Assembly: GCF_005281615.1 (NCBI RefSeq)
Contig: NZ_SZZM01000004.1
Span: 1-64,000 of the forward strand
Direction of reading: 5' to 3'
Origin: Rhodoligotrophos defluvii
Lineage (GTDB): Bacteria > Pseudomonadota > Alphaproteobacteria > Rhizobiales > Im1
DNA length: 64,000 nt
Both the position numbers and the translations under genes were made by a program. The notes beneath the pieces were generated by a model. It made no database searches, was not told the DNA's origin, and saw nothing but the letters and a program-made list of their open reading frames with translations. Position 1 is the first letter of the stretch. The number at the start of each line of letters is the position of its first letter. Shown here one piece after another: positions 1 through 64,000 of this stretch.

Positions 1-1046
1 CGACCGCCTGCGCCGCCGCCATTCGCGCCGCCGGCCCCGCCAAGGCCGCCGCCGCTGCCTGCGCCGCCGGCGCCGCCGGTCAACAAATTGGTCCCAGTCG
101 CGTCGCTGCCATTCGCGAATGTCCCGGCACCGCCCGTACCGCGGGTCGAGCCCGGGCTTTCACCCCCAACGCCGCCTTCAGCAATGCCGCTACTGGCCCC
201 AGTTCCGCCATTGCCCGGACCAGAGCTCGCCGCGTGCCCACCGGTGCCGCCAGCGCTCTGGGACGTGCCCGTGCTGGCTCCGCCGCCCCCGCCGCCGGCG
301 CCAGCGATCGCCAAAGCGGTCGATCCGCGGAAAACGGCCGAATACCCGCCCCCGCCCCCGCCACCTCCGTTCGCCGCGCCAGCTCCGCCGCCGCCACCGA
401 CGAGCACCGCAAGGTCTTCCCCGGCCGTCACCGCGATGTCGCACACCAGGAACGCCCCGTTGCCACCCCGACCGCTGTCGGCCGACCCGGAAGTGGTCCC
501 CCCGGAGCCGCCACCGGCCCCTTGCACCTTGACCCGGATCGATGTCACCCCGGCCGGCACCGTGAACGTGCCGCTTGATGTGAACGGCACGAGCACATCC
601 TCGACAACGATTGCTTCGGCGTTCCCGGTGCCCACGAATTCGACCGCCCCAGCCCCTTCGCCCACCGCAATCAGCTTCCCGGCCGCCTGGGACTGGAACT
701 CGACCGCCCCGGCGCCGCTCGCCCCGGCGATTTTGAGCGCATTGGCGACCGCGCTGAACTCGACCACACCGTGGCCGTCGCCGTATTCGATCCCTGCCGG
801 CGAAATCTTGTCCGCAACGCCAACTCCGACGAATTCGACCGCCCCGGAAGCGCTCGCGGGGAACAGACAATTCGAATTCGCTGCCGCGGAGAACTCCACT
901 GCCGCCGCGGAAGACCCAAACCGGATCAAACGGCCGATGCTCTGGCTGTCGAACTCGATAAACGCCTGGGCAGACGCGGTTTTGACCTGCGGGGGCCCGG
1001 CCGTGTCGAGATAGAGCTCGATTCCGCTCGCGAGGCCCGACCTCAT
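1..1046 (-). CDS. Glycine-rich phage tail-associated protein, partial (C-terminus beyond window)
   Basis: The frame is open from an ATG at 1046 to the window edge (about 348 residues), so the C-terminus is missing. The ATG overlaps the stop of the upstream tail-fibre gene (ATGA), implying translational coupling. Residues 28-140 carry six copies of an A-V-E-F-like motif with EF at 31, 51, 71, 96, 116 and 136, a nearly perfect 20-residue period. Residues about 155-180 read TSSGTFTVPAGVTSIRVKV and then turn into long Gly/Ala/Ser runs, the pattern of the glycine-rich domain common at the ends of phage tail and receptor-binding proteins. The opposite strand reads as a proline-rich frame, which is only its shadow. 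A distal tail or adhesin role is inferred. Confidence 0.75.
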   Translation of the reverse strand, partial: MRSGLASGIELYLDTAGPPQVKTASAQAFIEFDSQSIGRLIRFGSSAAAVEFSAAANSNCLFPASASGAVEFVGVGVADKISPAGIEYGDGHGVVEFSAVANALKIAGASGAGAVEFQSQAAGKLIAVGEGAGAVEFVGTGNAEAIVVEDVLVPFTSSGTFTVPAGVTSIRVKVQGAGGGSGGTTSGSADSGRGGNGAFLVCDIAVTAGEDLAVLVGGGGGAGAANGGGGGGGGYSAVFRGSTALAIAGAGGGGGGASTGTSQSAGGTGGHAASSGPGNGGTGASSGIAEGGVGGESPGSTRGTGGAGTFANGSDATGTNLLTGGAGGAGSGGGLGGAGGANGGGAGG

Positions 1047-2116
1047 ATCGCCCCCTTGAGGTTGACCCAGCTCGAGCCGTTGTAGCCTTCGAACTCATTG
1101 CTCGACGTGTTGAAGCGGATCATGCCCCGCTGAGCAGGGCTCGGCCGCTGGCCGGTCGTCCCGACGGGGATTTTCCATGCACTTGTGGCCGCGGCGGTTA
1201 GCGCCGGCAGCGAGCTAGCATTCTGCTGAGCCATGTCGCCCAGGCCGATCACATCGCCAGGCACGTGGGTGTGGCCGATAGGCGATTTTCCGATCTCGAG
1301 CGCCGTGATGTCGCCCTCCGCGGTGGTGACCCGGGTGCTCAGAGCGTTGATCTGCTCCTGAAGCGGGTTTTCCTCGTCCCCCTGGAGCACCTGATATATC
1401 TCGTCGATCGCCGCTTGGACGGTGGTCGAGGACAATCCGCTGACGGAATTGCTGTAGGAGACCAGATTGGCGCTCGTGGCGTTCAGCTCCGACACCAAAG
1501 CGATCGTCCGCACCTCGACATTGTCGGTCCCGGCGCTCGGAGCGACGTCGAAAATGATCTGGGTGCCGTTTATCGAGTAAGCACCGACCGGCTGGATTTG
1601 CCCGTTGACGATCGCGATCACGTTTTCGGCCGCCGCGGGCGCGAAAGTCAGGTCGAAAGTGGTTTGGACGCCATCGCCGTCGAAGGTCAGCGAGGTGAGG
1701 GTGGCGGGAACATCGTTTAGCACGAACTGCGAGAAGTTCGCGATGAGCTCCCATCTGCCGTCGGTCAGATCGGCAACGAAATCGGCGCCGGAGACGTGCG
1801 CGACGATGCACCGGTAGAAGCTGCCGGCGTAATAGACCGTGCTCGAGGTGGTGTAAGATACCCCGGTGGCCCAGGCGGTGGGCGCATCGAACCCGATCGA
1901 GATGTCCGCCTTGAGCTGGTCGCGGCCGACGCTGGCGTTCACGAGCGCCCCATCGTCCCGCTGAATGAGCTTCAGGTTGGCCAGCGTCTCGTCGATCGTG
2001 CGCTTGACCGCGTTGAACTCGCCGTCGACTTTGTCGGCCGGCAGCGGAGTGTTCGGGTTTAGCCGCTGGAAGCTCTGGAATTGGTATTGGCGGTTGTAGG
2101 GTGTGGGTTGCGCCAC
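1043..2116 (-). CDS. Phage tail fibre protein
   Basis: A 357-residue protein starting at GTG 2116; an in-frame TAG lies 17 codons upstream and no ATG falls between. The N-terminal 65 residues (motifs FQRLNPNTPLPADKVDGEFN and LKLIQRDDGALVN) match the virion-attachment segment of many podovirus-type tail fibres. Residues about 80-125 (VYYAGSFYRCIVAHVSG, then a W) resemble a small carbohydrate-binding module. A short heptad-like stretch follows near residues 245-275, and the C-terminus ends in a W-containing strand (SSWVNL). It likely connects the virion to the host surface together with the overlapping glycine-rich protein downstream. The family-level call is firm; receptor and length of the fibre are unknown. 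Confidence 0.8.
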   Translation of the reverse strand: MAQPTPYNRQYQFQSFQRLNPNTPLPADKVDGEFNAVKRTIDETLANLKLIQRDDGALVNASVGRDQLKADISIGFDAPTAWATGVSYTTSSTVYYAGSFYRCIVAHVSGADFVADLTDGRWELIANFSQFVLNDVPATLTSLTFDGDGVQTTFDLTFAPAAAENVIAIVNGQIQPVGAYSINGTQIIFDVAPSAGTDNVEVRTIALVSELNATSANLVSYSNSVSGLSSTTVQAAIDEIYQVLQGDEENPLQEQINALSTRVTTAEGDITALEIGKSPIGHTHVPGDVIGLGDMAQQNASSLPALTAAATSAWKIPVGTTGQRPSPAQRGMIRFNTSSNEFEGYNGSSWVNLKGAI

Positions 2117-2211
2117 GGTTCGAGGCCCATTCGTGAGCAGCTCAATACCGCTGGCGAGGCGGCCCTACGTCCGGCGTCGAAAATAGCGTGTTTTGTCTAG
2201 ATGCTCAAGCG

Positions 2212-2251
2212 ACAAAACGAAAAGGCCCGGCAGCGGGGGTTCTGCCGGGCC
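2212..2251 (-). terminator. Rho-independent terminator (leftward)
   Basis: On the minus strand a perfect 10-bp stem (GGCCCGGCAG at 2224-2233 pairing with 2242-2251, 8-nt loop) is followed by TTTTCGTTTTG. It would end leftward transcription from the small-terminase side before the tail-fibre gene. Confidence 0.75.
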
Positions 2252-2275
2252 CTACACGTCAAGGGGAGGGAACAA

Positions 2276-2320
2276 TGTCAAACGACACTGTCGAATTTGT
2301 CAAAATTGTCGGGCGATGTC
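2276..2320 (+). promoter_or_regulatory. Five-copy TGTC array between two terminators
   Basis: TGTC occurs at 2276, 2289, 2298, 2307 and 2317, mostly at 9-10-bp spacing. The same type of array recurs upstream of many genes in this element (3218, 5099, 10277, 16625, 19597, 20956). The stretch 2117-2664 has no convincing gene; it holds this array, two leftward terminators and one leftward promoter. Confidence 0.45.
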
Positions 2321-2327
2321 AAGCGAG

Positions 2328-2367
2328 AAAAAGCCCCGCGGTCGGATGGGGGCTGTGGCCGCGGGGC
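2328..2367 (-). terminator. Second Rho-independent terminator (leftward)
   Basis: On the minus strand a perfect 9-bp stem (GCCCCGCGG at 2333-2341 pairing with 2359-2367) is followed by TTTTTC. It lies about 100 bp downstream of a promoter-like sequence on the same strand, so the pair could define a short RNA. Confidence 0.75.
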
Positions 2368-2472
2368 CAGTGTGAACGCAGGTCTGCCCGATCTGTACCG
2401 TTATGCCCACGAGACGCAGGGAATGCAGATCGTGGGTCGGTTCGGCACCTCCCCAATTCGGACATTAAGGCG

Positions 2473-2507
2473 ACAATAGGGCAATCGGGGAGGGTGTCAA
2501 CATCACA
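2473..2507 (-). promoter_or_regulatory. Leftward promoter carrying the GTGATGTTGACA motif
   Basis: Minus strand: exact 12-mer GTGATGTTGACA (2506..2495) containing the consensus -35 TTGACA, 16-nt spacer, then a -10-like TATTGT at 2478..2473. Predicted start near 2466. No gene follows before the terminator at 2367. Confidence 0.5.
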
Positions 2508-2664
2508 CGGACATTTTGATTTCACCAAAAATTTCTCGGACCGGCACCCGGGCCTTGCGCGCCGCGCCCCCACCCCCCGGGCGGGGGGGGTGGGGGACCG
2601 ACCCTCCCTCATGCTCGAGCGCGGCAAGCCGCACCAATCGGCGCCAAGCGTCTTGCATAGACAG

Positions 2665-3177
2665 TTAAGTGTCAAGCAAATCAATGACTTTGGTATCATC
2701 GCCTGGCGTGTTTGGCGCGAGGGTGATGGTTTTGGCCCTGTTGCCGAGCTCTTGCTCGAGCCGTCCGATCGCCTCTCGCAACTCGTCACTACTCAGTTCA
2801 TCCAGCCGCTTTTCGCCGAGCGGCTGGCCGCTCTCACGGCCGCGCGGCGCTATGAACCCGGCTCGATCGGCGAGCGCCTTAGCGGCTTCCAAGCGCAACC
2901 TCGACCCAGCACCTTTGAACGGTCCTTTCGGGTCGGCTCGCGCCAAGTCGTACATAAGCTGAATCGAGTAAGGCCCGATCTCGGCCGCGAGGCGAGCGCG
3001 GACGGCCTCATAGATGGCGCTTTGCACGGCCGGATGGCGCGTCAAAATCCATGCCGAACGAGCTGGATCTGCATAACCCGCCTTGGCTGCAGCAGCTGCC
3101 GGCGGAACGCCATGCGCGACTTCACGCGCGTAGGTCAGTTGCTTTTCCGTGAGACCGTCTACAGACGGCAAAGTCAT
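2665..3177 (-). CDS. Probable terminase small subunit
   Basis: A 170-residue protein starting at ATG 3177 with GAGGAAA as ribosome binding site. The N-terminus (LTEKQLTYAREVAHGVPPAA, then KAGYAD and RHPAVQSAIYEAV) has the helix-turn-helix layout of phage small terminase subunits: recognition of repeated helix-turn-helix 'KAGY' followed by a 'hPaVq' helix. It would bind packaging sites on phage DNA and hand them to the large subunit, which is not visible in the window. Residues about 125-150 form a charged helix suited to oligomerisation. Unusually, it is next to tail genes but separated from them by two terminators and its own upstream promoter region, so it forms its own transcription unit. 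Confidence 0.65.
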   Translation of the reverse strand: MTLPSVDGLTEKQLTYAREVAHGVPPAAAAAKAGYADPARSAWILTRHPAVQSAIYEAVRARLAAEIGPYSIQLMYDLARADPKGPFKGAGSRLRLEAAKALADRAGFIAPRGRESGQPLGEKRLDELSSDELREAIGRLEQELGNRAKTITLAPNTPGDDTKVIDLLDT

Positions 3178-3217
3178 TGATTTTCCTCAACTTCTGCACG
3201 CCAGTCTTGGCCGAAAC

Positions 3218-3240
3218 TGTCATTATCTGTCCAAAATGTC
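3218..3240 (+). promoter_or_regulatory. TGTC array
   Basis: TGTC at 3218, 3228 and 3237, between the small-terminase start and the divergent inverted-repeat control region. Confidence 0.4.
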
Positions 3241-3243
3241 CAA

Positions 3244-3292
3244 TTGTGATGTTGACAAACGTCAAAAGTGTCGTACAGTGTCAACATCACAA
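3244..3292. promoter_or_regulatory. Divergent control region: 14-bp inverted repeat with overlapping promoter
   Basis: Perfect 14-bp arms TTGTGATGTTGACA (3244-3257) and its complement (3279-3292) are separated by 21 bp. Each arm contains a TTGACA hexamer. On the plus strand TTGACA (3252-3257), 16 bp, TACAGT (3274-3279) makes a plausible promoter for the gene at 3343; the leftward -10 is weak. The symmetry also fits a repressor operator covering divergent promoters. Confidence 0.6.
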
Positions 3293-3307
3293 CTCGACAA
3301 AGAACCT

Positions 3308-3349
3308 CAGCGATCCGGGGTTCCCTGCAGAAGGAGATGGGGATGAGCA
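3308..3349 (+). repeat. Leader repeat, copy 1
   Basis: This segment, containing CAGCGATCCGGGG and the ribosome binding site and start codon AAGGAGATGGGGATGAGCA, recurs at 4211-4250 with only a 2-nt deletion. It provides the translation start of two consecutive genes. Confidence 0.8.
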
Positions 3350-4131
3350 CAGCGCAGATCATAGAAGACCGTTTGCCGCTAGTCCGGCACCTGAAGGCCG
3401 GCGCCCACAGTCCGAACGACGAAGGTTCGTGGTGCGCCATGGAAGCGGTCGCTTACGTTGCCGGCGAGCCATGGTCTGACAGCCCGCAGTGTGCCTGCCC
3501 TGTCATATCGGCCTTCATGCGTTCATGGAACGACAGTCTTCCTGATGATGAGCGCGATATGCTCCTGCTTCCGCTCATTCCAAAGCTCGTTGGCACGCGG
3601 AAAGACAAAGCTACCGAAGAACGTCGGGCGCTTATGGCTGCGGACTGGCTCGTCCGTGTTCATACACCGGAATGGTTGCGCCTCGCTGGTCTCACTGCAC
3701 AAGCCGAGACATTGGAGTCGTTGCCTGAAATCACTTCGATGGCGCAGGTTCCGAGTATCCGAGGGCCGATCGAAGCGGTTCGAAAAGATGCGGCCGTCGC
3801 TAGGGCCGCCGCTATGGCCGCCGCTTGGGCCGTCGCTGGGGCCGCCGCTGAGGACGCCGCTAGGGCCGCCGCTATGGCCGCCGCTAGGGCCGCCGCTATG
3901 GCCGCCGCTTGGGCCGCCGCTTGGGCCGCCGCTTGGGCCGTCGCTATGGCCGTCGCTGGGGCCGCCGCTAGGGCCGCCGCTATGGCCGCCGCTTGGGCCG
4001 TCGCTGGGGCCGCCGCTGAGGACGCCTCTAGGGCCGCCGCTATGGCCGCCGCTAGGGACAAGCTCGAACCTACGAAGAAGAAGCTGCAAGCGTCAGCGGT
4101 TCTGCTGATCGAACGCATGATCGCAGCCTGA
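3343..4131 (+). CDS. Phage protein with C-terminal alanine-rich tetrapeptide repeats
   Basis: Start ATG 3343 follows AAGGAG by 6 nt (an in-frame ATG at 3337 overlaps the ribosome binding site); 262 residues. Residues 1-140 form a globular domain with EPWSDSPQCACPVI, RSWNDSLPDDERD, PLIPKLVGTR and ADWLVRVHTPEWL, which I recognise as an uncharacterised family common in phages and actinobacteria. Residues 151-238 are 22 tetrapeptides of the form A-(A/V)-A-X where X is mostly M, W, G, R or E, probably one long amphipathic helix. A short charged helix closes the protein. The repeat is exact at DNA level (see repeat entry). First gene of a rightward accessory run; function unknown. Confidence 0.75.
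   Translation: MSTAQIIEDRLPLVRHLKAGAHSPNDEGSWCAMEAVAYVAGEPWSDSPQCACPVISAFMRSWNDSLPDDERDMLLLPLIPKLVGTRKDKATEERRALMAADWLVRVHTPEWLRLAGLTAQAETLESLPEITSMAQVPSIRGPIEAVRKDAAVARAAAMAAAWAVAGAAAEDAARAAAMAAARAAAMAAAWAAAWAAAWAVAMAVAGAAARAAAMAAAWAVAGAAAEDASRAAAMAAARDKLEPTKKKLQASAVLLIERMIAA
3793..4056 (+). repeat. 12-bp tandem repeat, 22 copies, in frame
   Basis: Twenty-two 12-bp units of type GCCGCCGCT followed by ATG, TGG, GGG, AGG or GAG. An 84-bp block (3805-3888) recurs at 3973-4056 with one mismatch, indicating recent duplication of seven units. All units are in the reading frame of the gene at 3343. Confidence 0.95.
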
Positions 4132-4210
4132 TAGGAGCATGGGGGATGAGCGGACATACGCTGGATAGCGGTTGCTAGGTATTGTGTAAACCCAACCCGC
4201 AGACAAGCCC

Positions 4211-4250
4211 CAGCGATCCGGGGTCCTGCAGAAGGAGATGGGGATGAGCA
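4211..4250 (+). repeat. Leader repeat, copy 2
   Basis: Second copy of the 3308-3349 segment, again ending in a strong ribosome binding site and ATGAGCA. It starts the 31-residue reading frame at 4244. Confidence 0.8.
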
Positions 4251-4339
4251 AGGTAGCAACGATCGTCGGCACGGCCGGCATGTGCAGCGATGACGGTCGG
4301 TTCGCGGACTATTCCGAGGTGATGCAAGAGACGGCATAG
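4244..4339 (+). CDS. Small hypothetical protein (31 aa)
   Basis: ATG 4244 lies 6 nt after GAAGGAG, within the duplicated leader, and the frame ends at TAG 4337-4339. The peptide begins MSKVATIVGTAGMCS and has no recognisable domain. Because it uses the same leader as the 3343 gene, it may be a truncated or rearranged copy of a second repeat-type gene whose body was lost. Evidence for translation is the strong ribosome binding site only. Confidence 0.4.
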   Translation: MSKVATIVGTAGMCSDDGRFADYSEVMQETA

Positions 4340-4351
4340 CCACGCCCACAG

Positions 4352-4364
4352 TGTCCAATATGTC
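4352..4364 (+). promoter_or_regulatory. TGTC pair upstream of 4383 gene
   Basis: TGTC at 4352 and 4361 (9-bp spacing), 19 bp before the next start codon, same arrangement as the fuller arrays elsewhere. Confidence 0.35.
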
Positions 4365-4382
4365 ATGATCGAGGGAACACCA

Positions 4383-4814
4383 ATGGACAAGCGAACGCCC
4401 GGTCAGGTCGCGTATGAGGCCGATCTAGCAGCGGAACCGCTCTACAACGACAGAACGCGCCGTAAGACCTGGAATGAGCTCGGCGAACTTGAGCGCTGGT
4501 CATGGGAGCGGAACCCCACAGCTCGCGCCCAAACTGCCCGAAATGACCTAAGGGGGGAACGACAAATGCAAGTGATCAAACAATTCGCTGACTGCGCCGT
4601 GCTCCAGTTGGAGCCAGGAAACTACATGGTGCTATCGAGCAACAATATCGTGCTGAAGCACACAACCTCGATAGCGCGCGCCTATAGATACGCGGAATGG
4701 TTCCAAGGTGTTCGGCGCGCCCGCAGTGTCCAAAGTGACGCAAAGGAAGCTCGACAATGCCGACAATCCGTACACGAAATACAACCAAAGCCTGGAGGCC
4801 GGCACCATGACTAA
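4383..4814 (+). CDS. Phage hypothetical protein (143 aa), possibly two joined reading frames
   Basis: ATG 4383 follows GAGGGA. Residues 1-50 (TPGQVAYEA, then WNELGELERWSWERNPTAR) match a small phage/rhizobial family that is normally 45-60 residues and ends near the SWERNP motif. The frame continues without a stop into a second segment starting at ATG 4566, which has its own AGGGGGGAAC ribosome binding site (QVIKQFADCAVLQLEPGNYM). The open frame may therefore encode a fusion, or two proteins with the second translated from 4566. The end overlaps the start of the next gene by 8 nt. Function unknown. Confidence 0.55.
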   Translation: MDKRTPGQVAYEADLAAEPLYNDRTRRKTWNELGELERWSWERNPTARAQTARNDLRGERQMQVIKQFADCAVLQLEPGNYMVLSSNNIVLKHTTSIARAYRYAEWFQGVRRARSVQSDAKEARQCRQSVHEIQPKPGGRHHD

Positions 4815-5076
4815 AATTGTACGATCGATAAGGTTCCGGACAGCTGAGGAGCTCTGTGAGGCTCTAGGTGAACTAATCAACTCAGTGCCAGCTGTCCGAT
4901 ACATCTACGGCCATGGCTTTCGCTACCACGGCTTAGTCCAACTAGCTCAGCGACGCCCGTACGACGGCCAGTTGATCTACGACATACACATCCTTGAGGA
5001 CCCGGACGACAAGGAAGACTGTGTCCCGGAGCCCAAACCCAAGTCGAAGCGTCCGAGGCGAGATCGGCGCAGATAG
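4807..5076 (+). CDS. Phage hypothetical protein (89 aa)
   Basis: ATG 4807 follows GGAGG by 8 nt and overlaps the previous gene. The N-terminal 65 residues look folded (RFRTAEELCEALGELINSVP, then YGHGFRYHGLVQL); the C-terminal 20 residues are lysine/arginine/proline rich (PKPKSKRPRRDRRR), suggesting nucleic acid contact. No recognised family. Confidence 0.5.
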   Translation: MTKIVRSIRFRTAEELCEALGELINSVPAVRYIYGHGFRYHGLVQLAQRRPYDGQLIYDIHILEDPDDKEDCVPEPKPKSKRPRRDRRR

Positions 5077-5098
5077 GCGCCGCTAAGCACGCCTGGAG

Positions 5099-5121
5099 TG
5101 TCCAAAATGTCACAACATGTC
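5099..5121 (+). promoter_or_regulatory. TGTC array (0/+9/+19)
   Basis: TGTC at 5099, 5108 and 5118, 14 bp before the start codon at 5135. One of the best examples of the conserved spacing. Confidence 0.5.
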
Positions 5122-5134
5122 AGAGAGCACCATC

Positions 5135-5218
5135 ATGCCGCGTTTCATCTCCCTGTGGCTCGGCCTCGCGTTCATCGCCGCCGGCACCGCGCTAATCGCC
5201 GCCCTGTTCCTTCTGTAA
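5135..5218 (+). CDS. Single-pass membrane micro-protein (27 aa)
   Basis: ATG 5135 to TAA 5218. After MPRFISLW the whole peptide is hydrophobic (LGLAFIAAGTALIAALFLL), one transmembrane helix. The ribosome binding site is weak (AGAGAG). It opens a chain of overlapping micro-genes to 5804. Confidence 0.45.
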   Translation: MPRFISLWLGLAFIAAGTALIAALFLL

Positions 5219-5244
5219 AGGCGGCAATCATTCAGCAACTCATC

Positions 5245-5310
5245 GTGGCAAGCGGCCTCATCGCAGCAACGCTGCTCGTGCTGCTCGCCACTTTCATCGG
5301 GGGAATGTGA
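5245..5310 (+). CDS. Candidate membrane micro-protein (21 aa)
   Basis: A frame ending at TGA 5308-5310, which overlaps the ATG of the next gene (TGATG). The most likely start is GTG 5245; an upstream extension KAAIIQQLI is also hydrophobic. The content (GLIAATLLVLLATFIGG) is one transmembrane helix. The start codon is uncertain. Confidence 0.3.
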   Translation: MASGLIAATLLVLLATFIGGM

Positions 5311-5543
5311 TGAACCGGTACCTCAACGCGTGGGTATGGCGCACGGACAAGGGCTTCTTTTGGATGGATGACGAGCCCTATTCGATACCAAACGGCCCGT
5401 TTGCAACCGAGATGGAAGCCATCGACGATTGCCGCATGTGGTGCAACCCTGGCAGCTGGGTTTTCATGCCGCCGCCATCTGTGGTTTACCCGGCAATGAA
5501 AGACCAGCCGGAGAACTGGGGAAACTCAAATGCTAAACATTGA
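5310..5543 (+). CDS. Phage hypothetical protein (77 aa), aromatic-rich
   Basis: ATG 5310 is coupled to the previous stop (TGATG) and preceded by GGGGGAA. The protein is rich in W, M, P and C (WVWRTDKGFFWMDDEPYS, CRMWCNPGSW). It ends 14 nt inside the next gene. Its compact size and operon position support a real gene; no function is recognisable. Confidence 0.5.
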   Translation: MNRYLNAWVWRTDKGFFWMDDEPYSIPNGPFATEMEAIDDCRMWCNPGSWVFMPPPSVVYPAMKDQPENWGNSNAKH

Positions 5544-5724
5544 CCAGGATCGCTTCGAGCTAGGCGCGCGGAAAACAGCAAAAGGCGAGTATTTCCCTCT
5601 TTGCTTCGATCGGAAAACAAGGACTAATGTGCCTTGGAACCTCCCCCAACGCACCAAACGTGGTGCACTAGAACTAGCCGCCGCTCTCGCCTCTCAGGTT
5701 CTCCGCAATGAGGCGCGCCAATGA
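5530..5724 (+). CDS. Phage hypothetical protein (64 aa)
   Basis: ATG 5530 overlaps the preceding gene by 14 nt and the stop overlaps the next ATG (ATGA). Basic N-terminal half (FELGARKTAKGEYFPLCFDR) and a C-terminal helix (RGALELAAALASQVLRNEA). No family recognised. Confidence 0.5.
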   Translation: MLNIDQDRFELGARKTAKGEYFPLCFDRKTRTNVPWNLPQRTKRGALELAAALASQVLRNEARQ

Positions 5725-5804
5725 TCACGCTGATTGTGATCGCCTTTCGATCGGCCTGCGCTGTGCTTGTGCTCGGGCTGATCGTTCGGGCTGTGGTGGG
5801 CTAG
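5721..5804 (+). CDS. Single-pass membrane micro-protein (27 aa)
   Basis: ATG 5721 overlaps the previous stop (ATGA) and the frame ends at TAG 5802-5804. The peptide MITLIVIAFRSACAVLVLGL plus a few residues is hydrophobic throughout. Last member of the rightward micro-gene chain; its end overlaps the tail of the leftward gene at 5801 by 4 nt. Confidence 0.45.
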   Translation: MITLIVIAFRSACAVLVLGLIVRAVVG

Positions 5805-6151
5805 TCGCAGGGCCAGCTCAAAGCAAACGCAGCAATTACTATCCCTGTAAAGTCTTCGTTGAGGATTGAAGGCTCGGAATCCATGAAACGAACAACCACT
5901 TTCGCTAGTTGCCCTGCTGTCACCGAGGACGGTATGCATGAGCGGACTCGCCCAGACAATCTACGACCTTCTCTGGCCCATGTCATCAAAACGCCATAGC
6001 ACTCACCTGCGCGAAATGAATTCGCAGCCTGCGGCCAAAACGCTGTGACAGCCAATAATCGACAGCCCTCTAGCACCTCGTTACCGGTCGATGCCTTTGC
6101 AGAGGTAAACGCAAGCCCCATAACAATAAGCGCGAAGATTAAACGCCGCAT
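5801..6151 (-). CDS. Rap1a/Tai-family immunity-like secreted protein
   Basis: ATG 6151 follows AGGGGG by 8 nt; 116 residues. Residues 1-20 are a Sec signal peptide (MRRLIFALIVMGLAFTSAKA). The mature part follows the Rap1a/Tai layout: GNEVLEGCR near the start, a central ECYGVL, then CIPSSVTAGQLAKVVVRFM and a final SWPCD, giving the conserved pattern of four cysteines. Known Rap1a/Tai proteins are periplasmic and neutralise peptidoglycan amidase effectors of type VI secretion systems. No cognate toxin is visible, and the gene stands alone on the minus strand within a rightward accessory run, a typical position for a cargo gene expressed from the lysogen. The CYGVL region is more divergent than the C-terminal motif. 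Confidence 0.7.
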   Translation of the reverse strand: MRRLIFALIVMGLAFTSAKASTGNEVLEGCRLLAVTAFWPQAANSFRAGECYGVLMTWAREGRRLSGRVRSCIPSSVTAGQLAKVVVRFMDSEPSILNEDFTGIVIAAFALSWPCD

Positions 6152-6169
6152 CGTCAACACCCCCTATGT

Positions 6170-6203
6170 GTGATGTTGACAGGCTCCTATATCTGTGTAA
6201 AGT
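6170..6203 (+). promoter_or_regulatory. Rightward promoter with GTGATGTTGACA motif
   Basis: Exact 12-mer at 6170-6181, TTGACA at 6176-6181, 16-bp spacer, TAAAGT at 6198-6203. It would transcribe the gene at 6423 with a leader of about 210 nt. The interval 6204-6422 holds no convincing gene. Confidence 0.5.
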
Positions 6204-6422
6204 GGCTTTCAAGGTCTCGAAAACCTTCAAAGCCGATGGCGGTCAGCAGCAACCCGAAGATCTGCTATCCAGCCAAAACAGTTAGTCCAGGGTCCGCATG
6301 TGCATGTCCAGGGCGCAAGCCTAAAGACATGTGGGACACGACCATCGGCGTGTTTTCGAGCCCTGGGCGCCTGTTGCTCGAAACAGCATGCGCTCCCTCT
6401 CAAACCGATGGAGCCATTTCCC

Positions 6423-6698
6423 ATGTCCAAAACCATCTACAAGACCGTCCGCACGACCACGACGACCGCCCGCAAGATCGCGCCAAAGAAACCAGCTCCC
6501 AAACCCGCAAACGACAACCCGCCAGTAACGCCGACGCCTCAGCCCCTCGTTCGAATCACCGGACCGCTCTACGAGATCACGGTATTCGAAAACTGCTCGA
6601 TCATCGCCGGCACATTCCCACCGGAGATCGGCAAGACCTTCATCTCGGCGTGGCTCGCGTATCAAACCGATGTAGTTTCGCAGAGTGAAACGGCCTAA
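6423..6698 (+). CDS. Phage hypothetical protein (91 aa)
   Basis: ATG 6423 with GATGGAG upstream. The N-terminal 40 residues are a low-complexity Thr/Lys/Pro tail (KTVRTTTTTARKIAPKKPAP), the remainder is globular (PLVRITGPLYEITVFENCSI, then PEIGKTFISAWLAYQ). Family unknown. The stop is followed within a few bases by the leftward terminator shared with the converging operon. Confidence 0.5.
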   Translation: MSKTIYKTVRTTTTTARKIAPKKPAPKPANDNPPVTPTPQPLVRITGPLYEITVFENCSIIAGTFPPEIGKTFISAWLAYQTDVVSQSETA

Positions 6699-6719
6699 AA
6701 ACGGCCTCAGAGGGGCCGT
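6696..6719 (-). terminator. Leftward terminator
   Basis: On the minus strand the stem ACGGCC (pairing 6714-6719 with 6701-6706, extended by two further pairs) is followed by TTTTTAG. It closes the leftward gene pair 7555-6729. Confidence 0.6.
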
Positions 6720-6728
6720 AGAGCGCAA

Positions 6729-7223
6729 TCATGCGTTCTCCGGCCCATCACACATGCCCAACGCACGAAGCCACTCCTGGCGCTCCGCAAGTGCCCTGGC
6801 GGCGATCCTATAGACATACCTCGGCTCGTATTGCTGATTGGAGTGCCTACGGGGGTCGAAGTCCGCATTGAACGCCCGTTCCAGGTAACCGCGATCGAAA
6901 AGCTTCTGCTTGACCCAGATGCGCACCGACTTCTTCGCGTAGCCTTGCATCATGGGGTAGAGATCGGTCACGCCATACCACTGGCCCGGCTCCATCCGCG
7001 TGACCAACAGCTGCCAGCCCGGCAAAGGTCCCGCCGGCTCGGTGATCGTTCGCCCACGTTCGAGGTAGCGCAGCGCCGATCGCCTTCGACGCGCTTCCGC
7101 CTGCCGCTGACGCCGCCGCTGCTCGATGGGGTCGTCTGGCCCACGACGCTTGCGCGGCTTCTGTCGCCGCGGCTGCATCTTGATCAGCCGTTCGAGGATG
7201 GAAGACCCAGCGCACCCTGTCAC
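6729..7223 (-). CDS. Basic phage protein (164 aa)
   Basis: The start GTG 7223 overlaps the upstream stop (GTGA), favouring it over the internal ATG 15 codons later. Residues 15-55 are extremely rich in Arg, Lys and Gln (RRQKPRKRRGPDD, EQRRRQRQAEARRRRSA). Residues 70-150 read like a winged-helix DNA-binding fold (WYGVTDLYPMMQGYAKKSVR, then KQKLFDRGYLERA). A DNA-binding role is inferred from composition. It lies between the primase-helicase and the accessory genes. Confidence 0.6.
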   Translation of the reverse strand: MTGCAGSSILERLIKMQPRRQKPRKRRGPDDPIEQRRRQRQAEARRRRSALRYLERGRTITEPAGPLPGWQLLVTRMEPGQWYGVTDLYPMMQGYAKKSVRIWVKQKLFDRGYLERAFNADFDPRRHSNQQYEPRYVYRIAARALAERQEWLRALGMCDGPENA

Positions 7224-7555
7224 TGCAGCGCTCCGTCGATATCAAACGAGATGCGCTTGCGGTATTCCTCGATGTTCAAGAACGCTCGATGCGCGTCTTG
7301 CGGGTCTATTCCGTCCCGTACAACACAAGTGTGGAACGCGATGAACATGAGCGCGATCTGCATCTCCTTCGAGTGCCCGTGGAACTCTCGGTAGCAGCAC
7401 CCACCCGTCATCAAAAACTTCTCGGACCATCCATTTTCATCAGGCCAAGGCCCGACCTCGATAGAACCCGCCGGCGCTTCTCCATCCTCTGGATCACTCT
7501 CGGCCCAGCGAGGCTGCCAGGCGACCAACCATCCCGTAAGCGGCAACTTCAACAT
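7220..7555 (-). CDS. Phage hypothetical protein (111 aa)
   Basis: ATG 7555 follows GGAGTGA. No known domain is recognisable; it contains MLKLPLTGWLVAWQPRW near the start, a W-rich middle and an acidic C-terminal half. It is coupled to the following basic protein by a GTGA overlap. A GTGATGTTGACA motif lies 50-60 bp upstream. Confidence 0.55.
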   Translation of the reverse strand: MLKLPLTGWLVAWQPRWAESDPEDGEAPAGSIEVGPWPDENGWSEKFLMTGGCCYREFHGHSKEMQIALMFIAFHTCVVRDGIDPQDAHRAFLNIEEYRKRISFDIDGALQ

Positions 7556-7603
7556 CGCGGTTCACTCCTTCCTCATCGCGGCCCGGCCGCGGCTACAACC
7601 TTT

Positions 7604-7615
7604 TGTCAACATCAC
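7604..7615 (-). promoter_or_regulatory. GTGATGTTGACA motif (leftward)
   Basis: Exact copy on the minus strand upstream of the gene starting at 7555. No -10 hexamer stands at 15-18 bp, so here it may act as a protein-binding site. Confidence 0.4.
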
Positions 7616-7639
7616 AAGCGAGACCCGGGGTTGGCGCCG

Positions 7640-7686
7640 TAAGGGGGAGCTTGCGCGCTTTGCGACAAGCGCAAGCGCACCCCTTA
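7640..7686. other. Long hairpin in intergenic region
   Basis: TAAGGGG (7640-7646) pairs with 7680-7686 and GCTTGCGC (7649-7656) pairs with 7669-7676, with a 12-nt loop. No T-tract follows on either strand, so a simple terminator is unlikely. It sits next to a group of GTCTCA/GAGAC words (7694, 7702, 7745, 7773, and further copies inside the end of the primase-helicase gene). Confidence 0.5.
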
Positions 7687-7814
7687 TAGGGTGGTCTCAT
7701 AGTCTCAAAAGCAAACCCTTGATAAGCCAACGTTTTCTCCGTTCGAGACAACAGCCCTAGAAAACACCCATGGTCTCAAATGGCGCGTTCCGGGTAAAGC
7801 GCTGAAATTACATG

Positions 7815-10166
7815 TCAACTTTCGTTCGAGACCGCGGTCTCATTCCTCGTTGTCTCATTGTTTTCCAACTTTACGAGACACACGTGACGCCCTCTTTTGC
7901 CTTGTACGAATTGATCGTCAGTCAGCTTGTAAACATCACAAATCTCTTTCGCACCGGGGTGTGTGAACGCCCGTACGATCTGCCTCCGGAGGTTCACGGG
8001 CTTCCTGTCGGCATACATCGGATCGATCTCAATCATCTCTTTCGCGAGGTCCGCGACGGTGATCAGGTCCCTTCCATCGGCGATATCGACAGCGTCTTTT
8101 ATGACGCGCGCCACAGCTTGCTCCGCCTTATCCGGGCCTCTAGCCATCTCGACCGGGACAACCATGCCGATTTCCTCCTGGCTGGAGGCCAGCATCACGC
8201 CCGTACGCTTGTAGAAGAGCGTGCCTTTGCCTGGGACCGTCAGGTTGTTCTTGCCGCCGTCGAAGCGGAGGTACCGCCAACGCTCGTCCTCCGGCACCCC
8301 GTAGTCCTGGGCCATCTTCTCGCTCATGGAAACGAGGGTCGCGTGCATGCGCACGAAGCCCGTCACGGCGCTCGCTCCACGGCCGGAATCGATATTGCCG
8401 GCGTGGCCGTCAGACTCGCCTGCAGGCGGCTTTCGGGTGTGGTGTGCGAAGCAGATCGCGCATCTCTCCTGGGCCGCGATCGATGTGAGAATATCCCCGA
8501 CCTGGTCCATTTGGTTGTTGTCGTTCTCGTTGCACTGATGCGTCTTGATCAGCGGGTCGATGAACACGACGCCGATCTTATGCTTGTGAATGTATGCTTG
8601 CAGCGCCGCTGCATGCTCGGTGGGCCTTACGGTGCGCCCGTCCGGGCCAAGTTTGGCCAGCACCATTCGGTTGCCGACGCCGGAACGCAGCCTGAGCCCG
8701 GGCCTCCCGTCTATCCGCAGATCATCCCACGTGAGTTCGTAATACTGCATGATGGCGGCGAACCGCCGGCGCAGTTCCTTCAGGTCGTCCTCTTGGTTCC
8801 AGAACAGCACTGGGGTTCGCTCGACAACCTTCATGCCGGCGATGTCGGATCGGCCGGCTGCCAGGCCAACGGCCATGGCCATCTCGAGCGTGGTCTTGCC
8901 CACCCCGGGCGCGGCAACGATCTCGGCGACGAATTCCTTGGCCAGGAAGCCATCGAGTATCCATTCACGCCGCGGGATCTCGGCGGGGTCGAACTCTTCG
9001 TTCTCATCCTGGATCTCCAGCCCAAGCCGGCGCATTGTGTCTTCGATCGATTCGGGGGTGGGCTCGGTTAAATCGATGGCATCGGTATTACCGACATCCA
9101 ACTCGACCGGGCCGAATTCCTCGCTGGCCGGGACCGTATCAACCCGCACCCACGCCCGACGCAGTTGACGCTCCGCGTCGTGCTCGGCGCGCTCCTGCAG
9201 GTCGATATGCTCCCAGGTCCAAGCCAGCTGGGCGTATTCGAGCACATCGAACCCCGCCTTGCGCATGAGCATGGCGAATTGCCAGAGGTAGCCGCTGTTC
9301 GATTGGTCGTGGCCGAGTGGCTCGCCGCCCCATAAGCGGCGCAGTGGGTCGTTGCGCTTCAGTTCGCGTTCGAACTTGTTGCGGAGCACGTCCGGCAGCT
9401 CGTCATATTCCAGCTGCGCCACGACCTGGGCCATGTCGATATCCGGCAAGCCCGCTTCGGCCTTGTGCTCGGGTCGCACCGGCGGCAGCCAGATCGAAAG
9501 CGTCTGGTCGTCATAGACATCGTCGCTGCTGGCCAGAACCGATGCGACCGTCGTGGTTCTGCCGCGGGCGATCTTTTTGGCCGTCGGGAGGTTGATCGTG
9601 AACGGCAGCCGGAGCACCCGGTTGATGTCCCAGGCTGGGTCACCAGTGAGCTTGAGCCGGATGGCGTTGCCCTGGGCCTCCGCCCATTGGGCCCAGTCCT
9701 TGGCTGGCAGCTTGGTTGCTAGCCGCCAGATCGGCTGATAGCCGGCGCCGCTATCGACAATGATCGATGGCGGGGCGATCAGGTCATTCTGCAGCTCTCT
9801 CATGAGATCGAGCAGCCGTTGTCGCTCTTGCTCGAGCTGGGCTGCGTCGCCACTCGGGTCCACGTCAGCGTATAAACAGCGGATGTTCGCTATCTCGGAT
9901 TTCAGCAGCTTGGTGTGGCGGGCGTGTGGTTTGGGCTCGTTGGCGCTGTAATAGATGTTGCGCTTGCCGAGCCATTTCTTGATCCATGCCGCGATTTGAT
10001 CCCACGAGTTCGGCGGGAAGGTGCGGCCGATCACGCGGTCGATTCGGTTGCCCTCGTCCGGGTCGATCGCAACGAGGTTGTGCCACCCGGTCGGGTCGAG
10101 CAGCTTGAGGTGGGCGACCGCTTTGGTGACGCTGGGCGGCTCCTCGAACGGCGGGAGGTCTGTCAT
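7815..10166 (-). CDS. Phage primase-helicase (PrimPol-like N-terminus, RepA-type AAA C-terminus)
   Basis: 783 residues from ATG 10166; a 60-codon upstream extension lacks coding character. Residues 95-195 resemble RepB-type primases: LYADVD (metal-binding DxD at 101-103), SGAGYQPIW (139-147, where many relatives have His in place of Q144) and RVLRLPFTINLP (183-194). Residues 410-640 are a RecA-like AAA_25 domain with Walker A APGVGKTT (419-426), Walker B GVVFIDPL (532-539) and AHHTRKP (574-580). The C-terminal 120 residues look like a winged-helix module. It probably unwinds and primes phage DNA for the family A polymerase at 21238. A TGTC array stands about 110 bp upstream. Confidence 0.85.
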   Translation of the reverse strand: MTDLPPFEEPPSVTKAVAHLKLLDPTGWHNLVAIDPDEGNRIDRVIGRTFPPNSWDQIAAWIKKWLGKRNIYYSANEPKPHARHTKLLKSEIANIRCLYADVDPSGDAAQLEQERQRLLDLMRELQNDLIAPPSIIVDSGAGYQPIWRLATKLPAKDWAQWAEAQGNAIRLKLTGDPAWDINRVLRLPFTINLPTAKKIARGRTTTVASVLASSDDVYDDQTLSIWLPPVRPEHKAEAGLPDIDMAQVVAQLEYDELPDVLRNKFERELKRNDPLRRLWGGEPLGHDQSNSGYLWQFAMLMRKAGFDVLEYAQLAWTWEHIDLQERAEHDAERQLRRAWVRVDTVPASEEFGPVELDVGNTDAIDLTEPTPESIEDTMRRLGLEIQDENEEFDPAEIPRREWILDGFLAKEFVAEIVAAPGVGKTTLEMAMAVGLAAGRSDIAGMKVVERTPVLFWNQEDDLKELRRRFAAIMQYYELTWDDLRIDGRPGLRLRSGVGNRMVLAKLGPDGRTVRPTEHAAALQAYIHKHKIGVVFIDPLIKTHQCNENDNNQMDQVGDILTSIAAQERCAICFAHHTRKPPAGESDGHAGNIDSGRGASAVTGFVRMHATLVSMSEKMAQDYGVPEDERWRYLRFDGGKNNLTVPGKGTLFYKRTGVMLASSQEEIGMVVPVEMARGPDKAEQAVARVIKDAVDIADGRDLITVADLAKEMIEIDPMYADRKPVNLRRQIVRAFTHPGAKEICDVYKLTDDQFVQGKRGRHVCLVKLENNETTRNETAVSNES

Positions 10167-10276
10167 TTGATGTGTCCGTTTGGCATTGACGCCACTGAGC
10201 GGGGCGCTGTTCCGTGCGCCGCCGGGCCTTTGGGATATGCAGCCATACCGGCCCTCGTTTGTCGAGAAGATCTTGC

Positions 10277-10299
10277 GACGTATATAGACAAATTGGACA
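10277..10299 (-). promoter_or_regulatory. TGTC array (leftward)
   Basis: On the minus strand TGTC (10299), TGTC (10290) and CGTC (10280) keep the 0/+9/+19 spacing seen elsewhere, upstream of the primase-helicase gene. Confidence 0.45.
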
Positions 10300-10339
10300 C
10301 GGTAGGCGTGCGTGAACGCCTCCCGGGTTGGGCCCGCTA

Positions 10340-10369
10340 TTGACACGTTGCTCTTAGTGTTCTCATTCT
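10340..10369 (+). promoter_or_regulatory. Possible promoter for 10376 gene
   Basis: TTGACA at 10340-10345 followed at 17-18 bp by a poor -10 (CATTCT). The predicted start falls at or next to the ATG at 10376, which has no ribosome binding site, so a leaderless transcript is possible. Confidence 0.25.
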
Positions 10370-10375
10370 GTTCCC

Positions 10376-10591
10376 ATGAAGAAGATCAAGGGACAGATCC
10401 GCTTTTCCGACATGCGCCGGGGGGAAGTCCTCGGCAAGTGCCTGCTGTGTGGGCACGTCGCGGAGATCGACATCAGCCAGTTCCCGCCTGGCGATAGATT
10501 GGTCCGTCACGAGTATCTGGCGTGCTCTGCCTGCGGGGTGAAGGACGCGGTCTATTTTCAGGTCACCCGGCTGCCGGATCTGGGGGAGTAG
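10376..10591 (+). CDS. Zinc-ribbon-like phage protein (71 aa)
   Basis: ATG 10376 has no ribosome binding site. The protein has two CxxC knuckles, CLLCGH (23-28) and CSACG (51-55), separated by 26 residues, the layout of a small zinc ribbon. It is the only rightward gene between the leftward primase-helicase and the leftward block to 12957, and its 3' end overlaps the convergent gene by 29 nt. Role unknown; nucleic acid binding or an adaptor is likely. Confidence 0.6.
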   Translation: MKKIKGQIRFSDMRRGEVLGKCLLCGHVAEIDISQFPPGDRLVRHEYLACSACGVKDAVYFQVTRLPDLGE

Positions 10592-10940
10592 CGCAAACCT
10601 CATCCCTTCGGGCCTCTATGAGGCGGGCGATGCCTTCGGCATTCAGCTCTCCATGTCCATTGCGGGCGATCCTGGCGCACTCGCTGTAGATCGCCCTGCG
10701 TATTCCCTTCATGACCTCTAGAATGTCACTGCGATCCTGCCGCAGCTCCCCCACCGTCTTATCCCTCTCCACCAGCACGGCCTCTCGTATGGTGCGCTCT
10801 GCCTCAAGCTCGGCAATGCGCTTGCGCAGGCTGGCGAGGGCCTCGGCTGCGTCATAGCAATGATTGGCGCCGTAGGTGCGATGCTTTGCTAACTCACGCA
10901 ACCGCTGCTCCAGCCGTTCGATCTCTGCTAGGTCAGTCAT
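10563..10940 (-). CDS. Coiled-coil phage protein (125 aa)
   Basis: ATG 10940 overlaps the end of the upstream gene by 8 nt. Residues 1-85 have heptad-like repeats rich in Leu, Glu and Arg (EIERLEQRLRELAKHR, then LRKRIAELEAERTIREAVL), predicting a coiled coil. The C-terminus ends with a helix containing GIARLIEARRDEV. Last gene of the leftward block 12957-10563, all linked by short overlaps. No function recognised. Confidence 0.55.
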   Translation of the reverse strand: MTDLAEIERLEQRLRELAKHRTYGANHCYDAAEALASLRKRIAELEAERTIREAVLVERDKTVGELRQDRSDILEVMKGIRRAIYSECARIARNGHGELNAEGIARLIEARRDEVCATPPDPAAG

Positions 10941-11145
10941 GGACGGGCTCGATCTCGATATTGATGCGCTGGGTTTTGTTCTTGGGATCCAGGCTCGGGG
11001 CAGCGAACACTACCCGCTTCACCACATACGGCTCGGGTGGCTCCCTGAGCATCACCTCATCACCGACGCGCGGGATTATAAGCCAGAAACGGACGGCGAT
11101 TTCCTGGCCGTCTAAGAAAAAATAGACGCGCACTCTGTCTGCCAT
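10933..11145 (-). CDS. Phage hypothetical protein (70 aa), beta-rich
   Basis: ATG 11145 overlaps the previous stop (TGATG) and follows GGAGG; GTG 11148 is an alternative. The sequence alternates hydrophobic and polar residues (RVRVYFFLDGQEIAVRFWL, then VGDEVML), typical of a small beta-barrel. Family not recognised. Confidence 0.55.
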   Translation of the reverse strand: MADRVRVYFFLDGQEIAVRFWLIIPRVGDEVMLREPPEPYVVKRVVFAAPSLDPKNKTQRINIEIEPVHD

Positions 11146-11399
11146 CACCCCTCCTCCTTACCGGCGAGGGCGGCGCGGCCGGCGTCGATCTCGGCGCAGC
11201 GCCCGGCAAACACCCCGTCGTTGTAGGCATGCCACATGTCGTTGGCCGCGCGCAGGGCGGATATTCTGCGCCAGAACCGTTGCCTAGCTGCCTGCCATGC
11301 CGTGGCGCCGTTGGCTGGATCGGCCCGGCCGTCCTGATAGGACCACCAAATTTCGACGCGCCATCCGGCCCGTTTGACATAATAAATCCGGCCGGTCAT
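11145..11399 (-). CDS. Phage hypothetical protein (84 aa)
   Basis: ATG 11399 overlaps the preceding stop (ATGA). Begins MTGRIYYVKRAGWRVEIWW and ends in an Ala/Glu helix. An upstream extension exists but would lie inside the neighbouring gene. No known function. Confidence 0.5.
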   Translation of the reverse strand: MTGRIYYVKRAGWRVEIWWSYQDGRADPANGATAWQAARQRFWRRISALRAANDMWHAYNDGVFAGRCAEIDAGRAALAGKEEG

Positions 11400-12076
11400 G
11401 GCTTGCCTCCATTGGCGAGGGTGCGGATAGCGCGGGAGATCCCGTTCGCCACGGCCACAGCTGTCCTGAGTTCTTGCGCTGTCATTTCCCCGCAGCGCAG
11501 TAGCAGTTCCTGATGCCTGCCCCACTGGTCTGCTGCCTCCGCCGCCTCCTCCAGCGCCTCGCGCCGGATCTGCTCCCGCGCCCGGTCATCGGCTGGGGCG
11601 GGGTGGGCGTAGAGCTGCCACCCGCTCGGCACAGCCTGGTCCGGCTTGGATGCCGTGAGGGCTTCGATTGCGTCGGCCGCGCGGTCCATGAGCTCATCGG
11701 CAAATTCATAGAGTCCGAATGACGGTATCGCCGCCAAGCCTTCACGCAACTCCCGAATAAGCTCTTTATAGGCGCCTTCTGCTACCGGCCCGCTCGGCTG
11801 CGGGGCCGGGTGAAGGTATAGCTTGGTCCCCACGGGCACCTTCGCTGCTTCAAAACAGGCCATAGTGAAGCCTGAAGTGCCAGCCATCCCTCCGACTACG
11901 CCGACCGGCTCCTGCGCCGCTGGTGGTTGTGGGGCGGCGGCGAGGGCAGCAGTTAAAATCTCGTGCATCGCCCCATTGCTTGGGCTCACCTCCGGCCGCC
12001 CTTCAATGAATTTCTCGCGGGCAGCTTTGATCATCTCCTGCGTGGGAGAGACCGGCACAAGACGCCACTCCGTCAT
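11396..12076 (-). CDS. Phage hypothetical protein (226 aa)
   Basis: ATG 12076 overlaps the upstream stop (ATGA). The N-terminus WRLVPVSPTQEMIKAA followed by EILTAALAAAP is a frequent opening in phage-encoded accessory proteins. Two proline-rich stretches (PQPPAAQEPVGVVGG; HPAPQPSGPVAEG) link predicted helices; the C-terminal third is helical and charged. It may be a modular protein assembled from short domains shared among phages. Function unknown. Confidence 0.55.
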   Translation of the reverse strand: MTEWRLVPVSPTQEMIKAAREKFIEGRPEVSPSNGAMHEILTAALAAAPQPPAAQEPVGVVGGMAGTSGFTMACFEAAKVPVGTKLYLHPAPQPSGPVAEGAYKELIRELREGLAAIPSFGLYEFADELMDRAADAIEALTASKPDQAVPSGWQLYAHPAPADDRAREQIRREALEEAAEAADQWGRHQELLLRCGEMTAQELRTAVAVANGISRAIRTLANGGKP

Positions 12077-12957
12077 GGCTTCACCTCGATTGCTGAGAGG
12101 ATGCGCTGGGCATAGTCGGCCTGGGCTGCTGCTTTGGCCTCGTCGTCACTTTCGCATAAGTGAGAACCGGTCCCTCGATTAACACCGTCGCCTTCCAGCC
12201 ACCATTGCCGTTCGATCACAACGTACTCGCCTGCTACAGACTTCGCAGTCCAGCAATCCTTACTAGCTCTGATACCGTCCCCGCGATGCCACTCCAGCGG
12301 CTTGACCTTCACCGCCCCGCCGCCCCGGTGAGCCTCATAGGTAGAGATGGCGGCACGAACGGCTGTGATAGGGTCTATGCCGTCAGCATCAAAGTATGCA
12401 TCCAACGCCGCCTCAATCACCGCCTCCCGTCCCGCGTCGGGCCAAGGTGACGGCTCACTCATCAGCCGCCTTAGCGCCTCATTCGGAGGAGGCGGATTGT
12501 CCAAGATCTCCACGAGATCGTCGTAAGCGGCGTCATCCTTCCGGCGCTCTGCGGCCTCGCACTTCGAGCAGTAGTAAGGCGAAGGCGGTAACCCACGATC
12601 GAAACCGTTATCAGCTTCACCACCGCAATTTGGGCACTTGGTAAGATCAGGCTCTCGACGGGATCGGCGGCGCTCTGCGGCCTCGCGGAGGGCGGTGGCA
12701 GCATCGTAAGCCGCATTCTGGATCCAATCGACCGGGCACGCCCCTCGAAAGAATGGCTCATATGGTGCGGTCTCGTCGGTCCAGTCTCCAGTGTGGTGGT
12801 ACGCTTTCCCGGCGCAGGCGACCGCCGATAAGATGCGATCAATTGCTTGAACGCCGGTCGAGGTGAAGCCGTAGTAGTAGGCGTCCATCCTCATCGGCCG
12901 CTCGAACTCCTCAGCGCTCGGCCCATTGGCGTTGCCGTCGGTCTGCTCGTCTACCAT
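12073..12957 (-). CDS. Phage protein with zinc ribbon and C-terminal 'PLEW' domain (294 aa)
   Basis: ATG 12957 follows GGAGG by 5 nt; an upstream TTG at 12972 is disfavoured. Residues about 107-135 contain CPNCGGEADN and YYCSKCE, a zinc ribbon of the type found in Lar-like restriction-alleviation proteins. The C-terminal 75 residues (VKVKPLEWHRGDGIRA, EYVVIERQWWLEG, AQADYAQRILSAIE) match a domain widespread in proteobacterial phages. First gene of a leftward operon; a promoter with TTGTCA and TATACG stands directly upstream. Role not established. Confidence 0.65.
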   Translation of the reverse strand: MVDEQTDGNANGPSAEEFERPMRMDAYYYGFTSTGVQAIDRILSAVACAGKAYHHTGDWTDETAPYEPFFRGACPVDWIQNAAYDAATALREAAERRRSRREPDLTKCPNCGGEADNGFDRGLPPSPYYCSKCEAAERRKDDAAYDDLVEILDNPPPPNEALRRLMSEPSPWPDAGREAVIEAALDAYFDADGIDPITAVRAAISTYEAHRGGGAVKVKPLEWHRGDGIRASKDCWTAKSVAGEYVVIERQWWLEGDGVNRGTGSHLCESDDEAKAAAQADYAQRILSAIEVKP

Positions 12958-12978
12958 CCCGCCCTCCGTCAAAAATGT

Positions 12979-13006
12979 CGTATATTGTGTCGTGTGAATT
13001 TGACAA
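12979..13006 (-). promoter_or_regulatory. Leftward promoter overlapping a divergent TTGACA
   Basis: Minus strand TTGTCA (13006..13001), 16 bp, TATACG (12984..12979), giving a start about 15 nt before ATG 12957. The same bases read TTGACA (13000-13005) on the plus strand, which could serve the gene at 13125. TGTC words surround it (12967, 12976, 12988). Confidence 0.45.
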
Positions 13007-13124
13007 ATAAGACTTGCATCATCGTTAGCGATCTGTCAACTTGTCGTTAATCGGCGGGTCGAGGAAGGTTGATCTGTCGAACGCAACGGGACAGATTCGA
13101 CGACGATGGCAACGGAGATCAATC

Positions 13125-13808
13125 ATGGATCGCACGGAAACGCTGGAGCGGGCCAAAGCGGCTGTCTGCGACCGGCCAGGGGTTTATGGGGCACCAGAGA
13201 ATAATTTCAACCGCATTGCACGGCTTTGGACCGCTCACCTTCTGAACGCATACGCGCCGGACAGCAGCTCCCAGCTGCTGATCCCACACCTTAGGGCGGC
13301 CGACGTTGCCGTCATGATGGGCCTGGTCAAGGTGGCCCGGCTCGAGGATAAGCCCGACCACGCCGACAGCTGGGTCGACCTTGCTGGATACGCCGCTTGC
13401 GGCGCAGAGGTGACATACGCGACAGGTGCGCCCGACGTGTCCGAAATGTCGCAAACGTCGGGTGAAACGTCGCAACGGCGCGGGTTGAAGGTGGGCGATG
13501 TGGTCCGCCTCCATTCCGCGCCGCGGCATTTCTGGAAGCTCCAGGACCGGCTCGACGAGCTGGCGAAGATCGTCGCTGTCGACGAGCGTGGCAGCACCGT
13601 GCGCCTATCGTTCGAGGGCGACATAGACGACAGGGAGAATGATCTCTGGGCGCCGATGCATTGCGTGGATCTGGTGACCCGTGACCAGGCCGAGGACTGT
13701 TTCAATACAGAGATCGATCTGCAGGCGTTCTTGCGCAGTGTTAAGGATTTTGGGCCCCTCTGCAGGGCCGTCGAAGCTCTAAATCGCGGCGCATCCTACC
13801 TCAAATGA
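13125..13808 (+). CDS. DUF6378-type phage protein
   Basis: ATG 13125 follows ACGGAG; 227 residues. The N-terminal 95 residues (DRPGVYGAPENNFNRIARLW, AADVAVMMGLVKVARLED, DSWVDLAGYAACGAE) match DUF6378, a domain of unknown function common in phages. Residues about 110-225 form a second, unknown module. A TGTC-type array (13438, 13447, 13456) lies inside the linker between both parts, at the point encoding SEMSQTSGETSQ. First gene of the replication operon, coupled to the resolvase by an ATGA overlap. Confidence 0.7.
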   Translation: MDRTETLERAKAAVCDRPGVYGAPENNFNRIARLWTAHLLNAYAPDSSSQLLIPHLRAADVAVMMGLVKVARLEDKPDHADSWVDLAGYAACGAEVTYATGAPDVSEMSQTSGETSQRRGLKVGDVVRLHSAPRHFWKLQDRLDELAKIVAVDERGSTVRLSFEGDIDDRENDLWAPMHCVDLVTRDQAEDCFNTEIDLQAFLRSVKDFGPLCRAVEALNRGASYLK

Positions 13809-14269
13809 CCGTCGTCCTCGCGCTCGACCTCGGCACGCTTTGCGGCTGGGCGTTGGGGGTCGTTGAAGGTGGCGATCGCGCCTTGTCATACGGCCAATGG
13901 AACTTGAAGGATGACCGGTTCAGCGGCGGCGGCATGCGCTTCGTGCGCTTCCGGGCCTATCTCGACAAGATGCTCGAGGGCTGCCCGATCGACCGGGTCT
14001 ATTTCGAGGAGGTGCGGCGGCACCGGGGCGTCGATGCCGCCCACGCATACGGTGGTTACTTGGCAGTCCTCACCGAGTGGTGCGAATCAAACGCCGTTCC
14101 CTACGACAGCGTTCCCGTCGGGACCTGGAAAAGGTGGCTGACCGGCAAAGGCAACGCCAGCAAGCAGGACGTCATCGACATTCTCAAGATCATGGGCCAC
14201 GACCCGAAGACCGAGGACGAGGCCGACGCGCTTGGGGTGTTGCTGTTCAAGATCAGCGGGAGGGCGTGA
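13805..14269 (+). CDS. RuvC-like crossover junction endonuclease
   Basis: 154 residues. The RNase H-fold pattern is clear: ALDLGT with Asp8, YFEEV with Glu68/Glu69, and EDEADALG with Asp138/Asp141. It should resolve branched DNA (replication or recombination intermediates) before packaging. ATG 13805 overlaps the upstream stop and its own stop overlaps the next ATG (TGATG). Length and motif spacing fit phage RuvC homologues rather than the longer cellular ones. Confidence 0.85.
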   Translation: MTVVLALDLGTLCGWALGVVEGGDRALSYGQWNLKDDRFSGGGMRFVRFRAYLDKMLEGCPIDRVYFEEVRRHRGVDAAHAYGGYLAVLTEWCESNAVPYDSVPVGTWKRWLTGKGNASKQDVIDILKIMGHDPKTEDEADALGVLLFKISGRA

Positions 14270-14583
14270 TGTGCGTGTGGCTGCCCCAGACCGAAACTGA
14301 AGTGCAGCACGCTCGGGCCGTGGAGGAAGCTGCGCGGGAGAAGATCCGCGCGATGCAGTCCAAGGAGAGCCTGCACTCCCCGACTCACCTGACCGCCGCG
14401 GCCACTCGGGAGCAGTTGTTCGATGAGATTGAGCGGCTGCGGCAGAGAGATCACGCTCGGGACTACATCGTCGCTGCCGAGACCCTCGATAGGTTCGTAA
14501 AAGATATCGACGTTTGGTTTCGGGAACGCTTCCGGGCCATGGGTTTCTGGGGCCGGCTGCTTTTCATTCTTGGACTTAGGTGA
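14269..14583 (+). CDS. Phage hypothetical protein (104 aa), C-terminal hydrophobic tail
   Basis: ATG 14269 overlaps the preceding stop and follows GGGAGGG. Residues 10-80 are helical and charged (EVQHARAVEEAAREKIRAMQ, QLFDEIERLRQRDHA). The C-terminus ends in FRAMGFWGRLLFILGLR, a short hydrophobic helix that may contact the membrane. No family recognised. The following 158 bp (14584-14741) contain a small hairpin (CCCCAG/CTGGGG) and no clear gene. Confidence 0.55.
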   Translation: MCVWLPQTETEVQHARAVEEAAREKIRAMQSKESLHSPTHLTAAATREQLFDEIERLRQRDHARDYIVAAETLDRFVKDIDVWFRERFRAMGFWGRLLFILGLR

Positions 14584-14741
14584 ACAACCCCAGCCTGGGG
14601 CCTCCACCCGCGGCCCAGAGAGGACAGGGCGGGCACAAACAAGGGCACGGAACGGTAGCCCAGGCCGGGGTCCACCGACAGGTGGATATGCATTGAGAGC
14701 CGCATTCCGTGCAAGTCCTCACTTAATTCGGGAGGTGTCTC

Positions 14742-14903
14742 ATGAAACGCTCCATCTCCATACCCGACACCAAGGTCGTCTGCATCCTACGGGACGCCGA
14801 TCGGTGGAAGATCTATGACGGCGTGCTCGTGATCATCAACCCGGACCATCCCCCGCGGGTGGTCGACCTGAACACGGGCGAAGAGCGGGAGTTGCGGGTA
14901 TGA
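14742..14903 (+). CDS. Small phage protein (53 aa)
   Basis: ATG 14742 follows GGAGG by 6 nt, and the stop overlaps the helicase start (ATGA). The peptide alternates beta-type segments (KVVCILRDADRWKIYDGVLV) and ends in an acidic GEEREL. Strong ribosome binding site and coupling make it a likely real gene; no function recognised. Confidence 0.6.
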   Translation: MKRSISIPDTKVVCILRDADRWKIYDGVLVIINPDHPPRVVDLNTGEERELRV

Positions 14904-16186
14904 CCAGCCTGTTCCCATACCAGATCGATGGCGCCAACTGGCTCGCCGGCAAGCGCGCCGCGCTGCTGGCGGACGACATGGGGCTTGGCAAGAGCGCCCA
15001 GGCGATCGCGGCGTGTGATGCGGTTGGCGATGACGGGCGGGTCATGGTCGTCTGCCCGGCTTCCTTGGTCGAGAACTGGAAGCGCGAGTTCGACAAGTTC
15101 GGGACCGGGCGCCCGATGCTGACGGTCATGTCTTACGACAGGGCCGCGCGCGGCGAGGCTCTGGCGCTTGCTGAGATGGCAGGCAAAATCGACGTCCTCA
15201 TTATCGATGAAGCGCATTATGCCAAAAACCGCTCAGCCAAGCGCACCAAAGCGATCTACGGTCCCAAATGCGACGGCGTGGGCGGCCTCGTGGAGCGGGC
15301 GCGCCACGTCTTCCTGCTCACCGGCACGCCGGCGCCGAACAATGCGAGCGAGCTGTGGACGCACCTCCGAGCGCTGGCGCCGGAGCTGATCGAGAACCCG
15401 AAGCGACCCGGCAAACCCATGGCGTACTGGGACTTCGTGCAGCGCTACTGCAAGACCCGGGACAATGGCTTCGGGGTGCAGATCATCGGGTCGAAGAACC
15501 TCGCCGACCTGGGCGAGCGCATGAAACCGTTCTACCTGCGCCGGCGCAAGGACGAGGTTCTGAAAGATCTGCCGCCGATCCGGTTCGACCAGATCTATCT
15601 GGAGGGCAAGGCGCCAGCCGAAGGCAGTGAAGCCAAGCGGATCGCCGAGGTGCTCGATAAGGAAGGCATCGAAGGGCTGCAGAAGATCGCACCCCATGTC
15701 GCGTCTCTGCGGCGGGTGACGGGGCTCGCCAAGATCGAGCCGGTGGTCGCCTGGGTGAAGGAATGGTTCGAGGGCGGCGGTTCGAAATTGGTGCTGTTTG
15801 CTCACCATAGGGAAGTCATTGAGCGGCTGCATGACGGGCTCGTGCAATTCCTCGACCCCGGGCCGGTGTTCGTGACCGGGAGCCAGGAGCAGGGGCTCCG
15901 GCAGTATGCGGTGGACGAGTTCCAGAACGACCCGAAGGTGAAGGTCTTCATCGGCCAGATTCAGGCGGCCGGCACCGGGTTGACGCTTACCGCGTCCAGC
16001 GATGTGCTGTTCGTCGAGAGCTCATGGGTTCCTTCGGACAATCAACAAGCGGCCATGCGCGTGCACCGCATCGGCCAGCGCAACGCCTGCACCGTGCGGT
16101 TCGCCACGCTGGCCGGGTCTATCGACGAGCAGATTCAAGCCGCGGTGGCACGCAAGACGGCCGACATCGCTCAACTTTTTGGCTAG
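14900..16186 (+). CDS. SNF2-family DNA helicase
   Basis: 428 residues, ATG 14900. All hallmark motifs are present: motif I DDMGLGKSAQA (25-35), II DEAH (103-106), III LLTGTPAPNN, V QAAGTGLTLTAS and VI QQAAMRVHRIGQ. The spacing resembles the minimal SMARCAL1-like helicases of phages, without accessory domains. Such enzymes remodel forks or D-loops using ATP; here it travels with a RuvC-like resolvase and a Cas4-like nuclease, forming a recombination-repair set. Confidence 0.9.
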   Translation: MTSLFPYQIDGANWLAGKRAALLADDMGLGKSAQAIAACDAVGDDGRVMVVCPASLVENWKREFDKFGTGRPMLTVMSYDRAARGEALALAEMAGKIDVLIIDEAHYAKNRSAKRTKAIYGPKCDGVGGLVERARHVFLLTGTPAPNNASELWTHLRALAPELIENPKRPGKPMAYWDFVQRYCKTRDNGFGVQIIGSKNLADLGERMKPFYLRRRKDEVLKDLPPIRFDQIYLEGKAPAEGSEAKRIAEVLDKEGIEGLQKIAPHVASLRRVTGLAKIEPVVAWVKEWFEGGGSKLVLFAHHREVIERLHDGLVQFLDPGPVFVTGSQEQGLRQYAVDEFQNDPKVKVFIGQIQAAGTGLTLTASSDVLFVESSWVPSDNQQAAMRVHRIGQRNACTVRFATLAGSIDEQIQAAVARKTADIAQLFG

Positions 16187-16188
16187 AG

Positions 16189-16210
16189 TGTCCAAAATGT
16201 CCAAAATGAC
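16189..16210 (+). promoter_or_regulatory. TGTC array overlapping a start codon
   Basis: TGTC at 16189 and 16198 and TGAC at 16207. Here the array includes the ATG codons at 16197 and 16206 of the following gene, so any binding protein could also block translation initiation in the RNA. Confidence 0.4.
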
Positions 16211-16427
16211 GCGCGAGAAAATAGACAAAGGGCTGGCGCTGTACGCCATGGGCGTGCCGGTGCGCCAGATCGCGAAGGAGCTCGACGTGAGCCACACCCT
16301 CGTGTGGCGCTACATCACCCCGGCCGGGCAGCGCTACATCCACCGGTACCGGAACGAGGACGAGAAGGCGAAGCACCGGATTGTCATGCGCACCCGGCGC
16401 GCGGTTCAGAAGCTGATGGAGGGTTGA
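16197..16427 (+). CDS. Small helix-turn-helix protein (76 aa)
   Basis: Start at ATG 16197 or 16206; both are in frame and neither has a good ribosome binding site. Residues about 14-38 (ALYAMGVPVRQIAKELDVSH plus TLVWRYI) form a helix-turn-helix of the resolvase/Hin or small-terminase type, followed by a basic helix. Could be a transcription regulator of this operon or a packaging-related protein. Confidence 0.6.
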   Translation: MSKMTREKIDKGLALYAMGVPVRQIAKELDVSHTLVWRYITPAGQRYIHRYRNEDEKAKHRIVMRTRRAVQKLMEG

Positions 16428-16428
16428 G

Positions 16429-16605
16429 ATGAAGAAGGTCGTAGTCGAGGAGTTGGAAGGCGGCTGGGTGCTGGATTGGCACGATCCGCGCAAGATCGAA
16501 GATTACTCGCGATGGCTCTACCTGGATAATCGGCCATCGACCAGCGGTCGCGAGATCTACACCGACAAGAAGAAGCTGTTGAAGCGCCTGACAGATTTTC
16601 TCTGA
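16429..16605 (+). CDS. Small phage protein (58 aa)
   Basis: ATG 16429 lies right after the preceding stop, with GGAGGG at 16419-16424. The peptide (KKVVVEELEGGWVLDWHDPR, then a basic C-terminal KKKLLKRLTDFL) has no recognised domain. Position and ribosome binding site support translation. Confidence 0.55.
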   Translation: MKKVVVEELEGGWVLDWHDPRKIEDYSRWLYLDNRPSTSGREIYTDKKKLLKRLTDFL

Positions 16606-16624
16606 GGTAAACGCTTGCCTATGT

Positions 16625-16647
16625 TGTCAAAAATGTCATGAAGTGTC
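16625..16647 (+). promoter_or_regulatory. TGTC array (0/+9/+19)
   Basis: TGTC at 16625, 16634 and 16644, 17 bp before ATG 16664, leading into AAAGGA. Confidence 0.5.
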
Positions 16648-16663
16648 GAAAGGAAATCAGGAC

Positions 16664-17116
16664 ATGATCAGATTGGAAATCACCGGCGATTCGGTCGAGG
16701 AGTTCGGCAAGAAGGCGGCCGGCATGATCAGCATGCTGCAGGCCGGCCTCAATGCCCCGCTGCCGAAGGGCCGGGCTAAGAAGGCAGAGCCCCGACCCGA
16801 GGTGATTGATGCCGAGCCGATGGACCAGCCGAGGCTGCCGTTGAACGAACCGAAGCCCGAGCCCGAGGTCATCGAGGCCAAGGTCGAACCGGAGCCCGAG
16901 CCGACGCCGGAGCCGAAGGTCACGCAGATGGAGATCGCCCAGGCGGTCAAGGATGCGGTCGAGGCGGCCGGCGGCGGCAATGTCGGCGCGCAGAAGGTCA
17001 AGGCGGAAGTGTTCGAGCCCCTCGGGATCGTCGGCGTGAAGAGCTGCCCGCCTGAGCGCTACCCCGTGTTCCACCAGCGGCTTCTGGAGTTCATCGCCGC
17101 TCACAAGAAGGGGTGA
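16664..17116 (+). CDS. Phage protein with acidic Pro/Glu linker (150 aa)
   Basis: ATG 16664; a GTG at 16643 is an alternative. Residues 1-35 form a helix (GDSVEEFGKKAAGMISMLQA). Residues 45-90 are a Pro-Glu linker (EPKPEPEVIEAKVEPEPEPT). Residues 90-150 fold into a small domain (AQAVKDAVEAAGGGNVGAQK, ending with a helix). Such layouts appear in phage single-strand DNA-binding or recombination accessory proteins, but no specific family is recognised. Confidence 0.55.
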   Translation: MIRLEITGDSVEEFGKKAAGMISMLQAGLNAPLPKGRAKKAEPRPEVIDAEPMDQPRLPLNEPKPEPEVIEAKVEPEPEPTPEPKVTQMEIAQAVKDAVEAAGGGNVGAQKVKAEVFEPLGIVGVKSCPPERYPVFHQRLLEFIAAHKKG

Positions 17117-17119
17117 GCT

Positions 17120-17407
17120 ATGGCCAAGGGCACGGACGTCTACATCGCCGTCGGGTCCTACAACGAGGGCGGGCGCTACTTCGTGACGATTTCTCACTCG
17201 TCCGGGGATCCCCTCATCATGTCGCCTGAAGGAGCGCGATTGGTCGCAAAATCACTCCTTCAATGGGCTCGGCATGCCGACGAGAAGAATGTCACCTGCG
17301 CATGGCGCCAGGTGAAGCAATACATCGTGGAGTGGAAAGACCACGCTCAGGCCGTCGAAGAGGCGTCCTCGAAAGAGGAACCGCACTGGGAGGAGGTCAA
17401 GTCATGA
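17120..17407 (+). CDS. Phage hypothetical protein (95 aa)
   Basis: ATG 17120 starts 3 nt after the previous stop, with GGGGTGAGCT before it. Mixed alpha/beta composition (VYIAVGSYNEGGRYFVTISH, MSPEGARLVAKSLLQWARHA). The stop overlaps the next start (ATGA). No family recognised. Confidence 0.55.
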   Translation: MAKGTDVYIAVGSYNEGGRYFVTISHSSGDPLIMSPEGARLVAKSLLQWARHADEKNVTCAWRQVKQYIVEWKDHAQAVEEASSKEEPHWEEVKS

Positions 17408-17634
17408 CCCTTGATGCAGCGAGGGAGGCGGGATGGCTCATCCAGGATATCGCTTGCTACAAGGAGTTTTTGGATGAGGGCGCCGAAAAGCTGTGCGCGA
17501 GATTGGAAGTCGAGCGCGAAGCCGGTCGGAGCTGGATTATTCTTTCTCCGAGCGTGGCTCGATCAGCCATTGAAGCCTTAATCAGCGAGGCGCGGGCGCG
17601 GCTCAAAGAGCTCGGTGTCGAGGTGCCGTCATGA
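17404..17634 (+). CDS. Phage hypothetical protein (76 aa), paralogue of the next gene
   Basis: ATG 17404 overlaps the preceding stop. The C-terminal half (WIILSPSVARSAIEALISEA, then LKELGVEVPS) resembles the matching part of the following protein, and both genes end with the same 27 bp (GAGCTCGGTGTCGAGGTGCC and onward). The pair probably arose by tandem duplication. Function unknown. Confidence 0.55.
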   Translation: MTLDAAREAGWLIQDIACYKEFLDEGAEKLCARLEVEREAGRSWIILSPSVARSAIEALISEARARLKELGVEVPS

Positions 17635-17873
17635 CACCAGAGCAGATTCGAAAGGCCAGCCCTAAGTTGGACCGGCTGCGCCGGGTTGAAGACATCAAAC
17701 AGGCCGTTGCGTCGCGAGATGACGCCGAACTCAGAGTGCACGACAGGCTAGGTGCGACCCTCTTCTACCACACAGTGGAATTACCCGCACCGGTCGTTGT
17801 CACAATGCTAGATCGGTACCGTGAGCAACTCTTGGAGGAGCTGCGCGAGCTCGGTGTCGAGGTGCCGTCATGA
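17631..17873 (+). CDS. Phage hypothetical protein (80 aa), paralogue of the previous gene
   Basis: ATG 17631 overlaps the previous stop. Same architecture as its neighbour: a variable helical N-terminus, a beta strand with a small hydrophobic motif (VELPAPVVVTML), and a terminal helix ending LRELGVEVPS. The N-terminal halves are unrelated, so the duplicated part is the C-terminal module. Confidence 0.55.
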   Translation: MTPEQIRKASPKLDRLRRVEDIKQAVASRDDAELRVHDRLGATLFYHTVELPAPVVVTMLDRYREQLLEELRELGVEVPS

Positions 17874-19105
17874 ACGCGCCTCACACCACCCGGGCCCACG
17901 CCAGGCTCAGCCCCAGCGCCGCCTACCGGTGGCTGGTGTGCCCCGGGTCGATCCGGCTCTCGGACGGCATCCCGGACAAGTCGAGCGTTTACGCCAACGA
18001 AGGCACCGCGGCGCACATGCTGGCCGAGCATTGCCTGCGGCACGGCTGGGACGCCGATCGATACCTCGACTGTGTGATCGACATCACGGCCGAGGGCAAC
18101 GCGATGTTCGGCGATGCCGGCACCGAGAACGGCGACAACCGCTGGCTTGTCGACGAGGAAATGGTGCACAGCGTCCAGATCTACCTGGATCATTGCCGCA
18201 GCATCATCGCGCCGGCCGACGAGCTGGAGATCGAGTGCAAGCTCGACCTCACCCACGTGATCCCGGACGGCTTCGGCACCGGGGACACCTTGGTCTATCA
18301 GGTCGAGCAGAAGCACCTGCACGTCGTCGACCTGAAATATGGCGTCGGGGTCCCGGTCGACCCGCAGAACAACCCTCAGCTGCTCACCTACGCCGTGGGC
18401 GCGCTCAAGCGCTACCACAACCGCGAGGTCGAGAAGGTCACCTTGACCGTCGTTCAACCCCGCGCGCCGCACCGGGACGGGGAGGTGCGCAGCTGGGAAA
18501 CCGATCCGGCGACGGTGGTCGAGTTCGAGGACGTGCTCCGCCGCGGAGCCCAGGACACAGCCCGGGACGACGCGCCGCTGGTGCCGGGCGATCACTGCAA
18601 GTTCTGCAAGGCGGCGGCCGTTTGCCCGGCGCTGCGTGACAAGGCGCTGGAGATCGCCAGGGCCGAGTTTATCCCGGATGAACAGGGCTACCCTGTGGTC
18701 CCGTCGCCGGTTCAGCTCGACCGGGACGAGCTCGCACATATCCTGAGCGAGGCCGAGATCCTCGAGGGCTGGGTCAAGCGGGTGAAGGAGTTCGCCCACC
18801 AGCAGGCACTCGCCGGCAACCTGCCGACCGGTTTCAAGCTGGTTCAGAAGCGCGCCACGCGGAAGTGGCAGGACGAAGCGGCGGTCGTGTCCTTGTTGGA
18901 GCTCACGTTCGAGCTGGCGCCCGAAGACATCTACGAGGAGCCGAAGGTCAAGAGCCCGGCCAGGATCGAGAAGCTCGTCGGCAAGAAGTCGATGGCGCTG
19001 TTGCGGGGCGCGATCTCGCAGGAGAGCAGCGGGCTCTCGCTCGTGCCGGACAGCGATCCTCGGCCGGCGGCCAAGCCGGATGCTGCCACGGAGTTTGCTG
19101 CATGA
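17870..19105 (+). CDS. DUF2800 protein, Cas4/RecB-like nuclease
   Basis: 411 residues, ATG 17870 overlapping the upstream stop. DUF2800 is a phage branch of the PD-(D/E)XK superfamily: residues about 130-165 contain GTGDTLVY and VVDLKYGVG (the D...D-x-K core), and residues 240-262 contain CKFCKAAAVCPAL, cysteines placed like part of a Cas4 iron-sulphur cluster. An exonuclease role in recombination is likely. In many phages DUF2800, DUF2815, a SNF2 helicase and a PolA-type polymerase occur together, exactly as here. Confidence 0.85.
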   Translation: MNAPHTTRAHARLSPSAAYRWLVCPGSIRLSDGIPDKSSVYANEGTAAHMLAEHCLRHGWDADRYLDCVIDITAEGNAMFGDAGTENGDNRWLVDEEMVHSVQIYLDHCRSIIAPADELEIECKLDLTHVIPDGFGTGDTLVYQVEQKHLHVVDLKYGVGVPVDPQNNPQLLTYAVGALKRYHNREVEKVTLTVVQPRAPHRDGEVRSWETDPATVVEFEDVLRRGAQDTARDDAPLVPGDHCKFCKAAAVCPALRDKALEIARAEFIPDEQGYPVVPSPVQLDRDELAHILSEAEILEGWVKRVKEFAHQQALAGNLPTGFKLVQKRATRKWQDEAAVVSLLELTFELAPEDIYEEPKVKSPARIEKLVGKKSMALLRGAISQESSGLSLVPDSDPRPAAKPDAATEFAA

Positions 19106-19329
19106 AACCGATCGAACAAGACGTCCCGGTCTTGCCGAGATCCGCGACCTTGCGGGCCTACCCCTTCGAGGAGATGGAGCTCGGCCAGCACTTTTCGGTG
19201 CCGATGGACAAATACAACTCGGTGAAGGTCCTGGCATCGCGGCTCGGGCGCCGGTTGGGGCGTGTGTTCGTGGTCAGGAAGATGGAGAAGGACGGCCGGG
19301 AAGTGGCCGGTGTCTGGAGGGTGGAATGA
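19102..19329 (+). CDS. Phage hypothetical protein (75 aa), paralogue of the next gene
   Basis: ATG 19102 overlaps the upstream stop. Contains YPFEEMELGQHFSVP, then a basic middle and ends GVWRVE. The following protein has YPWAELKVGDSFFIPG and ends RVWRIE, so the two are tandem paralogues. The fold is probably a small nucleic-acid-binding domain repeated twice; function is unknown. Confidence 0.6.
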   Translation: MKPIEQDVPVLPRSATLRAYPFEEMELGQHFSVPMDKYNSVKVLASRLGRRLGRVFVVRKMEKDGREVAGVWRVE

Positions 19330-19562
19330 CTATCAAATACCCCGTGGAAAGCGGCGTCCCCATACCTCCGGTGAGGAAGAAGGAGTCGCAGTATCCCTGG
19401 GCGGAGTTGAAGGTCGGGGACAGTTTTTTCATCCCCGGCATCAATGCCAACCAGGCGTCCAGCGCGGCCACCCGGCGGCGCCACCGTTTCGGGGGGCGTT
19501 ATAGGTGCCGGACCATGGTCGTCGGCGGCCAGAAGGGCGTCCGCGTCTGGCGCATCGAATAG
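19326..19562 (+). CDS. Phage hypothetical protein (78 aa), paralogue of the previous gene
   Basis: ATG 19326 overlaps the previous stop (ATGA). Shares with its neighbour the YP-x2-E-x3-G-x-x-F core, a basic central segment (TRRRHRFGGRYRCR) and a terminal VWRIE. Divergence outside these motifs suggests an old duplication. Confidence 0.6.
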   Translation: MTIKYPVESGVPIPPVRKKESQYPWAELKVGDSFFIPGINANQASSAATRRRHRFGGRYRCRTMVVGGQKGVRVWRIE

Positions 19563-19596
19563 GGCTCGGCACCCCGGGGCGGAGCTATGCCCGAAG

Positions 19597-19619
19597 TGTC
19601 GAAAATGTCGCGATATGTC
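19597..19619 (+). promoter_or_regulatory. TGTC array (0/+9/+19)
   Basis: TGTC at 19597, 19606 and 19616, followed by AGAAGGA, directly before the DUF2815 gene. Confidence 0.5.
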
Positions 19620-19636
19620 AGAAGGATAGATGCAAA

Positions 19637-20260
19637 ATGGTAGACTTCAATGTTGCAGTGATGACCCCGGCGGGCAACGTGCGCACGCCGAAGAGCCGCC
19701 TCGGCTTCACAAAGACCCTGTTCGAGCCGCGCGCCCGGGCTGAGGGAAAGGACCCGGAATACGGGTGCTCGATCGTGATCCCGCCGACGGCGGATATCTC
19801 GCTCTTGAAGAAGGTGGCCCAGGACGTGGCCATCGCCGAGTTCGGCAAGGAGCAGCTCGAGAAGCTGCTCAAGCAAGGCAAGTTCCGCTGGCCGTTCATG
19901 AAAGGCGAGCAGTGCGAAGGTGCCAACGGCAAGCACTTCCCCGACGAGTGCGATGACTGGACGGTGATCCGCGCCAACTCGAAGCAGCGGCCGGGGATCG
20001 TGGATGCCCGCGGGCTGACGGTGGACGAGGAAAGCTTGGCGTATTCCGGCCGCTGGGGCGTCGCGTCGTTGCGGGCGTTCGCCTACGGCAAGGGAGCCAA
20101 GCACGGCAACTATGGCGTCAGCTTCGGCCTGCAGAACGTGCAGATCCTGGACGACGCGGAGCCGTGGGGCGGCACCCGGGTCCGGGCTGAGGACGAGTTC
20201 GCTCCCGTCGAGACTGGCGGCGGCTCGGCCGACGGTGCGTTCGATCTGATTGGAGGGTGA
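19637..20260 (+). CDS. DUF2815 protein, probable single-strand DNA-binding protein
   Basis: 207 residues, ATG 19637. DUF2815 proteins have an OB-fold and are regarded as phage single-strand DNA-binding proteins. The conserved opening (TPKSRLGFTKTLFEPRA), the central IVIPPTADISLLKK, the WPFMKGE motif and a Gly/Ser/Asp-rich acidic tail ending DLIGG are all present; the tail is characteristic of SSB-like proteins recruiting partners. It would coat single strands made by the primase-helicase and feed the polymerase. Confidence 0.8.
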   Translation: MVDFNVAVMTPAGNVRTPKSRLGFTKTLFEPRARAEGKDPEYGCSIVIPPTADISLLKKVAQDVAIAEFGKEQLEKLLKQGKFRWPFMKGEQCEGANGKHFPDECDDWTVIRANSKQRPGIVDARGLTVDEESLAYSGRWGVASLRAFAYGKGAKHGNYGVSFGLQNVQILDDAEPWGGTRVRAEDEFAPVETGGGSADGAFDLIGG

Positions 20261-20261
20261 T

Positions 20262-20468
20262 ATGGCCAGAAAGGCAGCGCCCGTAAAGAGCATGGAAACC
20301 ATCGTTGTCTTCCAGGACGCCAGCGGTTCCAGGCGGCTAGTGCTACCTGGCGACGTCGAGATACACCGCTCGCTGGGTTATCTCAGCTTCAAGAGGGGAG
20401 CGACGAGCTTGTTGCTCATCCCGGACCATCGCTTCATTTCGGCTGAGTGCGTCGAGGTGACCGAATGA
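20262..20468 (+). CDS. Small phage protein (68 aa)
   Basis: ATG 20262 follows GGAGGG. A basic N-terminus ([11 protein letters not shown]) precedes a beta-rich region ([20 protein letters not shown]). The stop overlaps the next ATG. No family recognised. Confidence 0.55.
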
Positions 20469-20650
20469 TGCGCTCGGAATTCGACGACCTCAAAAGGACC
20501 CTCTTGGACCTCGAAGACCGCGATCTCTCGAACTGGGATCGCAACTTCGTCGAGGACATGTTCAAGCGGGTCGAGAAGTGGGGTGTCGACACGATCGTGA
20601 CCGGCCGCCAATGGGAACAGCTTCAAAGAATGAGGGAGCAGTACGTATGA
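20465..20650 (+). CDS. Small helical phage protein (61 aa)
   Basis: ATG 20465 (or 20468). Mostly helical and acidic ([32 protein letters not shown]), ends next to the GapR-like gene with an ATGA overlap. Function unknown. Confidence 0.5.
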
Positions 20651-20943
20651 CCAACATCGGCCACAACTCAGGCGCCACCGAGCTCATGGGCGACGGGGCC
20701 GAGACCACCACCTCGATATCCCAGGGCATGATCCGCAGCCTCGTCGAGCGCATCGAGCGCCTCGAGGAGGAAAAGGCCGCCACGGCCACGGACATCAAGG
20801 AGGTCTACGCCGAGGCGAAGGGCCATGGTTTCGACACGAAGATCCTCCGGAAGGTGATCGCCCTCCGGCGGAAGGACAAGGCCGAGCGGGACGAGGAGGC
20901 AGCTATCCTCGACCTCTATCTCAGCGCGCTCGGGATGCTCTAA
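20647..20943 (+). CDS. DUF2312 / GapR-like DNA-binding protein
   Basis: 98 residues. Residues 30-98 show the GapR/DUF2312 pattern: [40 protein letters not shown], then [13 protein letters not shown] and LYLSALGML. GapR in Caulobacter forms a dimer of dimers that clamps overtwisted DNA and stimulates topoisomerases, with essential roles in replication. DUF2312 is almost restricted to alphaproteobacteria and their phages, supporting the host assignment. Here it lies between the SSB-like protein and the polymerase. Confidence 0.9.
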
Positions 20944-20955
20944 CTGCGTCGTCGG

Positions 20956-20978
20956 TGTCCAAAATGTCATGATTTGTC
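20956..20978 (+). promoter_or_regulatory. TGTC array (0/+9/+19)
   Basis: TGTC at 20956, 20965 and 20975, about 35 bp before the next start codon. Confidence 0.5.
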
Positions 20979-21010
20979 TGGGCACCGACGCGTCCTTTTG
21001 GGGGCGTAAA

Positions 21011-21241
21011 ATGACTGATCTCCAAACCCTCACGATCGAGCAGCTGATCGACGAGGCCCACGCCCGCGGGCTGCGCGTGAACAACATCTTCGAATTCAAG
21101 GACGGGTGGCGCTCCAACGTGCGCCGCGGCGAGGCCGGCATGGAGTTCGGCGACGGCGCGACGGCTGCCGAGTCGCTCGCCAACGCGATCCTGAAGGCGG
21201 CGCCGGAGCCGGTGGCCTCGCTCGAGGACCTGCTGGGATGA
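21011..21241 (+). CDS. Small phage protein (76 aa)
   Basis: ATG 21011 follows GGGGGCG. Begins TDLQTLTIEQLIDEAHARGL and has a central WRSNVRRGEAGMEFGDG that resembles small recombination-accessory proteins. The stop overlaps the polymerase start (ATGA), so the two are probably translated together. Confidence 0.6.
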   Translation: MTDLQTLTIEQLIDEAHARGLRVNNIFEFKDGWRSNVRRGEAGMEFGDGATAAESLANAILKAAPEPVASLEDLLG

Positions 21242-23328
21242 ACCAATCAAAACGCGTTCTCCGCCGAGATTACGAGACAAGGAACGTCCTCGATCTGCGC
21301 CAGGTTGGTGTCTACAAATATATGGAACATCCGTCTGCGGATGTGTGGTGCTGCGCGTACCACTTCGACGACGAGCCCACGAAGCTGTGGCTGCCGGGGG
21401 ACCCGGTCCCGGAAGAGTTCATAGAGGCCGCCAACAACCCGGAGATCCTGGCTTCTGCGCACAACAACCAGTTTGAGCGGGCAGCCGAGAAATTCATCAT
21501 GGGCCCGCGCTACGGGTGGCCTCAAATCCCGTTGGAGCGACAACGGTGCTCGATGGCCCAGGCATTGGCTATGGGTCTTCCCGGCTCTCTAGAGGGGGCA
21601 GGCGCCGCTGTAGGGCTGGAAATCCAAAAGGATATGGCCGGGCGACGGTTGATGCTTCAGATGGCCAAGCCCCGGCGCATCCACCTGCCCGGTAGCGCGG
21701 GCTACGATGAAGCGTGCACGGGCTCACTCCTGGACGACAGGAAATTCACGTTGCTACCGGACGGGTCGGTCGTGGAGTGGTGGGCGGACCCAGACAAGAG
21801 GGAGCGCCTGCACGCTTACTGCATAACTGACGCTGACGTAGAGCGCGCGCTAGAGAAGCGCTTGTTGCCTCTCTCGCCCATCGAGCAGCGTATCTGGGTT
21901 ATGGACCAGCAAATGAACGAGCGGGGCGTGTTCATCGATCTGCGCTTGGTCCAACAGGCTTCGAAGGTGTTGCAGGAGTCGGAGGCAAAGCTCAACGAAG
22001 AGATGGCCGCCGTCACCGATGGAGAGGTATCCGCGATCACGAACACCGGACAGTTGTTGAAGTGGGCTCGCAAGATGGGCCTAGACGCCGACTCGGTGGC
22101 GAAAGGTAAGCTCGAGGAAATCCTCAAGACCCCCGATCTGGACCCTCAGGTCCGCCGCGCAATGGAGCTCCGCCAGAACGGTGCGCGCAGCAGTACGGCC
22201 AAGGTGCCGAAGATGCTGACGATGCGTCAGGAGGACGGTCGGATCCGAGGGACTGTCCAGTATTACGGGGCGGCGACCGGTCGCTGGGCTGCCCGCGGCG
22301 TTCAGTTACAGAACCTCCCGCGCCCGTCGGTTAAGGACGTCGGGCCGCTTATCGACATGCTGGCCGAGGGGAATACGGAACTCATAGATATGGTGTACGG
22401 GTCCCCGCACGCCGTGATCTCCGACTGCATTCGAGGGATGATTTGCGCACCACCCGGCCGGGTGATCATGGCCGTCGATCTATCGAATATCGAAGGGCGC
22501 GTCTTGGCGTGGTTGGCTGGAGAAACATGGAAGCTGGATGCGTTCCGCGCCTTCGATGAAGGGAGAGGTCCGGACATCTATCTCCTGACAGCAGCTGAGA
22601 TCCTCGGCGTGCGAGTGACGCGCCTGACAAAGGATAGTCCGGAACGTCAGTCGCACGGCAAGGTGCCCGAGCTCGCACTAGGGTTTCAGGGCGGCGTCGG
22701 CGCGTTTCAATCCATGGCGGTCAACTACCAGGTACAGTTGCCAGACGAGCAGGTTCGCCAAATCGTCGATAATTGGCGAGCGAAACACCCAAAAATAAAA
22801 CAGCTGTGGTACGACTTAGAACGTTGCGCGATCGAGGCTGTCGACAGCCCTGGGAAGTTGGTTCCTTGTGGCAGAATCGCCTTTCGCAAAGTGGGCTCGT
22901 TCCTGCTGATGCGCCTGCCGAGCGGACGACCGATTTTCTATCCATATCCACGGATTCAGAAGATCGAAACACCTTGGGGCGCGATGAAAGACGCGCTCAC
23001 GTATAAGACTCGGCCAGGACCAAATACCAAGATCATAAAGGATGAAAGCAACAACCGCGAATTCGTCCGAGCAGCGGCGTACGGGGGTTTGATCGCTGAG
23101 AACGCCACCCAAGGCGTCGCCCGGGACAAAATGGCCTACGGTATGCTCAGACAGCATGAGTATGGCTACCCGATGATCTTGACGGTCCATGACGAAAGCG
23201 CAGCGGAGGTAGAGCACAGCTTTGGCTCCTTCGAACACTTCAAGAGTCTCATGGTTCAGCGAGACAACTGGGATGAAGGACTGCCGGTGGCGGCCGAGGG
23301 CTTTAGCGCGGAGAGGTACAGGAAATGA
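21238..23328 (+). CDS. Family A DNA polymerase (phage)
   Basis: 696 residues, ATG 21238. Residues 9-15 (RRDYETR, metal-binding D and E) begin a 3'-5' exonuclease domain of the phage type. The polymerase motifs are motif A VDLSNIEGRVLAWLAG (about 411-426), motif B HGKVPELALGFQGGVGAF (about 472-489) and motif C LTVHDESAAE (about 645-654). No 5'-3' exonuclease domain is present, as in phage replicative enzymes. The AT content and less biased codon choice differ from the genes around it, hinting at a separate origin within the module. Confidence 0.9.
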   Translation: MNQSKRVLRRDYETRNVLDLRQVGVYKYMEHPSADVWCCAYHFDDEPTKLWLPGDPVPEEFIEAANNPEILASAHNNQFERAAEKFIMGPRYGWPQIPLERQRCSMAQALAMGLPGSLEGAGAAVGLEIQKDMAGRRLMLQMAKPRRIHLPGSAGYDEACTGSLLDDRKFTLLPDGSVVEWWADPDKRERLHAYCITDADVERALEKRLLPLSPIEQRIWVMDQQMNERGVFIDLRLVQQASKVLQESEAKLNEEMAAVTDGEVSAITNTGQLLKWARKMGLDADSVAKGKLEEILKTPDLDPQVRRAMELRQNGARSSTAKVPKMLTMRQEDGRIRGTVQYYGAATGRWAARGVQLQNLPRPSVKDVGPLIDMLAEGNTELIDMVYGSPHAVISDCIRGMICAPPGRVIMAVDLSNIEGRVLAWLAGETWKLDAFRAFDEGRGPDIYLLTAAEILGVRVTRLTKDSPERQSHGKVPELALGFQGGVGAFQSMAVNYQVQLPDEQVRQIVDNWRAKHPKIKQLWYDLERCAIEAVDSPGKLVPCGRIAFRKVGSFLLMRLPSGRPIFYPYPRIQKIETPWGAMKDALTYKTRPGPNTKIIKDESNNREFVRAAAYGGLIAENATQGVARDKMAYGMLRQHEYGYPMILTVHDESAAEVEHSFGSFEHFKSLMVQRDNWDEGLPVAAEGFSAERYRK

Positions 23329-23462
23329 ATTGGAAGACCTTTTTCTCGTCTAGCAACTTCCTAGCTCTGTGCTTCGCGGCGATGGCCAGCGCTCTTATCG
23401 CCGGCGGCTACGAACACGGATGGGGTTGGTTGCTGCTTATCGCCGCTCTCTGTGTTTTGTGA
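23325..23462 (+). CDS. Small membrane protein (45 aa)
   Basis: ATG 23325 overlaps the polymerase stop (ATGA). Two hydrophobic stretches (FLALCFAAMASALIAGG and WGWLLLIAALCVL) flank a short polar turn. It is the last recognisable gene of the element; holin-like or inner-membrane accessory roles are possible but unproven. Confidence 0.5.
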   Translation: MNWKTFFSSSNFLALCFAAMASALIAGGYEHGWGWLLLIAALCVL

Positions 23463-23703
23463 CTTTTGTTGTAAAACCACAGCGGGTAATTCCCGCGCCA
23501 ACTGGCGCGCCAGAATCGGCCTAAATGCCGTGTGATTTGCCAAGCACGAATGGGATTTTACAAATCAATTCAGCTACTTAGATCTTTGGCCTTGACGCGC
23601 GAGCCTGTCCTCTGACGACAATGCATGCGGCCATGCGCTCCTCGCATCACCCTCCGTCGAGCAGGGCTGCCCCATGGCCCCGGGACCGCAAGGAGACAGA
23701 AGG
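23463..23703. other. Element-chromosome boundary region
   Basis: 241 bp without a gene. It contains small inverted repeats (GCGGGTAATTCCCGC and TGGCGCGCCA) and a locally AT-rich stretch (23550-23585). Coding style changes from phage-like to chromosomal here. No tRNA or duplicated att sequence can be identified because the other end is outside the window. Confidence 0.4.
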
Positions 23704-24504
23704 ATGATGCTCCGGACGCTCTTTAGCCTGCTGGCCTTCGTGATGATGTTGCCATCCGCCACCAGGGCGGCCGACGCGGACGTGGATCTGGAGCTGGTTT
23801 TGGCGGTGGACGTCTCCTGGTCGATGGACCTGGACGAGCAGGCGCTGCAAAGAGAGGGCTATGTGGAAGCCCTGAAGCATCCGGAGGTCATCAGCGCCAT
23901 CGGCTCAGGCTTGACCGGCCGGATCGCGCTCACCTACGTGGAATGGGCCGGCCCCGGCTACGAGACGGTGCTGGTGCCTTGGACCGTCATCGACGGCGCA
24001 GCCGCCGCGCGGGCCTTTGCCGACGCGCTGGCATCGGCGCCCATTTCCCGTTACCGCGCCACCTCCATTTCCTCGGCGCTGCAGTTCGCCGCTCCGCTCT
24101 TCGAGAGCAACGGCTTCAACGGCCTGCGGCAGGTGATCGATATTTCCGGCGATGGTCCCAACAACATGGGCGCGCCGGTGCTGACCGCCCGTGACGCCGT
24201 TCTCGCCCGCGGCATCGTGATCAATGGCCTGCCGATCATGATCAAGTCCGCCGGGGGCTTCTACTCCATTGACAATCTCGATGCCTATTACGAACAGTGC
24301 GTGATCGGGGGGCCCGGATCGTTCATCGTCCCGGTCCAGGAGCTGAGCACCATCGCCGAAGCGATTCGGCGCAAGCTGGTGCTCGAGATCGTCGGGCGAG
24401 AGCCCGACACGGCCAGGGTGATCCATGCCAGCGAAACGACGTCGACATCCGAGCCGTTCGACTGCCTCATCGGCGAGAAGCTGTATCAGCGCTGGATGCA
24501 GTGA
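23704..24504 (+). CDS. DUF1194 secreted von Willebrand A-domain protein
   Basis: 266 residues. ATG 23704 (or 23707) follows AAGGAG by 9 nt. A signal peptide (LRTLFSLLAFVMMLPSATRA) precedes a vWA domain whose MIDAS begins DVSWSMD and continues with ISGDGPNNMG. DUF1194 proteins of alphaproteobacteria are predicted periplasmic metal-dependent adhesion or interaction proteins; no function is known. It is the first chromosomal gene next to the prophage. Confidence 0.85.
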   Translation: MMLRTLFSLLAFVMMLPSATRAADADVDLELVLAVDVSWSMDLDEQALQREGYVEALKHPEVISAIGSGLTGRIALTYVEWAGPGYETVLVPWTVIDGAAAARAFADALASAPISRYRATSISSALQFAAPLFESNGFNGLRQVIDISGDGPNNMGAPVLTARDAVLARGIVINGLPIMIKSAGGFYSIDNLDAYYEQCVIGGPGSFIVPVQELSTIAEAIRRKLVLEIVGREPDTARVIHASETTSTSEPFDCLIGEKLYQRWMQ

Positions 24505-24539
24505 CCCCACGCGATTGCCGCGTGCCGGAGCCGCTGGTC

Positions 24540-25166
24540 ATGCATGAAGCGCACATTCCGCAGCATCTCGCAGCCTATCTCCATGACTATGGCGAGTGGG
24601 CCGTCTTCGCGATCATATTGCTGGAAAGCTTGGGCGCGCCGCTCCCGGGCGAGAGCTTGCTGATCGCGGCGTTCAGCCTCGCCGCGCGCGGCCTGCTCGA
24701 TCCGCCTCTGCTGTTTCTCGGCACCTTCGCCGCCGCGGTGCTCGGCGACAATATCGGCTATCTCATCGGCCGCCTGCTCGGCCGCCAGGCCGTCATTCGT
24801 TTTGGCACCCGGGTCGGCGTTACGGCTGAGCGCTATGAATGGGCCGAAGCCCAGTTCAGCCGCTACGGCCCGGCCATCGTTGCGGGCGCGCGCTTCGTCG
24901 TCATCCTGCGCCAGCTCAACGGCATCGTCGCCGGCAGCCTCGGCATGCATTGGCTGCGCTTTCTCATCTTCAACGCGATCGGCGCCGCCCTGTGGGTCGG
25001 CTTCTGGGGCGCGCTCGCCATGTTCGTCGGCACGCATGTCCACGCCTTCGCCGAACTTGCCCAGCACCTGGGCGTGGCCGGCGTGCTCATCGCCCTTGTC
25101 GCTGCCATCGCCGCGCTGGCCTGGTGGCGCTGGCGGCAGCCGCGCAAGACGGGAGGAACGCAGTAG
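24540..25166 (+). CDS. DedA/SNARE-associated family membrane protein
   Basis: 208 residues from ATG 24540. The DedA signature is present: LESLGAPLPGESLLIAA near residue 28, GDNIGYLIGRLLGR and a long central ARFVVILRQLNGIVAGSLGM with the conserved R-x-x-R...G spacing, and several membrane helices. Family members flip undecaprenyl phosphate or other lipids and affect membrane homeostasis. The gene begins 36 bp after the vWA gene and may share its transcript. Confidence 0.85.
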   Translation: MHEAHIPQHLAAYLHDYGEWAVFAIILLESLGAPLPGESLLIAAFSLAARGLLDPPLLFLGTFAAAVLGDNIGYLIGRLLGRQAVIRFGTRVGVTAERYEWAEAQFSRYGPAIVAGARFVVILRQLNGIVAGSLGMHWLRFLIFNAIGAALWVGFWGALAMFVGTHVHAFAELAQHLGVAGVLIALVAAIAALAWWRWRQPRKTGGTQ

Positions 25167-25266
25167 CAGAACAGGACGTAGGCGACTGCCGCTGGACGGC
25201 GGCATCGGCCGTGCTAATCTGAAGGAAATGTCGCCGGCGGCGGCTCCGGCCGCGAGGAGAACCCCC

Positions 25267-26034
25267 ATGTCGACTGTGGCAAGCTTCAAGGCAAATCGGA
25301 AGACGGATTCGGAGGAATGGCAGCTGCGGGTTGATCTCGCCGCCGCCTTCCGCTTGGCAGCCGAGCTCAACTGGCACGAGGCGGTGGCCAACCATTTCAG
25401 CCTCGCCGTCTCGGCAGATGGCAAGAAGTTCCTCATGAACCCGCGCTGGCGGCACTTTTCCCGCATCAAGGCCAGCGATCTTCTGCTGCTGGACAGCGAC
25501 GATCCCTCCACCATGGACCGGCCCGATGCGCCCGATCCGTCCGCCTGGTGCATCCACGGCAATATGCACAAGTCGCTGGCGCATGCCCGTTGCATCTTGC
25601 ATGTGCACCCGCCCTATGCCACGGCGATCGCCTCTCTCGCCGATCCGGACATCAAGCCCATCGACCAGAACACGGCGCGCTATTTCAGGCGTGTCGCCAT
25701 CGACCTGGGTTTCGGCGGCATCGCTGACGAGCAGGAGGAGGGCGAGCGGCTGGTGCGCGCGCTCGGCAATGCCAACCGCCTGATGATGGGCAATCACGGC
25801 GTGCTGGTGGTGGCCGAAACGGTCGCGGAGGCGTTCGACGACCTCTATTATCTCGAGCGGGCCTGCCAGACGCTGGTGCTGGCCTATTCGACCGGGCGCC
25901 CGCTCAGCGTTCTTTCCGACGAGGTCGCCGAGAAGACGGCCAAGGGCTGGGAGGCTTACAAGCCCAGCGCCTTTGCGCATTTCGCGCAGATGAAGGAGAT
26001 CCTGGACGCCAAGGATCCCTCCTACGCCGACTGA
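25267..26034 (+). CDS. Class II aldolase/adducin-family protein
   Basis: 255 residues, ATG 25267 after AGGAGA. Conserved features are ELNWHEAVANHFSLAV at residues 33-48, the zinc-binding ILHVHPPYATA, and GNHGVLVVAE with the third histidine. Relatives include fuculose aldolase and many uncharacterised enzymes acting on phosphorylated or hydroxy acids. Substrate cannot be inferred; no sugar operon surrounds it. Confidence 0.85.
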   Translation: MSTVASFKANRKTDSEEWQLRVDLAAAFRLAAELNWHEAVANHFSLAVSADGKKFLMNPRWRHFSRIKASDLLLLDSDDPSTMDRPDAPDPSAWCIHGNMHKSLAHARCILHVHPPYATAIASLADPDIKPIDQNTARYFRRVAIDLGFGGIADEQEEGERLVRALGNANRLMMGNHGVLVVAETVAEAFDDLYYLERACQTLVLAYSTGRPLSVLSDEVAEKTAKGWEAYKPSAFAHFAQMKEILDAKDPSYAD

Positions 26035-26206
26035 CGGGACCAATTGCAACCGGCCCGCGTCACCGTCGTTAACAGCAGCGGAGGGCCCTGGTATTGCCGC
26101 TGGACCAACGCCAAATTGTAGGTGAGGTGGGAATGCGCAACCCGCAGCGCCACCTCGGACGGCGCGCGCCGCATTTGGGCGCGCGAATGCTGGAGTGCTG
26201 ACGAAC

Positions 26207-26782
26207 ATGGAAACGCCGATCCAGATCGCCTTCAAGAATCTCGACACCTCGGAATTTCTGGAAAGACATATCCGCGAACGTGCGAGCAAGCTCGAGCGGT
26301 TTCACCACAACATCACCGCCTGCCGTGTCGTGGTGGATGCGCCGCACCGCAGCTCCGGTTCCGGCAAGCCCCCATTGGGCATCACCGTGGAAGTGGAGGT
26401 GCCGGGCCGCACGCTGGTGGCCAAGAACGGCAAGGACACCTACGACGGAAAGGACGGCGGCACTGCCCTGGTGAACCGGGTATTCGAGGCCATGGAGCGG
26501 CAGCTCGGCGAGCATGCCGACATTCGCAGCCAGCAGGTGAAGACGCACGAGGCCGCCGCGGACACGGGCACGGTCGTTCGGTTGTTTCCTGAGCAGAACT
26601 ACGGGTTTATCGAGGTGGTTGGCAGCCCCGACCTTTATTTCACCCGCAATGCGGTGGTCGGCGGCAGTTTCGACGACCTGAAAGTGGGCACCATGGTCCA
26701 GGTGACCCGCGCCACCACCGAAGGCCCTTGGGGCCCCCAGGCGAGCTCCGTCCGCCGCCTGTCCGGCGAAACTTCCGCCTGA
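26207..26782 (+). CDS. Hibernation-promoting factor fused to a cold-shock domain
   Basis: 191 residues; ATG 26207 (GTG 26195 also in frame). Residues 1-105 match HPF/RaiA (IQIAFKNLDTSEFLERHIRE, VVVDAPHRS, ending with the EAMERQL helix), which occupies the ribosomal decoding centre in inactive ribosomes. Residues 120-187 resemble a cold-shock domain (GTVVRLFPEQNYGFIE, DLYFTRNAVV), replacing the C-terminal dimerisation domain of long HPFs. This would tether an RNA-binding module to the ribosome instead of promoting dimer formation. Confidence 0.8.
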   Translation: METPIQIAFKNLDTSEFLERHIRERASKLERFHHNITACRVVVDAPHRSSGSGKPPLGITVEVEVPGRTLVAKNGKDTYDGKDGGTALVNRVFEAMERQLGEHADIRSQQVKTHEAAADTGTVVRLFPEQNYGFIEVVGSPDLYFTRNAVVGGSFDDLKVGTMVQVTRATTEGPWGPQASSVRRLSGETSA

Positions 26783-26796
26783 GCACACGCTTTGAG

Positions 26797-27180
26797 ACCG
26801 GCATGCCGGCCTTGAGCCGGCATCCAGGGCCACACGGCACGAGCTCCTCTGCGGCCCCTGGATTGCCGCGTCAAGCGCGGCAATGACGATTTGCTTTTCC
26901 AGTCAATACCTTACGTCATGCCCCGGCTCGACCGGGGCATCCAGGGCCACACGGCACCAACGCCCCCTTCGGCCCCTAGATTGCCGCGTCAAGCGCGGCA
27001 ATGACGATTTGCTTTGCTAGTCATTAGCTTACGTCATGCCCCGGCTCGACCGGGGCATCCAGGGCCACACGGCACCAACGCTCCCTTCGGCCCTAGATTG
27101 CCGCGTCAAGCCCTTGAATTCCCCGCAAAGCCGTCATGCCCCGGCTCGACCGGGGCATCCAGGGCCGCAGGGCTCAACGC
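26797..27180. repeat. Cluster of REP/BIME-like palindromic repeats
   Basis: Four copies of a unit with two palindromes: a head with ATGCCCCGGCTCGACCGGGG (first copy variant GCCGGCCTTGAGCCGGC) and a tail ATTGCCGCGTCAAGCGCGGC, linked by CATCCAGGGCC. The last copy is truncated. The region 26783-27203 holds nothing else. Related units occur at 41159-41455 and 59279-59325. Confidence 0.85.
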
Positions 27181-27203
27181 TGCCTTTCTGGCCTGCGGCT
27201 CGC

Positions 27204-29300
27204 TCACCCCTTGTAACTCATCGCCAGCAGCGTGAGATCGTCGGACTGCTGGTGGCCGCTTTCGAACGTTCTCACCGCTTGGGCGACCGCCCGGGCCAGG
27301 TTCTGCGGATCGCGCCGCGGCGCCGCTTCGAGCGTTGCCTTCAGCCGCGCGTCCCCGAACGGCTGGTCCTCGTTGTTGAAGGCCTCCGTCACGCCGTCCG
27401 TGTAGAGCACCAGCGTGTCGCCCGGCGCAAGCCGGATCCGGCGGCTGCTGAAATCGACCCCGCTCATGACCGCCACCGCCAGATCGTCGCTGGTCGCCAG
27501 CATGGTGACCTCGCCCGACCGGCCGACAAGATAGGGCGGATTGTGCCCCGCATTCACATATTCGACCTCGCCCGTGGCCGGATCGAGCACGCAGAAGAAT
27601 AACGTCACGAACATCATTTGGTCGTTGCCGGCTGCGAGCAGCTCGTTCAGCTGGCGCACGCAGCTGGCCGGGTCGCTCTCGAACAGGGCGATCGCCTTGA
27701 GCAGCGTGCGGGCGATCGCCATGAAGAAGGCGGCCGGAACCCCCTTGCCGGACACATCCGCGATCAGAAAGGCGAAGCGGCCGTCCCGCTGCTCGAAGAA
27801 GTCATAGAAGTCGCCCCCCACTTCGCGCGCGGATTCCATGAGGCCGAAGGCTGAAAATCTCGGCCTGTCCGGAAAGTCCACCGGCAGCACCGATCGTTGC
27901 AGGTCCCGGGCGATCGCGAGCTCCTGCTGAAGGCTGGCAAGCTGCGTTTCGCGCACCAGGGCTTCGCGCAGGCGGGTGACCAGCTCCGACAGCCGCCGAT
28001 GCTGGTCTACGACCCGGCCGGACATTTGCTGAAGAACCGCTGCCAGCGGCCCGAGCTGGTCGTCCTCGCGGATGAGGCGCGCCAGCGATTGCGGTGCCGG
28101 CTCCGCGCCTTCGGCCTCGGGCGCTGCCCCGCTGGTCGCCGCCACGATGCGGCGCAGATCGGTCAGCACCTCTTCCCGCGCCCCGGGCTCGAGAGTGCTG
28201 GCGAGGTTCTCCATCTGGCGCCGCACGAAACGCTCCTGCCGGCGCCGCTGCAATTCGCGCTGGCGTCGGCTGTCGTTGAATGCGACGAGATTTGCTCTCA
28301 AGCCCTGCACCGCCGTGGCGATCTCGCCGATCTCGTCATTGCTTTCCTTGGGCAGGTCCACGCTGGTGTCGCCCCGCGACAACGCGCCCAGCACGCCGAC
28401 CGCCCGGTCCAGCGGGCGGAAGCTTTCCCGCAGATAGAGGTAAAGGCCGCCCAGCAGCAGCGCCAGCAAGCCGAGCACTCCCGCGCCGGTGATCATGGTC
28501 AGCCGGTGGAGGGCCGACAGGCTCTCCGTCGCATCTTTCACGGTGACCAGCAGCCCTGCCGAGCCCGAGGACAGATCCTGCAGCGGTATGGCCGTCACCG
28601 AGTAGAGCCGGCCATCGAGCGCTGCCTGCCGCACCGTTGCGACCCGCTGCGGCAGGTCCAGCGACAGGGCGCGCCAAAGCTCAGGCTTTGTGCCCTCCAC
28701 CAGCCGCCCGCGGGTGCTGAGCAGGAATGCGTCCGCTTCCATGGACCTGGCGAACCGCCTCAGCGCCGGTTGGGCAGAGGCGGCCAGCGCCAGCACGAAA
28801 TCACCCCCTGGCGTGGGATATTGGCGGGCCATGATCACCAGGAACCGGTCCGCGGTAATCTGCCGGATGCCGCGCGGCGCCGCCCCGGCGTGGACATTGC
28901 GGATGGTGCTGAAATCGAGCAGCCGTGGCGGCTCGGCCGCTGTCGAGCTGGCAAACAGCACCTGCCCGCTGTCATCCAGGATCTGCAGGTCCGTCAGCGT
29001 GCCGCTGGCGAAGCGCGGAATGGTCCAGCTGGTGGCCAGGCTGCGCATCTGCGGCAGGCTGCGCGCCGCGACGGCTTCCCGCAAGCCGTCGTCCGCCAGG
29101 ATCTCATCTGACAGGGTGACCAGTCTCTGGGTGTCGTCTTCCAGAATCTCGCGCCATAGCGCCGTCTGACCGAGCGTGCCGATATCCGTATAGGGAACGG
29201 CCGCCAGCCGCTCGCGCTGCATGCCTGCCGCCACCAGCCCGGCAAAGGCGAGCGCAAAGGCGAGGCTCACCAGCAGGATGATTCGGGTTCGCAGCGGCAC
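27204..29300 (-). CDS. Membrane sensor-linked SpoIIE-type protein phosphatase
   Basis: 698 residues, GTG 29300, 4 nt after the preceding stop. Residues 1-28 are a membrane helix, about 30-265 an extracytoplasmic sensor, about 270-290 a second helix and 295-345 a HAMP domain (LDRAVGVLGALSRGDTSVDL, NDEIGEIATAVQGLRA). After a coiled coil comes the PP2C_SIG domain: ELAIARDLQRSVLPVDFP, GGDFYDFFEQ, DVSGKGVPAAFFMA, and LYTDGVTEAFNNEDQPFGD. Such RsbU-like enzymes dephosphorylate STAS antagonists, here plausibly the STAS protein at 37402. Last gene of the left arm. Confidence 0.9.
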   Translation of the reverse strand: MPLRTRIILLVSLAFALAFAGLVAAGMQRERLAAVPYTDIGTLGQTALWREILEDDTQRLVTLSDEILADDGLREAVAARSLPQMRSLATSWTIPRFASGTLTDLQILDDSGQVLFASSTAAEPPRLLDFSTIRNVHAGAAPRGIRQITADRFLVIMARQYPTPGGDFVLALAASAQPALRRFARSMEADAFLLSTRGRLVEGTKPELWRALSLDLPQRVATVRQAALDGRLYSVTAIPLQDLSSGSAGLLVTVKDATESLSALHRLTMITGAGVLGLLALLLGGLYLYLRESFRPLDRAVGVLGALSRGDTSVDLPKESNDEIGEIATAVQGLRANLVAFNDSRRQRELQRRRQERFVRRQMENLASTLEPGAREEVLTDLRRIVAATSGAAPEAEGAEPAPQSLARLIREDDQLGPLAAVLQQMSGRVVDQHRRLSELVTRLREALVRETQLASLQQELAIARDLQRSVLPVDFPDRPRFSAFGLMESAREVGGDFYDFFEQRDGRFAFLIADVSGKGVPAAFFMAIARTLLKAIALFESDPASCVRQLNELLAAGNDQMMFVTLFFCVLDPATGEVEYVNAGHNPPYLVGRSGEVTMLATSDDLAVAVMSGVDFSSRRIRLAPGDTLVLYTDGVTEAFNNEDQPFGDARLKATLEAAPRRDPQNLARAVAQAVRTFESGHQQSDDLTLLAMSYKG

Positions 29301-29304
29301 GCGC

Positions 29305-31029
29305 CTACCCCGCCTGGTCTGCTTGAGGCGCGTGGGGCCTGCCGCTGCGTAGCGTCAGCACGAGCCCGACCAGCAGCAAGCCGGCGGCGACCGCCAGCAC
29401 GATGCCCAGGGGGCGCATTCCGTGAAGCCCGGCGGTGCTGAGCAGGCTCGAGCCAGCAACGAGGCCGAGCGGCAGGGCCCAGGCCGCAGCCGGCGAAACG
29501 GCCGGGAGCGCCAAATAGGCCAGCACGGTCGAGGCGAGGCCCACGCCGGCGATGAGCCCGCCGCCCACCAGGTAGCTGTCATAGCCGGGCTCGACCGGGA
29601 TCCAGACGAGAGACGCCGCCCCAAGCACCATGCCCAAGGCCACCAGGATGGTCGCCACCGACCCGCGGTCGCCGCGCGGCGACGCTGCGGCCGCCACCCC
29701 CGCCTTCACCAGTCGCGGGATGAGCAGCAGGCTTATCCCCAGGCCTGCGCCGATGAGCAGGAAGGCCATGCGCCGCCCGACCGCCTCGGCCAGTAGTCCG
29801 CCGAGCAGCGGCCCGAGGCAGGTGCCGGCCAGCAGAATGAGCAGCCAGCTTGAGCCGGGACGCTCGCGCCGATTTCGTCCCGCGAAAATCGAGCCGAGCA
29901 GCAGCCCTAGGCCCAGCCCCGCGCCCAGGCGCAGCCCGGCAAATGCCGGATAGGAACGGCTGAAGGCGATCGTCCCCGTGGCTAGCGCCGCAATGAGCAG
30001 CCCCAGGAGGCCTGCAGGCATGCGCAGCGCACCTGGCAGACGCGCGGCGGCAACGGCGGCGGCCATCACGCCGAGTACCTCCACGATGATCGGAACGGTG
30101 GGCCACCACGCCCGCGAGACAAGCGACCACTCCCGGTCGATCGCGTAATTCGCCAGCAATGGCGCAGCGGCGCAATAAACACCGACCACGGCCGCGGCCG
30201 GCCAAAGCCGCGCGCTGCTCGCGCGGCCGCCTGCCGCTGGTTCATCCTTTGAGCTGACGAGGCGCTGATGGCCGGCACCGGCGAGCAGCCGATCGACCTT
30301 GTCGCCCAAGCTGCCGTCGAAATCGATGCCCCGCACGGTCGCGGCGGCATCATCCAGGCGCCGGCTGGCGGCGCGGATCGGCTCCAGTGCCCGGTCGAGC
30401 GCCCGGAACGCCTCCACCGCCACCCCTCGGCCCGCTGTGTCGAGCCCGCCGGTCGGGAAGCGGCCGTTCTGGATGGCGAGCAGCGACTGGCCAAATCGCT
30501 GCTCGGCCGCGCGCAGATAGTAGGCGCTGAAGAGATAGAGGGCGAGGCCCGCCAGGAGGCCGCAAAGCAGGGCTGCCGCCGCCAGCGCCGCCTCCAGCCG
30601 GGAAACGAGCCAGCCGTTCAGCGGCGGCGCCGGTTCCAGCGCCACCGAACCGACCGGCTGCGCCCCCACTTGAAGGGGAAACGTCAATCCCTCCACATGG
30701 TTGGCGGTCGAATACAGCACCTTGCCCGTCGCATCGCGAATGGCGATGGCCTCGACTTGCGGCGAGCCCTCGACGATCCGCCGCAGATAGGGCTGGACCC
30801 TGTTCAGCCGATTGAGCGGTATGCCATAGCCCAAGGCCCTGTTCAGCTCGCCCGCCACGGCGCGGCCCACCGCCTCCGCCCCGGCCTGCGTGGTCTGCGC
30901 AACCATGGCCGCGCTTTCTGTCTCGGCGCCACGCAGCAGGAACAGGCCGCCGAGCCCGACGCTCATCGCGACCAGAGCGCCAAGCACCCCGGCCAGCACC
31001 ACCGGCGATGCACGCTCAAGCAGCCGCAT
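29305..31029 (-). CDS. Sensor fused to a degenerate MFS-like membrane domain
   Basis: 574 residues, ATG 31029, overlapping the upstream gene by 14 nt. Residues 10-32 are a membrane helix, 33-140 an extracytoplasmic domain with GYGIPLNRL (68-76) and VEAIAIRDATGKVLY (92-106), followed by another helix. From about residue 280 onward many membrane helices follow; the region GPLLGGLLAEAVGRRMAF aligns with the GPPIGGIIADRIGIKAAF of the 32569 protein, which is a clear MFS, but the first MFS half has lost the usual motif A. Probably a signalling derivative of a transporter. No soluble output domain. Confidence 0.7.
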   Translation of the reverse strand: MRLLERASPVVLAGVLGALVAMSVGLGGLFLLRGAETESAAMVAQTTQAGAEAVGRAVAGELNRALGYGIPLNRLNRVQPYLRRIVEGSPQVEAIAIRDATGKVLYSTANHVEGLTFPLQVGAQPVGSVALEPAPPLNGWLVSRLEAALAAAALLCGLLAGLALYLFSAYYLRAAEQRFGQSLLAIQNGRFPTGGLDTAGRGVAVEAFRALDRALEPIRAASRRLDDAAATVRGIDFDGSLGDKVDRLLAGAGHQRLVSSKDEPAAGGRASSARLWPAAAVVGVYCAAAPLLANYAIDREWSLVSRAWWPTVPIIVEVLGVMAAAVAAARLPGALRMPAGLLGLLIAALATGTIAFSRSYPAFAGLRLGAGLGLGLLLGSIFAGRNRRERPGSSWLLILLAGTCLGPLLGGLLAEAVGRRMAFLLIGAGLGISLLLIPRLVKAGVAAAASPRGDRGSVATILVALGMVLGAASLVWIPVEPGYDSYLVGGGLIAGVGLASTVLAYLALPAVSPAAAWALPLGLVAGSSLLSTAGLHGMRPLGIVLAVAAGLLLVGLVLTLRSGRPHAPQADQAG

Positions 31030-31831
31030 CGGCCTCGTCGTCCTCGTCCAGTGCGAGAATGGCCTTTGCGGTCGTGTCCATCGCCGCCACGTGCTGTGCT
31101 ATGGATGCCTTGACGCCATCCACGAGCCGCGGGAGCTCGCCGCTTGCCGGTTCCGCATCGGCGGCCACGGGCGCAGTCGAGCGAAGCCGCTCCGTCGCCC
31201 GCCGCAAGCCCTGCTCCGCCTGCCGGATGGCGAGAGCCGACAGCGCCCCCACCAGCAGCAAGGCCAGCGGGGCGGCAATGGCCAGCCTGTTCGCCAGGGC
31301 GGAGGCGATCGCGTTGCCGTGGATATCGCGGCCGGCCCCCGCTGCCGTGATCGCGACATAGCCGACCGGCTCGCCGAAGTCGTTGCGGATCGGCTCGCCG
31401 AGCACGATGTCGCCGAATTCCTCGAGTGCCCAGCGTCCGCCATTGGCGCGGCGGATCGCCTCACGCCAGGTTTCGCGGATCGGCTCGCCGATGCTGCCGC
31501 GATCGGTGTTGAACAGCGAGATGCCACTGCTGGAGAAGATCTCCACCGCCAGAATCTCCGCATTCCCCGCCCGCGCCTGCTCGACCAGGTCCTGAGCGAC
31601 TCGGATGTTTTCCAGCGGCAGGCCCAAGCTGACATTGGCCTCCACCGAGCTGCGCAGCTGGTTGAGCGCGAAATTGAGGTTCGATTCCGCCGCCATCACC
31701 CGCGAACGATCCAGGCTGCCATAGATCAGCAGCGCGCACAGCATGAGCCCCGCCACCGTCAGCAGCGACACGACGCAGACGATTTTTGCCGAAGGCGACA
31801 TGAAGGAGGCAACCAGGATGGAAAACTCCAT
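31016..31831 (-). CDS. Membrane sensor-only protein (no output domain)
   Basis: About 271 residues if ATG 31831 is used (ATG 31801 is also possible; neither has a good ribosome binding site). Helix at 17-38, extracytoplasmic domain to about 190 with LGLPLENIR (69-77) and ILAVEIFSSSGISLF (93-107), second helix about 198-217, then a short cytoplasmic tail without any known domain. It resembles the sensor parts of the three neighbouring proteins at 29305, 31933 and 32569. First gene of the leftward arm. Confidence 0.65.
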   Translation of the reverse strand: MEFSILVASFMSPSAKIVCVVSLLTVAGLMLCALLIYGSLDRSRVMAAESNLNFALNQLRSSVEANVSLGLPLENIRVAQDLVEQARAGNAEILAVEIFSSSGISLFNTDRGSIGEPIRETWREAIRRANGGRWALEEFGDIVLGEPIRNDFGEPVGYVAITAAGAGRDIHGNAIASALANRLAIAAPLALLLVGALSALAIRQAEQGLRRATERLRSTAPVAADAEPASGELPRLVDGVKASIAQHVAAMDTTAKAILALDEDDEADAAA

Positions 31832-31932
31832 TTGACGGTAGCGGATGACAGCCTCAATGTCACCGCAGGACCGAATTTCGCCACAATCGTGGTAAGCGCC
31901 CGGCGCCGGCGTGAAAGCACACCAGTGGGAAT

Positions 31933-32562
31933 ATGCTTCGCTTAGCTCTCCGCACACTGCCGCTTTTCGCGATCATCGTGAGCTTCGCGGTGGCGCTTGG
32001 CGCATATATGAATTTCAGCGGTGTCCGCGGCGCCTATACGGAGCTGATCCGCTCGCGTCTGCAAATGGTCGCCGAGGAGGTGGAGCACGACATCCTCTCC
32101 GCCACCGCCCTCGCCATTCCCTTGAGCGAGCAGACGACCTTGCCCGCCCTGCTGGCGCGCCAGGCCGCCGCCGATCCCGCCATCCTGTCGATCGATGTGG
32201 AGAGCCCCGAGGGCTCAACCCTGTTCAGCAGCGTGCCGGCCCGGGTCGGCGCACCGCATCGGCCGGACGGCCAGTCCTTTGACGTGACCAAGCCCGTCCT
32301 CAACGACTTCGGCGCGGTCATCGGCCGGGTGGTGGTCCGCTATGACCGCACCGGCATGCGCGAAGGCATCGGCAGTCTGGCGGCCGGCATTGCCGGAGAT
32401 GCGGTGCCGGCGGGGCTCATGGCCATGCTCGCCGGTAGCCTCGCCGCCTTCCTGATCATGACGCGTCTGCACGGCCGGGCGCGTCGGTTGTCCGAACCGG
32501 GTGCGCCCGACGCGGTTACCCGCGCTGGCGACGCGCTGGCTGCGATCGAGCAGAGGAGCTAG
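31933..32562 (+). CDS. Membrane sensor-only protein (mirror partner)
   Basis: 209 residues, ATG 31933. One helix (8-26), an extracytoplasmic domain with LAIPLSEQT (60-68) and ILSIDVESPEGSTLF (84-98), a second helix about 155-175 and a short cytoplasmic tail. Same plan as the divergent 31016 gene, with its start about 100 bp away on the other strand. It precedes the sensor-MFS gene by 6 nt, so both arms have the order sensor-only, sensor-MFS. Confidence 0.65.
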   Translation: MLRLALRTLPLFAIIVSFAVALGAYMNFSGVRGAYTELIRSRLQMVAEEVEHDILSATALAIPLSEQTTLPALLARQAAADPAILSIDVESPEGSTLFSSVPARVGAPHRPDGQSFDVTKPVLNDFGAVIGRVVVRYDRTGMREGIGSLAAGIAGDAVPAGLMAMLAGSLAAFLIMTRLHGRARRLSEPGAPDAVTRAGDALAAIEQRS

Positions 32563-32568
32563 CAGCCC

Positions 32569-34560
32569 ATGCACTCGATCCAGCTCAGGCTGTCGGCGGC
32601 CTTGGTGGCGGTCCTGGTGGCGGCGCTGGCGCTCATCTCCTATCAGACGACCCATCGGGCCGAGGCGCTGCTGCTGCCCGAGCTGGAGCGCAAGGCGGCA
32701 ACGGTGGCGCGCTCGGTCGGCGGCCTCATGGGCCGGGCGCTGGAGGTCGGCATCCCCGTGAGCCAGCTGCGCGGCATGGATGAGTATCTCGCGCGGATTC
32801 TCGCGACCAATGCCGACTTCTCCGCCGTGACGATCGCGGCGCCGGACGGCCGCAAGCTTTATGGGGCAGGGGAGGCTGTGGCAGCCGACCACCGCGCGGT
32901 CAGCGTTCCCGTCGGTCCGCCACAGGCACCGGCGGCCCTGGTGTCCGTGGCGCTCGACCCGGCCTTCGCGCAAAGCATCATCTACAAGATGTGGATCGAC
33001 CTCGCGATCGTCACCGTCGTCACGGCGCTGGTGGCGTTGGAACTGGTCTATATCAGCTTCGGTGCCGGCCTCTATGGCGCCATCGAGGGGGTGGAAAGCC
33101 GGGTACACGCAATCGGCCGCGGGGACCTCCGCCTGCATCCGCCCATCGAGGAGCCGAGCGAGTTCGGCCGGCTCGCCAAGCGCATCGATGCACGGCTCAC
33201 TGGGCTGAACCGCCGCTTCGCCGAACTGCGGGCCAAGCTGCTTGAGCAGGGCAGCGCTGCCGCGCAGCACGCATTGGGCAGCCTTCAGCAGCGCTTCCGG
33301 TTGGGGGAAACCGGTGCGCCGCAAGCGCTCTCGGTGATCGCAATCAGGGCGCCCCTGTTCGTCTTCATGTTCGCGGAAGAGCTGACCCGGCCCTTCCTGC
33401 CGATCTATATCGAGCAGCTGGCCTCCCCTATACCGGGCCTTTCCCCCACGCTGGTCATCAGCCTGCCCATGGTGGTGTTCCTCGCCATCGTCGCGCTCAC
33501 CCAGCCTGTCTTGGGCGGTCTGACCGAGCGCTATGGCCGCCGCCGCTCGCTCCTGTGCGGTGCGGCCTTCGGCGTGGCCGGCTACTGCGCCTCCGCCTTC
33601 GCCACCGATCTTCTCGGCCTCACCCTCGCCCGGGCGCTGTCCGCCATCGGCTTTGCCCTGGTCTTCGTCGGCGCCCAGGGTTTCGTCATCGACAATACCA
33701 GCGCGAGCCAGCGCGCGCGGGGCATGGCGGTGTTCATCGGCGCCATTTTGGTCGCCGGCCTGTGCGGGCCGCCCATCGGCGGCATCATCGCCGACCGCAT
33801 CGGCATCAAGGCGGCTTTCCTCATCGCGGGCGCCTTCGCCGGCGCAAGCCTGCTGATGGCCCTGATCTGCCTGCCGCCGGCGCCGGGCCGGGCCGCGGCC
33901 GGCCCGCCCATCAGGGCGCGCGACTTCGCCGCCACCCTGCGCTCGCCGCGGTTGACGGTGCTGTTCTTCTGCTGCGCCATGCCGGCCAAGATCCTGCTGG
34001 TTGCTCTGTGCTTCTTCCTGGTGCCGCTGCACATGAAGGACCTGGGCCAGGACCAGGCCTCCATCGGCCGCATGCTGATGATCTATCCCCTGCTCATGGT
34101 CCTGCTGGTGCCGACATTCGCGTCCCTGGCCGATCGTTGGGACCGGCGCACCGCCTTCGTCGTCGGGGGCGCCCTCATCGCTGGGCTGGGCTGCCTGCTG
34201 GTTCTGCTCGACGAGAAGAGCCTGCTGGTGATCGGTGCGACCTTGGCCTGCCTCGGCATCGGCCAGGCGGTTAGCATCGCCTCCCAATCGGCCCTGGTCG
34301 GCGAATATGGCAAGCAGCTGGCCCAGCCGGTGGGCGACGGCGCGCTCTACGGCATTTTCCGCCTGGTCGAGCGCACCGGCAACGCGCTCGGGCCGGTCAT
34401 CGCCGGGTTCCTGCTTGGGCTCTATGGCTTTGCCACGACCGTGGTGCTCATCGGCCTGATGGTGGCGGCCGGAGCGCTGATCTTCACCGTGACCGCCACC
34501 GGATTGCGCGATAGGGCGGCCAAGCCCACGCCCGATATGATTGGAGGCCACCCCGCATGA
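32569..34560 (+). CDS. Sensor-HAMP-MFS fusion protein
   Basis: 663 residues, ATG 32569. Residues 5-25 membrane helix; 26-138 extracytoplasmic domain with VGIPVSQLR (60-68) and FSAVTIAAPDGRKLY (84-98); 143-165 helix; 166-215 HAMP-like segment (GVESRVHAIGRGDLRLH, EFGRLAKRIDARLTG); about 250-650 a complete MFS with motif A LGGLTERYGRRRS and GPPIGGIIADRIG. A canonical HAMP relay joined to an intact transporter suggests ligand-gated transport or a transporter-like transmitter. The stop overlaps the binding-protein start (ATGA). Confidence 0.75.
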   Translation: MHSIQLRLSAALVAVLVAALALISYQTTHRAEALLLPELERKAATVARSVGGLMGRALEVGIPVSQLRGMDEYLARILATNADFSAVTIAAPDGRKLYGAGEAVAADHRAVSVPVGPPQAPAALVSVALDPAFAQSIIYKMWIDLAIVTVVTALVALELVYISFGAGLYGAIEGVESRVHAIGRGDLRLHPPIEEPSEFGRLAKRIDARLTGLNRRFAELRAKLLEQGSAAAQHALGSLQQRFRLGETGAPQALSVIAIRAPLFVFMFAEELTRPFLPIYIEQLASPIPGLSPTLVISLPMVVFLAIVALTQPVLGGLTERYGRRRSLLCGAAFGVAGYCASAFATDLLGLTLARALSAIGFALVFVGAQGFVIDNTSASQRARGMAVFIGAILVAGLCGPPIGGIIADRIGIKAAFLIAGAFAGASLLMALICLPPAPGRAAAGPPIRARDFAATLRSPRLTVLFFCCAMPAKILLVALCFFLVPLHMKDLGQDQASIGRMLMIYPLLMVLLVPTFASLADRWDRRTAFVVGGALIAGLGCLLVLLDEKSLLVIGATLACLGIGQAVSIASQSALVGEYGKQLAQPVGDGALYGIFRLVERTGNALGPVIAGFLLGLYGFATTVVLIGLMVAAGALIFTVTATGLRDRAAKPTPDMIGGHPA

Positions 34561-35567
34561 AGCGCCGCGACTTTCTCGGCCTTGCCCTCGCGGCCGGTGC
34601 GGCCGTGCCGGGCATCTCGCTGCCGGCCCGGGGGCAGGCGCCGGCCCCGAAGCGCATCTATCGCATCACCTATCGCGGCCGTACCGCGGTCGAGGAAGGC
34701 TTTGACGATTATCTCGCGGCCAATGGCGCCGATGTGGAGTTCATCGAGCGCGACGCCGATCGCGATCCGGCGCGCATACCCGGCTTCGTCGCCGAGCTCC
34801 GCGAACTGAAGCCCGACCTGGTCTATACCTGGGGCACGCCGGTCACCCTCGGCGTGGCCGGGCGCTACGATACGCCGGATAAGGCCAAGTACATCACTCG
34901 CATACCCATCGTCTTCGCCCTGGTCTCGGCCCCGGTGCAGGCCGGCATCGTGAAAAGCACGGAACACCCCGGCCGCAACGTCACCGGCGCGGTGCACGTG
35001 GTGCCCACCGAAACCCAGCTCCGGGCCATGCAGTCCTATCTGCCGTTCAGGAAGATCGGCGTGCTCTACACCTTGACCGAGCAAAACTCGGTGTCCATCG
35101 TCGAGGAGCTGCGCCAGCTTCAGCGCAAGCTCGGTTTCGCGCTCGTCGAACGCACCTTCAAGATGGTCGACGGCAAGCCGAGCGCCGAGGGCATCCCTGA
35201 GCTCGTGGCCGAGATCAAGGCGGAAGGCGCCGACTGGCTCTATCTCCTGCCCGATACCTTCCTCGGCACTCAATACAAGACCATCGCCCCGGTGGCGCTC
35301 GCGCAGAAGCTGCCCACCTTCGGGGCCGCGGAGCTTGCCATCCGCGAAGGCGGCGCGCTGGTGGCCCTGGTGGCTCGCTACTATTCCGTGGGCCAGCTGG
35401 CCGCCTCCAAGGCTCTGAAAATCCTTGAGCAGGGTATCCCGCCGGAGGACATTCCCATAGAAACGCTGAAGCGGTTTTCGCTGATCATTAATATGAAAGT
35501 TGCAAAGGAGTTGGATCTATATCCCCCGATTGAGATGCTGAACTATGCGGAAGTCCTGACCGGATGA
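34557..35567 (+). CDS. ABC-type substrate-binding protein (ABC_sub_bind) with Tat-like signal
   Basis: 336 residues. The N-terminus KRRDFLGLALAAGAA is a twin-arginine signal followed by a cleavable region. The body has the PF04392 pattern: ELKPDLVYTWGTPVT, IPIVFALVSAPVQAGIV, GRNVTGAVHVVPTETQ, KIGVLYTLTEQNSVS, GADWLYLLPDTFLG. No ABC permease or ATPase follows, so it more likely delivers a ligand to the sensor domains or acts as a solitary receptor. Overlaps both neighbours by 4 nt. Confidence 0.8.
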   Translation: MKRRDFLGLALAAGAAVPGISLPARGQAPAPKRIYRITYRGRTAVEEGFDDYLAANGADVEFIERDADRDPARIPGFVAELRELKPDLVYTWGTPVTLGVAGRYDTPDKAKYITRIPIVFALVSAPVQAGIVKSTEHPGRNVTGAVHVVPTETQLRAMQSYLPFRKIGVLYTLTEQNSVSIVEELRQLQRKLGFALVERTFKMVDGKPSAEGIPELVAEIKAEGADWLYLLPDTFLGTQYKTIAPVALAQKLPTFGAAELAIREGGALVALVARYYSVGQLAASKALKILEQGIPPEDIPIETLKRFSLIINMKVAKELDLYPPIEMLNYAEVLTG

Positions 35568-36265
35568 CGCTATTCATGGGGGAAGGGGAGGTGACTGCGC
35601 TTGGATATTTGCAACGGCCGGTATTGGCGTGGCGAGAAATAACCGCCGCGGATATTGCCGCCGTGCACGCGCTGCACTTGGCCGCCACCGAGGTGGTTGG
35701 CCGCCCCGATCTGATCCGGCCCGAGAGTCGGTCGTTCTTCGAGAAGATCGTTGCCGCCGCCGGCAAGATCATCGGCGTCTTCGACGAGACCGGGCTGCGC
35801 GCTTATGGGGTTCTGCAATGGGACCTCTCTTTCGAGGAAGACCCCTATGGCCCGCTTGGCCTCGGCCCTGGGGACGGCTTGGCCAAGCTGGCGGGCACGG
35901 CGGTGCGGCCGAGCGCCTGGGGCCAGGGCCTGCACCGGCAGCTGATCGCCTGGCGCATTATCGAGGCAAGGAGGCTCGGCTTCCGCCACCTCTATGCGAC
36001 CTCCGCCCCGGGCAACGCCCGCAGCTGGACCAATCTGATGGATGAAGGCTTTCGCGTCCGGGCGGTCAAGGAGCAGTATGGCGGTCATCTGCGCTACCTG
36101 CTGGCCCGGCCGGTGGATAAGCAGGCCGATGCAGATACGAACGGCGATTGGTGCGAAGTGGCGGATATCGGGCGCCAGCGCGACCTGATCGCCTCAGGCC
36201 GCGAAGGGGCCGCCTGGCGCGCTGGCAAGGACGGTCACGCCATCTTGTATGTGCCGCGGCCATGA
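35564..36265 (+). CDS. GNAT-family N-acetyltransferase
   Basis: 233 residues, ATG 35564 overlapping the previous stop. The acetyl-CoA site is visible as AVRPSAWGQGLHRQLIAWRI, followed by HLYATSAPGNARSWTNLMDE and GFRVRAVKEQYGGHLRYLL. Residues 190-233 add a small C-terminal region. Because it is coupled to the binding protein and to the racemase-like gene, an amino-acid or amino-sugar substrate is plausible, but not shown. Confidence 0.75.
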   Translation: MTLFMGEGEVTALGYLQRPVLAWREITAADIAAVHALHLAATEVVGRPDLIRPESRSFFEKIVAAAGKIIGVFDETGLRAYGVLQWDLSFEEDPYGPLGLGPGDGLAKLAGTAVRPSAWGQGLHRQLIAWRIIEARRLGFRHLYATSAPGNARSWTNLMDEGFRVRAVKEQYGGHLRYLLARPVDKQADADTNGDWCEVADIGRQRDLIASGREGAAWRAGKDGHAILYVPRP

Positions 36266-37419
36266 CCGTCATGGCCGCCACACGTCCGCCCCACACCCCG
36301 CTCGACACGCTGCTGCGCGCGGGCCCGGTCCTCGAAATCGACCTGGACCGCATCGCCGCCAATTATCGCGCCTTGCGCCGGCGCTATGCCGGGCGAATCC
36401 TCTCCGCTGTGGTGAAGAACAACGGCTACGGCCTCGGCATCGCGGCCCTGGTCGAGACGTTGACCGCCGAGGGCTGCACGCACTTCTGGGTGCTGGATCT
36501 CGCCGAAGCGGCCATGGTCAAGCAGGCCGCACCCCAGGCGGAGGTATTCACCCTGCACGGCCTGCAGGGCGAATCGGCCGCAACCTTCGCGGCCACCGAT
36601 ATCACGCCGGTGCTGCTGAGCCTGGACGAGGTGGAGCGCTGCGTGGCCGAAGCGCGCCGCACCGGCCGAAAGCTTGGCGTTGCCGTTCAGCTCGACACCG
36701 GTCTCGGCCGGCTGGGCCTGGACGAGGCGGATATTCGCCGCCTCGCCGCGCGGCGCAACCAGCTGGAGGCGCTCGACGTAAAGGCCTGGGTCACTCACCT
36801 CGCCGCCTTCGATCTGCCCGATGCGGAAAGCAACCGCGCCCAGCGCGAGTGCCTGCGGCGCTGGCTGCGCGGCCTGCCCGCCGCGCCTGTCAGCCTCGCA
36901 TCATCTGCCGGGCTGTACATGGGCCCGGACTGGCATTTCGATATCGCCCGGGTGGGCAGCGCCCTCTATGGCGTGCAGACCTCGACCGCCTGGCAGGACG
37001 GGCTTGCGGTGTGCTATCGCCTCTCAGCACCCATCCTGCGCATCAACAACGCCGCGCGAGGCGCGCGGATCGGTTACCGCGGCACCACCTGTCTCCGCCG
37101 GCCGTCCCTGATCGCCACCGCCATGATCGGCTATGGTAACGGCCTGCCTCAGGCCTTCGCGGCCCATGGCGCCGCCCGTATAGGCGAATGCCAGCTCCCC
37201 GTCGTCGGCGGCATCGCCATGAACCTGACCATGCTGGACGCAACCGACGCGCCGACCGCGTGCGTTCAAGTAGGGGAAAGGGCAGTCTTCCTCGACGAGC
37301 GCCACACGGTGGATCAACTCGCCGCCAGACTTGGCTGCGCGCCCAACGCGGTGCTGACCCAGATCGGCGCCGGCACCCGCCGGATCTATGTGAGGAACGG
37401 CTTACCCGCGGAGGTCTGA
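36262..37419 (+). CDS. Divergent alanine racemase-like PLP enzyme
   Basis: 385 residues, ATG 36262 overlapping the previous stop. PLP lysine is in VVKNNGYGLG (K52, Y56). QLDTGLGRLG and ARVGSALYGV match the family, and IGYRGT keeps the second catalytic tyrosine near residue 271. Near residue 313, GGIAMNLTMLDA replaces the usual GR-x-S/C-MD motif, changing the conserved Asp to Asn and an Arg to Gly. It could be a racemase of another amino acid or a sensor-like paralogue. Its end overlaps the convergent STAS gene by 18 nt. Confidence 0.75.
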   Translation: MTVMAATRPPHTPLDTLLRAGPVLEIDLDRIAANYRALRRRYAGRILSAVVKNNGYGLGIAALVETLTAEGCTHFWVLDLAEAAMVKQAAPQAEVFTLHGLQGESAATFAATDITPVLLSLDEVERCVAEARRTGRKLGVAVQLDTGLGRLGLDEADIRRLAARRNQLEALDVKAWVTHLAAFDLPDAESNRAQRECLRRWLRGLPAAPVSLASSAGLYMGPDWHFDIARVGSALYGVQTSTAWQDGLAVCYRLSAPILRINNAARGARIGYRGTTCLRRPSLIATAMIGYGNGLPQAFAAHGAARIGECQLPVVGGIAMNLTMLDATDAPTACVQVGERAVFLDERHTVDQLAARLGCAPNAVLTQIGAGTRRIYVRNGLPAEV

Positions 37420-37737
37420 GGCCGCCGCCTCCGCGTCCGGATAGATCTTGAACAGCTTGGCGAAGCCGCTGATGGTGAACACTTCCTTAACCGCCGGGCT
37501 CATGCCGGCCAGGGCGAGAGCCGCCCCCTTGGCTTTGCTTTGCTTTGCCGCCATCAGCAGCACCCGCAGGCCCGCGCTCGAAATATAGGTCAGCCGCGAG
37601 AAATCGACGATGACCTTGCCGCCACCGTCAAAGGCCGGCAACAGAACCGCCTCCAGATCGCGCGCCGTGTTGCTGTCCACACGCCCGACCGGCGCGATGA
37701 TGCCGATCCCGTCGCGCTCTTCGCGGTTGATCTCCAT
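37402..37737 (-). CDS. STAS-domain anti-anti-sigma-like protein
   Basis: 111 residues; ATG 37737 follows GGAGAG, GTG 37740 is an alternative. Residues 10-60 have IGIIAPVGRVDSNTARDLEA, and KVIVDFSRLTYISSAGLRVL holds the phosphorylatable serine in the SSAGLR motif, the site used by SpoIIAA and RsbV. Being directly downstream of a protein with an RsbW-like ATPase (24-bp gap) and near a SpoIIE phosphatase, it is the expected antagonist of a partner switch. No sigma factor gene is visible in the window. Confidence 0.85.
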   Translation of the reverse strand: MEINREERDGIGIIAPVGRVDSNTARDLEAVLLPAFDGGGKVIVDFSRLTYISSAGLRVLLMAAKQSKAKGAALALAGMSPAVKEVFTISGFAKLFKIYPDAEAAASDLRG

Positions 37738-37761
37738 CACGCTCTCCTCATCCTCCTGTCC

Positions 37762-39423
37762 TCAGGTGCGCTCGCCGACGACCTTGGTGAGTCGCACCTC
37801 GTTGCGGCCGTTGCGCCGCTCATAGTCGATGCGGTCCATCATCTCCCGCACCAGGTGAACCCCGAGCCCGCCGATCGCGCGCTCGTCCAGCTCGGCTTCC
37901 AGATCCGGCGCGGGTGTCTCCCGCGGGTCGTAGGGCGCCGCATCGTCGCTCACATGCACCGTCAACACGCCGCCGCCGAGCCTCAAGCCCACCTCGATCC
38001 AGTGGGCTTCACCGTCGTCATAGCCGTAGCTGATGGTGTTGGTGATGAGTTCGTCCAGCGAGAGGTTCACGGCGTGGGCAATGTCCGGCCCCAGCCCATG
38101 CCCCTGACAGAACGCATCCACCTTGCGCGCCAGCACCTCGATTTCGGCGACGTCGTTGCGGATCGTGGCGTGCAGGCTCGGCGGAACGGACTGATCGGAC
38201 ACGGAAGGCCTTTCCACATCTCCCGGCAAGGCCGCACGACTGAGGTCGATCACGCGATAGATCGCCTCACGCCCGAACCGCTTCGGAAGCTCGACCGAGC
38301 CATGATACTCCACCGCATAGCGCGGGGAATAGGGGGTGCCCGTCATCGCCGCCTCGTAGAGCCGCTCGTCGATTTCCGCCCGCAGCAGCGCCACGAAATG
38401 CTGGGAAGCGAAGATCTGCCCTGGCAGCGCCACCGGCTCGATCCGTGCCGCCCGGTTCACGTGGTGGCCGAAGATCATGCTGCGCCCGGTCATCGGGTGC
38501 AGCCCGATGAACACCGGGCCCGCATGCAGGGCGATGCGGAACCGAGGCGCCCGCGCCAGTCCATAGCGGGCCGGGTCAATTTCGGCCACGGCGTGCGACA
38601 GCGCCGCGGCATAATCCGCAAGGTCATGCGCCGTCTCGGCAGCGGCATGGATCGCATCGCCCCAGGTGTTGATCAGCAGCGGCGGCCGGCAGGCGTCCTC
38701 CACCATCTGCTGTGCCTCCCCCAAAAGGTCGAACAGCAGCGGGATCTCGTCGTCGCGGAAATTGGTATAGGTGGCGATATCGGCGAACAGGATCGCTCGG
38801 ATGGCGCGCGGGCTGATGCCGAGGTCGGAGGCCAGCGGATCCAGCTCGGCAGGGCTGGCGGCCGCTTCCGAACCGCCGAGCTCGTCCAGGTCGATGATCG
38901 ACAGCCGGTCGAGCTCCGGCCAATGATCCATGAAATCCGCCGGGCTGCCCAGCTCCGCCACGGCGCTGGGGCTCCACAGCAGCAGCAGGTGGGCGGTGGT
39001 GCCCACAGCCTCCGCCTCCAGCCGCGCGAGGCCCTGCAGCACCTGATTGTTGAAGCGGATCAGGGTTGGGTCGCCCAGCAGCCGTTCCTCGCAGTTGACG
39101 TTGAAGGTCGCCGCCCGCGCGCACAGCCGCTCGAACCGCTCGACCCAGGCGTGCCCGGCCGGTGCCACATACTGGTCGATGAAGTCCTGGCGCTCGCAGG
39201 GAATATGAATGTTGAGCTTGCCGCCAAGCGCAACCACCGCCTCGCCGAACAGGATGTCGCCGCCTGCCGTCGCCGAGGCATAGCCGATGAGCGGTCCGGC
39301 CCCCTCGAGATGCGACCGGATCGCCGCCTGCGCCGCCGCCTCCAGCGACGCTGGAAACGGCCCGGGCTGGTCCTCGGCATTCACGCGCTGCCCGGCGAAC
39401 AGTATGATCTTGGGTGCAGTCAT
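37762..39423 (-). CDS. SLOG-like / class III nucleotidyl cyclase / RsbW-like ATPase fusion
   Basis: 553 residues, ATG 39423. Residues 1-180 resemble a SLOG/TIR-like Rossmann module (IILFAGQRV, SATAGGDILFGEAVVALGGK). Residues 205-350 are a class III cyclase: AILFADIATYTNF (Asp214), INTWGDAIHAAA (Asp256) and MIFGHHVNRAARIE. Residues about 425-553 form a HATPase domain of the RsbW/SpoIIAB type: the N-box NLSLDELITNTISYGYDDG, then HVSDDAAPYDP and AIGGLGVHLVREMMD. The combination couples a nucleotide signal to a switch kinase. It precedes the STAS gene on the same strand. Confidence 0.8.
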   Translation of the reverse strand: MTAPKIILFAGQRVNAEDQPGPFPASLEAAAQAAIRSHLEGAGPLIGYASATAGGDILFGEAVVALGGKLNIHIPCERQDFIDQYVAPAGHAWVERFERLCARAATFNVNCEERLLGDPTLIRFNNQVLQGLARLEAEAVGTTAHLLLLWSPSAVAELGSPADFMDHWPELDRLSIIDLDELGGSEAAASPAELDPLASDLGISPRAIRAILFADIATYTNFRDDEIPLLFDLLGEAQQMVEDACRPPLLINTWGDAIHAAAETAHDLADYAAALSHAVAEIDPARYGLARAPRFRIALHAGPVFIGLHPMTGRSMIFGHHVNRAARIEPVALPGQIFASQHFVALLRAEIDERLYEAAMTGTPYSPRYAVEYHGSVELPKRFGREAIYRVIDLSRAALPGDVERPSVSDQSVPPSLHATIRNDVAEIEVLARKVDAFCQGHGLGPDIAHAVNLSLDELITNTISYGYDDGEAHWIEVGLRLGGGVLTVHVSDDAAPYDPRETPAPDLEAELDERAIGGLGVHLVREMMDRIDYERRNGRNEVRLTKVVGERT

Positions 39424-39543
39424 CTTGCGACATTGCCCTTCTGCCCATCATCCCGTAGAGCACCGGGTAAAAGGTTGCAAACTGTTCGGACGATTCCGCT
39501 GCGAGGAGGCGCAGGGTCCGGCAGTGTTCAGCGGGGCCAGCAC

Positions 39544-40659
39544 GTGACATCGCGAATTGAAGCCATCTATCGCATCCGCGCGAGCGGGGCGACCATCGCC
39601 ACCCGGGCAAGGCAGATTGCCGTCGAGCAGAGTGTGGAGATGCCGGTCGAGGCGATCACGGCGGCCCGTGTGCTGGACGAGATCGTCGGCCAGGTGCGGG
39701 ACATCAGAGACCTTGGCGGCGGGCTGTTCGAGGTGCGCATCGGCCTGAGCGTCGAAACCGTCGGCGACGATCCCGGCCAGCTCGTCAACATGCTATTCGG
39801 CAACAGCTCTCTCCATGACGACGTGATCCTCAAGGACGCCATCTTGCCCGAGCCGCTTCTGCAAGCTTTTGCCGGCCCCGGCCACGGGCTTGCCGGCCTG
39901 CGCGCCCGGCTCAAAGCCGATGGCCGGGCGCTCACCTGCTCGGCGCTCAAGCCGCAGGGGCTTCCGGCCAAGGAGCTGGCCGCGCTGGCTCATGACATGG
40001 CACTGGGCCGGCTCGACTGCATTAAGGACGACCACGGCCTGAGCAATCAGCGTTTCAGTCCGTTCGCCGACCGGGTGCAGGCCTGCGCCGAGGCTGTTGC
40101 CCGCGCCGCCGAGAAGACCGGCCATCCCACCCGTTACGTGCCGAGCCTGACCGGTAGCCTCGATGCCCTACGGCAGCAGATGGAGGTCGCGCGCAATGCA
40201 GGTATCGATACCGTCATGATCGCGCCGATGATCGCGGGCCTCTCCAATGGCCTGCAGCTCAAGCGCGAATATCCTGAAATGGCCGTGCTCGCTCATCCGA
40301 CCCTTGCCGGGGCGGCCCGCATCGCGCCCCCTTTCCTGCTGGGCAAGTTGTTCCGCCTGGTCGGGGCCGACGGGGTCATCTTCCCCAACCACGGCGGACG
40401 GTTCAGCTATTCCGACCAGACCTGCCGGGCCATAGCCCGCGCGGCCCTCTCGCCCTGGCGCTACGGCAAGCAGCAGATCGCACCCGCGATCCCGGTACCC
40501 GCGGGTGGCATGAGCCTGGAGCGTGTCCCGGAAATGCTGCGCTTCTATGGCATGGACGTCATGCTGTTGATCGGCGGTGCGCTGCTCTCCGCCGGGGCGC
40601 GCCTGACGCAGGCGACCGAAGCCTTCACACGGGCGGTAGCGGAATACACATATGGATGA
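39544..40659 (+). CDS. RuBisCO-like protein (form IV)
   Basis: 371 residues from GTG 39544. Key positions compared with RuBisCO large subunits are NSS at 87-89 after LFG, KPQG with K136 (Lys175), and IKDDHG with K161 (the carbamylated Lys201) and D163, but H164 instead of Glu204. PVPAGGMSLERVPEML and LLIGGALL match the C-terminal phosphate site. The substitution excludes true carboxylase activity. The next gene is a cupin, as in the MTA-isoprenoid shunt of R. rubrum, where the RLP isomerises methylthioribulose 1-phosphate. Other RLP functions (for example in apiose catabolism) are possible. Confidence 0.85.
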   Translation: MTSRIEAIYRIRASGATIATRARQIAVEQSVEMPVEAITAARVLDEIVGQVRDIRDLGGGLFEVRIGLSVETVGDDPGQLVNMLFGNSSLHDDVILKDAILPEPLLQAFAGPGHGLAGLRARLKADGRALTCSALKPQGLPAKELAALAHDMALGRLDCIKDDHGLSNQRFSPFADRVQACAEAVARAAEKTGHPTRYVPSLTGSLDALRQQMEVARNAGIDTVMIAPMIAGLSNGLQLKREYPEMAVLAHPTLAGAARIAPPFLLGKLFRLVGADGVIFPNHGGRFSYSDQTCRAIARAALSPWRYGKQQIAPAIPVPAGGMSLERVPEMLRFYGMDVMLLIGGALLSAGARLTQATEAFTRAVAEYTYG

Positions 40660-41143
40660 CGGTTGGATGAGAGGATCGCCCGTGCATCGCCAGGCTCAGA
40701 AGGATTACCGCTGGGAGGGCGTGGACCGCCTCGCCTACAAGGAAGAGGGCTCGGCCCCGTTCAAGGACATCTCCCGCCAGGTGCTGATCGCCGACGAGAA
40801 CCTCGCCTGCGAGCTGCGCTATTTCGAGATGGCGGCCGGCGGCTACTCGACCCTGGAGCGGCACGAGCATGTGCACGGGGTCATGATCCTCAGGGGCCGC
40901 GGCCATTGCCTGGTCGGCAACGAGGTGCGCGCGGTCGCCGAACGCGACCTCGTGACCATTCCGCCATGGACCTGGCATCAGTTTCGGGCGGCCGCCGGCG
41001 AGCCGCTGGGCTTTCTCTGCATGGTGAATGCCAAGCGCGACAAGCCGCAGCTGCCGAGCGAGGACGAGCTGGCGGCCATATACCAAAACCCGCGTGTGGC
41101 CGCCTTTCTCGATGGCCGCATGGCGGAGCTCGACGGCGCCTAG
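40652..41143 (+). CDS. Cupin protein, possible methylsulfurylase
   Basis: 163 residues; ATG 40652 overlaps the RLP stop by 8 nt. The cupin motifs are YSTLERHEHVHGVMILRGRG (residues 70-89) and DLVTIPPWTWHQFRA, giving at least two metal-binding histidines and a third in the second motif. In R. rubrum a cupin-fold methylsulfurylase acts directly after the RLP, releasing methanethiol from 1-methylthioxylulose 5-phosphate to make DXP. The overlap here indicates co-translation of both proteins. Function is inferred from this pairing. Confidence 0.75.
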   Translation: MDDGWMRGSPVHRQAQKDYRWEGVDRLAYKEEGSAPFKDISRQVLIADENLACELRYFEMAAGGYSTLERHEHVHGVMILRGRGHCLVGNEVRAVAERDLVTIPPWTWHQFRAAAGEPLGFLCMVNAKRDKPQLPSEDELAAIYQNPRVAAFLDGRMAELDGA

Positions 41144-41158
41144 CCGGGGACCACCCTG

Positions 41159-41455
41159 GCAGGCATTCCGCTTGGCCCCGGATTGCCGCGTCAAGCGCGG
41201 CAATGACTGGAGGGACTGGTGTTCCTTCCCCCGCCCGTCATGCCGGCCTCGAGCCGGCATCCGGGGGCCCGGCACACCGAAGGCTTTCCGCTTGTCGCCT
41301 TGGATCACCGGGTCAAGCCCGGTGATGACGATTTGCCTTTCAATCGACAGCTTACGTCATGCTCGGCCTTGAGCCGAGCATCCAGGGCTACACGGCGCGA
41401 GCTTTCCTCCTGGGGCCTCAACCGCCGGGTCGAAGCCCGGCTGTGACGCAAGCTG
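41159..41455. repeat. REP/BIME-like palindromic repeats
   Basis: Six palindromic segments of the same kind as at 26797-27180, including ATTGCCGCGTCAAGCGCGGC, GTCATGCCGGCCTCGAGCCG, ATCACCGGGTCAAGCCCGGT and GTCATGCTCGGCCTTGAGCC. The intergenic region 41144-41494 holds nothing else. Confidence 0.8.
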
Positions 41456-41494
41456 CTGAAATTGCGCTACTATCCTAGAACACGCCGGTACAGC

Positions 41495-41830
41495 TCAGAT
41501 CGACTTCTGGATCCATTCGAGAATCTTGCCCTTGGGCAGGGCGCCCACCTGGGTTGCCGCCACCTGGCCATCCTTGAACAGCATCAAGGTGGGAATGCCG
41601 CGCACCCCGTATTTTGCCGGCGTGTTCTGGTTCTCGTCGATATTGATCTTTGCGACCTTGACCTTGTCGCCTAGCTCCACGGCGATCTCCTCCAGCGCCG
41701 GCGCGATCATCTTGCACGGGCCGCACCATTCGGCCCAGAAATCGACGATGACCGGGGAAGAGGACTTGAGCACGTCCTGCTCGAAGCTGGTGTCGGAAAC
41801 TTTCACGGTGGCGGAATTGGTGGTAGCCAT
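41495..41830 (-). CDS. trxA: Thioredoxin
   Basis: 111 residues, ATG 41830 with GAGGTAC upstream. The active site WCGPC lies in [20 protein letters not shown], with [20 protein letters not shown] and the conserved cis-proline in [11 protein letters not shown]. General cytoplasmic disulphide reductant; acts with thioredoxin reductase, not in the window. Confidence 0.97.
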
Positions 41831-41974
41831 TGATGTACCTCGCAAAATCGGCGCGGCCCACCCCGCACCGGAAGCTCACGCCAAAGTAGGAAGCACGGCT
41901 TCACCGGTCAAGGAGACCTTGGTGCAATGCGTCATTGAAGCAGACGCATTGCTCGGGGCGCACGATCTCCGCCA

Positions 41975-42559
41975 TTACCGAACAATGACGGTCGTCCCGA
42001 TCGGAACGCGCTCATAGAGGTCGATGATGTCTTCGTTCAGCAGCCGGATGCAGCCGCTGGAGACGTTCTGGCCGATGCTCCATGGTTGCGCCGTGCCATG
42101 GATCCGGAACAGCGTGTCCTTGCCGTCCTTGTAGAGATACAAAGCCCGCGCGCCGAGGGGATTTTCCGGCCCGCCATCCATGCCGTTGCGATAGGGCTCG
42201 AGCTTCGGATCGCGCGCGATCATTTCCGCCGGCGGGAACCAGCGCGGCCATTCCTGCTTGCGCTCCACCACCGCCTCGCCGCTCCAGGAAAAGCCCTCGC
42301 GGCCGACGCCGACCCCGTAACGGACGGCCTGGCCACCCGGAAGAACGAAAAACAGGAACCGCTGCCGGGTATCGATGATGATCGTCCCGGGCGACTCGGG
42401 GCCCGTATAGGAAACCACTTGACGCTTGTACTTGCTGGCGAGCCCGCCGCTTTCAGTGGTGAAATTGAAGCGCGTCGTCTGCGCGGAGGCCTCCCCTGCA
42501 AACAGTGCCCCCATAATGAACAGTACGCAAACGACACCTGCACAAACTATCCGCACCAT
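41975..42559 (-). CDS. L,D-transpeptidase (YkuD family)
   Basis: 194 residues. A signal peptide (VRIVCAGVVCVLFIMGALFA) directs it to the periplasm. The catalytic motif HGTAQPWSIGQNVSSGCIRL contains the nucleophilic cysteine and histidine; upstream GTIIIDTRQRFLFFVLPGGQ is the usual strand pair. Such enzymes create 3-3 peptidoglycan crosslinks or attach proteins to the wall. Confidence 0.92.
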   Translation of the reverse strand: MVRIVCAGVVCVLFIMGALFAGEASAQTTRFNFTTESGGLASKYKRQVVSYTGPESPGTIIIDTRQRFLFFVLPGGQAVRYGVGVGREGFSWSGEAVVERKQEWPRWFPPAEMIARDPKLEPYRNGMDGGPENPLGARALYLYKDGKDTLFRIHGTAQPWSIGQNVSSGCIRLLNEDIIDLYERVPIGTTVIVR

Positions 42560-42625
42560 GTCACACCCCTCAGCACCCTAAGCCAGTACAGCTTTCCTTA
42601 ACGTCAGACGACGCATCACAGGCAG

Positions 42626-42820
42626 TCAAATCTTCGTTCCTGAAAATTCTGCATCCAGCTGTTGCTCGAGTTCTACAATGTCGTCCGGTATCGGCATACC
42701 GAACGCGCGCATCTGCCCGAGCTTCTCCCTGAGCAGCAGATAGAGCTCATGGCGATCGCCCGGCTGGTTCTCCATTTGCGTCAGCAGAAGGGAAAGCTCG
42801 GCTTCAAGTCGGTCAAACAT
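42626..42820 (-). CDS. Conserved hypothetical small protein (64 aa)
   Basis: ATG 42820 follows GGAG by 8 nt; a 28-residue upstream extension is less likely. The protein is helical and acidic (FDRLEAELSLLLTQMENQPG, HELYLLLREKLGQMRAFGMP, DDIVELEQQLDAEF). It resembles short conserved alphaproteobacterial proteins of unknown role. Confidence 0.6.
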   Translation of the reverse strand: MFDRLEAELSLLLTQMENQPGDRHELYLLLREKLGQMRAFGMPIPDDIVELEQQLDAEFSGTKI

Positions 42821-42919
42821 ATGTCTTGCTCCGCGGCAGACCATATCATTGGCGGAGTTTACAAGGTCTAAGCGCGCTTTCCCAATCACACGCAACAAAC
42901 GCACGAATTGGGGAAAGGT

Positions 42920-43552
42920 TCAGCCGAGGAAGGCGAACACGGCGAAGCCCAGCACCACCGCGGCTATCCCCGCGATCATCACCGTATTGAAATTGTTGTC
43001 GATCAGCTGGCGGGCGGCAGGGCCGAACCGCTGGAACAGGAAGGCGACCACATAGAACCGGGCCGCCCGCGTGATGGCACAGGTCACGACGAAGACGACG
43101 AGGTCGAGCTGGGCCACCCCGCTGGCAATGGTCACCAGCTTGAAGGGAATGGGGGTCAGGCCCTTGGCGAGAATGATCCAGCCGCCCCATTCCTGCACAT
43201 TGGCCTGGAAGGCATTGAACGCCGCCTGGATGCCGTAGAACTCGATGATCGGCCGGCCGATCAGGTCATAAAGCAAATAGCCGATGAAATAGCCGAGCAG
43301 CGCGCCAGCCACCGAGGCGACTGTGCAGACGAAGGCCGCAAGCCACGCCCGCTGCGGCCGCGACAGCACGATAGCGGCCAGAACCGGGTCTGGCGGAATG
43401 GGGAAGAACGAGGCTTCCGTGAACGAGACCACCGCGAGCGCCCAGAGTGCGCGCGGCCCCTCGGCCACCACCAGCATACGGTCGTATAGCCGGCGCATGA
43501 AGCCACCGGCCGCCGCCACTGGCACGTTCTGATGGACGGGATCCATATCCAT
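42920..43552 (-). CDS. YqaA/DedA-related inner membrane protein
   Basis: About 210 residues; the start at ATG 43552 is tentative (43546 and 43498 are in frame). SFFPIPPDPVLAAIV and GYFIGYLLYDLIGRP precede the family's central KGLTPIPFKLVTIASGVAQL, with several transmembrane helices. YqaA proteins belong to the SNARE-associated superfamily and lack a defined function. Confidence 0.8.
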   Translation of the reverse strand: MDMDPVHQNVPVAAAGGFMRRLYDRMLVVAEGPRALWALAVVSFTEASFFPIPPDPVLAAIVLSRPQRAWLAAFVCTVASVAGALLGYFIGYLLYDLIGRPIIEFYGIQAAFNAFQANVQEWGGWIILAKGLTPIPFKLVTIASGVAQLDLVVFVVTCAITRAARFYVVAFLFQRFGPAARQLIDNNFNTVMIAGIAAVVLGFAVFAFLG

Positions 43553-43714
43553 GCAGCGTTGGATCTTTGAGCCTGAACGGAATGGAAACGGCAAAGTGAC
43601 CGTACATTTCCTGCGCATCGCGCAAGCCGGCTGGAGCGCTCGCGCAGGGTCACGTCAATCTGGCGGTGGCGGCATGAGCACGCCCGGCGCCGGACGTTGA
43701 GCCTGGGGCGAGGC

Positions 43715-43954
43715 TCAGTCGCGCGAGGCCGTCTTCACGCCATCAGCCGGCACGGTCGTCCGGTCGGCGGCCGCGTTATGCTCGAGCCGGCCCGTATCGG
43801 CGGGCTTCTCGTCCGGGTCCTCGGCCATGCCCTTCTTGAAGCTCTTGATGCCCTTGGCGACGTCGCCCATCAGCTCGGACACCTTGCCGCGTCCGAACAG
43901 CAGGACAATGACCAGTCCCAAGATGATCCAGTGCCATGCGCTCATCGCACCCAT
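43715..43954 (-). CDS. tatA: Sec-independent translocase protein TatA
   Basis: 79 residues, ATG 43954 after AAGGAG. Standard TatA layout: a membrane anchor ([20 protein letters not shown]), an amphipathic helix ([20 protein letters not shown]) and a charged tail. No tatB or tatC is adjacent. The nearby Yej binding proteins and the 34557 protein carry Tat-type signals and would depend on this pathway. Confidence 0.92.
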
Positions 43955-44188
43955 AACTATCGTCTCCTTGATCTCGCTCGGGCCAGTGGCTCGTCGCCGA
44001 CTGCGCCTGATCCTCACCTCGACCACGTTCGTCGCCCACGTGAAATGGTGACGATTGGCGCCAGCGCCAGGTCCGCGCTGCGCAAAACTTATGCCGCTTT
44101 TCACCTTGCACCAGGTTGGCGGCGGTTTCCACCCGTAACATTCGGGTGAGGCGCGATGCCCTGGCCAGGGGCATTTCTCGCCCTGACC

Positions 44189-45049
44189 TCAATGACCGTT
44201 CTGGCTCAAGCTCCACAAGTCGCGCAGCGGGCTCGCCTTGTAGGTACCCAGAATGCGCAGATAGCTCGTGAAGAAGGCGAGCTCCTCCAGGGCAAGCTTC
44301 ACGTTGCGGTCCTCCGGATGGCCCACGATGTCCGCATAGAACTGCGCCACGTTGAAGCCTTCGTCCACATAGGATTCGAGCTTCACCATGTTGATGCCGT
44401 TGGTGGCGAAGCCGCCGAGCGCCTTGTACAGGGCCGCGGGCACGTTGCGCACCTTGAAGATGAAGCTGGTCAGCACCGGCGCATCTTCCGGCCGCGCATC
44501 ACGGCGGGTTGCCGAAAGCACCACGAACCGGGTCGTGTTGTGCGCCGCGTCCTCGAATTCGCTGCGCAACACGTTGAGCCCGTAGATCCTTGCCGCGAGG
44601 CTGGTGGCTATGGCCGCCCGGGTCGGGTCCCCCGCCTCGGCAATCTCCCGTGCAGCGCCCGCCGTATCCGCCGTGGTGATCGGCGTCAGGCCCAGGGCGC
44701 GGATCGATTTGCGGCACTGGCCCAGCGCATGGGGATGGCTCGCCACCGTCTTCAAGGTCGCGAGCGTCGCGCCAGGAATGGCCAGCAGCTGGTGGTTCAC
44801 CCGCAGGAAGTGCTCCCCGACGATATAGACGTCGGACTCCGGCATCAGATGGTGAATATCGGCCACCCGCCCCGCCAGCGTGTTGTCTATGGGGATCATC
44901 GCCAGGTCGGCACGGCCCTCGGTGAGCGCGGCGAAGGCCTCGTGAAACGTCTCGCTCGCCACCGGCTCGTCGTCCGGGAACATCTGGGTGACGGCAATGT
45001 GGGAATTGGCGCCGGGCTCGCCCTGGTAGATGATTTTACGCTTCGACAC
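44189..45049 (-). CDS. pheA: Prephenate dehydratase
   Basis: 286 residues. The PDT domain (IIYQGEPGANSHIAVTQMFP, MIPIDNTLAGRVADIHHLMP, HALGQCRKSIRALG, NTTRFVVLS) is followed by an ACT regulatory domain with the GALA-like and ESRP-like motifs replaced by VPAALYKALGGFATNGINM and LESYVDEG. It converts prephenate to phenylpyruvate; the ACT domain mediates phenylalanine feedback. Confidence 0.95.
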   Translation of the reverse strand: MSKRKIIYQGEPGANSHIAVTQMFPDDEPVASETFHEAFAALTEGRADLAMIPIDNTLAGRVADIHHLMPESDVYIVGEHFLRVNHQLLAIPGATLATLKTVASHPHALGQCRKSIRALGLTPITTADTAGAAREIAEAGDPTRAAIATSLAARIYGLNVLRSEFEDAAHNTTRFVVLSATRRDARPEDAPVLTSFIFKVRNVPAALYKALGGFATNGINMVKLESYVDEGFNVAQFYADIVGHPEDRNVKLALEELAFFTSYLRILGTYKASPLRDLWSLSQNGH

Positions 45050-45105
45050 GACAGGTTAACAGCCTCTGGACGGCCGGCGGCCATCGCTGGGCCGGTCGTG
45101 AGCGA

Positions 45106-45864
45106 TCAGGCTCTGAGCGCCGCGATGACGCTCCGGGCCCGTTCAAGGTCGGCGGGAGTATCGACACCGAAGGGGGCCGAGTCAACGAGTGCGACATCGA
45201 TTCGCATGCCCGCGCCGAGCGCCCGCAGCTGCTCGAGCCGCCGCTCCGTCTCCAGCGCCGCCACCGGCAGTCGCACGAACCGATCCAGCGCCGGCCGCCG
45301 AAACGCATAGATGCCGATGTGGTGGTAGTGGGGCCCCGCGACGCCCTCGGGCAGAACGCGCACGAAGTCGTGCGCGCGGGCGGTGCGCGCCCCCGGCTCG
45401 AACCTGGCGATGGCCTTGACCACCGACTCGCTTGCCTCCTCGTCCTCGCCCCAGATCGGCGCCACGGGGGTGCCGATATCGACGTCCGGGTTGTCGAGCG
45501 GCCGCAGGGCCGCCCGTACCGCCTCCGGGTCGACGGTTGGCAGATCGCCTTGCAGGTTTACCACAACGTGATGGCGCCCCTCGGGATCGATAGCGGCCGC
45601 GGCAGCATGAACACGGTCGGAGCCGCTGGCGAGGCTCGGATCGGTCGCGACCGCCTCGCCGCCTGCTGCCGTGACGACTTCGCTGATCTCCGGATCGGCG
45701 CTGGCCACCACCACCCGGCCGACATTCGCCGCCTCGGCGCGGCGCATGACGTGGACGATCATCGGCAGCCCGCAGATGTCGGCCAGCGGCTTGCCGGGCA
45801 GCCGCGTTGCTCCCATGCGCGTGGGAATGACGACCAACGTATTCTCTGGGTGCACCGCTGTCAT
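45106..45864 (-). CDS. kdsB: 3-deoxy-manno-octulosonate cytidylyltransferase
   Basis: 252 residues. The nucleotidyltransferase opening VVIPTRMGATRLPGKPLADI, the VVNLQGDLP metal site and the C-terminal GVDTPADLERAR are typical. It activates KDO with CTP for lipid A inner-core synthesis. Divergently transcribed from the cytochrome gene, as in many rhizobia (cycM - kdsB - pheA neighbourhood). Confidence 0.95.
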   Translation of the reverse strand: MTAVHPENTLVVIPTRMGATRLPGKPLADICGLPMIVHVMRRAEAANVGRVVVASADPEISEVVTAAGGEAVATDPSLASGSDRVHAAAAAIDPEGRHHVVVNLQGDLPTVDPEAVRAALRPLDNPDVDIGTPVAPIWGEDEEASESVVKAIARFEPGARTARAHDFVRVLPEGVAGPHYHHIGIYAFRRPALDRFVRLPVAALETERRLEQLRALGAGMRIDVALVDSAPFGVDTPADLERARSVIAALRA

Positions 45865-46052
45865 GGTCCCCCTCGCGATTCGCGCCCGACGAGCGCGGCA
45901 TATGTGCGCATGGTGTCATGCATGTTGCAAGGAAAAGGCGAACGAATTAGGGTCCCCGCGCGTGAGATGGGCACCCGCCAGATGGGAGCATCTCGGCCCA
46001 CGCATTCTTATGGTTCCATGGCATTGGCAAACGGAGAGGGGACGCACTGCAG

Positions 46053-47567
46053 ATGATGGATTCGTTTGAATTCAACAAAATCGCGGGAGCGATTCTCTTC
46101 TCTCTTCTCGTCGCCATGGGCCTGGGCCAGCTCAGCAGCATCATCTATCACTCCGGCGCCCCCGAGAAGCCCGGCTTCTCCGTTCCCGTCGAAGAGGAGA
46201 CCGCGGGCGGTCAGCCCGGCGGTGGCGCGCCTGCCGTGCCTTTGGCGCAGCTTCTCCAGAATGCCAGCGCCGAGAAGGGCGAGGCGCAAAGCCGCAAGTG
46301 CGCAGCATGCCACACTTTCGAGAAGGGGGGCGGTAACAAGATCGGACCGAACCTCTACAACATCATCGGCGAGGAGGTTGCCTCTCCCGAGCTCGGCTTT
46401 GCGTTTTCGCCCGCCATGCAGGAGAAGGCGAAGGAAATCGGCCACTGGACCTATGAGACGCTGAGCGATTTCCTTGCCAACCCGCAGAGATACGTGCCCG
46501 GCACCAAGATGAGCTTCGCCGGCATCAGGAATGACCAGGATCGTGCCGACCTGCTGGCCTATCTGCGGACCATGAACGACAATCCGCCGCCGCTGCCGGA
46601 AGCGCCTGCCCAGGAAGCAGCGCCAGAGCAAGGTGGCGCGCCGGCCCAGGGTGGCGCGCCCGCACAAGCCGAAGGAGCCGCACCGCAGCAAGGTGGCGCG
46701 CCGGCCCAAGGCGCGGCTCCCGCGGAGGGCACTGCCCCGGCCGCCCCAGCCCAAGGTGCGGCTCCCGCGGAGGGCACTGCCCCGGCTGCCCCGGCCCAAG
46801 GCGCTGCCCCGGCGCAACAGCCCGCCTCGCCCCAGCAGGACGAGGGCACGGCGGAGGGTGTTCCGGCCCAGGGCGGCGCGCCGGCGCAGGGCGCGGCTCC
46901 GGCCCAGCCGACACCTTCCCAGCCGGCAAGCCCGGGATCCGGCGCCCCCATCAGCCAACCGCCGCCGGACCAGCCTAACCAGCCCGGCCAGCAGACGCCG
47001 CCGCTGCAGCCCGAGGTGACGCCGGAACAGGCGCCGCAGCCCGGCAGCAGCCAAGGTTCGCTGCCGCCGGATGAGCCGGACGGAGGCGGCGAGCGATCAG
47101 CCCAGGCGCCACAAACGAATGAGCAAACAGAAGAGCCGGCCGGGGATAACACCCCGGCCGCTGCCGTTTCAGGGGGGCAGTCCGCAAGTGGCGCGCCGTC
47201 CAAGCTCGGGCAGCTGCTTGCTGCAGCCGATGTCGCCAAAGGCCGGGCCCAGGCACGCAAATGCATCGCCTGCCACACCTTTGGCAAGGGCGAGGGCAAC
47301 AAGGTCGGTCCCAATCTCTACGGCATTCTCGGCGAGGAGATCGCCTCGCCCTCGCGCAATTACGCCTTCTCGCCGGCCATGAAGGCCAAGGCCAAGGAAT
47401 GGGGGAGTTGGAATTATGAGCACATGTTCCAATATCTGGAGCGGCCCACGGCGCTCGTCCCCGGAACGAAGATGATCTTCGCCGGCATAAGGAGCGAGAC
47501 GGATCGTGCCGCGCTCATCGCCTATTTGCGCACGCTTGCGGATAACCCGGTGCCGCTTCCGCAGTGA
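46053..47567 (+). CDS. Two-haem CycM-like cytochrome c with long low-complexity linker
   Basis: 504 residues, ATG 46053 (or 46056). An N-terminal anchor (AGAILFSLLVAMGLGQLSSI) is followed by cytochrome domain 1 with CAACH (about 83-87) and Met ligand in GTKMSFAG, a Pro/Ala/Gln/Gly linker of about 205 residues, and cytochrome domain 2 with CIACH (about 404-408) and GTKMIFAG. Both domains resemble CycM/cytochrome c552 that carries electrons to terminal oxidases; normal family members have one domain and about 180 residues. This looks like an internal duplication joined by a repeat-expanded linker (units like GAAPAEGTAPAAPAQ). Confidence 0.85.
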   Translation: MMDSFEFNKIAGAILFSLLVAMGLGQLSSIIYHSGAPEKPGFSVPVEEETAGGQPGGGAPAVPLAQLLQNASAEKGEAQSRKCAACHTFEKGGGNKIGPNLYNIIGEEVASPELGFAFSPAMQEKAKEIGHWTYETLSDFLANPQRYVPGTKMSFAGIRNDQDRADLLAYLRTMNDNPPPLPEAPAQEAAPEQGGAPAQGGAPAQAEGAAPQQGGAPAQGAAPAEGTAPAAPAQGAAPAEGTAPAAPAQGAAPAQQPASPQQDEGTAEGVPAQGGAPAQGAAPAQPTPSQPASPGSGAPISQPPPDQPNQPGQQTPPLQPEVTPEQAPQPGSSQGSLPPDEPDGGGERSAQAPQTNEQTEEPAGDNTPAAAVSGGQSASGAPSKLGQLLAAADVAKGRAQARKCIACHTFGKGEGNKVGPNLYGILGEEIASPSRNYAFSPAMKAKAKEWGSWNYEHMFQYLERPTALVPGTKMIFAGIRSETDRAALIAYLRTLADNPVPLPQ

Positions 47568-47596
47568 TCGAACGGATTTGATTGCAGAAAATTAAT

Positions 47597-47622
47597 ACCG
47601 GCACGTCTTTCGCCGGTTTTTT
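47597..47622 (+). terminator. Terminator of the cytochrome gene
   Basis: Stem ACCGGC (47597-47602) pairs with GCCGGT (47612-47617), followed by TTTTTTC. It lies 30 bp after the cytochrome stop. Confidence 0.8.
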
Positions 47623-47685
47623 CATTTGTGGCATAGAGGCTCGTAAGACAAAACGGATCAACCGATCGGAGGGAGAAACGAAAAG

Positions 47686-49557
47686 ATGGAAGTGACCAGG
47701 AGGGAGGCTCTTGGCCTGTTCGGCGTAACGGCCGCATGGGGTCTGCTACAACCTGGCCTCGGAAGCGCATGGGCTTCCATGCAGGCGCCGGATACCTGGC
47801 ACCATGGCAGCTCCCTTTTCGGGGATCTCAAATACGGACCCGATTTTCAGCACTTCGATTACGTGAACCCGCAGGCGCCGAAGGGTGGCCGTGTGAGGTT
47901 CCAGGCGTTGGGCGCCTTCGACAGTCTTAATCCATTCACCTACAAGGGCCGCCCCGCGACCGCGATTGTCTACGCATTCGATGCCCTCACCATGCCGTCG
48001 ATGGATGAGCCGAGCACGTCCTACGGGCTCATCGCGGAGGCGATCAAGTTCCCCGCTGACTTTTCGCAAGTCACCTATCGCCTGCGCAAGGAGGCACGTT
48101 TCCATGATGGGCAGCCGGTCACGCCGGCGGACGTCATCTTCAGCATGGAAGCCATCAAGAAGGGCTTGCCTCAGTACGCAGCCTATTACCGGAATGTGGT
48201 GCGCGGCGAGCAGACGGACGATAACGAGGTCACCTTCTTCTTCGACCAGAAGGGCAACCGCGAGCTACCCAACATCACCGGACAGCTGATCGTGCTCTCG
48301 AAGCATTGGTGGGAAGGCAAGGATGCATCCGGGAACCAGCGGGATATTACCACAACCTCGCTCGAACCGCCGCTCGGCAATGGTGCCTACCGGTTCGAAC
48401 GCATGAATGTCGGTCGCTCCATCGTTATGAAGCGCGTCGAGGACTACTGGGCCAAGGACCTGCCGGTCAATCGCGGCACCAACAACTTCGACGAGATCGT
48501 GCAGGAATATTTTCTGGATCCCGCCGTGGCCTTCGAGGCTTTCAAGGCGGACCAATACGACTGGCGGACCGAGAACTCCGCCCGCAACTGGGCCACGGGC
48601 TACAACTTCCCGGCCGCTCAGCGGGGCGATGTCGTTCGCGAGGAATTCAAGTTCGACAATCCTGCCCCCATGCAGGCTTTCGCCTTCAATACGCGGCGGC
48701 CGAAATTCGCCGACGCGCGCGTGCGCCTCGCCTTCAACTACGCCTTCGATTTCGAATGGGCCAATCGCACGCTGTTCTATGGCCAATACAAGCGGCCGGA
48801 TAGCTATTTTGCCGGGTCCGAGCTGGCATCATCCGGGTTGCCCCAGGGCAAGGAGCTCGCGCTGCTCGAGCCGCTGCGCGAGCAGGTGCCGCCCCAAGTG
48901 TTCACCGAGCCCTACAGCAACCCCGTCAATGCGACGCCGGCCCAGCAGCGCGAAAACCTGCGCAAGGCGATGATGCTGCTGAACGAGGCTGGCTGGACTT
49001 TCGACAAGGGGGCGCTGAAGAATGCCGCCGGCGAGGTGCTGTCGGTTGAGTTCCTGCTCGATGACCCGGCCCTGGAGCGGGTCGTCTTGGCTTACGTTCA
49101 AAGCCTTAAGCGCTTGGGGATCAACGCGACCATTCGTACGGTGGACACCGCTCAGTACCAGGCGCGTGTCAACACGTTCGATTTCGACGTGATCACCCAC
49201 ATCTGGGCGCAATCGCTCTCTCCCGGCAACGAACAGCGGACCTACTGGGGCAGCGCCGCGGCTGATGAGCCTGGCAGCGATAACGTGGTCGGCATCAAAA
49301 ACCCCGCCATCGACACGTTGATCGACAAAGTCATCTATGCCGAAAGCCGCGAAGACCTGGTGGCGGCTTGCCGGGCGCTCGACCGGGTGCTGCTCTGGAA
49401 CCACTACGTGGTGCCCCAGTGGTACTCGCCCCTGACCCGCACCGCGCGCTGGGACAGATTCGGACATCCGGAAATCATACCCAAATATCAGACCGGCTTT
49501 CCCACCGTCTGGTGGTACGACGCCGAGAAGGCCGCAAAGATCGGAGGGCAGGGCTGA
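47686..49557 (+). CDS. yejA: Periplasmic peptide-binding protein (YejA-like), copy 1
   Basis: 623 residues. A Tat signal begins TRREALGLFGVTAAWG. The extracellular solute-binding family 5 body shows GDLKYGPDFQHFDYVNPQAP, FQALGAFDSLNPFTYKG, LRKEARFHDGQPVTPADVIF and an ending near WWYDAEKAAKIG. It captures peptides (microcin C-type in E. coli YejA) for the YejBEF transporter. The following gene encodes a second, related binding protein. Confidence 0.85.
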   Translation: MEVTRREALGLFGVTAAWGLLQPGLGSAWASMQAPDTWHHGSSLFGDLKYGPDFQHFDYVNPQAPKGGRVRFQALGAFDSLNPFTYKGRPATAIVYAFDALTMPSMDEPSTSYGLIAEAIKFPADFSQVTYRLRKEARFHDGQPVTPADVIFSMEAIKKGLPQYAAYYRNVVRGEQTDDNEVTFFFDQKGNRELPNITGQLIVLSKHWWEGKDASGNQRDITTTSLEPPLGNGAYRFERMNVGRSIVMKRVEDYWAKDLPVNRGTNNFDEIVQEYFLDPAVAFEAFKADQYDWRTENSARNWATGYNFPAAQRGDVVREEFKFDNPAPMQAFAFNTRRPKFADARVRLAFNYAFDFEWANRTLFYGQYKRPDSYFAGSELASSGLPQGKELALLEPLREQVPPQVFTEPYSNPVNATPAQQRENLRKAMMLLNEAGWTFDKGALKNAAGEVLSVEFLLDDPALERVVLAYVQSLKRLGINATIRTVDTAQYQARVNTFDFDVITHIWAQSLSPGNEQRTYWGSAAADEPGSDNVVGIKNPAIDTLIDKVIYAESREDLVAACRALDRVLLWNHYVVPQWYSPLTRTARWDRFGHPEIIPKYQTGFPTVWWYDAEKAAKIGGQG

Positions 49558-49559
49558 GC

Positions 49560-51419
49560 ATGGCGCCGATCACACGCCGGGAGGCGATCACCCTTGGTGC
49601 ATTGATAGCGGCTGGTGCTTTGGCACCGCCGTCCATCCTTCGCGTTGCCGCGCAGACGGGTGGGGGCGAGCGCCGCCACGGCCTTTCCACCTTCGGCGAT
49701 CTCAAATACCCGCCGGACTTCCGGAATTTCGACTATGTGAAGCCGGAGGCCCCGAAAGGCGGCCAGCTCTCGCGCACCGGCACCTCATCGGTCAACACCT
49801 TCAACAGCCTCAATCCCTATATCGTCCGCGGCGATGCCGCCCAGGGCATGGGGCTGACCTTCGACAGCCTGATGGTGCGCGCGCAGGACGAGCCGGACGC
49901 CATGTACGGTCTGGTGGCGGAATCGGTCGCGATCGCGCCGGACCGGCTGAGCGCGACCTTCTATCTGCGCCCCGAGGCCCGCTTTTCCGACGGCTCCCCG
50001 CTCACCGCGGAGGACGTGGCCTTCACTTTCGAGACCCTGAAGAGCAAGGGCAGCCCCGCCTACCGGATCGCTTTGCGCGACGTGGCGGGCGTTCAGGTGA
50101 AATCGCCCCACGAGGTGACGTTCACCTTCCAGGGCGAGAATGTGCGCGACCTGCCGGCCCGGGTTGCCGGCCTGCCGATCCTGTCCAAGGCCTATTACGC
50201 GACCCGCCCCTTCGAGCAGACCACCTTGGAGCCGCCCCTGGGGTCGGGGCCCTACAAGGTCGGCCCGCTGAAGCAGGGAGCCTTCATCACCTACCAGCGC
50301 CGGCCGGACTATTGGGCCAAGGACCTGCCGGTCAATCGCGGGCGCTTCAACTTCGACGAGATCCGCTTCGAGTATTTCCGCGACCGCACCGCCGAGCTGG
50401 AGGCGCTGAAGGCGCGCGCCTTTCTGCTGCGGCAGGAGTTCACCGCCCGCGACTGGGCAACCCAGTACGACATCCCTGCGGTGCGCAACGGCCAGCTGCG
50501 GCGCGAGGAGCTGCCCGATCGCAATCCGTCCGGCGCTCAGGGCTTCTTCATCAACATGCGCAAGGAGAAGTTCAGGGATCCGCGCGTGCGCGAGGCGCTG
50601 AACTACGCCTTCGATTTCGAGTGGCTGAACAAGAACCTGTTCTACGACTCCTATACCCGGACGAACTCCGTATTCGAGAACTCCACCCTCAAGGCGGAAG
50701 GGCCACCCTCGGCTGAGGAGCTGGCGTTGCTCGAGCCTCTGAAGGCGCAGCTTTCCGAGGAGGTCTTCGGGCCGGCTTATGTCTCGCCGGTGAGCAACGG
50801 CTCCGGCCAGGATCGCACATTGCTGCGCGAGGCGGGGCGCCTGTTGGAGGAAGCCGGCTGGACCATCAAGAACGGCCGCCGCACCAATGCCGCCGGCGAG
50901 CCGCTGACGGTCGAGTTCCTCATGTTCGAGCCCACCTTCGAACGGGTGGTTGCGCCCTATATCAAGAACCTGCGCCTGCTCGGCATCGAAGGCCGGATGC
51001 GGATGGTGGACTCCGCGCAATACCAGGAGCGGCTCAAGAACTTCGATTTCGAGCTGACCAGCCAGCGTTTCGTCCTCGGCGTCACGCCGGGGCCGGAGCT
51101 GCTGGCCTTGTTCGGCTCGGCCGCGGCCGACCAGGTGGGCAGCTACAACCTGGCCGGCATCAGCAATCCGGCCGTGGACGCCCTCATTGATCGGATCATC
51201 CAGGCGAAGAGCCGCGACGAGCTTACCACCGCCGCCCGCGCCTTGGACCGTGTGCTGAGGGCGGAGCACTTCTGGGTGCCACATTGGTACAGCGCCAAGC
51301 ACCGGCTGGCTTACTGGGATGTGTTCGGACGGCCGGCGGTGATCGCCGATTACGATCTCGGAATCGAGGATACGTGGTGGTACGAAGCGGAAAAGGCAGC
51401 AAAGCTGGGCTTCAAGTGA
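49560..51419 (+). CDS. yejA: Periplasmic peptide-binding protein (YejA-like), copy 2
   Basis: 619 residues, ATG 49560, 2 nt after the previous stop. Tat signal TRREAITLGALIAAGAL. Same layout as copy 1 (GDLKYPPDFRNFDYVKPEAP, RPEARFSDGSPLTAEDVAF, ending WWYEAEKAAKLG), so the pair is a tandem duplication that has diverged, probably for different ligands sharing one permease. Confidence 0.85.
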   Translation: MAPITRREAITLGALIAAGALAPPSILRVAAQTGGGERRHGLSTFGDLKYPPDFRNFDYVKPEAPKGGQLSRTGTSSVNTFNSLNPYIVRGDAAQGMGLTFDSLMVRAQDEPDAMYGLVAESVAIAPDRLSATFYLRPEARFSDGSPLTAEDVAFTFETLKSKGSPAYRIALRDVAGVQVKSPHEVTFTFQGENVRDLPARVAGLPILSKAYYATRPFEQTTLEPPLGSGPYKVGPLKQGAFITYQRRPDYWAKDLPVNRGRFNFDEIRFEYFRDRTAELEALKARAFLLRQEFTARDWATQYDIPAVRNGQLRREELPDRNPSGAQGFFINMRKEKFRDPRVREALNYAFDFEWLNKNLFYDSYTRTNSVFENSTLKAEGPPSAEELALLEPLKAQLSEEVFGPAYVSPVSNGSGQDRTLLREAGRLLEEAGWTIKNGRRTNAAGEPLTVEFLMFEPTFERVVAPYIKNLRLLGIEGRMRMVDSAQYQERLKNFDFELTSQRFVLGVTPGPELLALFGSAAADQVGSYNLAGISNPAVDALIDRIIQAKSRDELTTAARALDRVLRAEHFWVPHWYSAKHRLAYWDVFGRPAVIADYDLGIEDTWWYEAEKAAKLGFK

Positions 51420-51472
51420 CTGGGCAGCGCACCCCTTCCCGCATCCGCCACGCTGCGAGGTGACCGCCTGCC

Positions 51473-52585
51473 ATGGCCAGTTATATCCTGAGAAGGCTTC
51501 TCCTGATGGTGCCGACCTTGTTCGGCATCATGCTGGTGAGCTTCGTCATCGTGCAATTCGCGCCCGGCGGGCCGGTGGAGCGCATCTTGGCCCAGATATC
51601 CGGCACCGATGTCGGCGCCACCGCCCGCATCGGCGGCGGCGGTGGCGATACCCTGGGCGGCGGCACGGTGGCGCCGGGCGGGCCGGGCAGCGACGTCACC
51701 TCCAAGTATCGCGGCGCGCGCGGCCTTGATCCGCAGTTCATCAAGGAGCTCGAGCGGCAGTTCGGTTTCGACAAGCCCGCCCACGAGCGCTTCCTGCTGA
51801 TGCTGAAGAACTACGCCACCTTCAATTTCGGCCACAGCTATTTCCGCGATGTGTCGGTGGTGGACCTCATCATCGAGAAGCTGCCGGTCTCCATCTCCCT
51901 CGGCCTGTGGATGACCCTCATCGCTTACGGCATCTCCGTGCCGCTGGGCATCGCCAAGGCCATGCGCGACGGCTCGAAATTCGACGTCTGGACCAGCGCC
52001 GTCATCATTGTAGGCTACGCGATCCCGAGCTTTCTGTTCGCCGTGCTGCTGATCGTGTTGTTTGCGGGCGGATCGTTCCTCGACTGGTTCCCTCTGCGCG
52101 GATTGACCTCCGACAACTGGGCGCAGCTGCCCTGGTACCAGAAGATCACCGACTATTTCTGGCATCTGGCGCTGCCGATCACCTCCCTCGTGGTCGGCGC
52201 CTTCGCCACCACCACCCTCTTGACCAAGAACTCCTTCCTCGATGAGGTGCGCAAGCAATATGTGATGACCGCGCGGGCGAAGGGGCTGAGCGAGCGCCAG
52301 GTGCTCTACGGCCACGTCTTCCGCAACGCCATGCTTATCCTGATTGCCGGTTTTCCCGGTGCGTTCATCGCTTCGTTCTTCACCGGCTCCCTGCTCATCG
52401 AAACCATCTTCTCTCTCGACGGCCTTGGCCTTTTATCCTACGAGTCCGTGATCAACCGCGATTATCCGGTCGTGTTTGCCACGCTTTACATTTTCGGTCT
52501 GCTCGGTCTGCTCATCAACCTGCTCAGCGACCTCACCTATACGTGGGTTGATCCCCGCATCGACTTCGAAGCACGGGAGAGCTGA
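51473..52585 (+). CDS. yejB: Peptide ABC transporter permease YejB
   Basis: 370 residues, ATG 51473. Typical BPD_transp_1 features: [20 protein letters not shown] at the start, [20 protein letters not shown] (the EAA loop) and the C-terminal [21 protein letters not shown] glycine-rich insertion ([18 protein letters not shown]) after the first helix is notable. The next gene starts immediately after the stop. Confidence 0.92.
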
Positions 52586-53770
52586 GTGGACGTGCTCGAC
52601 CCAAAAACCCGGCCGGCAGAGGGGCCGCTCAGCGCCGCGCAGAGCAGCGCTGCCCAGCCCGGCGCCGGCCGCTCGGGCTTCCTTTCCCCCATCAACCGGC
52701 GTCGCTGGGAGAATTTCAAGGCGAACCGGCGCGGCTTCTGGGCCCTGTGGATCTTCCTGGTGCTGTTCGTCCTCAGCCTGTTTGCCGAATTGATCGCCAA
52801 CGACCGGCCGCTCCTCGTCAAATATGACGGGCAGTACTACTTCCCGATCTATCAGAATATTCCCGAAAGCACCTTTGGCGGCTTTCTTCCCCGGACCGAT
52901 TTCCGCGATCCCTTCATCCAGGAACAGATCAATCAGAACGGCTGGATCGTATGGCCGCCGATCCGCTACTCCTACCGCTCCATCAATCTCCAGCTGCCGA
53001 CGCCGGCACCGTCGCCCCCCTTCTGGATGATGGGCGAGGAGCAGCGCTGCGCCGCCTATCCGGAAGGCGTCAACGATCCGAACTGCGTGCTCGGCAACCT
53101 TAACTGGCTTGGCACCGACGACCAGGGACGCGACGTGGTCGCCCGCCTTATCTACGGCTTCCGCATTTCCGTGCTGTTCGGCCTGGCGCTCACCTTCTTC
53201 TCCTCGATCATCGGGGTCGCGGCGGGCGCCATCCAGGGCTATTTCGGCGGCTGGACCGACCTTCTGTTCCAGCGCTTCATCGAGATCTGGAACTCGATCC
53301 CGACGCTCTACCTGCTGATCATCCTGGCGGCGGTCATCGAGCCGAGCTTCTGGGTGCTGCTCGGCATCATGGTGCTGTTTGCCTGGGTGGCCCTGGTCGG
53401 GGTGGTGCGGGCCGAATTCCTGCGCGGCCGCAATCTGGAATTCGTCATGGCGGCGCGGGCCATGGGCCATTCGAACCTCTTCATCATGTTCCGCCACGTG
53501 CTGCCGAACGCCATGGTGGCCACGCTCACCTTCATGCCCTTCATCCTCAACGGCTCGATCACCACGCTCACCTCCCTCGACTTCCTGGGCCTCGGGTTGC
53601 CGCCGGGCTCGCCGTCGCTCGGCGAGCTGCTCGCCCAGGGCAAGAACAACCTGCAGGCGCCATGGCTCGGCATCTCGGGCTTCATGGTCATTGCCATCAT
53701 GCTGAGCCTGCTGGTGTTCGTAGGCGAGGCGGTTCGCGATGCCTTCGATCCACGCAAGACCTTCCGGTGA
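52586..53770 (+). CDS. yejE: Peptide ABC transporter permease YejE
   Basis: 394 residues, GTG 52586 directly after the yejB stop. Second permease with the EAA loop (EFVMAARAMGHSNLFIMFRH) and FLGLGLPPGSPSLGELLAQG. The N-terminal 45 residues before the first helix are basic and longer than in E. coli YejE (394 against about 341 residues). Confidence 0.92.
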   Translation: MDVLDPKTRPAEGPLSAAQSSAAQPGAGRSGFLSPINRRRWENFKANRRGFWALWIFLVLFVLSLFAELIANDRPLLVKYDGQYYFPIYQNIPESTFGGFLPRTDFRDPFIQEQINQNGWIVWPPIRYSYRSINLQLPTPAPSPPFWMMGEEQRCAAYPEGVNDPNCVLGNLNWLGTDDQGRDVVARLIYGFRISVLFGLALTFFSSIIGVAAGAIQGYFGGWTDLLFQRFIEIWNSIPTLYLLIILAAVIEPSFWVLLGIMVLFAWVALVGVVRAEFLRGRNLEFVMAARAMGHSNLFIMFRHVLPNAMVATLTFMPFILNGSITTLTSLDFLGLGLPPGSPSLGELLAQGKNNLQAPWLGISGFMVIAIMLSLLVFVGEAVRDAFDPRKTFR

Positions 53771-53803
53771 CGTGCATGGCCCGCTCCAAGGTGAACCCGC
53801 GCG

Positions 53804-55438
53804 ATGACTGAACCCACCCCGTTGCTTTCGGTCGAGGAGCTGTCGGTCGCCTTCACCCAGGGCGGCGCGGCCACCCTCGCGGTCGACCGCATATCCTTCG
53901 ATGTGCAGCCGGGCGAGACGGTGGCCCTGGTGGGGGAGTCGGGCTCGGGCAAGAGCGTCACGGCCCTCTCCATCCTCCGCCTGCTGCCCTATCCGGCCGC
54001 CAGTCACCCGACCGGCCACATCCTCTTCGAAGGCCATGACATGCTCCGGGCAGACGACCGTGAGCTGCGCCGGATCCGCGGCAACGAGATCGGCATCGTG
54101 TTCCAGGAGCCGATGACCTCGCTCAACCCTCTGCACACGATTGAAGACCAGGTGGGCGAGGTCCTGAAGCTCCATCAGGGCATGACCGATGCGCAGGCGC
54201 GCGAAAGGGTGATCGAGCTGCTCACCCGGGTCGGCATCCCCGAACCCGAGACGCGGCTCGGCAGCTACCCTCATCAGCTTTCCGGCGGGCAGCGGCAGCG
54301 GGTCATGATCGCCATGGCGCTCGCCAACAAGCCTGCGCTCCTCATCGCGGACGAGCCGACCACCGCGCTCGACGTCACCATCCAGGCGCAGATCCTCAAG
54401 CTGCTGCGCGACCTGCAGCAGGAGCTCGGCATGGCCATGCTGCTGATCACCCACGATCTGGGCATCGTGCGGCGAATGGCGCAGCGGGTGTGCGTGATGA
54501 CCAAGGGGCGCATCGTGGAAGCCGGCGATGTTGAGCAGGTGTTCACCCGTCCGCAGCACCCCTACACCCAGCGCCTGCTCGCGGCCGAACCCAAGGGGCA
54601 GGCGCCCGCGGCAGACCCGGCCGCACCGGTCGTCATGGAGGCGGACGACCTCAAGATCTGGTTTCCGATCAAGCGGGGGCTTCTCAAGCGGACCGTGGGC
54701 TACATCAAGGCGGTGGACGGCGTCTCGCTCCGGGTCCACGAAGGCCAGACGCTCGGTGTCGTTGGTGAATCCGGTTCGGGCAAGACCTCGCTCGGGCTGG
54801 CCCTCCTGCGGCTGATCTCGTCCGAAGGGCGCATCGCCTATCTCGGCCGGGGCATAGACAAGCTCCCGGCCGGCGAGCTGCGCAGCATCCGCAAGGAGAT
54901 CCAGGTCGTCTTCCAGGACCCGTACGGCTCGCTCAGTCCGCGCATGTCCATCGCGGAGATCGTGGCGGAGGGACTGCTGGTGCAGAACAGGGGCCTCACG
55001 CGCCAGGAGCAGCGGGTGAGGGTGGCGAAGGCGCTGGAGGAGGTCGGGCTCGAGCCCGCGGCGATGGACCGCTACCCCCATGAGTTCTCGGGCGGGCAGC
55101 GGCAGCGCATCGCCATCGCCCGCGCCATGGTGCTGCAGCCGCGCTTCGTCGTGCTGGACGAGCCGACCAGCGCGCTCGACATGTCGGTGCAGGCCCAGAT
55201 CGTCGACCTCCTGCGCGAGCTCCAGCAGCGCCATGGGCTCGCCTATATGTTCATCAGCCATGATCTCAAGGTGGTGCGCGCGCTTGCACACGAGGTCATG
55301 GTCATGAAAGATGGACACGTGGTCGAGACAGGCACCACGGCGGAGATTTTCGAAGATCCGAAAACAGACTATACGAAAGCGCTCATAGCGGCGGCCTTCG
55401 CCCTTGAGGCGACCAATCCGGCCGCCGTGGCGACTTAG
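53804..55438 (+). CDS. yejF: Peptide ABC transporter ATPase YejF (tandem ATPase)
   Basis: 544 residues. Two ATPase halves, each with Walker A (GESGSGKS and GESGSGKT), signature ([20 protein letters not shown]) and Walker B ([24 protein letters not shown]). It energises the YejBE permease pair. Last gene of the transporter group. Confidence 0.95.
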
Positions 55439-55483
55439 GCCAAAAGCACGGGCGCATGTGGCGGGGAGAGATCAGGACGGGCC

Positions 55484-56428
55484 ATGGCACTTCTCTACGT
55501 GACGAGCGGGTGGGATACGGAGGCATGGGCGGCGGGCATGGCCAAGCTGGCGCCGGGGCGCGACGTTCGGGCTTGGCCAAATTGCGGCAACCCCGATGAC
55601 ATCGAATACGCCTTCGTTTGGAAGCCACCCCACGGCGTGCTGAAGCAGTTCCGCAACCTGAAGGCGATCTTCTGCCTCGGCGCCGGCGTGGACCACATCC
55701 TGCTGGATCCGGATCTGCCCGACGTGCCCGTCGGCCGGGTCGTCGACCCCGATCTCACCATGCGCATGACGGAATACGTGGTGTTTCACGTGCTCCTGCA
55801 TCACCGCCAGCACCTGGCTCTGGCCGAGGCCCAAAAGAACCGGGTATGGCTTGCATCCCTCGAGCAGCCCGCGGCCTGCGATGTCCGCGTGGGCGTCATG
55901 GGCCTCGGCGCCTTGGGCGGCGATGCGGCCGCCAAGCTGCGGCAGATCGGCTTCCAGGTCGCCGGCTGGAGCCGCATGCCGAAGCACCTCGACGGCATTG
56001 AAACCTTCAGCGGGCAGGATGGCTTCAAACCCTTCCTCAACCGCACCGACATCCTCGTCTGTCTCCTGCCCCATACAGCCGACACCACCGGGCTGCTGAA
56101 CATGGACATCTTCAAGGCCCTGGCCCATGACGGGCGCCTGCCCGGGCCGTCTATGATCAATGCGGGTCGCGGCAAGATCCAGATCGAGGCCGATATCCTT
56201 GCGGCCCTAGACAGCGGCGTCCTCCACAGCGTGAGCCTTGACGTGTTCGAGCATGAGCCGCTCGACCCCGACAGCCCGTTGTGGTCGCACCCACGGGTGG
56301 TGATCACGCCTCATAACTCCGCCGATTCCGATGCGACGGCGCTGACCGGCACCCTGCTCGCCCAGCTCGAGCGCTTCGAACGCGACGGGGTCATGGAGAA
56401 CCAGGTAGATCCGCGCCGCGGTTATTGA
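55484..56428 (+). CDS. ghrA: Glyoxylate/hydroxypyruvate reductase A-like
   Basis: 314 residues. The NAD(P)-binding motif VMGLGALGGDAAAKLRQIGF (Rossmann GxGxxG), INAGRGKIQIEADI with the catalytic arginine, FEHEPL with the glutamate and ITPHNSADSD with the histidine are all present. It reduces glyoxylate or hydroxypyruvate. Confidence 0.9.
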   Translation: MALLYVTSGWDTEAWAAGMAKLAPGRDVRAWPNCGNPDDIEYAFVWKPPHGVLKQFRNLKAIFCLGAGVDHILLDPDLPDVPVGRVVDPDLTMRMTEYVVFHVLLHHRQHLALAEAQKNRVWLASLEQPAACDVRVGVMGLGALGGDAAAKLRQIGFQVAGWSRMPKHLDGIETFSGQDGFKPFLNRTDILVCLLPHTADTTGLLNMDIFKALAHDGRLPGPSMINAGRGKIQIEADILAALDSGVLHSVSLDVFEHEPLDPDSPLWSHPRVVITPHNSADSDATALTGTLLAQLERFERDGVMENQVDPRRGY

Positions 56429-56433
56429 TCGCG

Positions 56434-57618
56434 CTATGGCACGGCGATACGCCGGGCAAAGCGGCCATAGAGCAGGGCGGCCGCAGCGAACACGACGCCG
56501 CCCAGCACCGCCGAGAGGACCAGCGCGCTTTCCGGCCCGGCGGTCTCTAGCAGGCTGGCATAGGCGATCGGTGCCAGGGCCGAGGCGATGAACCCCGGCG
56601 CGGTGAGCTGCCCGACGATCGAGCCATAGGCGTGAGGGTCGAACAGCACCAGCGGCTGGGTGCCGCGAACGATGGTGATGAGGCCGTTGCTTGCCCCATA
56701 GGTGAAGGCGAACACCGCGCCGGCCACCACCGACCCGGTCGCCCCGAGGCCGACCAGGAACGACGCCGGCAGGATCACCGTCGCCAGCACGCCGAGCACC
56801 AGCGGGTGCAGCCGCATGCCGAAGGTCAGCTCGCACAATCGTGCCGAGGATTGGCCGATGCCGCGAAAGCTGGAGAGCCAGACCGCGGCGCCGGCGCTCA
56901 TGCCCAATGCTGACATGATGCCGATCATATGGGCCGACATGCCGGAATTGAGGAAGGCCGACACGGTGACCATCACCACATAGAGCAGGCCGGCCCAGCG
57001 CTTGTCTCCCGGCGTCTGGGCCAGCGGCTGGGGGTGGGATGTGCCGCCCCGGCCACCGGCGCTGTGCCGCTCGTCGGGGATCGACCAGTGCAAGGGTAGC
57101 GTCAGCAGGGCGATCGCCGCATAGCCGATGAGCGCGCCGCGCCAGCCGAACAGGGAAGCAAGCCCGTAGCCGATCGGCCAGAAGGCGGTGGACGCAAGAC
57201 CGCCCAGCAGCGTGACCTGCGATATGGGGCGACGTGCCAGATGGCCGCCGATCCGTGCCAGCGACGCGAAGGCTGCTTCGTAGAGCGTCATGCGCATGGC
57301 GACGCCCAAGCAGGCCCAGGACAGCGCATAGAGCAGTATGCCGTGGCTGAGGCTCAGGCCAAGGCAGCCCAGCGCGATCAGCACCGAGCCCGCGGACATG
57401 ACCCGCCGGCCGCCGTGCCGGTCGATGAGGCGGCCGATCGGTGCCGAGGTCAGCCCCATCACCACCAGCGCGCCCGAAAAGCCGCCATAGACGACCGTCA
57501 TCGGCCAGCCGAGATCGCGCGCCATGTCGACCCCGAACACGCCGATCAGGTAGTAGGACACACCCCAGCAGATGAACTGCGATAGGCTGAGCGCCAGCAC
57601 CAGGCCTCGGCTGATCAT
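56434..57618 (-). CDS. MFS transporter
   Basis: 394 residues, ATG 57618 overlapping the stop of the upstream GNAT gene. Twelve predicted helices with SAPIGRLIDRHGGRRVMSAG as motif A, the LARRPISQVTLLGG loop and RGTQPLVLFDPHAYGSIVG in the C-terminal half, a subset of monocarboxylate/oxalate-type MFS proteins. The gene converges with ghrA, stop to stop 5 bp apart. Confidence 0.85.
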   Translation of the reverse strand: MISRGLVLALSLSQFICWGVSYYLIGVFGVDMARDLGWPMTVVYGGFSGALVVMGLTSAPIGRLIDRHGGRRVMSAGSVLIALGCLGLSLSHGILLYALSWACLGVAMRMTLYEAAFASLARIGGHLARRPISQVTLLGGLASTAFWPIGYGLASLFGWRGALIGYAAIALLTLPLHWSIPDERHSAGGRGGTSHPQPLAQTPGDKRWAGLLYVVMVTVSAFLNSGMSAHMIGIMSALGMSAGAAVWLSSFRGIGQSSARLCELTFGMRLHPLVLGVLATVILPASFLVGLGATGSVVAGAVFAFTYGASNGLITIVRGTQPLVLFDPHAYGSIVGQLTAPGFIASALAPIAYASLLETAGPESALVLSAVLGGVVFAAAALLYGRFARRIAVP

Positions 57619-58160
57619 GCGGGGGGCGTGGCGTTGCCGGGCCCGAGCTGTCTCTGCATGAGCACCGTGTCGAGCCAGAGGCCGTGCTTCCACCCGACCG
57701 ACCGCAGGGTCCCCACGTGATGGAACCCCGCGCTCTCGTGCAGCCGGATCGAGGCATGGTTGGCCGAATCGCCGATAACGGCCACCATCTGCCGGAAGCT
57801 CCGCGCGGCCGCCTGGTCGATCAGGGTTGAAAGCAGCAGCTTGCCGATGCCCCGGCCCTGGAAGCCCTCGCCCACATAGACCGAGTTCTCGACCGTTGCG
57901 TGATAGGCCGGACGCGGCCGGTACGGGCTCGCATAGGCATAGCCGGCCAGCGCCCCCTGCCACAGGGCGACGATATAGGGATAGCCGCCGGCCACCAGCC
58001 GCTCGCGCCGTGCCTCCATCTCAGCCGCATCCGGCGGCTCGAGCTCGAAGCTGGCGCGCCCGAACAGGACGGCTTGCCGATAGATCGCGGTGATCGCGGG
58101 AATGTCTTCTGCTTGGCAATCCCGTAGCTGGATCGCCCCCGGCGGGCTTGAACTCTGCAC
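57615..58160 (-). CDS. GNAT-family acetyltransferase (phosphinothricin-acetyltransferase-like)
   Basis: 181 residues, GTG 58160. Residues 12-30 (DIPAITAIYRQAVLFGRASF), ALAGYAYASPYRPRPAY and VGEGFQGRGIGKLLLSTLID with the acetyl-CoA loop match the PAT/MddA group that acetylates phosphinothricin, methionine sulphoximine or similar small amines. Coupled to the MFS gene, suggesting modification plus export. Confidence 0.85.
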   Translation of the reverse strand: MQSSSPPGAIQLRDCQAEDIPAITAIYRQAVLFGRASFELEPPDAAEMEARRERLVAGGYPYIVALWQGALAGYAYASPYRPRPAYHATVENSVYVGEGFQGRGIGKLLLSTLIDQAAARSFRQMVAVIGDSANHASIRLHESAGFHHVGTLRSVGWKHGLWLDTVLMQRQLGPGNATPPA

Positions 58161-58419
58161 AGGACGTTCTCAACGCATGCTGGCCCTTGTCTGCCCGCCA
58201 TTTTGCGGCCTGCGCGCGGGTTAGGGAAGCCTATTGTCGCGCAGCCTGAACGTTTTGCACCGGCTCCGGCGTTCGCCTTGCCAGGGCCGCCGCGGCCGCC
58301 CGGATGAAACTTCCTTCAATAAAAAATTTCGAGCACGGAAGATCTGTGCCAGAAATACACATAAAAGTCAGCCTAAGGACGACACGTTTGATCAAGGTTT
58401 ATCAACGGAAGGGGGTATT

Positions 58420-58635
58420 CCAAAGATGCAACGGGGTGATCGATTGCAGACAATGGACAGCGGGTCGATCCGTGCGCATCATATACGCTGCGGCAACAAG
58501 CTGAGGCGCCCCCCTCTACGTCACCTCCACGTAGCGCCTCCGGTTGGCGCCGCAGTGGCCGAAGCACGCCGCGCCATCAGCGCTGGAAGGTCACCTGGAA
58601 ACCCCGTCTCCTCCCCGACGGGGTTTCCTATTTTC
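58420..58635 (+). ncRNA. Candidate structured RNA ending in a perfect terminator
   Basis: Intergenic region 58161-58812 has no convincing gene. Toward its 3' part a nested stem (GAGGCG/CGCCTC enclosing CTACGT/ACGTAG, about 58503-58545) is followed by a 12-bp perfect hairpin (58597-58608 with 58617-58628) and TATTTTC. The stretch before it (58310-58400) is AT-rich, as a promoter region would be. No known RNA family is recognised. Confidence 0.3.
58597..58635 (+). terminator. Strong hairpin terminator
   Basis: GGAAACCCCGTC and its complement with an 8-nt loop, followed by TATTTTC. It is oriented rightward and not preceded by a gene on that strand. Confidence 0.65.
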
Positions 58636-58812
58636 TGGATCGGTTGCGCGTCAAAACGCGATTTGCATCCGCCGCGAGCTTGCGATAGAGCCTGTGGCGA
58701 TTGGCATGGCCCAGCGCAAGGCGAGCGGCAGAAGCGCTCCCGATACGTGCTCGCTTTGCAACCGGCATGCGGGGGGCTGCGTTAGTGCGCATTCAGATCC
58801 AGGGGAAAGCAG

Positions 58813-59211
58813 ATGTCTCTTTCATTCGTTCGCACGCTGATGCTGGCTGCCGGCATGGCCTTTGTGGCAGTGCCCTTTGGCAGCCCGTCGCCTGCCGCCG
58901 CGCAGACGATCTATGACTCGAACGTGGCCGCGAAGATCGATGGGCTCAGCAGCAGCCAGCGGGCGCAGGTCCGCCAGATCACCCGGCAGAGCCGCAAGCA
59001 GATGCTGGCCATCTTTCGGCAATATGGAATCGATCCGAACGACAAGCCCAATTTCGACAAGCTGATGCAGGCCTCCGGCCCGCTGCAGGCGGTGGCGCGC
59101 CAGGAGCGCCAGGCCATGGCCAAGGTTCTCGACCCCGACCAGCTCAGGCAATATGACCGGATCGTCGCCGAGACCCGCACCCGGGTCCGCATGCAGACCC
59201 AGAGGCAGTAG
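58813..59211 (+). CDS. Secreted helical hypothetical protein
   Basis: 132 residues. Signal peptide (SLSFVRTLMLAAGMAFVAVP, then cleavage near AAAQT). The mature protein is alpha-helical with regular charged repeats (KIDGLSSSQRAQVRQITRQS, ERQAMAKVLDPDQLRQYDRI), similar to periplasmic proteins of the Spy/LTXXQ type by general look. No closer family recognised. Confidence 0.65.
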   Translation: MSLSFVRTLMLAAGMAFVAVPFGSPSPAAAQTIYDSNVAAKIDGLSSSQRAQVRQITRQSRKQMLAIFRQYGIDPNDKPNFDKLMQASGPLQAVARQERQAMAKVLDPDQLRQYDRIVAETRTRVRMQTQRQ

Positions 59212-59230
59212 GCTCAACATCCCCGCACTT

Positions 59231-59259
59231 TCCCTCCCGCAGCGGCGGGGAGGGATGTT
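59231..59259 (+). terminator. Probable terminator of the 58813 gene
   Basis: TCCCTCCCGC (59231-59240) pairs with GCGGGGAGGGA (59245-59255); only TGTTTG follows, so the T-tract is weak. Confidence 0.45.
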
Positions 59260-59278
59260 TGCAATGTCCAAACATTCT

Positions 59279-59325
59279 CGTCATTGCCGCGCTTGACGCG
59301 GCAATCCAGGGGCCGCAGAGATGGT
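59279..59325. repeat. Single REP-like element
   Basis: ATTGCCGCGCTTGACGCGGC followed by AATCCAGGGGCC, the tail half of the unit found at 26797-27180. Confidence 0.7.
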
Positions 59326-59347
59326 CCACGGTAGAGGCTGATCCCGC

Positions 59348-60616
59348 TCACCGCCTCAACACCAAATCGCGGTCGGGGAAGCAGGTCGCCTCGAGCCCCT
59401 GCCGCGTTTGCCATTTCCCGACGGCAATGCGGCTCTTGAAGCCGATCAGCCCGTCGACCCCGCCCACATCGTAGCCGGCCTGCACCAGCCTTTGCTGCAG
59501 GCCCTGCACATGCTGCCGGGTGAAGCCCGAAACGTCCGCCCAGCGGCCGGCGATCGGCCCGGCCCCGCCATAGCGGTCGGCCAGGTGCCCGATGAAGAGG
59601 GCGTAGAGATCGGACTCGTTATAGGCCTTCAGCACGTAGAAGTTCCTGGACACGATGAAGGCAGGCCCGAGCCGTCCGGCGGGCATCAGCAGGAAGGCCG
59701 TATCCGCGAAAGCCGGCAGCGGTCGGCCGTCCACTCGGCGCACGCCCATCGCCGCCCATTCCGCCAGTGGGCGTCCCTGCTCAGGGCCTTCCAGCGTGCA
59801 GGAGACATTCGCCGGCACCCGGGCCTCCACACCCCAGCCGCTGCCCCGCACCCAGCCGTGCTGCTGCAGGTAATGCGCGATGGAAGCCAGCGTATCCGGC
59901 ACAGACGTCCAGATGTTGCGATGGCCGTCCCCATCGAAATCGACGGCAAAGCGCAGGAACTTGGTGGGTTGGAACTGCGGCTGGCCCAAGGCGCCGGCCC
60001 AGGAGCTCTTCATCTCGGCATGCCCGATATGCTCCTCTTCCAGGATCTTGAGCGCCGCGATCAGCTCGGGATAGAAGGCCGACTTGCGGCGGCCCATAAA
60101 GGCTTCGGTGGCCAGGGCGCGGATGGCATCGTGTGGGATTTTGACCCTGCCATAACCCGACTCCCGCCCCCAGATCGCCACGATGATCTCGCGCGGCACG
60201 CCATATTGGCGCTCGATGCGGTCGAGCGTCTTGGACCACGTGGTCAGCAGGCGCCGGCCATCGCCCACCAGCGATGCGATTTGCTTTTCCGAAAAATAGC
60301 GGCCGGGGCTCGAGAATTCCGGCTGCCGCTGTGGCGAGGGCCTCTCCGGCGCAACCCCGGGCGGCGCCAGGTCGGGCAGGCTCCAGTCGAGGGTGATGCC
60401 GGCGAACGCCTTCTCGAAGGTGCGGCGCGACACCCCGGCCTTGCCAGCATCCGGCCACACGGTCTGCTCGATCCACTGGCGGAACGCGCCTTCGATCCGC
60501 GCCCGCTGCGCAGCGGGCGCGGCCGCGGCTCCCGCGTCGATCGCGAAAAGCGAGGCCGCAAAGGAAGCGAGCAGGGCCAATGCCTGCAAAACGCGGGTGT
60601 GTCGAGAATGGAGCAT
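59348..60616 (-). CDS. Lytic murein transglycosylase (MltB family)
   Basis: 422 residues. Signal peptide at 1-31. SLT_2/MltB domain with the catalytic glutamate in IVAIWGRESGYGRV, SSWAGALGQPQFQPT and the C-terminal WADVSGFTRQHVQG. Residues about 355-415 form a peptidoglycan-binding domain (LQQRLVQAGYDVGGVDGLIG). Cleaves murein in the periplasm. Confidence 0.9.
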   Translation of the reverse strand: MLHSRHTRVLQALALLASFAASLFAIDAGAAAAPAAQRARIEGAFRQWIEQTVWPDAGKAGVSRRTFEKAFAGITLDWSLPDLAPPGVAPERPSPQRQPEFSSPGRYFSEKQIASLVGDGRRLLTTWSKTLDRIERQYGVPREIIVAIWGRESGYGRVKIPHDAIRALATEAFMGRRKSAFYPELIAALKILEEEHIGHAEMKSSWAGALGQPQFQPTKFLRFAVDFDGDGHRNIWTSVPDTLASIAHYLQQHGWVRGSGWGVEARVPANVSCTLEGPEQGRPLAEWAAMGVRRVDGRPLPAFADTAFLLMPAGRLGPAFIVSRNFYVLKAYNESDLYALFIGHLADRYGGAGPIAGRWADVSGFTRQHVQGLQQRLVQAGYDVGGVDGLIGFKSRIAVGKWQTRQGLEATCFPDRDLVLRR

Positions 60617-60711
60617 GCCGCCTCTTTAGCCTTTCGCGCGCCACATTGCACGTCACCAAACGGTGCGGCAGCCCGACTCTAGCCCCACCGTTCCGTGCGC
60701 GCTGTCGATGC

Positions 60712-62142
60712 TCACCCGCGCCGGGTGACGAAGCGAGTTTCGAGATAGGCATCCAGGGCATCGGCTCCGCCCTCCGTGCCATGGCCAGAGTCGCGGATCC
60801 CGCCGAACGGCACCTCCGGCAGCGCCAGCCCGAGGTGGTTGATGGTGATCATGCCGGTCTCGATGCCTTCCGACAGCCGTGTGATGGTCTCGGCCGACTT
60901 GGCGAAGCCATAGGCCGCGAGCCCGTAATTCAGCCGGTTGGCCTCGCGCAGCGCATCGTCGATGCCCTTCACCGGCAGCATCAGCGCCAGCGGGCCGAAC
61001 GGCTCTTCGTTCATCGCCCGCGCATCTGTCGGCACGTCGGCCAGCACCGTCGGCTGGAAGAAATAGCCGGCATTGCCGATGCGCTTGCCGCCGGTCTTGA
61101 GCGCGGCCCCGCGGCCAACCGCGTCATGCACCAGCTCCTCCATGGCCTGCACGCGGCGGCTGTTGGCCAGCGGCCCCATCTGAACGCCATCCTCCAGCCC
61201 GTCGCCCACCTTGATCTCCGAGGCCAGCTTGGTGAAGCGGCCGACGAAATCCTCGTAGACCGGCTCCTCGATCAGGAAGCGGGTCGGTGACACGCAGACC
61301 TGGCCGGCATTGCGGAACTTGGAAGCGGTCATCAGCTGCGCAGCCTGCTCCACGTCGGCATCCGCCGCCACGATCACCGGTGCATGCCCGCCGAGCTCCA
61401 TGGTCACGCGCTTCATATGCAGCCCGGCCAGGGCGGCAAGCTGCTTTCCCACTGCCGTCGAGCCGGTGAACGAGATCTTGCGGATGACCGGGTGCGGGAT
61501 CAGGTATTCGGAGATTTCCGAAGGCGTGCCGTAGACCAGGTTGAGCACCCCGTCGGGCAAGCCGGCATCAACGAAGGCGCGCACCAGCTCGGCCGGCGAG
61601 CCGGGCGTCTCTTCCGGCCCCTTGACGATGATCGAGCAGCCGGTGGCCAGCGCCGCCGAGATCTTGCGGACCGCCTGGTTGATCGGGAAGTTCCACGGTG
61701 TGAAGGCCGCGACGGGGCCCACCGGCTTCTTGTAGACCAGCTGGTCCACACCCGGCGCCCGCGATGGCACGATACGCCCATAGGTGCGCCGCGCCTCTTC
61801 CGCGAACCAGTCGATGATATCCGCGGCGGCCAGCGCCTCCAGGCGCGACTGGGCCAGCGGCTTGCCCTGCTCCAGGGTCATGGTGCGGGCAATGCCCTCG
61901 CTGCGCTCGCGCAGCAGGTCGGCCGCCTTGCGCATCAGGCGTGAGCGGTCGAAAGCCGAGACGTTGCGCCAGACCTCGAACCCGCGTGCGGCGGCCTCGA
62001 GCGCTCGGTCAAGGTCGGCGATGCTCGCATGCGCCACGGTGCCGATTTGGCTCTCACTGGCGGGGTTGATGACCGGATCGGCCTTGCCGTCGGCGCTCGG
62101 AGTCCATTTGCCGTCGATATGAAGCAGAACGTCGGAATACAT
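60712..62142 (-). CDS. gabD: NAD(P)-dependent succinate-semialdehyde dehydrogenase-like
   Basis: 476 residues. [20 protein letters not shown], the catalytic glutamate in [12 protein letters not shown] and the nucleophilic cysteine in [13 protein letters not shown] are intact; [20 protein letters not shown] closes the protein. Assigned by similarity to GabD; other aldehyde substrates are possible. It is 39 bp downstream of the CoA-transferase gene and probably co-transcribed with it. Confidence 0.85.
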
Positions 62143-62181
62143 ATTGGCCTTTCTCGCCCGCCCGCTGCGGGGCCGAAGTGC

Positions 62182-63432
62182 TCACGCGGGTTCTTGTGCG
62201 GCCGTATATAGGCCGATCGCCCCGGTCTCGCGAAGATGCTGGATTGTCGCTTCGTCGTAGCCGAGCACCTCGCGCAATACGCGGGCGGTATCCTGCCCCA
62301 GCATCGGCGGCGGCAGCGGCGCCGCCTCCCGCTGGGCAGCGAGCCCGTGGGCCGGGCGCACCAGCCGCACCGGACCAAGCTGCGGGTGCTCCAGCGTCTG
62401 CACCACCTCGCGCTCGCGCGCATTGGCGCTGGCGAATGCCTCCGGCACCGTCTGCACCATGCCGGCCGGAACGCTGGCCGCTGCGCAGGCCTCCATCCAG
62501 TGAGCGCGGGTGCGCGTCCTCAGGATCTCGCGAATCGTCGGAAGCAGCGCATCGCGGTGGGTCGCCCGTCCGCTCGCCGTGACGAAACGCGGGTCAGCCG
62601 CGAGGTCGGGCCGGCCGATCACCTCCCGGCAGAAGGCGGCAAATTGCCGGTCGTTGCCCACCGCCAGCGCAAAATTGCCGTCCGACGTCTCGAAAATCTC
62701 ATACGGAACCACGCTCGGATGGGCATTGCCGTAGCGGCGCGGCACCACCCCGGCGTTGAGATAGGCCGCCCCCACATTGATCAGCAGGTTGAGGGCGCAT
62801 TCGAACATGGCCACGTCGAGATGCTGGCCGCGCCCGGTCCGCTCGCGCTCGAACAGCGCCGCCATCACCGATTGGGCGGCCACCATGCCGGCAACCGTAT
62901 CGGTCACCGCCACGCCCATGCGCAAGGGGTCGCCATCCTGCTGGCCGGTGATCGACATGAGGCCGCTCTCCGCCTGCACGATGAAATCGTAGCCCGGGCG
63001 CTGCGCATCCGGTCCGGTCTGTCCGTAGCCCGAGATCGAGCAATAGACCAGGCGCGGGTTGATGGCGGAAAGCTGCGACCAGCCCACGCCGAGGCGCTCG
63101 GCGGTGCCGGTACGGAAGTTTTCCACCACAACGTCCGCCTTCGCTGCCAGCGCCCGCACGATCGCGAGGCCCCCATCGGATTTGAGGTCCACCGCGATGC
63201 TCTGCTTGCCGCGGTTGGCGCAGAGGTAATAGGTGGAGGTGCCCTTGTAGCTCGGCACCGACCAGGCGCGCGTATCGTCGCCCCCGTCGATGTTCTCGAT
63301 CTTCCACACCTCGGCACCGAGATCGGCCAGGGTCAGCGTGCACCACGGGCCCGACAGCACCCGCGACAGGTCGAGCACCTTGATGCCCGCCAGCGGCAGG
63401 GCGCGTTTCGCCTCCTCGTCCTGCTCGGCCAC
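62182..63432 (-). CDS. CaiB/BaiF (class III) CoA-transferase
   Basis: 416 residues, GTG 63432 after AAGGAAGGA. The family-specific [39 protein letters not shown] and [20 protein letters not shown] (with the catalytic Asp of the YD pair) are present. It transfers CoA between carboxylic acids, possibly for degradation of an aromatic or fatty acid together with the dehydrogenase. Confidence 0.9.
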
Positions 63433-63495
63433 GGGGGTTCCTTCCTTTCCTCGACCGTTGGACCGTGCCAGCAGCCCCCATGCGCGTCAATATGT

Positions 63496-63508
63496 GGAAT
63501 TAAATTCC
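63496..63508. promoter_or_regulatory. Palindrome, probable IclR-type operator
   Basis: GGAATTAAATTCC lies between the divergent CoA-transferase and IclR genes. Its size and TGGAAT/ATTCC-like half-sites resemble IclR-family operators. Confidence 0.55.
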
Positions 63509-63551
63509 GACTCTCCTGATATGATGTGGCATTGCCGCTTGGGAGCACGAA

Positions 63552-64000
63552 TTGCGTAAGCGCAGCCTCACCTCGACCACGACGGGCCGGCCGGCGAGGC
63601 CCTCTGAGAACCAGGTCTCCACCGCGCTTGCCCGCGGGCTGGATGTGCTGCGCGCCTTCCGGGCCGGCGACGGCGCCCTGGGCAATCAGGACATCGTCCT
63701 GCGCACCGGGCTTCCGAAAGCCACCGTCTCGCGCATCACATTGACGCTGAGCTCTCTCGGCTATCTCGCCTATGACGAGGAGCTCGGCCGCTACAGTCTT
63801 GGTCCGGCCACGGTATCGCTGGGCTATACCGCGCTCAAAGGCAGCGCCGTCGTGCATATGGCGCGGCCATTGATGCAGCGGCTGGCCGACCGCACCGGTG
63901 CGGCGGTCGCCCTCGGCACCCGCGACGAGCTCGAAATGCTCTATCTCGCCAATTGTCGCTCCGACAGCCTGGTGACCCTCAGGCTCAATCCGGGATCGCG
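63552..64000 (+). CDS. IclR-family transcriptional regulator, partial
   Basis: TTG 63552 follows GGGAG by 6 nt; an upstream in-frame stop leaves no ATG. The N-terminus has the winged helix-turn-helix of the family (STALARGLDVLRAFRAGDGA, GLPKATVSRITLTLSSLGYL), followed by the start of the effector domain (LMQRLADRTGAAVALGTRDE). The C-terminus is beyond the window. It probably regulates the divergent CoA-transferase/dehydrogenase genes. Confidence 0.85.
   Translation, partial: MRKRSLTSTTTGRPARPSENQVSTALARGLDVLRAFRAGDGALGNQDIVLRTGLPKATVSRITLTLSSLGYLAYDEELGRYSLGPATVSLGYTALKGSAVVHMARPLMQRLADRTGAAVALGTRDELEMLYLANCRSDSLVTLRLNPGS

What the first reader, a model, noticed from the sequence alone, without database searches (positions are those of the whole stretch)
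27204..39423. Mirror-image sensor locus wired to a partner-switching module
Seen: two divergent arms start about 100 bp apart. Each begins with a sensor-only membrane protein, followed by a sensor fused to an MFS-like domain. All four sensor regions share the pattern [GA]-[IL]-P-[LV]-x-x-[LIQT] and, about 25 residues on, a strand of the type I-x-[VI]-x4-G-x-x-L-[FY]. The left arm adds a SpoIIE phosphatase. The right arm adds a binding protein, a GNAT and a racemase-like enzyme. A converging operon adds a cyclase/RsbW-like fusion and a STAS protein. Known: SpoIIE-type phosphatase, STAS and RsbW-type kinase form partner switches. Inferred: the locus is one signalling system in which sensors and transporter-like proteins control the switch.
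Basis: partly seen in the sequence, partly recalled or inferred. Interest (0 to 1): 0.88.

Follow-up and report, generated by a model that had tools for sequence, protein, structure and literature searches.

The report
Sensor-exporter locus driving a cyclase switch
A conserved bacterial gene set links small outside-the-cell sensors, partly built into an exporter-like protein, to a protein phosphate switch that most likely turns on a cyclic-nucleotide-making enzyme; the chemistry is still untested.

Summary
Two divergent arms start 101-131 bp apart, each with a sensor-only protein and a sensor-MFS protein; left adds SpoIIE, right adds an SBP, GNAT and alanine-racemase homologue; STAS and a cyclase-HATPase protein converge. 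The four sensor regions are one family (hhalign 98.4-99.9%) with a WalK/CitA-like Cache/PAS fold (pLDDT 91.6). In the own genome the family's only four matches, the only SpoIIE, the only strong RsbW-type ATPase and the only short STAS lie here. Of 54 sensor-bearing loci in Alpha-, Beta- and Gammaproteobacteria 52 carry the SBP, 45 SpoIIE, 40 HATPase, 33 STAS; 10 sensor-less MFS loci carry none. It is fused to the HATPase here, a PAS-cyclase adjoins SpoIIE in seven relatives, and in two genomes the SpoIIE protein's own sensor half is fused to a cyclase instead, with no STAS or HATPase found in those 20 kb. Model: ligand, Cache/MFS complex, SpoIIE, STAS/HATPase, cyclic nucleotide. Biochemistry, ligand, product and direction are untested; most loci show no cyclase. 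New variant of partner switching.

The parts
27204..29300 (-). SpoIIE/PP2C phosphatase with periplasmic sensor and HAMP (P0001, 698 aa, GTG start)
   Evidence: PF07228 7.5e-54, HAMP 1.9e-8, dCache_3 only 0.088; only SpoIIE-family match in the own genome
29305..31029 (-). left-arm sensor fused to an atypical MFS-like domain (P0002, 574 aa)
   Evidence: no Pfam match; TIGR00880 7.7e-7; about 11 distinct hydrophobic segments; sensor family by hhalign
31016..31831 (-). left-arm sensor-only two-TM membrane protein (P0003); start at 31831 or 31801 not settled
   Evidence: left-arm group support 100/99
31832..31932 (.). 101-bp divergent intergenic region (131 bp if the left arm starts at 31801)
31933..32562 (+). 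right-arm sensor-only two-TM membrane protein (P0004, 209 aa), single Cache/PAS fold
   Evidence: AlphaFold pLDDT 91.6, pTM 0.73; Foldseek WalK 6.2e-7, KinD 9e-4, CitA 1.1e-3, DcuS 3.4e-3
32569..34560 (+). right-arm sensor-HAMP-MFS fusion (P0005, 663 aa)
   Evidence: MFS_1 9.5e-51, HAMP 0.0056 below cut-off; closest NCBIfam models are drug-efflux MFS families, all below their cut-offs
34557..35567 (+). PF04392 binding protein, possible Tat signal (P0006, 336 aa)
   Evidence: PF04392 5.3e-37, TAT_signal 0.042 below cut-off; the more divergent of two PF04392 proteins in the genome; none of the ten genes is an ABC permease or ATPase
35564..36265 (+). GNAT acetyltransferase (P0007, 233 aa)
   Evidence: Acetyltransf_1 5.4e-5, above cut-off
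36262..37419 (+). alanine-racemase homologue (P0008, 385 aa)
   Evidence: PF01168 1.7e-50, PF00842 1.3e-21; the more divergent of two racemases of the genome
37402..37740 (-). stand-alone STAS protein (P0009, 112 aa); phosphoacceptor-position Ser kept (YISSAGL)
   Evidence: STAS 2.9e-21; alignment to SpoIIAA chains 1th8_B and 1tid_B; the other two STAS matches of the genome are in 603- and 628-aa frames
37762..39423 (-). N-terminal Rossmann-like (possibly SLOG) domain - class III cyclase - RsbW/SpoIIAB-type HATPase (P0010, 553 aa)
   Evidence: HATPase_c_2 2.4e-24, Guanylate_cyc 2.8e-9; model of modest confidence, pLDDT 74.3, pTM 0.42, 9 sequences; Foldseek SpoIIAB 1.6e-8, Rv1900c 2.1e-4, DprA 1.2e-3

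Best explanation
One membrane signalling module. Small periplasmic Cache sensors (two stand-alone, two carried on MFS proteins), together with a periplasmic binding protein, read an outside ligand and perhaps the state of an exporter-type MFS (inferred). This sets the activity of the SpoIIE phosphatase, which has its own periplasmic sensor (inferred; sensor-SpoIIE fusions in relatives support contact). SpoIIE removes phosphate from the STAS protein and the RsbW-type HATPase domain puts it back (family knowledge; residues and folds shown, reaction not). Unphosphorylated STAS binds the HATPase and releases or activates the cyclase fused to it, so the output is a cyclic nucleotide (inferred from fusion, neighbourhood and a domain swap), by the same logic as SiaC activating the diguanylate cyclase SiaD.
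For: Co-conservation: of 54 sensor-bearing loci SBP 52, sensor-only 51, SpoIIE 45, HATPase 40, GNAT 40, STAS 33; 0 of 10 in sensor-less Azospirillum MFS loci. By exclusion the switch partners are each other's: one SpoIIE, one strong HATPase_c_2, one short STAS in the genome, all first-look candidates scored. Residues: STAS Ser at G-2 in 43 of 43 rows; four PP2C patterns in 49, 48, 29 and 45 of 49 rows; cyclase keeps both metal Asp and the N/R pair. Output: cyclase fused to the HATPase in the window and relatives; PAS-cyclase beside SpoIIE in 7 loci (one, L056, Pfam-confirmed); a further cyclase-like ORF after HATPase/STAS in L150. Domain swap: L153 has the P0001 sensor half (35% over 454 residues) fused to PF00211 at 4.3e-19, with no STAS or HATPase in its whole 20 kb, and L154 likewise. 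Independent set: L178 and L179 carry SpoIIE-HATPase, STAS and a P0010-like cyclase, 41% over 396 residues for L178. Precedent: SiaABCD (PMC7647112, PMC8457831; abstracts read).
Against: 39 of 54 loci show neither of the two cyclase kinds scored, so the output may differ there. The window cyclase lacks the usual base-choosing pair (N/M), so it may be inactive or make something unusual. Of 13 other genomes with a relative of the N-terminal-cyclase part, 2 have SpoIIE and STAS beside it and 11 do not, over their whole fetched regions. The two swap genomes do encode other SpoIIE proteins elsewhere (4 and 1 matches), so a switch is not gone from them. Of 20 further sensor regions fetched, 11 have no SpoIIE. 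No biochemical test; direction of control not shown.
Confidence: 0.6

Rival explanations
1. The flow runs the other way: the switch controls transport. The MFS, SBP and enzymes are the target, and the Cache domains on the MFS are regulatory gates set by the switch.
For: L178 and L179 carry a cyclic-nucleotide-binding domain fused to a Na/sulphate-type transporter in the same run of genes as SpoIIE-HATPase, STAS and cyclase. A Na/Pi-cotransporter-like gene lies between HATPase and a STAS gene in 9 Xanthobacter/Azorhizobium loci and just upstream of the sensor-MFS gene in 3 Beta loci (one, L064, Pfam-confirmed).
Against: The recurrent sensor-only proteins and the sensor-SpoIIE fusions fit sensing input better; Cache domains are extracytoplasmic and hard to reach from a cytoplasmic switch (family knowledge); the left-arm MFS half is missing in six proteins checked while the sensor stays.
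Confidence: 0.2
2. Classical anti-sigma switch: the HATPase holds a sigma factor and STAS releases it, so the output is transcription.
For: The HATPase fold is closest to SpoIIAB and RsbW; STAS aligns best with SpoIIAA-type proteins.
Against: The HATPase is fused to a cyclase here; in L153 and L154 a cyclase stands in the SpoIIE position with no STAS or HATPase nearby. I recognised no sigma factor among the recurring neighbour clusters printed, but sigma factors were not searched for as such, most of those clusters were not scanned, and a cognate sigma gene need not lie nearby.
Confidence: 0.12
3. Two unrelated neighbours: an amino-acid efflux operon beside a signalling operon.
For: Racemase and GNAT presence varies (19 and 40 of 54); the Gamma loci L077, L079-L082, L084, L086 and L087 show neither.
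Against: Shared sensor family across both arms, kept as separate groups; fusions; conservation across three classes; 0 of 10 in the control.
Confidence: 0.04

Closest known systems
SiaABCD of Pseudomonas aeruginosa (PMC7647112, PMC8457831; abstracts and outlines read)
   Same: PP2C phosphatase, a kinase and an anti-sigma-antagonist-like protein form a partner switch whose end is a nucleotide cyclase (SiaD); P0001 matches the SiaA model at 2.5e-23.
   Different: P0001 scores 82.5 bits against the SiaA cut-off of 700, best in the phosphatase half; the abstract gives threonine 68 as the SiaC site, the STAS here has Ser; the cyclase is class III and fused to the kinase; added Cache sensors, MFS, SBP, GNAT and racemase genes.
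RbaV/RbaW/RbaY of Rhodobacter capsulatus (PMC3999984; abstract and outline read)
   Same: Alphaproteobacterial RsbV/W/Y-like partner switch for which no sigma factor was identified.
   Different: No sensor-MFS, SBP or cyclase partner is mentioned in that abstract.
SpoIIAA/SpoIIAB/SpoIIE and RsbV/RsbW/RsbU of Bacillus (function recalled; folds and sequences matched)
   Same: STAS, HATPase kinase and PP2C phosphatase of the same families.
   Different: Output there is a sigma factor (recalled).
WalK, CitA, DcuS and KinD sensor domains
   Same: Extracytoplasmic Cache/PAS fold between two TM helices.
   Different: Those are histidine kinases; here stand-alone or fused to MFS.
LuxP/LuxQ-type binding protein plus sensor (recalled, not tested)
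   Same: A periplasmic binding protein next to a periplasmic sensor.
   Different: LuxQ is a histidine kinase (recalled); contact between P0006 and the sensors is only inferred.

Membership tests
Partner-switching module | PP2C/SpoIIE phosphatase domain | tested here: met
   PF07228 7.5e-54; four signature patterns in 49, 48, 29 and 45 of 49 homologue rows and visible in P0001
Partner-switching module | RsbW/SpoIIAB-type serine-kinase HATPase | tested here: met
   PF13581 2.4e-24; Foldseek SpoIIAB 1.6e-8
Partner-switching module | Stand-alone STAS with phosphoacceptor Ser/Thr | tested here: met
   alignment; Ser at G-2 in 43 of 43 STAS rows printed
Partner-switching module | Phosphorylation-dependent exchange of partners | not testable with these tools
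   needs purified proteins
SiaABCD | SiaA equivalog score | tested here: not met
   82.5 bits against a cut-off of 700
Anti-sigma system | Cognate sigma factor | not tested
   sigma factors were not searched for
Class III nucleotide cyclase | Fold, two metal-binding Asp and the N/R pair | tested here: met
   PF00211 2.8e-9; D215, D256 and R327 invariant and N323 nearly so in 11 sequences (roles of these residues recalled)
Class III nucleotide cyclase | Base-choosing pair (K and D/T, or E and C; recalled) | tested here: not met
   N and M in the window protein
Single Cache/PAS periplasmic sensor | Fold between two TM helices | tested here: met
   pLDDT 91.6, Foldseek, two TM segments; Pfam Cache models are weak, 0.021 for P0003 and none for P0004
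MFS transporter (P0005) | MFS_1 profile | tested here: met
   9.5e-51; about 10 distinct hydrophobic segments after the sensor by simple hydropathy
MFS transporter (P0002) | MFS_1 profile | tested here: not met
   no Pfam match; TIGR00880 7.7e-7 below its cut-off
SLOG domain (P0010 N-terminus) | SLOG/DprA-like Rossmann fold | tested here: inconclusive
   whole-model Foldseek matches to DprA at 1.2e-3 and ShosA at 2.4e-3; no Pfam match in this region

The most novel reading that the evidence does not exclude
A self-signalling circuit: the racemase and GNAT (in relatives a D-Ala-D-Ala-ligase-like or dapdiamide-synthase-like ATP-grasp enzyme) make an amino-acid-derived signal, the sensor-bearing MFS exports it, the binding protein and Cache sensors read it back, and the SpoIIE/STAS/HATPase switch turns it into an unusual cyclic nucleotide made by a cyclase with non-standard base choice.
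Probability: 0.18. Interest if true: 0.92.

Novelty: new variant of a known kind. Interest (0 to 1): 0.72.

Why it matters
It would be a sensing system in which sensor domains sit on an exporter-like protein and on twin stand-alone proteins and act through a phosphate switch instead of a histidine kinase. The domain swap in L153/L154 gives a direct reason to look for a cyclic nucleotide as the end product, which makes the question of what Gram-negative partner switches without a known sigma factor control testable in named strains that carry the module, such as Chelatococcus asaccharovorans (L042), Xanthobacter autotrophicus (L059) or Thalassospira lucentensis (L074).

Tried and rejected
Chance motif: rejected. 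Motif as the family's mark: rejected, only part of the homologues keep it. Scattered homologues: rejected. P0008 as the housekeeping alanine racemase: unlikely, a closer match to the family lies elsewhere in the genome. The P0010-like cyclase as a general partner of SpoIIE/STAS: not supported, 2 of 13 other genomes (at most 4 candidates scored per genome). TAL-effector matches of the HATPase stretch: rejected as sums of very short repeat matches; only RsbW (0.0039) is meaningful. Alignment A5 was poorly aligned and not used. An NDFG motif was looked at: 10 of 33 and 13 of 56 in sensor-only, 0 of 62 and 0 of 37 in sensor-MFS; suggestive only. Literature: eight searches; the rows listed (in one search 8 of 16, 11 of 12 and 12 of 518 papers) showed none on this gene set by title or abstract start; open-licence library only. 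Three papers were opened, outline and abstract only.

Rows dropped before counts. One search flagged 64 of 65 loci as sensor-MFS; I dropped 10 Azospirillum loci (L088-L093, L096, L097, L104, L105), which one search shows as MFS only, and used them as the control; the flag was fooled by a profile that spans MFS. L103 is an unrelated MFS. One search recounts the 54 left. They are not independent: nine are Xanthobacter, and some (L047, L053, L065, L099) are cut by contig ends. In the tree the two L035 rows were left out because L035 is the same locus as L051 (87 of 89 rows used). L098's gene in the kinase position was not scanned. Of the 17 partial P0001 matches I looked at the surroundings of 4 (G488, G514, G213, G585).
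Full report
What is there. Ten genes fill 27204-39423. Two divergent arms begin 101 bp apart (131 bp if the left arm starts at 31801). Each starts with a sensor-only two-TM protein and continues with a sensor-MFS protein; the left arm ends in SpoIIE (P0001), the right arm continues with a PF04392 binding protein, a GNAT and an alanine-racemase homologue. STAS and a three-domain protein (N-terminal domain, class III cyclase, RsbW-type HATPase) converge on them. The four sensors carry the reported motif pair (second motif with I or V first) at an identical spacing of 26 residues; no other of 198 ORFs has it, and 1 of 8000 shuffles does.

The sensors. Profile comparison of the four sensor sets gives 98.4-99.9% probability in all six pairings; the SpoIIE sensor is only weakly related (47-78%). 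P0004 is modelled at pLDDT 91.6 and matches WalK (6.2e-7), KinD, CitA and DcuS sensor domains (4 matches at E of 0.001 or better), so it is a single Cache/PAS domain. In a tree of 87 sensor-only rows, rooted at the midpoint for drawing only, 38 left-arm rows (100/99) and 32 right-arm rows (100/98) are separate groups; 17 other rows, mostly single-arm sensors of Gamma and Rhodospirillales, lie between them. One left-position sensor, L067, falls outside the left group on a long branch. So the arms most likely come from an old duplication and both are kept. In the own genome the sensor profile finds four places at E of 0.001, all in this locus, with 119 of 119 candidates scored. In the class, 39 of 289 genomes have a match at 1e-5, with at most 10 candidates scored each.

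Conservation. A scan with the P0005 alignment gave 65 loci. After setting aside L103 and 10 Azospirillum loci without sensor, 54 remain: SBP 52, sensor-only 51, SpoIIE 45, HATPase 40, GNAT 40, left-arm sensor-MFS or its truncated form 35, STAS 33, racemase 19, cyclase 15 (8 of the window kind, 7 PAS-cyclases). The Azospirillum loci have none of these (0 of 10). Nine loci lack a SpoIIE hit: L047 and L099 are cut by contig ends (L099 shows the start of the SpoIIE sensor part); L066, L072, L073 and L082 carry sensor, sensor-MFS and SBP (L072 also GNAT); in L095 and L101 a Ser/Thr-kinase-Cache protein stands beside the module; L098 was not scanned. The mirror-image order is in 28 of 54 (read), counting near-copies. 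Same-genus genomes G001 and G002 carry all ten genes in mirror order. Reverse test: P0001 against 398 genomes of the phylum (E of 1e-40, 2 candidates scored per genome) gave 21 matches; the four full-length ones are all in the module, the 17 others begin at residue 392 or later.

Sensors without the switch. Of 20 regions fetched for sensor matches in the class, 7 have a SpoIIE hit (L146-L148, L150-L152 and, weakly, L155), 2 have a cyclase in its place (L153, L154) and 11 have neither SpoIIE, STAS nor HATPase by these profiles. The 11 are sensor-SBP pairs (L136, L137, L138, L149), sensor-MFS loci with SBP (L139-L143, L145) and a sensor on a histidine kinase (L144). So the input part is older or wider than the switch.

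The switch. In the own genome P0001 is the only SpoIIE, P0010 the only strong HATPase_c_2 (5.7e-25; the next is 3.1e-9) and P0009 the only short STAS of three matches; all candidates were scored. In 8 of 8 genomes searched the best SpoIIE and the best HATPase_c_2 lie in the module by coordinates; 5 of the 8 have further SpoIIE matches. STAS aligns with SpoIIAA chains; chain 1tid_B, which I recall as the S58A mutant, has its A opposite the second serine of YISSAGL. The HATPase part folds like SpoIIAB/RsbW, in a model of modest confidence (pLDDT 74.3, pTM 0.42).

Fusions. Sensor-only plus sensor-MFS in one protein in Beta loci L067, L068, L071, L075, L085, L094, L095 and L100 (L046, L060, L061 and L065 in that list are ORFs extended upstream). 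Sensor plus SpoIIE in L067 and, by domain hits, L148. SpoIIE plus HATPase in L080, L084, L087, L178 and L180 and L179. In six left-arm proteins checked from Xanthobacter, Azorhizobium and Beta loci only the two sensor TM segments remain, so the MFS half is not needed in the left arm.

The output. In the window the HATPase is fused to a cyclase; in seven other loci a PAS-cyclase sits beside SpoIIE (Pfam for L056), with T at one base-choosing site in 7 of 7 and K at the other in 6 of 7 lines printed. In L153 and L154 the protein in the SpoIIE position keeps the P0001 sensor half (35% over 454 residues for L153) but ends in a cyclase (PF00211 4.3e-19 for L153; L154 by sequence) with the K/T pair that I recall from class IIIb adenylate cyclases, and no STAS or HATPase is found in the whole 20 kb of either. 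The simplest reading is that the relay phosphatase, STAS, HATPase, cyclase has been replaced by a direct sensor-cyclase; but these genomes do have other SpoIIE proteins elsewhere. L178 and L179 carry SpoIIE-HATPase, STAS and a P0010-like cyclase next to a PF04392 protein and a transporter fused to a cyclic-nucleotide-binding domain. A cyclase-like ORF also follows HATPase and STAS in L150, a cyclase-TPR gene lies downstream of SpoIIE-HATPase and two STAS genes in L180, and a dCache-cyclase adjoins the sensor-MFS/SBP genes of L143. Against: 39 of 54 loci have neither cyclase kind scored, 11 of 13 other genomes with a P0010-like cyclase have no switch beside it, and the window cyclase has N and M at the base-choosing sites.

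The input chemistry. The MFS part of P0005 is nearest to drug-efflux models, all below their cut-offs, which suggests export. PF04392 relatives with solved structures were matched; I recall them as aromatic-amino-acid binders. Some relatives carry D-Ala-D-Ala-ligase-like or dapdiamide-synthase-like enzymes where this locus has the racemase. This fits amino-acid-type ligands, made or sensed, but no ligand is shown.

Verdict. The observation and the one-system reading are supported; the mechanism is inferred; the cyclase output is the main addition. Compared with SiaABCD (abstracts of PMC7647112 and PMC8457831) it works alike but is not a member by the SiaA score.

Noticed in passing
L178:5348-13023, L179:5471-13740: Run of a cNMP-binding domain fused to a Na/sulphate-type transporter, a PF04392 protein, SpoIIE-HATPase, STAS and a P0010-like cyclase, with no sensor-MFS; the large ORF before it looks RND-like (not scanned).
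   Followed up: partly
L153:12979-15162, L154:5257-7440: The SpoIIE protein's sensor half fused to a class III cyclase in place of the phosphatase.
   Followed up: yes
L037-L040, L141-L143: Double-sensor MFS proteins of about 770-870 aa beside a PF04392 protein; a D-Ala-D-Ala-ligase-like gene was confirmed in L037, L039, L141, L142 and L143 (L038 and L040 not scanned); neighbouring outputs seen include GGDEF-EAL (L037), histidine kinases (L039, L142) and a dCache-cyclase (L143).
   Followed up: partly
L136, L137, L138, L149: Minimal pair: a double-sensor membrane protein next to a PF04392 protein; in L136 beside a vWA/TPR gene.
   Followed up: no
L200, L202, L204, L205, L206: P0010-like cyclases near ORFs with a FISYSH-type stretch that looks TIR-like (recalled, not scanned).
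   Followed up: no
L095:6177-8744, L101:6362-8911: Ser/Thr protein kinase fused to dCache-HAMP divergently next to the sensor-MFS and SBP genes, where no SpoIIE is found.
   Followed up: partly
L057, L059-L062, L064, L070, L076, L102 (beside HATPase/STAS); L067, L068, L075 (upstream of sensor-MFS); L147: A Na/Pi-cotransporter-family gene recurs near the module; Pfam-confirmed in L064 and L147 only.
   Followed up: no
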